Positions 1 to 20,527 of a stretch of 20,527 nt of DNA are shown piece by piece. The stretch spans positions 1 through 20,527 of the IMG/VR virus record IMGVR_UViG_3300042401_000641. One strand, written 5' to 3'. A program made the position numbers and the translations under genes. This stretch comes from a virus. The notes beneath the pieces were generated by a model. The model was not told the DNA's origin and made no database searches. It saw only the letters and a program-made list of their open reading frames with translations. Each line of letters starts with the position of its first letter. Position 1 is the stretch's first letter.

Positions 1-1
1 A

Positions 2-937
2 GATGGTGCAAAATCTGACCAACAAGTTGAACTTGATAACATAGAATTAAAATATAAAGAACAAATTGCACTTGCTAAAAAATATGGAAAAGATACAACG
101 CAATTAATTGAGGCACAAAAGAACGAGCAGAATTTAGTTAATACAAAGTACGCTCAAATTGAGGTAGATATTGAAAATGCTAAGCAAGAACAATTAGCTG
201 CATTAAAGGCTGAAGCTATAAGAAATGCCAAGATTCAAGAAGACGAATATCTATTAACGATAGAAAATTTAGCAGAAGAAAATTACCTGAATACATTATC
301 ATTACAAGATAGAGAAATACAATCTGTAAACGATAAATATTTTGTACTTGAGGAAGCAGCAAGAGGAAATGCAGAACAAGAAAAAATAATAGCTGAGGCA
401 AAAGCAAATGAATTAGTTGCTATTAATACTAAAACAGAAGTAGAGATAAGAAATAAAAAACTACAACTTGCCGCTTCTGCATTTGATGCACTTGGTGCTT
501 TAGCTGGTTCATTTAACGCAAAGAATGAATCAGATGCGAGGAAACAATTTAAGATACAAAAGGCATTTAATATGGCAAGTGCAATAACGAATACTGCATT
601 AGCGGTTTCAAGTGCATTAGCTTTATTGCCGGGTCAAGTTGTGTTTCCCGGACAAAGATTTGTTGAAGCGGGAATAGCGGGAGTTACTGGACTTGCAGCA
701 GTTGCGAATATTGCTAAAACTCAATTCAATAGTAGTGGCGGTGGAAGTATGGATTCCCCTACTGCACCAAGTGGAGGTGGTGGTGTTTCTGCACCTAACT
801 TTAACATCGTAGGCAACTCAGGAATTAACCAACTTGCAGAACTTGGTGGGCAACCAATTCAAGCGTATGTGGTAAGTGGTGAGGTTACTTCCGCTCAAGC
901 ATTAGATAGAAATCGAATACAAAACGCAACTTTTTAA
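2..937 (+). CDS. Tail tape measure protein, C-terminal part (5' end outside window)
   Basis: The frame is open from the window edge and encodes the last 311 residues of a larger protein. The first ~190 visible residues are rich in Glu, Lys, Gln and Ala and look like long coiled coil. They are followed by an Ala/Val-rich hydrophobic stretch (ITNTALAVSSALALLPGQ and onward), a Gly/Ser-rich linker, and the ending VVSGEVTSAQALDRNRIQN. That ending is one I recognise from tape measure proteins of Bacteroidota phages. Tape measures set tail length and may enter the host envelope with the DNA. An internal ATG at 572 could be mistaken for the start, but the same frame continues upstream with good coding character. 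The assignment rests on composition and the C-terminal motif, so another long coiled-coil virion protein is possible. Confidence 0.75.
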   Translation, partial: DGAKSDQQVELDNIELKYKEQIALAKKYGKDTTQLIEAQKNEQNLVNTKYAQIEVDIENAKQEQLAALKAEAIRNAKIQEDEYLLTIENLAEENYLNTLSLQDREIQSVNDKYFVLEEAARGNAEQEKIIAEAKANELVAINTKTEVEIRNKKLQLAASAFDALGALAGSFNAKNESDARKQFKIQKAFNMASAITNTALAVSSALALLPGQVVFPGQRFVEAGIAGVTGLAAVANIAKTQFNSSGGGSMDSPTAPSGGGGVSAPNFNIVGNSGINQLAELGGQPIQAYVVSGEVTSAQALDRNRIQNATF

Positions 938-948
938 CTTATATAATT

Positions 949-1542
949 ATGGAGCAAAGACAATTAGTAGAATTAATCATTGACGAGAAAAGCGAAACGG
1001 ACGAAGTATTTGCAATATCGGTTGTAAATAAACCGGCTATTGAATCGGATTTTATTGCATTATCGGAAGAGGTAATTGAATTGAAAGTAATTGATGAGGA
1101 AAAGAAAGTGCTTATGGGCGCTGCATTGATTCCAAACAAGAAGATACCACGCTTAGATAAGAACGACAAAGTATATGACATTTGGTTTTCGGAAGCTACA
1201 ATCGAAAAAGCAAGTCAATTGTTCCTAATGCGTAACTATCAAAACGAGGTTACAATGGAACATAACCACAAACTTAAAGATATGTCAGTTGTGGAATCGT
1301 GGATAATTGAAGATAGCGAAATGGATAAATCTAAATTGTACGGATTTTCATTTCCTAAAGGTACTTGGATGGTAGCTATGAAAGTAGACAACGAGGATGT
1401 TTGGAATGATGTGAAAGCGGGTAAGATTAAAGGCTATTCCATTGAAGGTAGATTTTCCGATAGTATGGATTTGAAAGCAATAGAAGAAGAAAACGAGTTA
1501 ATAGAAAAAATTAAACAAATCTTAAACAATGGCAAAAAATAA
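949..1542 (+). CDS. XkdF-like phage serine protease (prohead protease)
   Basis: The 197-residue product resembles the XkdF family (Peptidase_S78_2) of putative phage serine proteases. Visible hallmarks are TMEHNHK with His105, then VVESWIIEDSEMDKSKLYGF, PKGTWMVAMKV, and GYSIEGRF with Ser164. His105 and Ser164 are the likely catalytic pair. By family analogy it matures the procapsid by cutting scaffold and capsid precursors. Its position just upstream of the scaffold-like and capsid genes supports this. The start is 11 nt after the tape measure stop, and the 3' end overlaps the next gene by 14 nt. The acidic, Lys-rich C-terminal tail (residues ~175-197) could bind scaffold, but that is a guess. 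Confidence 0.85.
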   Translation: MEQRQLVELIIDEKSETDEVFAISVVNKPAIESDFIALSEEVIELKVIDEEKKVLMGAALIPNKKIPRLDKNDKVYDIWFSEATIEKASQLFLMRNYQNEVTMEHNHKLKDMSVVESWIIEDSEMDKSKLYGFSFPKGTWMVAMKVDNEDVWNDVKAGKIKGYSIEGRFSDSMDLKAIEEENELIEKIKQILNNGKK

Positions 1543-1720
1543 GACTTTAAGCAAGACAAGCCCAAAAGGTGGCAAGCGTGGTTGTCTATGCGACAACGGA
1601 ACATACGATTCTAAATGTTGCGATGGAACATTACAAGCGCAAGGAATTGGAAGCGGTATTTCTGCAACGATAAACAACGTTGAAAGAACAAGCACAACAA
1701 GGGTTATAGTTAGTAATTAA
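1529..1720 (+). CDS. Small Cys-rich hypothetical protein
   Basis: This 63-residue protein has a basic N-terminus (MAKNKTLSKTSPKGGKRG), a Cys cluster (CLCDNGTYDSKCCDG) and a Gly/Ser/Thr-rich tail ending in RVIVSN. The four Cys in CxC...CC order could bind a metal or form disulfides. It overlaps the protease gene by 14 nt, so the two are probably translationally coupled, and it lies before the scaffold-like gene. I recall similar short Cys proteins in head clusters of Bacteroidota phages but know no function. A virion or assembly role is inferred only from position. Interestingly, the tail-tube-like product at 3382-3957 ends with a similar VVVSN tail. Confidence 0.7.
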   Translation: MAKNKTLSKTSPKGGKRGCLCDNGTYDSKCCDGTLQAQGIGSGISATINNVERTSTTRVIVSN

Positions 1721-1763
1721 GATAAATTCTAAAACAAAATATAAACAATTTAATTATACTATT

Positions 1764-2330
1764 ATGAACATAATCAATCAAATTAAAACACTCCTTAATA
1801 TGGAAGTAAAATTAGAGCAAATGAAGCTTGCTGATGGAATGACAGTTTTAGAGGCTGATTCATTCGCACCTGAAATGGAAGTTTTCGTAGTTACTGAAGA
1901 CGAACAAAAGATTCCCGTACCAGTTGGAGAGTACGAAATGGAAGACGGACGTATCTTGGTTGTAATGACTGAGGGACTTATTTCTGAAATTAAGGAAATG
2001 GTAGAAGAAGTTGAAGCACCTGAAGCTGAAGTTGAAGTGGAAGTAATTGCTGAAGTTGAAGCACCATCTGTTTCTGCAACACCAAAAAAGACTATTGAAT
2101 CTGTAACTAAAGAATCTTTCTTTTCGGAAATTGAAGCGTTAAGAGCAGAGATTACAGAATTAAAAGCATTAGTAGAAAAATCCAAAGTTGAAGAAGTCAT
2201 TGAACTTGCTGAAGCTCCTAAACCAATCTCGTTTAATCCTGAAAACACTACACCGGTAGAGGTAACGAGATATGCAAATGGACGCTCACGTTCTGTAATG
2301 GATTCGATATACGAAAAATTAAATAAATAA
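1764..2330 (+). CDS. Probable capsid scaffolding protein
   Basis: The 188-residue product has an N-terminal part (LADGMTVLEADSFAPEMEVF, then PVGEYEMEDGRILVV) that looks like a small beta-rich domain. A very acidic Glu/Val/Ala-rich stretch follows (about residues 75-110). A predicted coiled coil comes next (FFSEIEALRAEITELKALVEK), and the C-terminus is basic. Acidic linker, coiled coil and basic C-terminus, directly upstream of the major capsid gene and downstream of the protease gene, are typical of phage scaffolds. This suggests it guides capsid assembly and is then removed by the XkdF-like protease. No sequence motif proves this; a minor capsid protein is the alternative. Confidence 0.65.
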   Translation: MNIINQIKTLLNMEVKLEQMKLADGMTVLEADSFAPEMEVFVVTEDEQKIPVPVGEYEMEDGRILVVMTEGLISEIKEMVEEVEAPEAEVEVEVIAEVEAPSVSATPKKTIESVTKESFFSEIEALRAEITELKALVEKSKVEEVIELAEAPKPISFNPENTTPVEVTRYANGRSRSVMDSIYEKLNK

Positions 2331-2358
2331 TATAAATAATAAACTAAAAAATTAAATT

Positions 2359-3315
2359 ATGCCAACTACAGTAAATGTAAGTACCAGTTATGCTGGTGAG
2401 TTTGCCGGTAAATATATCGCTGCTGCTCTATTATCCGCTCCAACTTTAGACAAGAATGGAGTAACAATTATTCCTAACGTAAAATACAAGCAAGTTGTTA
2501 AGAAAGTAACATCTGATGCTAACTTAATTAAAGATGCAAGTTGTGATTTTACACCAACTGGAACAGTATCTTTAACAGAAAGAATTTTGCAACCAAAAGA
2601 ATTGCAAGTTAACCTTAACCTTTGTAAGACTTCATTTGAGTCAGATTGGAATGCTATCGAAATGGGTTATTCCGCATTCGATGTTCTACCAAAAACATTT
2701 GCTGATTTCTTAATTGCACACGTTTCTGAAAAAGTTGCTGCTGCTACTGAAACTTCAATTTGGACGGGTGTGGGTGCTACTTCAGGACAATTTGCAGGAT
2801 TCGGTTCAATCGTTTCTACAGATGCTTTGTTACCGGCTGCTCAAGAAGTTGCGGGAACAACAGTTACTGCTGCTAACGTAATCACTGAATTAGGTAAAAT
2901 CGTTGATGCGATTCCACAAACAGTTTACGGAAAAGAAGATTTGAAAATCTATGTTGCTCCAAACATCGCTCGTGCTTACATTCGTGCACTGGGTGGATTC
3001 GGAACATCAGGTTTAGGTGGAAACGGAACAGATTCAAAAGGAACACAATGGTATACTAACGGAGAATTAATGTTCGACGGAGTTGCATTGTTTGTTGTTA
3101 ATGGTCTTGCTGCTAATACTGCTATTTGCGCTCAAACTGCTAACTTGTATTTCGGTACTGGTTTGATGAGTGACTTGACAGAAGTTCAGGTAATTGACAC
3201 ATCGGCTACACTTGGAGACAAGAACGTAAGAGTAATCATGCGTTACCAAGCGGGTGTACAAATTGGAGCAATTGAAGACGTAGTAACTTATGGAATTCCT
3301 AACGCTGCAAACTAA
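2359..3315 (+). CDS. Major capsid protein
   Basis: The 318-residue product is called the major capsid protein from its size, position and content. It sits after protease and scaffold-like genes and before a strong terminator. Its length is normal for an HK97-fold capsid protein. The sequence is rich in Ala, Thr, Val and Gly, with features common in such proteins: a stretch like LQVNLNLCKTSFESDW followed by a helix-rich region, an E-loop/A-domain-like middle (GKEDLKIYVAPNIARAY), and a C-terminal beta-rich segment (VRVIMRYQAGVQIGAIEDV). Codon use is regular, with many GCT and GTT codons, as expected of a highly expressed gene. The start is the ATG after an A-rich leader (aaattaaattATG). I did not see an obvious protease cleavage site. 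Confidence 0.8.
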   Translation: MPTTVNVSTSYAGEFAGKYIAAALLSAPTLDKNGVTIIPNVKYKQVVKKVTSDANLIKDASCDFTPTGTVSLTERILQPKELQVNLNLCKTSFESDWNAIEMGYSAFDVLPKTFADFLIAHVSEKVAAATETSIWTGVGATSGQFAGFGSIVSTDALLPAAQEVAGTTVTAANVITELGKIVDAIPQTVYGKEDLKIYVAPNIARAYIRALGGFGTSGLGGNGTDSKGTQWYTNGELMFDGVALFVVNGLAANTAICAQTANLYFGTGLMSDLTEVQVIDTSATLGDKNVRVIMRYQAGVQIGAIEDVVTYGIPNAAN

Positions 3316-3335
3316 TTAACTAATTTATAAACTTT

Positions 3336-3368
3336 AAGGGGGATTGGAGTAGTCCTTTCCCCTTTTTT
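3336..3368 (+). terminator. Rho-independent terminator after the capsid gene
   Basis: AAGGGG at 3336-3341 pairs with CCCCTT at 3359-3364. An inner GGA/TCC pairing lies within, and a run of six T follows at 3363-3368. It lies 20 nt after the capsid stop and 13 nt before the next ATG, so it can limit read-through and raise the dose of capsid mRNA over downstream genes. Confidence 0.85.
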
Positions 3369-3381
3369 AATACTTAAAAAT

Positions 3382-3957
3382 ATGGCATGTGATGTTACAA
3401 TGGGAAGACTTGAATCGTGTAAAGATTCTATTTCAGGACTTCTAAATATATATTTTGCTAACTATGGCGACTTAGCTTCTGAGAACGCCGTTTATGGTGC
3501 TGCTGAATTTTCCGACCAAATTGCTACTTGGGACCCTAATGGTGCTTTAGCGTTGAGTTTGTACAAATACGAATTAAAAGGTGCAAACGGATTCGAACAA
3601 ACAATCCAAACTTCAAGAGACAACGGAACGACTTTTTACGAGCAAGTTTTGACTGTTCAATTGAAGACACAAAATGCTGCTACAACTAAACAAGTTAAAT
3701 TGCTTGCTGCGGGTAGACCAAGAATAATCGTTGAAACAAGAAACCACCAATTCTTTATGGTAGGTTTAGAACAAGGAGCTGATGTTACTGCGGGAACTAT
3801 TTCAAGTGGTCAAAATATGGGTGATTTTAACGGATATAGTTTGACCTTCAGCGCAATGGAGCGTTTACCGGCTAACTTTATCAATTGTGCAACTCAAACG
3901 CAATTGTGTACAGTATTTACAAATGGTGCATTGCCAGCAGTTGTTGTTAGTAATTAA
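3382..3957 (+). CDS. Probable major tail (tube) protein
   Basis: The 191-residue product resembles a virion protein that I have seen conserved after the capsid gene in Bacteroidota phages. Visible stretches are SGLLNIYFANYGDL, LYKYELKGANGFEQTIQTSR, then NGTTFYEQVLTVQLK, a VETRNHQFFMVGLEQGADV segment, and FNGYSLTFSAMERLPANF. The alternating beta-type pattern and Gly/Thr content fit a tail tube subunit that polymerises around the tape measure. A head decoration or other structural protein is not excluded. The gene stands alone between two rho-independent terminators (3336-3368 and 3983-4010), which suggests a separately measured, abundant product. Four Cys occur near the ends (C3, C13 and two in INCATQTQLC). 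Confidence 0.65.
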   Translation: MACDVTMGRLESCKDSISGLLNIYFANYGDLASENAVYGAAEFSDQIATWDPNGALALSLYKYELKGANGFEQTIQTSRDNGTTFYEQVLTVQLKTQNAATTKQVKLLAAGRPRIIVETRNHQFFMVGLEQGADVTAGTISSGQNMGDFNGYSLTFSAMERLPANFINCATQTQLCTVFTNGALPAVVVSN

Positions 3958-3982
3958 CATTTAAAAATACATTTCTCTAATT

Positions 3983-4010
3983 AAGGCTACTCGTTTGGGT
4001 AGCCTTTTTT
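3983..4010 (+). terminator. Rho-independent terminator after the tail tube gene
   Basis: AAGGCTAC at 3983-3990 pairs perfectly with GTAGCCTT at 3999-4006 across an 8-nt loop, and a T run extends to 4010. This is an 8-bp GC-containing stem and a textbook terminator. Confidence 0.92.
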
Positions 4011-4052
4011 GATTTACAAAACAAAATAACCAAAAGTTAATTATGTATATAT

Positions 4053-4388
4053 ATGGTAATATTAACAACCAACAATGTAACAAATCAAACGTTGCGCTTC
4101 ATTCCAAGAGGCAACACGTTCAATAGCGTTAAAATAACGGATGAGCAAACGAATGTTACTACTATAATTAACGCATATACTTTTGAAGCGGGAGACTATT
4201 GGAGTAGTTTAACGGCTATATTCAACCTGAAAGAAAACCATTTCTACACAATTGAAATAAAGAATAACACAACAATAATTTTTAGAGATAAGATTTTTTG
4301 TACCGACCAAAGTACATCAAGTTTTTCTGTAAATAATGCACAATATACAAGCAACAATACAACAAATACATTCATAGTTTATGAGTAA
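4053..4388 (+). CDS. Hypothetical protein upstream of portal
   Basis: The 111-residue product is not recognised with confidence. It has a beta-rich, Asn/Thr-rich sequence with strands such as TLRFIPRG, TTIINAYTFEAGDYW, HFYTIEIKNNTTIIFRDKIFC and NTFIVYE, reading like a single small beta-sandwich. It overlaps the portal start by 8 nt, so both are probably translated together. It lies in the head-tail gene cluster, so a neck or accessory virion role is plausible, but nothing in the sequence shows it. The start is taken as the ATG in tatatATGgtaatatt. Another ATG at 4043 is in a different frame that soon stops. Confidence 0.65.
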   Translation: MVILTTNNVTNQTLRFIPRGNTFNSVKITDEQTNVTTIINAYTFEAGDYWSSLTAIFNLKENHFYTIEIKNNTTIIFRDKIFCTDQSTSSFSVNNAQYTSNNTTNTFIVYE

Positions 4389-6222
4389 TGTTCACATATT
4401 AAATTTAGCGGCTTATTCTACACCTACTATTCAAGAATCTAAGCGAGATGCGTGGGTTGAATACGGGGAAGATAACAATTATTATCAATTTTTGATAGAT
4501 AGATACACGAATAGCACAACGAATAACGCAATAATAAACAACATTTCACGCTTAATATACGGGCGTGGTTTAAGTGCGTTAGACGCATCGAGAAAGCCAA
4601 ACGAATATGCGCAAATGATGTCGCTATTCAATAAGGATTGTGTGCGTAAAATCTGTATGGATAGAAAAATGCTTGGACAATTTGCTATTCAAGTGCATTA
4701 TAATAAAGACCATAGTAAAATATTAAAGGCTTACCACATTCCAACGAACTTAATTCGTGCAGAAAAGTGTAATGAAGACGGAAATATTGAAGGATATTAC
4801 TATTCGGACGATTGGACTGACGTAAAGAAATTCAAACCACAACGATACTCAGCATTTGGAACGTCAAAAGATGAGGTTGAAATATTATTTTCTAAACCTT
4901 ATGCGGTTGGGATGAAATATTATAGCTATCCTGACTATCAAGGTAGTTTGCCTTATTCAATGTTGGAAGAGGAAATTGCGGATTATTTGATTAACGATGT
5001 AAAGAATGCTTTTAGCGGGCGAATCGTAGTTAATTTTAACAATGGCGTACCAACCGAAGAGCAACAAGAACAAATTAGTTCTAAGGTAATAAACAAACTT
5101 ACGGGAGCAAATGGAAACCCGGTAATCGTTGCTTTTAATCGTAACGCAGAAAGTAAAACTACAATAGATTCTATTCCGTTAGACAATGCTCCTGAACATT
5201 TTACCTATCTGAGCGAAGAGGCAATGCGTAAAATAATGCTTGGACATAACGTAACTTCTCCGCTTATTTTTGGTGTGGCAAGTTCAAATGGATTCGGTTC
5301 TAATGCGGACGAATTACGCAATTCAATTATCTTGTTTACAAATATGGTTGTTACGCCAATGCAAAACGAGATATTGGAAGCATTCGATTCTATATTGGCA
5401 TACAACGGAATCAATTTAAACTTACAATTTGAAGACTTAAATCCATTAGATTCGGAAGGTGATTTAACGAATAACGAGGGCAGCAAAGTAATTGAAGGTA
5501 TTAATTCACTTTCTCCATTGGTTGCCAATAAAGTACTTGAATCAATGACACCAAACGAAATTCGTGCGCTGGTTGGATTAGCACCGGAGCAAGGCGGAAG
5601 CGATTTACCTGATGAGGCTGCGTTTGGATTGAGTGCTATTGACCCTACAAGTTTTGCAAGTGATTTAGACTTGGAGGAATGGGAATTAATAGATAGCAGA
5701 ATGGTTGATTATGATTCAGAGGAAGAAAACGATAAATTAATTCACAAAGCAAATAATCCAAGTTTACTAACTAAAGTAATTCATTTGGCATCTACCGGAG
5801 TTGCATATCCTAAAAGAGATTCCGAACAAGACACAAAGCTATTTAGAACTCGTTACAGATACTCAGGCGGTGGAGCGGGTGAAAGAGTATTTTGTCAAAA
5901 AATGATGGCTGCAAACAAGCTATATCGTAAAGAAGATATTATTAAAATGGGTGAAATAAATGTTAATCCTGGATTCGGAATGAAGCCAACACCTAATGAG
6001 CCTTATTCAATTTGGTTATGGAAAGGCGGAGGTTTACTATCCGAAGCATATCCTAACGGAACTTGTAAGCATTTTTGGACTCGTGAAACATATAGAAGAA
6101 AAGGAACGGATATTACATCGCCATTAGCTAAAAAAGTTACACCGGCAGAAGCAAGAAAAGCCGGAGAAATATTACCAACAAATGACGCAAGAGTTTATCA
6201 AGCGCCTCACGATATGAAATAA
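4381..6222 (+). CDS. Portal protein with C-terminal extension
   Basis: The 613-residue product looks like a phage portal protein. Residues ~1-400 hold the usual sequence: an N-terminal segment (ESKRDAWVEYGEDNNYYQFL), a YHIPTNLIRAEK part, an SKPYAVGMKYYSYPDYQGSL part and the ending region PLIFGVASSNGFGSNADEL with FTNMVVTPMQNEILEAFD. Portals form the dodecameric vertex through which DNA enters and leaves. Residues ~470-600 are extra compared with a minimal portal: RTRYRYSG, ERVFCQKMMAANKLY, NPGFGMKP, YSIWLWKGG, then CKHFWTRETYRRKG. These contain Cys505, Cys562 and His564. This spacing of R..FC, W..GG and C.HFW recalls MuF-type minor head domains, but I infer that only weakly. The gene overlaps the upstream gene by 8 nt and precedes the connector gene by 3 nt. 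Confidence 0.85.
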   Translation: MSNVHILNLAAYSTPTIQESKRDAWVEYGEDNNYYQFLIDRYTNSTTNNAIINNISRLIYGRGLSALDASRKPNEYAQMMSLFNKDCVRKICMDRKMLGQFAIQVHYNKDHSKILKAYHIPTNLIRAEKCNEDGNIEGYYYSDDWTDVKKFKPQRYSAFGTSKDEVEILFSKPYAVGMKYYSYPDYQGSLPYSMLEEEIADYLINDVKNAFSGRIVVNFNNGVPTEEQQEQISSKVINKLTGANGNPVIVAFNRNAESKTTIDSIPLDNAPEHFTYLSEEAMRKIMLGHNVTSPLIFGVASSNGFGSNADELRNSIILFTNMVVTPMQNEILEAFDSILAYNGINLNLQFEDLNPLDSEGDLTNNEGSKVIEGINSLSPLVANKVLESMTPNEIRALVGLAPEQGGSDLPDEAAFGLSAIDPTSFASDLDLEEWELIDSRMVDYDSEEENDKLIHKANNPSLLTKVIHLASTGVAYPKRDSEQDTKLFRTRYRYSGGGAGERVFCQKMMAANKLYRKEDIIKMGEINVNPGFGMKPTPNEPYSIWLWKGGGLLSEAYPNGTCKHFWTRETYRRKGTDITSPLAKKVTPAEARKAGEILPTNDARVYQAPHDMK

Positions 6223-6225
6223 GAT

Positions 6226-6726
6226 ATGGCAGAAGCATTATTAATTACACGAGACGATATCGTTAAATTCACTGCAATGAATGGCAACGTAGATACTGAT
6301 AAATTTATTCAGTTCGTAAAGATTGCTCAAGATATCCATATGCAGAATTATATGGGTACAAAATTACTTAACAAAATTAAAGCGGATATTATTGCTAATA
6401 CTTTGTCGGGTAACTATCTATCTTTAACAGTTAACTACTTAAAACCAATGTTAATCCATTGGGCAATGGTTGAATATATGCCATTTGCAGCGTATACAAT
6501 TGCTAATAAAGGAGTTTACAAACATAGCAGCGAAAATAGCGTTAACGTAGAAAAGAATGAGGTAGATTTTCTTATCGAAAAGGAACGAAGTATAGCGCAA
6601 AATTATACGGAAAGATTCATTGACTATATGAACTTTAACAATAGTTTGTTTCCTGAATACTACACAAACGTAAATAACGAGATTTCACCCGATTCAATGA
6701 ATAATTACACCGGTTGGTATATATAA
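6226..6726 (+). CDS. DUF6712-like head-tail connector protein
   Basis: The 166-residue product begins ALLITRDDIVKFTAMNGNVD and contains IQFVKIAQDIHMQNYMGTKL, YLKPMLIHWAMVEYMPFAAY and a long acidic helix (VDFLIEKERSIAQNYTERF). I recognise this as the DUF6712 type, found next to portal genes in Bacteroidota phages. The all-helical plan, with a short Tyr-rich C-terminal tail ending NNYTGWYI, resembles adaptor or head-completion proteins (gp6/gp15 type) that dock onto the portal. The gene starts 3 nt after the portal stop, which supports that role. Direct evidence for a function is lacking, and the family itself is only known by a domain number. Confidence 0.75.
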   Translation: MAEALLITRDDIVKFTAMNGNVDTDKFIQFVKIAQDIHMQNYMGTKLLNKIKADIIANTLSGNYLSLTVNYLKPMLIHWAMVEYMPFAAYTIANKGVYKHSSENSVNVEKNEVDFLIEKERSIAQNYTERFIDYMNFNNSLFPEYYTNVNNEISPDSMNNYTGWYI

Positions 6727-6737
6727 TAAAATAAGAT

Positions 6738-7631
6738 ATGGCAAACACAATAGGATGGGGACAAGCAGCGGTAAATAATACCATTGATTGGGGTAAAGGC
6801 AAAACAAATAATACGATAGGATGGGGCACAATTTATAGTTCGTCACCTTATGGGGATACGGATTTAATCGGAACACCTGCGGGAGATGCAGATGCAAACG
6901 CATTTATAGCAGCCGCTGCGATTACCAATCCTACACAAAAGAGTGCAATAGAAACACTTGTTGTTGACTTAAAAGGCTACGGAATATGGAGCAAAATGAA
7001 AGCAATCTATCCAATGGTAGGTGGAAGCAGTTCTGCTCATAAATTTAATCTTAAGGACCCGCGCGATTTAGATGCCGCGTATAGACTTACTTTTAGTGGT
7101 GGATGGGTACATTCTGCAAATGGAATTCAAGGAAATAAAACTAATACTTTTGCAAATACGTTTTTGAATTACACAACTTTGAATTCAGGTCATCAGTCAC
7201 TTTACTCTAGAAGTAATTTTATCGAAACATCACCTACTTATGACATGGGTGCATACGCAGGAGGAAGTAATTGGCAAATGTTATCGCTTTATTCAAATGC
7301 AAATCTATTTATTGGAGGTTTCAATTCAGATAGTCAGCCAAGAGCAGCGATGCTAGATTCAAGTGGTTTGTTTGTAAATAACAGAACTGCTGCCGCTGCT
7401 GCTAATCTATGGAGAAATGGAAGTAAATTAATTCAATCCACACAATCGGTTGGTTCAATTCCAAATTTTACAAATTATATTGGAGCTGTAAATTCTTCAG
7501 TAGGTCCTACGCAATATGCATCAAAAAACTATGCATTCTCTTCAATAGGAGATGGCTTAACAGATACAGAAGCAGCTAACTATTATACTGCCGTACAAAC
7601 TTTCCAAACAACTTTAGGACGTCAAGTTTAA
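6738..7631 (+). CDS. Virion surface or tail fibre-like protein with N-terminal WG repeats
   Basis: The 297-residue product starts with three short repeats of the form NTI-x-WG (NTIGWGQ, NTIDWGK, NTIGWGT), then a segment found in many Bacteroidota phage structural proteins (SAIETLVVDLKGYGIWSKMKA, then IYPMVGGSSSAHKFNLKDPRD). The rest is Gly/Ser/Asn-rich and beta-type, like a lectin or fibre head, and ends FQTTLGRQV. It probably sits on the particle surface, as part of a fibre or baseplate-associated adhesin. The repeats could anchor it to the particle. It lies between the connector gene and a second fibre gene. No enzymatic motif is visible. Confidence 0.65.
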   Translation: MANTIGWGQAAVNNTIDWGKGKTNNTIGWGTIYSSSPYGDTDLIGTPAGDADANAFIAAAAITNPTQKSAIETLVVDLKGYGIWSKMKAIYPMVGGSSSAHKFNLKDPRDLDAAYRLTFSGGWVHSANGIQGNKTNTFANTFLNYTTLNSGHQSLYSRSNFIETSPTYDMGAYAGGSNWQMLSLYSNANLFIGGFNSDSQPRAAMLDSSGLFVNNRTAAAAANLWRNGSKLIQSTQSVGSIPNFTNYIGAVNSSVGPTQYASKNYAFSSIGDGLTDTEAANYYTAVQTFQTTLGRQV

Positions 7632-7635
7632 CGAT

Positions 7636-7884
7636 ATGAAAATAACAGATTTAACAACAGAAGAAAAGGCTATCTATGTAGGTCTTTTGACAATAGAGCA
7701 AAAAGACTTATTAGTAGGTCAATTGTTTGACGAGGATAGCTACTTTAATCCTATTCAAGACGACAACGATAATTGGATTATTTCAATTGAAGAAATCGAG
7801 CAGAATCAAAATCCAACTTTTGGATGGTTGCAAGATTTGGAAATGATAATTTTTGTACCTAAAGTAAATCCTTTACCATTTTGA
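7636..7884 (+). CDS. Small conserved phage protein of unknown function
   Basis: The 82-residue acidic product reads MKITDLTTEEKAIYVGLLTIEQKDL and then GQLFDEDSYFNPIQDDNDN, with a Trp-rich segment (NWIISIEEIEQ, GWLQDLEMI). Proteins of this plan are frequent beside fibre genes of Bacteroidota phages, but no function is known to me. It starts 4 nt after the stop of the WG-repeat protein gene and is probably translated with it. A fibre chaperone or attachment factor would be a guess from position. Confidence 0.7.
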   Translation: MKITDLTTEEKAIYVGLLTIEQKDLLVGQLFDEDSYFNPIQDDNDNWIISIEEIEQNQNPTFGWLQDLEMIIFVPKVNPLPF

Positions 7885-7947
7885 AATTAACAAAACCGAA
7901 AATCAAAGACATTCAAAAGTTGAAAGTCTACCTTAAAAAAATAGACA

Positions 7948-9156
7948 ATGGCAGAAGTAAAGATAAGTGATTTAACACCGAAAGGAAGTAACTTAATAGC
8001 AACAGATTTGCTTGTTATTTCAGAGGATATTGGGGGCGGCTTATACGAAACCAAATCAATTACGGGTGATGAGGTATTAAATGCCGTTGCTAAAACTGCG
8101 GTTGCGGTACGTAACCAAACCGGAGCGACAATATACAAGGGGACAATTGTATACATATCCGGAACATCGGGTGGAAAAGCATTAATTTCAAAAGCAAAGG
8201 CTGATAGTGAAGTAACATCTTCCAAAACATTAGGAGTTGTAACTGCTGATATCGCAAACAACGCAAATGGAAATGTACTTACAAATGGTTTATTGACGTT
8301 ATTAGATACACGCACAACGGCTACAAATCCATTTACAACAGTTACCTTAACTATTGGAGACGACCTTTATTTGTCACCAATTACTGCAGGATATGTGACA
8401 AACGTAAAGCCAATTGCACCGAATAATTTAGTATCTATTGGTAAGGTATTAGAAACATCTGCTACAACAGGTCAGATTTTATATTCAATTGTTAATGGTT
8501 ATGAACTTGGTGAGCTACACGATGTCGATACTACGGGTGCAGTTACCGGTAATGTACTTGCATTGGATGGTAGTGTGTGGAAACCTACAGCTATTTCAAG
8601 AGGTATCACAATCGGCACAACACCAATCACATCAGGGGTTGCAGGTCGTGTGTTGTTTGAAGGTGCAGGGAATGTAGTGCAGGAAGATGCGGGGTTGTTT
8701 TGGGATAATGTGAATAAGAGGTTGGGGGTGGGAACGAGTACGCCAACAGCACGTTTAGATGTAGATGGAGAAATAAAAATAGCAAGCAACACAAAGATAT
8801 ACTCTTCTAATTCATCAGCATATTTTATCAACATAGCAAGCGGAGCTAATACGATGGACTTATGTGGTTTTAGCGGACTTAGACTTTTTACAGGTGCAGG
8901 CACAGAAAGAGCAAGACTTGACGCTAACGGTAACGTAGCTATTGGTGCAACGACTGCTAGTGCTAAGTTGGACGTAAGAGCGCAAGGAGCGTTAAGTACT
9001 GATGTTGCGTTTAGAGTAAGAAACTCAGCAGACACATCAAACTTATTTACCGTAAAAGGAAACGGAGTTTTAAACGCTGCTAATTTACCAACTTCATCAG
9101 CAGGTTTAGTAACGGGGGATATTTGGAATAATTTAGGAATTTTGAGTATAGTATAA
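7948..9156 (+). CDS. Tail fibre protein with LDV/IG fibre modules
   Basis: The 402-residue product opens with MAEVKISDLTPKGSNLIATD, a common N-terminus of Bacteroidota phage fibres that is probably the attachment part. A central part carries TGAVTGNVLALDGSVWKPT. A fibre module follows, with GAGNVVQEDAGLFWDNVNKR then LGVGTSTPTARLDVDG, and a second one with NVAIGATTASAKLDVRAQGA. These G.S.P...LDV-type units are typical of trimeric phage fibres and host-recognition proteins. No intramolecular chaperone/peptidase domain is seen at the C-terminus, which ends WNNLGILSIV. The stretch 8634-8739 is G-rich and poor in C, unlike its surroundings, so this module may have been exchanged between phages. 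Confidence 0.75.
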   Translation: MAEVKISDLTPKGSNLIATDLLVISEDIGGGLYETKSITGDEVLNAVAKTAVAVRNQTGATIYKGTIVYISGTSGGKALISKAKADSEVTSSKTLGVVTADIANNANGNVLTNGLLTLLDTRTTATNPFTTVTLTIGDDLYLSPITAGYVTNVKPIAPNNLVSIGKVLETSATTGQILYSIVNGYELGELHDVDTTGAVTGNVLALDGSVWKPTAISRGITIGTTPITSGVAGRVLFEGAGNVVQEDAGLFWDNVNKRLGVGTSTPTARLDVDGEIKIASNTKIYSSNSSAYFINIASGANTMDLCGFSGLRLFTGAGTERARLDANGNVAIGATTASAKLDVRAQGALSTDVAFRVRNSADTSNLFTVKGNGVLNAANLPTSSAGLVTGDIWNNLGILSIV

Positions 9157-9183
9157 TTTTAAGTAACTTTAACTAAAAAAACA

Positions 9184-9495
9184 ATGGGCTTAAAAATCAA
9201 ATCAACAGAAGAAAAGACAATCAAGTATATGGATTTGTCAGGTGAAGTACAAGAACTAACAAGTGTGTACGCACGAATTGAATGGGCAGCACGTCCAAAT
9301 GGAACAACTGTAGAAGGTGCATTTCCGTACGTGTATCTTAGTAAAGAAGCAATGAAGTTAGGTGCTTCAATTATTTCAACAGACATTCCAACAAGTGTAA
9401 GTGGTGAGGTGGCTATTCAGGATAACCAAGCGGTTCACGAACTTGCAAAGGTTAAGTTAGAAGAAGAAGGTTATTTAATTGAGATAGACTTGTAA
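9184..9495 (+). CDS. Hypothetical protein after the fibre gene
   Basis: The 103-residue product (MGLKIKSTEEKTIKYMDLSG, then SVYARIEWAARPNGTTVEGA) is beta-rich in its middle and Val/Ile-rich, with an acidic C-terminus (LEEEGYLIEIDL). It is not recognised beyond being a plausible small virion-cluster protein. It follows the fibre gene and precedes the lysis-type genes by 4 nt, so it may belong to the same transcript as either. A baseplate or fibre-assembly role is possible but not shown. Confidence 0.65.
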   Translation: MGLKIKSTEEKTIKYMDLSGEVQELTSVYARIEWAARPNGTTVEGAFPYVYLSKEAMKLGASIISTDIPTSVSGEVAIQDNQAVHELAKVKLEEEGYLIEIDL

Positions 9496-9499
9496 TGCT

Positions 9500-9748
9500 A
9501 TGACAGAATCTTCTTTTGACCTAATAAAAAAACACGGCGCAACGGGTGTTTTATTTTTGTGGCTTATTGTTACAAATATGAAGGTAAACGAAATCGAAGG
9601 GCGGTTATACGATTGTTTAGAAGATTCTGCTCAAGCAATGCAATACGATAAAACACACAAGCAATATGAAACACCAATCCAATACTTCGCTATTCTCCAA
9701 GATAAAAAATACAAGTATGCAAATCGTAAACGATACATTAAAGCCTAA
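9500..9748 (+). CDS. Small membrane protein, holin candidate
   Basis: The 82-residue product has one probable membrane segment near its N-terminus (TGVLFLWLIVTNM, residues ~15-27), followed by NEIEGRLYDCLEDSAQAMQY and a basic C-terminal tail (KYKYANRKRYIKA). This plan, an N-terminal membrane helix followed by a charged cytoplasmic part, resembles small bacteriocin-associated or BhlA-like holins. It is the first gene of a cluster that also holds a two-segment membrane protein, a probable spanin and a probable endolysin, which supports a lysis role. It could also be a holin regulator. Its 3' end overlaps the next gene. Confidence 0.6.
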   Translation: MTESSFDLIKKHGATGVLFLWLIVTNMKVNEIEGRLYDCLEDSAQAMQYDKTHKQYETPIQYFAILQDKKYKYANRKRYIKA

Positions 9749-9938
9749 AGGTAAATATGAAATGAAGCGTATAGCTGCATTTATTTCTTTTCATTTTGCA
9801 GTAATTTACGCTTTTATTCCTATGTTTTGGATTGCATTTGAAGTAAAGGAGTTTGTGTTTTGGGGATTTCTTGCGTATTCAGGTACTGCAATAGGCTTAA
9901 ATGTATATAATAAAAAAATAGATAAAGATGCGGTTTAA
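9717..9938 (+). CDS. Two-segment membrane protein, holin candidate
   Basis: With the ATG at 9717 the product is 73 residues: a short basic start (MQIVNDTLKPKGKYEMKR) and two hydrophobic segments, about IAAFISFHFAVIYAFIPMFW and FVFWGFLAYSGTAIGLNVY. They are separated by a short acidic turn (EVKE), and the tail is NKKIDKDAV. Two close transmembrane helices with charged ends are typical of class II holins. I chose 9717 because translations from the farther ATG at 9666 add an overlapping, low-quality N-terminus. The ATG at 9762 (MKRIAAF) is a shorter alternative. The gene overlaps the preceding gene by 32 nt and the next by 11 nt. Confidence 0.65.
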   Translation: MQIVNDTLKPKGKYEMKRIAAFISFHFAVIYAFIPMFWIAFEVKEFVFWGFLAYSGTAIGLNVYNKKIDKDAV

Positions 9939-10368
9939 TTACAAGCAATTTCTAACGTGGTGTTTCACGCTATTAGTATCAATGTACGCTATGTTCTTGC
10001 TATCAGGGTGCAATGCTTCATATCATTACAAGAAAGCAACGCAAAAAGGCTTTAAATGCACATTAGTAAATGATACTATTACAATAAATAAAATAGATTC
10101 TGTTATTATCAATGGCGAAAAAACTTATTATGTAACGAAATACGATACAATTGTACAAACTAATTCGGTTTATATTCCAAAAACTCGTTATGAAACAAAG
10201 ATTGAATGGCGCAAAGTAAGGGACACAATCGAGTTATTACGCTATAAAACAAAGGTAAAGTATAAGGTAGATAAGCAACAAAAGAAAAACGAGAAAGGTG
10301 TTAATTGGAATTTAATGGCTATATGTGGAATTGTTTTAGTATTTTTAGGTTATAAAATATTTAAATAA
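9928..10368 (+). CDS. Probable unimolecular spanin (lipoprotein with C-terminal membrane anchor)
   Basis: The 146-residue product has an N-terminal hydrophobic signal ending in a lipobox, LLSGC, with Cys28 as the lipidation site. A periplasmic stretch of ~95 residues follows, rich in Thr/Val/Tyr/Lys and alternating strand-like (DTITINKIDSVIINGEKTYY, and YVTKYDTIVQTNSVYI). A C-terminal membrane helix (WNLMAICGIVLVFLGYKIF, about 126-144) ends the protein. Lipid anchor at one end and inner membrane helix at the other is the layout of unimolecular spanins such as T1 gp11, which join outer and inner membranes at the last step of lysis. The position between holin candidates and an endolysin candidate agrees. 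No coiled coil of the Rz type is seen. Confidence 0.6.
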   Translation: MRFNYKQFLTWCFTLLVSMYAMFLLSGCNASYHYKKATQKGFKCTLVNDTITINKIDSVIINGEKTYYVTKYDTIVQTNSVYIPKTRYETKIEWRKVRDTIELLRYKTKVKYKVDKQQKKNEKGVNWNLMAICGIVLVFLGYKIFK

Positions 10369-10380
10369 TAACAAAAATGT

Positions 10381-10956
10381 ATGGCAAATGTAAGAGAATA
10401 CACTTCTACACAGCTACTTGCAAGGGTTGCGAGTTTACCTAACTTTAAAGGATTTCCTAAAAGCGGAGTTTTAGATATTTGGGTAAGGTCAGATGAGGAC
10501 GAATTCGACAGATTCGATGATAAAGTATATTCATTCGATTGTTTTCCAATTCAAGAGCCAGTGTTTAAAATGGTTTGTTCAGGTACTTCAAATGCGGGTG
10601 CGGTTGGACTTAAGAAATTTGCTGAATACAACGGACTTGGTTGTGCAGTATTGAAAAGTGATTGGATTGTTTACGACTCGCATTCTTACGGCTTGCATAA
10701 AGGTAAACCGGCATACAGACAAGCGAAAGGATTTCCGTATTTTAGAGACAATAACAAGGACAATAAAGCAGACGAAATCGGTAAAGAATATTCTGATATC
10801 ATTGGAGCAAATTGCCATAGAGCAGGTGCATCAAGTACAGTTATTGGCGGATGGTCTACAGCTTGCTTGGTAAGGAATAACGAAGCGCAGTTTTTAACCT
10901 GGTTAAAGTATATGGCAAAGCGCAGTTTGTCCGTTATTATACTAAAAGAATTTTAA
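10381..10956 (+). CDS. Probable endolysin, YkuD-like signature
   Basis: The 191-residue product is not a standard lysozyme, amidase or CHAP enzyme. It reads SYGLHKGKPAYRQAKGFPYF, RDNNKDNKADE, then IGANCHRAGASSTVIGGW and STACLV. The layout of His in ANCHRAG and Ser-Thr-x-Cys in GWSTACLV recalls the L,D-transpeptidase (YkuD) arrangement of a catalytic His and a Cys in S-H/T-x-C. Similar proteins in Bacteroidota phages carry SAGC at this position, so the missing Gly is a variation. It has no signal peptide, so export through the holin is expected. Gene order holin candidates, spanin, this gene supports peptidoglycan cutting. A bond specificity cannot be given. Confidence 0.6.
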   Translation: MANVREYTSTQLLARVASLPNFKGFPKSGVLDIWVRSDEDEFDRFDDKVYSFDCFPIQEPVFKMVCSGTSNAGAVGLKKFAEYNGLGCAVLKSDWIVYDSHSYGLHKGKPAYRQAKGFPYFRDNNKDNKADEIGKEYSDIIGANCHRAGASSTVIGGWSTACLVRNNEAQFLTWLKYMAKRSLSVIILKEF

Positions 10957-11016
10957 TATTGTCTCTAATATAGGACAAATTTGCGACAAAATCATCTTAC
11001 ACATAATACATAAAGT

Positions 11017-12078
11017 ATGAATAACAATAGAAAGAAAGGTATTAGCTCGCATAAAAGATTGAGGTTAAATGATTCGGAGATTGAATTAATTAATCAATAC
11101 AGAGGAATTAAGATTGCAACGGATGAAGCAGATGTAAACGATGAAGATGTTAAACATGGTTGGTTAAAAACTGATAAAGCTAGTTTATTCTTCAAGAATC
11201 CAAATTTTAAAACAGAATCGGAGCAAGGTTTCGAGGTAATCAAAAACGCAACTATTGAAGCGGTAAAAAAGCACGCTCCAAAATACAGAACAATTGAGCG
11301 AGTTGTAGATTTAGAATCTAATCTTTTAGTAATTGATATCGCAGATTTACATATTGGGAAACTTGCTAGCGCATTTGAGACGGGCGAAGACTATAATTGT
11401 CAGATTGCAGTTAAAAGGGCAAAGGAAGGATTGATTGGTATTATTCAAAAGAGTAAAGGATATTCAATTGATAAAATTCTTTTTGTAGCGGGTAACGATA
11501 TTTTGCATACTGATAACACGAAGAGACAAACAACTTCCGGAACTCCACAAGATACGGACGGAATGTGGTATGATAATTTTCTAACTGCAAAACAATTATA
11601 TATTGAACTACTTGAGATGCTGATACCGATTGCGGAAGTTGAAGTGGTTTACAATCCATCCAATCACGATTATACGCATGGATTCTTTTTACTACAATTA
11701 ATTGAGGCACATTTTACAAATACACACGATGTTACGTTTAACGTAGACTTGAAACATCGCAAGGCATTTCAGTACTTTGACAATTTTATAGGCACTACGC
11801 ATGGTGATGGGGCGAAATTAGAAGCATTACCATTGCTATATGCTACGGAACATTCTATTATGTGGGCGAATACTAAGTATAGATACGTTTATACTCATCA
11901 CATTCACCATAAAAGTGGCAAAGACTTTCCAGGTATAACGATTGAAAGCCTACGTTCACCAAGTGGTACTGATTCATGGCATCACAGAAACGGTTTTTGC
12001 GGTGGAGTTAAGGCAGTTGAAGGATATATTCATTCAAAATATAATGGGCAGGTTGCTAGGTTAACGCATTTATTTTAG
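11017..12078 (+). CDS. Phage metallophosphoesterase (calcineurin-like)
   Basis: The 353-residue product has a calcineurin-like metallophosphoesterase core with all five motifs: D110-L-H112 in ADLHIGK, G159-N-D161 in GNDILH, N216-H217-D218 in NPSNHD, H262-G-D264 in THGDG, and H294-H-I-H297 in THHIHHK. These residues bind two metal ions. The ~100-residue N-terminal part (MNNNRKKGISSHKRLRL and on) is basic and then mixed, so it may bind nucleic acid or a partner. Related phage proteins are placed with DNA repair or RNA/DNA phosphatases, so a nuclease or phosphatase role is plausible but its substrate is unknown. A long non-coding leader (10957-11016) precedes it, and the tRNA-like genes follow directly. 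Confidence 0.85.
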   Translation: MNNNRKKGISSHKRLRLNDSEIELINQYRGIKIATDEADVNDEDVKHGWLKTDKASLFFKNPNFKTESEQGFEVIKNATIEAVKKHAPKYRTIERVVDLESNLLVIDIADLHIGKLASAFETGEDYNCQIAVKRAKEGLIGIIQKSKGYSIDKILFVAGNDILHTDNTKRQTTSGTPQDTDGMWYDNFLTAKQLYIELLEMLIPIAEVEVVYNPSNHDYTHGFFLLQLIEAHFTNTHDVTFNVDLKHRKAFQYFDNFIGTTHGDGAKLEALPLLYATEHSIMWANTKYRYVYTHHIHHKSGKDFPGITIESLRSPSGTDSWHHRNGFCGGVKAVEGYIHSKYNGQVARLTHLF

Positions 12079-12086
12079 TATCTTTA
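12079..12086 (+). promoter_or_regulatory. Possible promoter for the tRNA-like cluster
   Basis: TATCTTTA resembles the Bacteroidota -7 element TAnnTTTG except for the last base, and ends 9 nt before the first tRNA-like gene. A TTG at 12053-12055 could be the -33 element, although the 23-bp spacer is long. Transcription could then begin close to the tRNA 5' end. Confidence 0.35.
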
Positions 12087-12094
12087 TATAAATT

Positions 12095-12230
12095 AGTCAG
12101 GTGGCGGAAGGTTGGGGATTGTCCCGACGTGGTAGACGCTATTAGCAGAACACAGCCTAGGACCGATTTGCGTGTCTACATAGGTTAATAATAAAGTGCG
12201 TTCATACAGGTTCGAATCCTGTTCTGACTA
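12095..12230 (+). tRNA. tRNA-like gene (Leu-type arms) with extra D-loop and anticodon-loop sequence
   Basis: Acceptor AGTCAGG (12095-12101) pairs with TCTGACT (12223-12229) with one G-T. D stem GCG/CGC is at 12104-12106 and 12137-12139. T arm ACAGG/CCTGT surrounds TTCGAAT (12206-12222). The core GGCGGAA...GGTAGACGC is characteristic of tRNA-Leu. The D loop holds about 20 extra nt that fold as a hairpin (GTTGGG 12111-12116 with CCCGAC 12123-12128). Directly after the D stem, TATTA (12140-12144) can pair with TAATA (12186-12190). This leaves a 41-nt loop instead of 7, followed by a 15-nt variable region. Total length is 136 nt. The anticodon cannot be assigned. It might be an unusual intron-bearing tRNA, a degenerate one, or a tRNA-like RNA. 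Confidence 0.6.
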
Positions 12231-12288
12231 CTCTAATTAAGCTAGTTTATGAACAGCCTTTGAGGTGGGATGCTCTCATTATAACGGA

Positions 12289-12409
12289 AGTCAGGTGGCG
12301 GAATGGTAGACGCTAAATTTGTGATATAGTTAAGCCTAAATGTTCTTGAGGCGACAGTACGAACATGTATTTAAAAACTATAATGAAGGTTCGAGTCCTT
12401 CCCTGACTA
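12289..12409 (+). tRNA. tRNA-like gene (Leu-type arms) with long insertion in the anticodon region
   Basis: The first 15 bases equal those of the upstream tRNA-like gene (AGTCAGGTGGCGGAA). Acceptor AGTCAGG (12289-12295) pairs perfectly with CCTGACT (12402-12408). D stem GCG/CGC is at 12298-12300 and 12311-12313, with normal-looking loop GAATGGTAGA. T arm GAAGG/CCTTC surrounds TTCGAGT (12385-12401). TAAAT (12314-12318) could pair with ATTTA (12369-12373) as anticodon stem, leaving a 50-nt loop. A competing 7-bp helix TATAGTT/AACTATA (12325-12331 and 12376-12382) crosses it. Inside, GCCT/AGGC and ATGTTC/GAACAT form a pseudoknot-like pattern. If the competing helix carries the anticodon loop, TTTAAAA would give anticodon UAA (Leu), but only after removal of about 38 nt. 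That is speculative. Confidence 0.6.
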
Positions 12410-12411
12410 CT

Positions 12412-12502
12412 AGCTAAATGGTGTAATCGTGAATAAATAGCGAAACTTGTAAACATGGCTATTTTTGATAGTTAGATGCGGGTTAGAATCCCGCTTTAGT
12501 TA
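12412..12502 (+). tRNA. tRNA-Lys(UUU)-like gene with enlarged D loop
   Basis: Acceptor AGCTAAA (12412-12418) pairs with TTTAGTT (12495-12501) with one G-T. Anticodon stem GGCTA/TAGTT (12457-12461, 12469-12473) closes the loop TTTTTGA, which puts anticodon TTT (Lys) at 12464-12466. T stem GCGGG/CCCGC is perfect, with loop TTAGAAT (12483-12489) having A where C56 is expected. The D region is odd: GTGT (12421-12424) and ACAT (12453-12456) can pair, but the loop has 28 nt instead of about 9. A strong rival helix AAATAGC (12435-12441)/GCTATTT (12458-12464) would open the anticodon arm. Only two bases separate it from the preceding tRNA-like gene, so all three probably share one transcript. Confidence 0.6.
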
Positions 12503-12540
12503 AAATTAGGAGGGGATTTTTCATACTTTTTTCCTCAAAT

Positions 12541-12575
12541 AATGCTTACTATTGATTTAGTAGGCATTTTTTTTT
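12541..12575 (+). terminator. Strong terminator after the tRNA-like genes
   Basis: AATGCTTACTA (12541-12551) pairs with TAGTAGGCATT (12558-12568) over 11 bp including one G-T, with a 6-nt loop and nine T's up to 12575. A second possible hairpin, GAGGGGA with TTTCCTC, sits upstream within 12511-12536. Confidence 0.92.
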
Positions 12576-12576
12576 G

Positions 12577-12584
12577 TATATTTG
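12577..12584 (+). promoter_or_regulatory. Bacteroidota-type -7 promoter element
   Basis: TATATTTG matches TAnnTTTG exactly and lies 2 nt after the T tract of the terminator. A TTG at 12552-12554 could be the -33 element with a 22-bp spacer. Transcription would begin near 12590 and produce the ncRNA candidate. Confidence 0.6.
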
Positions 12585-12589
12585 TTTCA

Positions 12590-12771
12590 ACAGTACCTGA
12601 GACGCTTATAATGTGTAGGAGTTCTTGCAGAGCGCACCCGCTTAGGTCTTATTCTGCGTAAGGGAAATTGTTTGCTGTAATACCTGCTAATTTGCATACT
12701 TGCTCAAACATATAACCTATGGAAAACCACCGAGAAGGACTATTGACGAATAGAAACTACTCGGTTTTTTT
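12590..12771 (+). ncRNA. Candidate structured ncRNA of about 180 nt
   Basis: No open reading frame of note occupies this stretch, yet it lies between a matched promoter element and a strong terminator. It contains internal helices visible by eye. GCAGA and TCTGC (in the stretch 12628-12655) enclose a smaller AGCG/CGCT hairpin, CTT/AAG extends the outer helix, and TGTAGG near 12610 can pair with CCTATG near 12717 with two G-T pairs. No known family was recognised; 6S RNA is the only natural rival, but I could not confirm its central bubble. Role unknown. Confidence 0.5.
12729..12771 (+). terminator. Terminator of the candidate ncRNA
   Basis: ACCGAG (12729-12734) pairs with CTCGGT (12760-12765), with an inner CTATT/AATAG hairpin around GACG (12740-12753) and a T run of seven at 12765-12771. 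Confidence 0.85.
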
Positions 12772-12833
12772 GCGTCTATAAGTCCCGTAAACATTGATAA
12801 ATTAAATTATTTTGCATTTATTTGTTAATAAAG

Positions 12834-12864
12834 TTTGTATTTCTAAACAATTGAACTATCTTTG
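12834..12864 (+). promoter_or_regulatory. Bacteroidota-type promoter for the small-gene operon
   Basis: TTTG (12834-12837), a 19-bp spacer and TATCTTTG (12857-12864) match the Bacteroidota consensus TTTG-N19-TAnnTTTG. Transcription would begin around 12871, which rules out the TTG at 12862 as a start of the next gene and supports the ATG at 12895. This is the best promoter in the window. Confidence 0.85.
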
Positions 12865-12894
12865 CATATATCAATTAACGAAAAAACAAAAATT

Positions 12895-13167
12895 ATGAAC
12901 GTAGAAAGCATTGAGAATTTAGATTTGTATAAATGTAGTTTACAAGATATTATTAAAGCAAAAAACTATTTATCTAATTACATTACGACTTTAATTAAAT
13001 TAGGAGAGTCAACTGCAAATAAATGGAAAGGAACAGAAAGGTATTTAAAAGCAAAAAAACTTCACATATTAGTTAGTAGAGCTAGAAGTGGTATGGATAA
13101 AGATGGTTATATGATTGGTTTTAATACTGATATTTTAAGATTACCAAATAATAAAAGCGTATTATAA
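12895..13167 (+). CDS. Hypothetical small early protein
   Basis: From the ATG at 12895 the product has 90 residues, mostly helical and basic: NVESIENLDLYKCSLQDI, then IIKAKNYLSNYITTLIKLGE, and a central KGTERYLKAKKLHILVSRAR. It is the first gene behind a clear promoter. A TTG at 12862 extends the frame by 11 residues but overlaps the -7 element and lies upstream of the probable transcription start, so it is rejected. No known domain is recognised. A short helical early protein, perhaps regulatory or host-directed, is all that can be said. A weak hairpin follows it. Confidence 0.65.
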   Translation: MNVESIENLDLYKCSLQDIIKAKNYLSNYITTLIKLGESTANKWKGTERYLKAKKLHILVSRARSGMDKDGYMIGFNTDILRLPNNKSVL

Positions 13168-13172
13168 AAATC

Positions 13173-13200
13173 AAGGGGTGAAATTCCCCTTTTAATTTTA
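13173..13200 (+). terminator. Weak terminator or attenuator after the first small gene
   Basis: AAGGGG (13173-13178) pairs with CCCCTT (13186-13191) across a 7-nt loop, followed by TTAATTTT. The T tract is interrupted, so termination may be partial and downstream genes can be read through. Confidence 0.6.
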
Positions 13201-13219
13201 ATCTATAAAAACAAAAATT

Positions 13220-13432
13220 ATGAAAAATTTAAAAGCAATTTCACAATGGTTAAACAAGGATGTTAAACCAAGTACAGCGGAGAATACATTTATTCCATTA
13301 AACACGCTTAAAATAGCAAAAACGATATATCCGGATGGAAAGAAAAGAATGTCGCTTAATGGGGAACACGAATGGTATGGTCTTCAGGTGGGTAATATGT
13401 TAGCTAAAACAAGTAAAAACAATAACAAATAG
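13220..13432 (+). CDS. Hypothetical small protein
   Basis: The 70-residue product is basic and partly helical at its N-terminus (MKNLKAISQWLNKDVKPST), with a middle TLKIAKTIYPDGKKRMSL and the ending KTSKNNNK. The part YPDGKKRMSLNGEHEWYGLQ looks like a small beta hairpin. Its ATG follows the A-rich start context aaaaattATG, the same as in neighbouring genes. No known family is recognised and nothing indicates a function. It lies 8 nt before the next small ORF, as part of the early-gene string. Confidence 0.6.
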   Translation: MKNLKAISQWLNKDVKPSTAENTFIPLNTLKIAKTIYPDGKKRMSLNGEHEWYGLQVGNMLAKTSKNNNK

Positions 13433-13440
13433 TTAATATA

Positions 13441-13605
13441 ATGGCTAAGACACCAGTTGAATGGATAGAAGAAACAATCGATAAAAAATATATGGGAGAT
13501 TATTTAAAGTTAGTAATTGAACAAGCTAAAGAAATGGAAATAAAACAAGCTGAGAAATTAAAGAATTTCGATACTTGGAAACAATGGAAAAATAAAACGA
13601 ATTAA
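13441..13605 (+). CDS. Short hypothetical protein (54 residues)
   Basis: The reading frame gives MAKTPVEWIEETIDKKYMGD, then a helix-rich charged middle (LKLVIEQAKEMEIKQAEKLK) and a Trp-rich end (FDTWKQWKNKTN). It lies 8 nt after the previous gene and one nt before the next, in the same orientation. Proteins of this kind (a short amphipathic helix with Trp residues) are common as small phage early proteins. No family can be named. Confidence 0.65.
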   Translation: MAKTPVEWIEETIDKKYMGDYLKLVIEQAKEMEIKQAEKLKNFDTWKQWKNKTN

Positions 13606-13606
13606 T

Positions 13607-13768
13607 ATGGCAGATATAGCAAAGTGTATAGGTAAAAATTGCAAGGTAAAGAAATCATGTTATCGATTTACTGCACTCCCATCGGAATATTGGCAATCTT
13701 ATATAAGTCCAAAGGTAAAAGATGGTAAATGTGAAATGTATTGGGAAGATAAAAAGCAAAAGAAATGA
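13607..13768 (+). CDS. Small Cys-rich phage protein (zinc-binding candidate)
   Basis: This 53-residue product reads MADIAKCIGKNCKVKKSCYR, then FTALPSEYWQSYISPKVKDG, and ends KCEMYWEDKKQKK. Its Cys residues at about positions 7, 12, 18 and 42 could bind one zinc. I recall similar short proteins (C-x4-C-x5-C-Y-R-F-T-A...KDGKCEMF/YW) in other Bacteroidota phages, but their function is unknown. Its TGA overlaps the ATG of the next gene (ATGA at 13765-13768), so the two are likely coupled. Confidence 0.75.
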   Translation: MADIAKCIGKNCKVKKSCYRFTALPSEYWQSYISPKVKDGKCEMYWEDKKQKK

Positions 13769-20469: not shown

Positions 20470-20527
20470 TTAAGCACGACATAGTACAAGGAACAGCAGA
20501 TTGGTTAGAATTGCGTCACGGCAAAAT
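20466..20527 (+). CDS. YqaJ-like exonuclease, 5' end only
   Basis: Only about 20 residues are visible: MIKHDIVQGTADWLELRHGK. The block QGT-x-x-W-L-E-L-R-x-G-K is the start of YqaJ-type (lambda exonuclease-like) viral recombinases, which digest one strand of duplex DNA for annealing-type recombination. Catalytic residues fall outside the window. The ATG overlaps the stop of the coiled-coil gene. Confidence 0.8.
   Translation, partial: MIKHDIVQGTADWLELRHGK

Follow-up and report, generated by a model that had tools for sequence, protein, structure and literature searches.

Leu-type tRNA-like genes of a phage with structured inserts in place of the anticodon and variable arms

Introduction

What does a phage obtain from a gene that has the acceptor, D and T arms of a leucine tRNA and a long insert where the anticodon arm should be? 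The question is raised by a 20,527-base virus record of IMG/VR, analysed here over its whole length and called the window. A comparison of its portal protein with 50,697 phage records gave matches only in the flavobacterial Nonlabens phages P12024S and P12024L, at 33% identity. Three tRNA-like genes lie on the plus strand between a gene end at 12078 and an intrinsic terminator at 12541-12576 (11-bp stem and T run), and the first two contain the inserts. A first-pass annotation of these two genes had offered three options, namely an intron or cleavable element of a new type, a tRNA decoy against anticodon nucleases, or decay. We consider it probable that both are non-decoding RNAs in which a Leu-type tRNA chassis carries a structured payload.

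Results

Two tRNA-like genes with interlocked helices

Gene 1 (12095-12230, plus strand) was delimited from the sequence and an alignment with homologues; its acceptor pairs 12095-12101 with 12223-12229, followed by the discriminator A12230. Gene 2 (12289-12409, plus strand) was placed with the Rfam tRNA model, with the acceptor formed by 12289-12295 and 12402-12408 and the discriminator at A12409. Both genes showed a 7-bp acceptor, a 3-bp D stem, a T arm (12206-12222 in gene 1, from the sequence and the homologue alignment; 12385-12401 in gene 2, from the sequence and the Rfam model) and a discriminator A, and all arms paired correctly. The Leu-type arms and the identical opening 15 bases, AGTCAGGTGGCGGAA, which the first-pass annotation had described, can be read directly from the sequence. 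An anticodon stem with a 7-nt loop and U33 was absent from both genes, and the anticodon and variable arms were replaced by approximately 65-70 nt. The Rfam tRNA model scored gene 2 at 38.7 bits and left 61 nt unaligned at the place of the anticodon arm; gene 1 was missed by ARAGORN and, even at E<=1, by the Rfam tRNA model. The check for a normal-size tRNA at the two genes, proposed with the first-pass annotation, returned only the third tRNA of the block from ARAGORN and none there from Rfam.

The elements run in the order D stem, X, short linker, Y, inner domain, X', short linker, Y', one or two bases, T48 and T arm. X/X' occupies the place of the anticodon stem and Y' that of the 3' strand of a class II variable arm, and X and Y interlock because the 5' strand of Y lies inside the loop of X. 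In gene 1, X is TATTA (12140-12144) with TAATA (12189-12193) and Y is GAACACA (12148-12154) with TGCGTTC (12197-12203), both 3' strands being placed by the homologue alignment. In gene 2, TAAAT (12314-12318) pairs with ATTTA (12369-12373) and TATAGTT (12325-12331) with AACTATA (12376-12382). The 3' strands of gene 2 were assigned by pseudoknot scoring, with a score of -13.3, and its helix Y was also recovered in independent folding. Both window genes have the scaffold and the X-Y-X'-Y' closure that define the class.

These assignments refine the pairings first proposed. The 5-bp stems next to the D stem were retained in both genes, but the homologues placed X' of gene 1 3 bases further, at 12189-12193, so that its loop encloses 44 nt and not the 41 noted. 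The pairing of the insert with the variable region, which is Y/Y', was likewise correct in both genes, and the two pairings first seen proved to characterise the class. The internal pseudoknot-like pattern may hold for gene 2, whose inner domain (12334-12366) can be written as a possible pseudoknot of GCCT/AGGC with ATGTTC/GAACAT from its sequence; in gene 1, however, the inner domain (CCT-GGAC/GTCT-AGG, 12156-12184) folds as a nested hairpin, in which two compensatory pairs were found among the three homologous sequences. A further feature of gene 1, added to the earlier description, is a 20-nt hairpin module in the D loop (GTTGGG/CCCGAC, 12110-12129), which was also formed in independent folding. 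The module is not found in gene 2 or in the homologues of gene 1. D-loop inserts at the same position were observed in L196, L246, L254 and L266, and the elements of L246 and L266 have related inner inserts but differ in the D-loop module.

The block around the two genes

A box at 12079-12086 (plus strand), TATCTTTA, lies approximately 9 bases upstream of gene 1 and is 1 base off TAnnTTTG, the Bacteroidota -7 promoter consensus. Of 105 related elements, 7 had the exact consensus 2-9 nt upstream; the background frequency was 0.57%. No ORF of at least 60 aa was found between the promoter-like box (12079) and the terminator, which from the sequence would close an RNA-only unit beginning at gene 1.

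Genes 1 and 2 are separated by a 58-nt spacer (12231-12288, plus strand), which is conserved together with the flanking gene ends in two phages (L285 1355-1478, 89.7% identity; L238 3653-3760, 88%). The spacer may be a separate RNA, and it was observed to be able to form small hairpins. In L285 the similarity (89.7% identity) extends across the spacer into the beginning of a gene-2-like element and then gives way to divergence, so only the 5' part of that element is related; a pattern scan for a full-length homologue of the gene 2 insert was empty. Because the similarity stops inside the gene-2-like element, the tRNA-like arrays look like mosaics.

The third gene (12412-12502, plus strand) is a tRNA-Lys (UUU) with a normal 7-nt anticodon loop according to ARAGORN, Rfam and the sequence, and ARAGORN places it at 12430-12503. 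Its acceptor may alternatively begin at 12412-12418, with 7 pairs; the D loop would then be approximately 28 nt long and would contain an insert too. The block gave 0 matches among 50,697 phage records and was absent from all 12 close relatives of the window phage (relatedness by one protein), with one 14-base match. In one of these, L002 (97% by that protein), the same gene leads directly into a terminator-like stretch. The block therefore behaves as a cassette. Separately, a second noncoding RNA unit was observed at 12577-12770, with an exact TATATTTG box at 12577, a conserved start (ACAGTACCTGAGAC), a stem and T run at its end and a homologue in L242 (3535-3710).

Compensatory changes in the homologues of gene 1

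The inner-domain pattern of gene 1 matched two IMG/VR contigs, L165 and L298. In the alignment of these three sequences only, 7 of 34 pairs were changed on both sides, with four in the acceptor, one in X and two in the inner hairpin. This number was reached in 0 of 500 shuffles and fell to 0 or 1 when the pairing partners were slid by 1-3 columns. Helix X has, besides its one compensatory pair, one mismatch in L298; helix Y showed no compensatory change in this three-sequence alignment, and its one mismatch is shared by L165 and paired in L298. The acceptor of L298 is AGCGCAG/CTGCGCT, and the insert is common to all three elements although this acceptor was rebuilt by four compensatory pairs. 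Energy-only folding of the single strands gave z of -1 to -3 for the window genes and the two homologues, so it is not a strong test, and the method cannot display pseudoknots.

The scaffold class in IMG/VR

We scanned IMG/VR for the 26-base scaffold AGTCAGGTGGCGGAATTGGTAGACGC, which was found in at least 120 stretches and, after reading the loci from L083 on, at no fewer than 129 places with 112 distinct sequences. The inserts on this constant scaffold were mostly unrelated between phages. Among the matches listed, 120 of 129 places had 26-122 nt between scaffold and T arm; the remaining places had either no T arm in reach (four) or a T arm 310-500 nt away (five). A normal anticodon arm was present in 1 of 108 distinct inserts among the matches listed, the two of the window included, and ARAGORN called a tRNA at 16 of 129 places (hand count among the matches listed), some with anticodons of the wrong length. 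A second scan, in which the acceptor was not selected, gave 112 distinct inserts among the matches listed; 20 of these had a normal anticodon arm, and 48 lacked one and had an acceptor other than GTCAG.

For each insert we combined two helices, the best one anchored at the D stem and its counterpart at T48, and used dinucleotide shuffles as the control. The 84 non-redundant scaffold inserts scored -8.82 in the interlocked X-Y-X'-Y' order, whereas shuffles averaged -6.04 (sd of means 0.51) and none of their 60 means fell below -7.46. A score of -16 was reached by 17 of the 84, where 3.7 were expected and the shuffle maximum was 7. The nested order of class II tRNA was not enriched in the same inserts (-6.25 vs -5.48, sd 0.51). 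Before redundancy removal, the 108 inserts scored -8.91 vs -5.26 in the interlocked order (sd 0.40), and for 43 inserts on other acceptors the enrichment was weak (-8.95 vs -7.35, sd 0.93).

Position 48 was T in 105 of 108 scaffold relatives, G18G19 is kept within the scaffold, and the discriminator was A73 in 127 of 148 elements, of which 6 encode CCA. We clustered 2,020 ORFs near the 148 elements and found no family in more than six loci, and the inserts had no common sequence motif beyond the multiple-testing expectation; neither result indicates a target. An upstream stop codon on the same strand lies within 15 nt of the start of 24 of 105 elements, and 86 of 105 share their strand with the closest ORF upstream.

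Some tRNA-like genes met in these scans differ from the class. A marine group was excluded, since the anticodon arm of most members looks ordinary and has an anticodon-like GTT, and a candidate in Rhizobium phage RHEph01 was an ordinary tRNA-Leu. The marine group (L086, L089, L109, L118, L119, L144, L152, L168, L171 and L174; acceptor mostly TCTGGGG) has class II bodies with a loop such as CTGTTTA (GTT, Asn-like), a mismatch of body and anticodon. The cultured Tenacibaculum phage pT24 (L294) has, at 1290-1368, 1453-1525 and 1657-1735, two tRNA genes annotated Undet, whose anticodon arm contains an extended hairpin, and a tRNA-Pro apparently without U33. Of 13 occurrences of a hairpin with varying stem, TGACAGC..GGAAAGAC..GCAA, 12 lie 1-3 bases upstream of a tRNA-like element (L084, L087, L163, L181, L244, L246, L261, L272, L273, L279, L289 and L298, plus L104), and in L263 and L285 a similar hairpin terminates a longer conserved RNA of approximately 150 nt.

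Insert families and distribution

Inner domains were wholly different between phages and, inside small families, conserved with compensatory changes. The Enterococcus family (5 sequences) showed four compensatory pairs, three of them in helix Y and the fourth in the inner hairpin, a result reached in 2 of 500 shuffles. The pair L215/L263 showed two in helix Y and further families also contained cases; one cluster, led by L206, was left out as a spurious mixture. In the Enterococcus phage-plasmids and phage EH-TP1, early-region genes lie upstream of the element and terminase or HNH genes downstream, and several Enterococcus records have a late-regulator-type gene (ArpU-type or positive control factor) shortly 5' of it. 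The upstream DNA is kept, yet the insert at the equal position can differ entirely. Related elements were present in phages EG-TP1, VEsP-1, vB_Edu_21C1 and Geobacillus D6E.

Some Enterococcus elements vary at the discriminator and at T-loop base 55, so charging is not general. The T loop of L307, L308 and L309 was seen to be TGCAAAT, and its G at position 55 would disrupt the usual G18-Psi55 contact. A search of 84,980 prokaryote genomes with two scaffold positions relaxed gave only 3 stretches, each on a MAG contig shorter than 8 kb, and the elements are therefore nearly confined to phages. A broader pattern was found in 7 of 395 Bacteroidota genomes. In at least three of these matches, the tRNA-Leu-like genes of L318, L319 and L321, inspection by eye suggested an anticodon arm made of a long nested hairpin, and such genes are distinct from the class.

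Class I tRNA-like genes

A scan with a class I D-arm pattern gave 105 distinct inserts among the matches listed, 80 of which had acceptors with at least 6 of 7 pairs; none of these 80 had a normal anticodon arm. The inserts occupy the anticodon arm, and the variable loop looks normal. At the eight class I loci examined with Rfam, only tRNA was returned. The beta family has 11 members, and its stem varied in compensatory fashion in the seven that were parsed. The alpha family, marked by ACAGCAA, occurs also in Serratia phage BF, where its genes are annotated tRNA-OTHER and tRNA-Pseudo, in Erwinia and Cronobacter jumbo phages and in Vibrio phages. By eye, ACAGCAA elements were located at approximately 590-720, 1065-1180, 1645-1690 and 2365-2420 of Cronobacter phage GAP32 (L443) and at 1994-2118 of L442. 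In GAP32 the element is free-standing several times and closed by GAATC...GATTC; in Serratia phage BF it sits inside the tRNA and appears circularly permuted relative to GAP32.

Discussion

Proposed non-decoding RNAs on a tRNA chassis

In both window genes the acceptor, D and T arms and the elbow bases are kept and a structured insert replaces the anticodon and variable arms. That the tRNA body serves as a chassis is suggested by sequence together with covariation, and the presence of similar genes with wholly different inserts in many phages suggests a class of phage RNA, so far undescribed, with no role in decoding. Rfam contains no such family, and searches of the open-access literature, which leaves subscription journals and preprints largely outside, found no title or abstract opening that describes such RNAs. 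We infer that host RNase P and the 3' tRNA-processing enzymes would trim the transcript, that the host would add CCA, and that the product would be stable like a tRNA and unable to read codons. The inner domain may, with less assurance, be a payload that during infection binds a host factor, whether of defence, of RNA metabolism or of translation; payload diversity might reflect different targets or an arms race. The role would then presumably be counter-defence or host takeover. Charging with leucine is possible in view of A73, which is compatible with it and not universal.

An insert that is spliced or excised to leave a normal tRNA-Leu would have about the size and position of anticodon-loop introns, and after excision of one piece 2 of 43 inserts on other acceptors did give a canonical Leu anticodon arm, compared with 0.1 expected, so that set may contain a few intron-like cases. 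In the main set, however, 1 of 84 inserts gave such an arm, where shuffles predict 0.9, and neither window gene did; the helices cross at the very place of the anticodon stem. No exon sequence is conserved next to a splice site, since phages differ in the bases beside the D stem and ahead of the T arm. These inserts are far shorter than known group I introns, bulge-helix-bulge splicing is archaeal and eukaryotic, and a cmscan search of the whole window at E<=1 gave tRNA and one sub-threshold sRNA only, with no group I intron. The intron or cleavable element of the first-pass annotation is accordingly disfavoured and we regard it as very improbable. We give still less credence to decay, in which the elements would be pseudogenes of phage tRNA-Leu. 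Some array elements look truncated (L235, L285), but the architecture is shared by many phages, T48 is constant, position 73 is mostly A and homologous inserts occur on different acceptors. The loss of pairing constraint that marks a tRNA pseudogene was not seen; compensatory pairs are present, and together with the conservation of the scaffold across many phages they contradict the simple decay first suggested.

Two further explanations assign a use to the tRNA-like shape itself. The elements may act as punctuation, at which RNase P and the 3' tRNA-processing enzymes cut polycistronic phage transcripts while the middle is free to vary; their closeness to upstream stop codons, their agreement in strand with upstream ORFs and the opening of the late region by the element in Enterococcus phage-plasmids fit with this. 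A free middle would not retain interlocked helices or compensatory changes, however, and the window unit has no 60-aa ORF between its promoter-like box and terminator, which makes this explanation quite improbable. A decoy or sponge is merely unlikely by comparison with these: the RNA would occupy a host enzyme that recognises the tRNA elbow or acceptor (a defence nuclease, a CCA-modifying toxin or LeuRS), and the locked anticodon/variable region would make it resistant. The elbow and acceptor are indeed the conserved parts and the elements are phage-restricted, but a decoy alone leaves the structured, hypervariable inner domains unexplained. The decoy proposed earlier survives in this form as one possible function and not through an anticodon loop, since the genes have none; it is a special case of the tRNA-chassis explanation.

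If the elements are non-decoding RNAs on a tRNA chassis, a wider reading can be put forward tentatively. Phages of Bacteroidota, Bacillota and Pseudomonadota might keep a large, fast-changing repertoire of trans-acting RNAs on the upper half of class II and class I tRNA bodies, with a pseudoknot-closed slot whose payloads are exchanged by recombination, each antagonising or redirecting a different host factor. Such a repertoire might be the RNA counterpart of the protein anti-defence genes swapped in hypervariable loci; we think this wider reading somewhat doubtful. If true, many phage genes that are now dropped or labelled tRNA-Undet, tRNA-Pseudo or tRNA-OTHER would form a separate noncoding RNA class, the odd members of phage tRNA arrays would have a testable account, and phages would provide a natural tRNA scaffold for folded RNA and a new RNA-based route of host interference. 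Culturable carriers (Enterococcus EH-TP1, vB_Edu_21C1 and Geobacillus D6E; Serratia BF for class I) allow direct tests.

Comparison with known systems

The elements share with class II tRNA-Leu the 7-bp acceptor, the D arm GGCGGAAtTGGTAGACGC, the T arm, A14, G18G19, A15-U48 and, mostly, A73. In contrast to class II tRNA-Leu, they have neither a normal-size anticodon stem-loop nor a nested variable arm, X and Y interlock, and 26-122 nt mostly separate the D and T arms among the matches listed. tmRNA contains pseudoknots, and its alanine signal is G3-U70. In the available parts of two sources (PMC3929946, PMC3985003), tmRNA (SsrA) is described as having the top half of a tRNA and lacking the lower half of the cloverleaf. 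The phage elements, in contrast, are shorter, have a D stem and have T-A as the third acceptor pair. Neither Rfam nor ARAGORN gave a tmRNA match in the window region, where the features of a tmRNA, including a tag peptide frame, were not found; some of these phages have real tmRNA genes that are separate from the elements.

Phage tRNAs that evade tRNA-cutting defences are also phage-encoded bodies with an altered variable region, as described in the available part of PMC13096335. Unlike the window elements, the tRNAs of that account are functional decoding tRNAs. The YrlA model of Rfam was unmatched in the window, gave nothing at the gathering score in 14 array loci and had one sub-threshold match (29 vs 69 bits) at another phage locus. 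YrlA, or bacterial Y RNA, is a phage or bacterial noncoding RNA with a tRNA-like module that mimics tRNA. In the scaffold of Ponchon and Dardel, the anticodon arm reportedly gives way to an RNA of interest, for which a stable tRNA body serves as carrier, an arrangement like the one proposed for the phage elements. Such an engineered tRNA scaffold for recombinant RNA (PMC3753655, in the part available) is man-made and has no interlocked closure, whereas the phage elements are natural.
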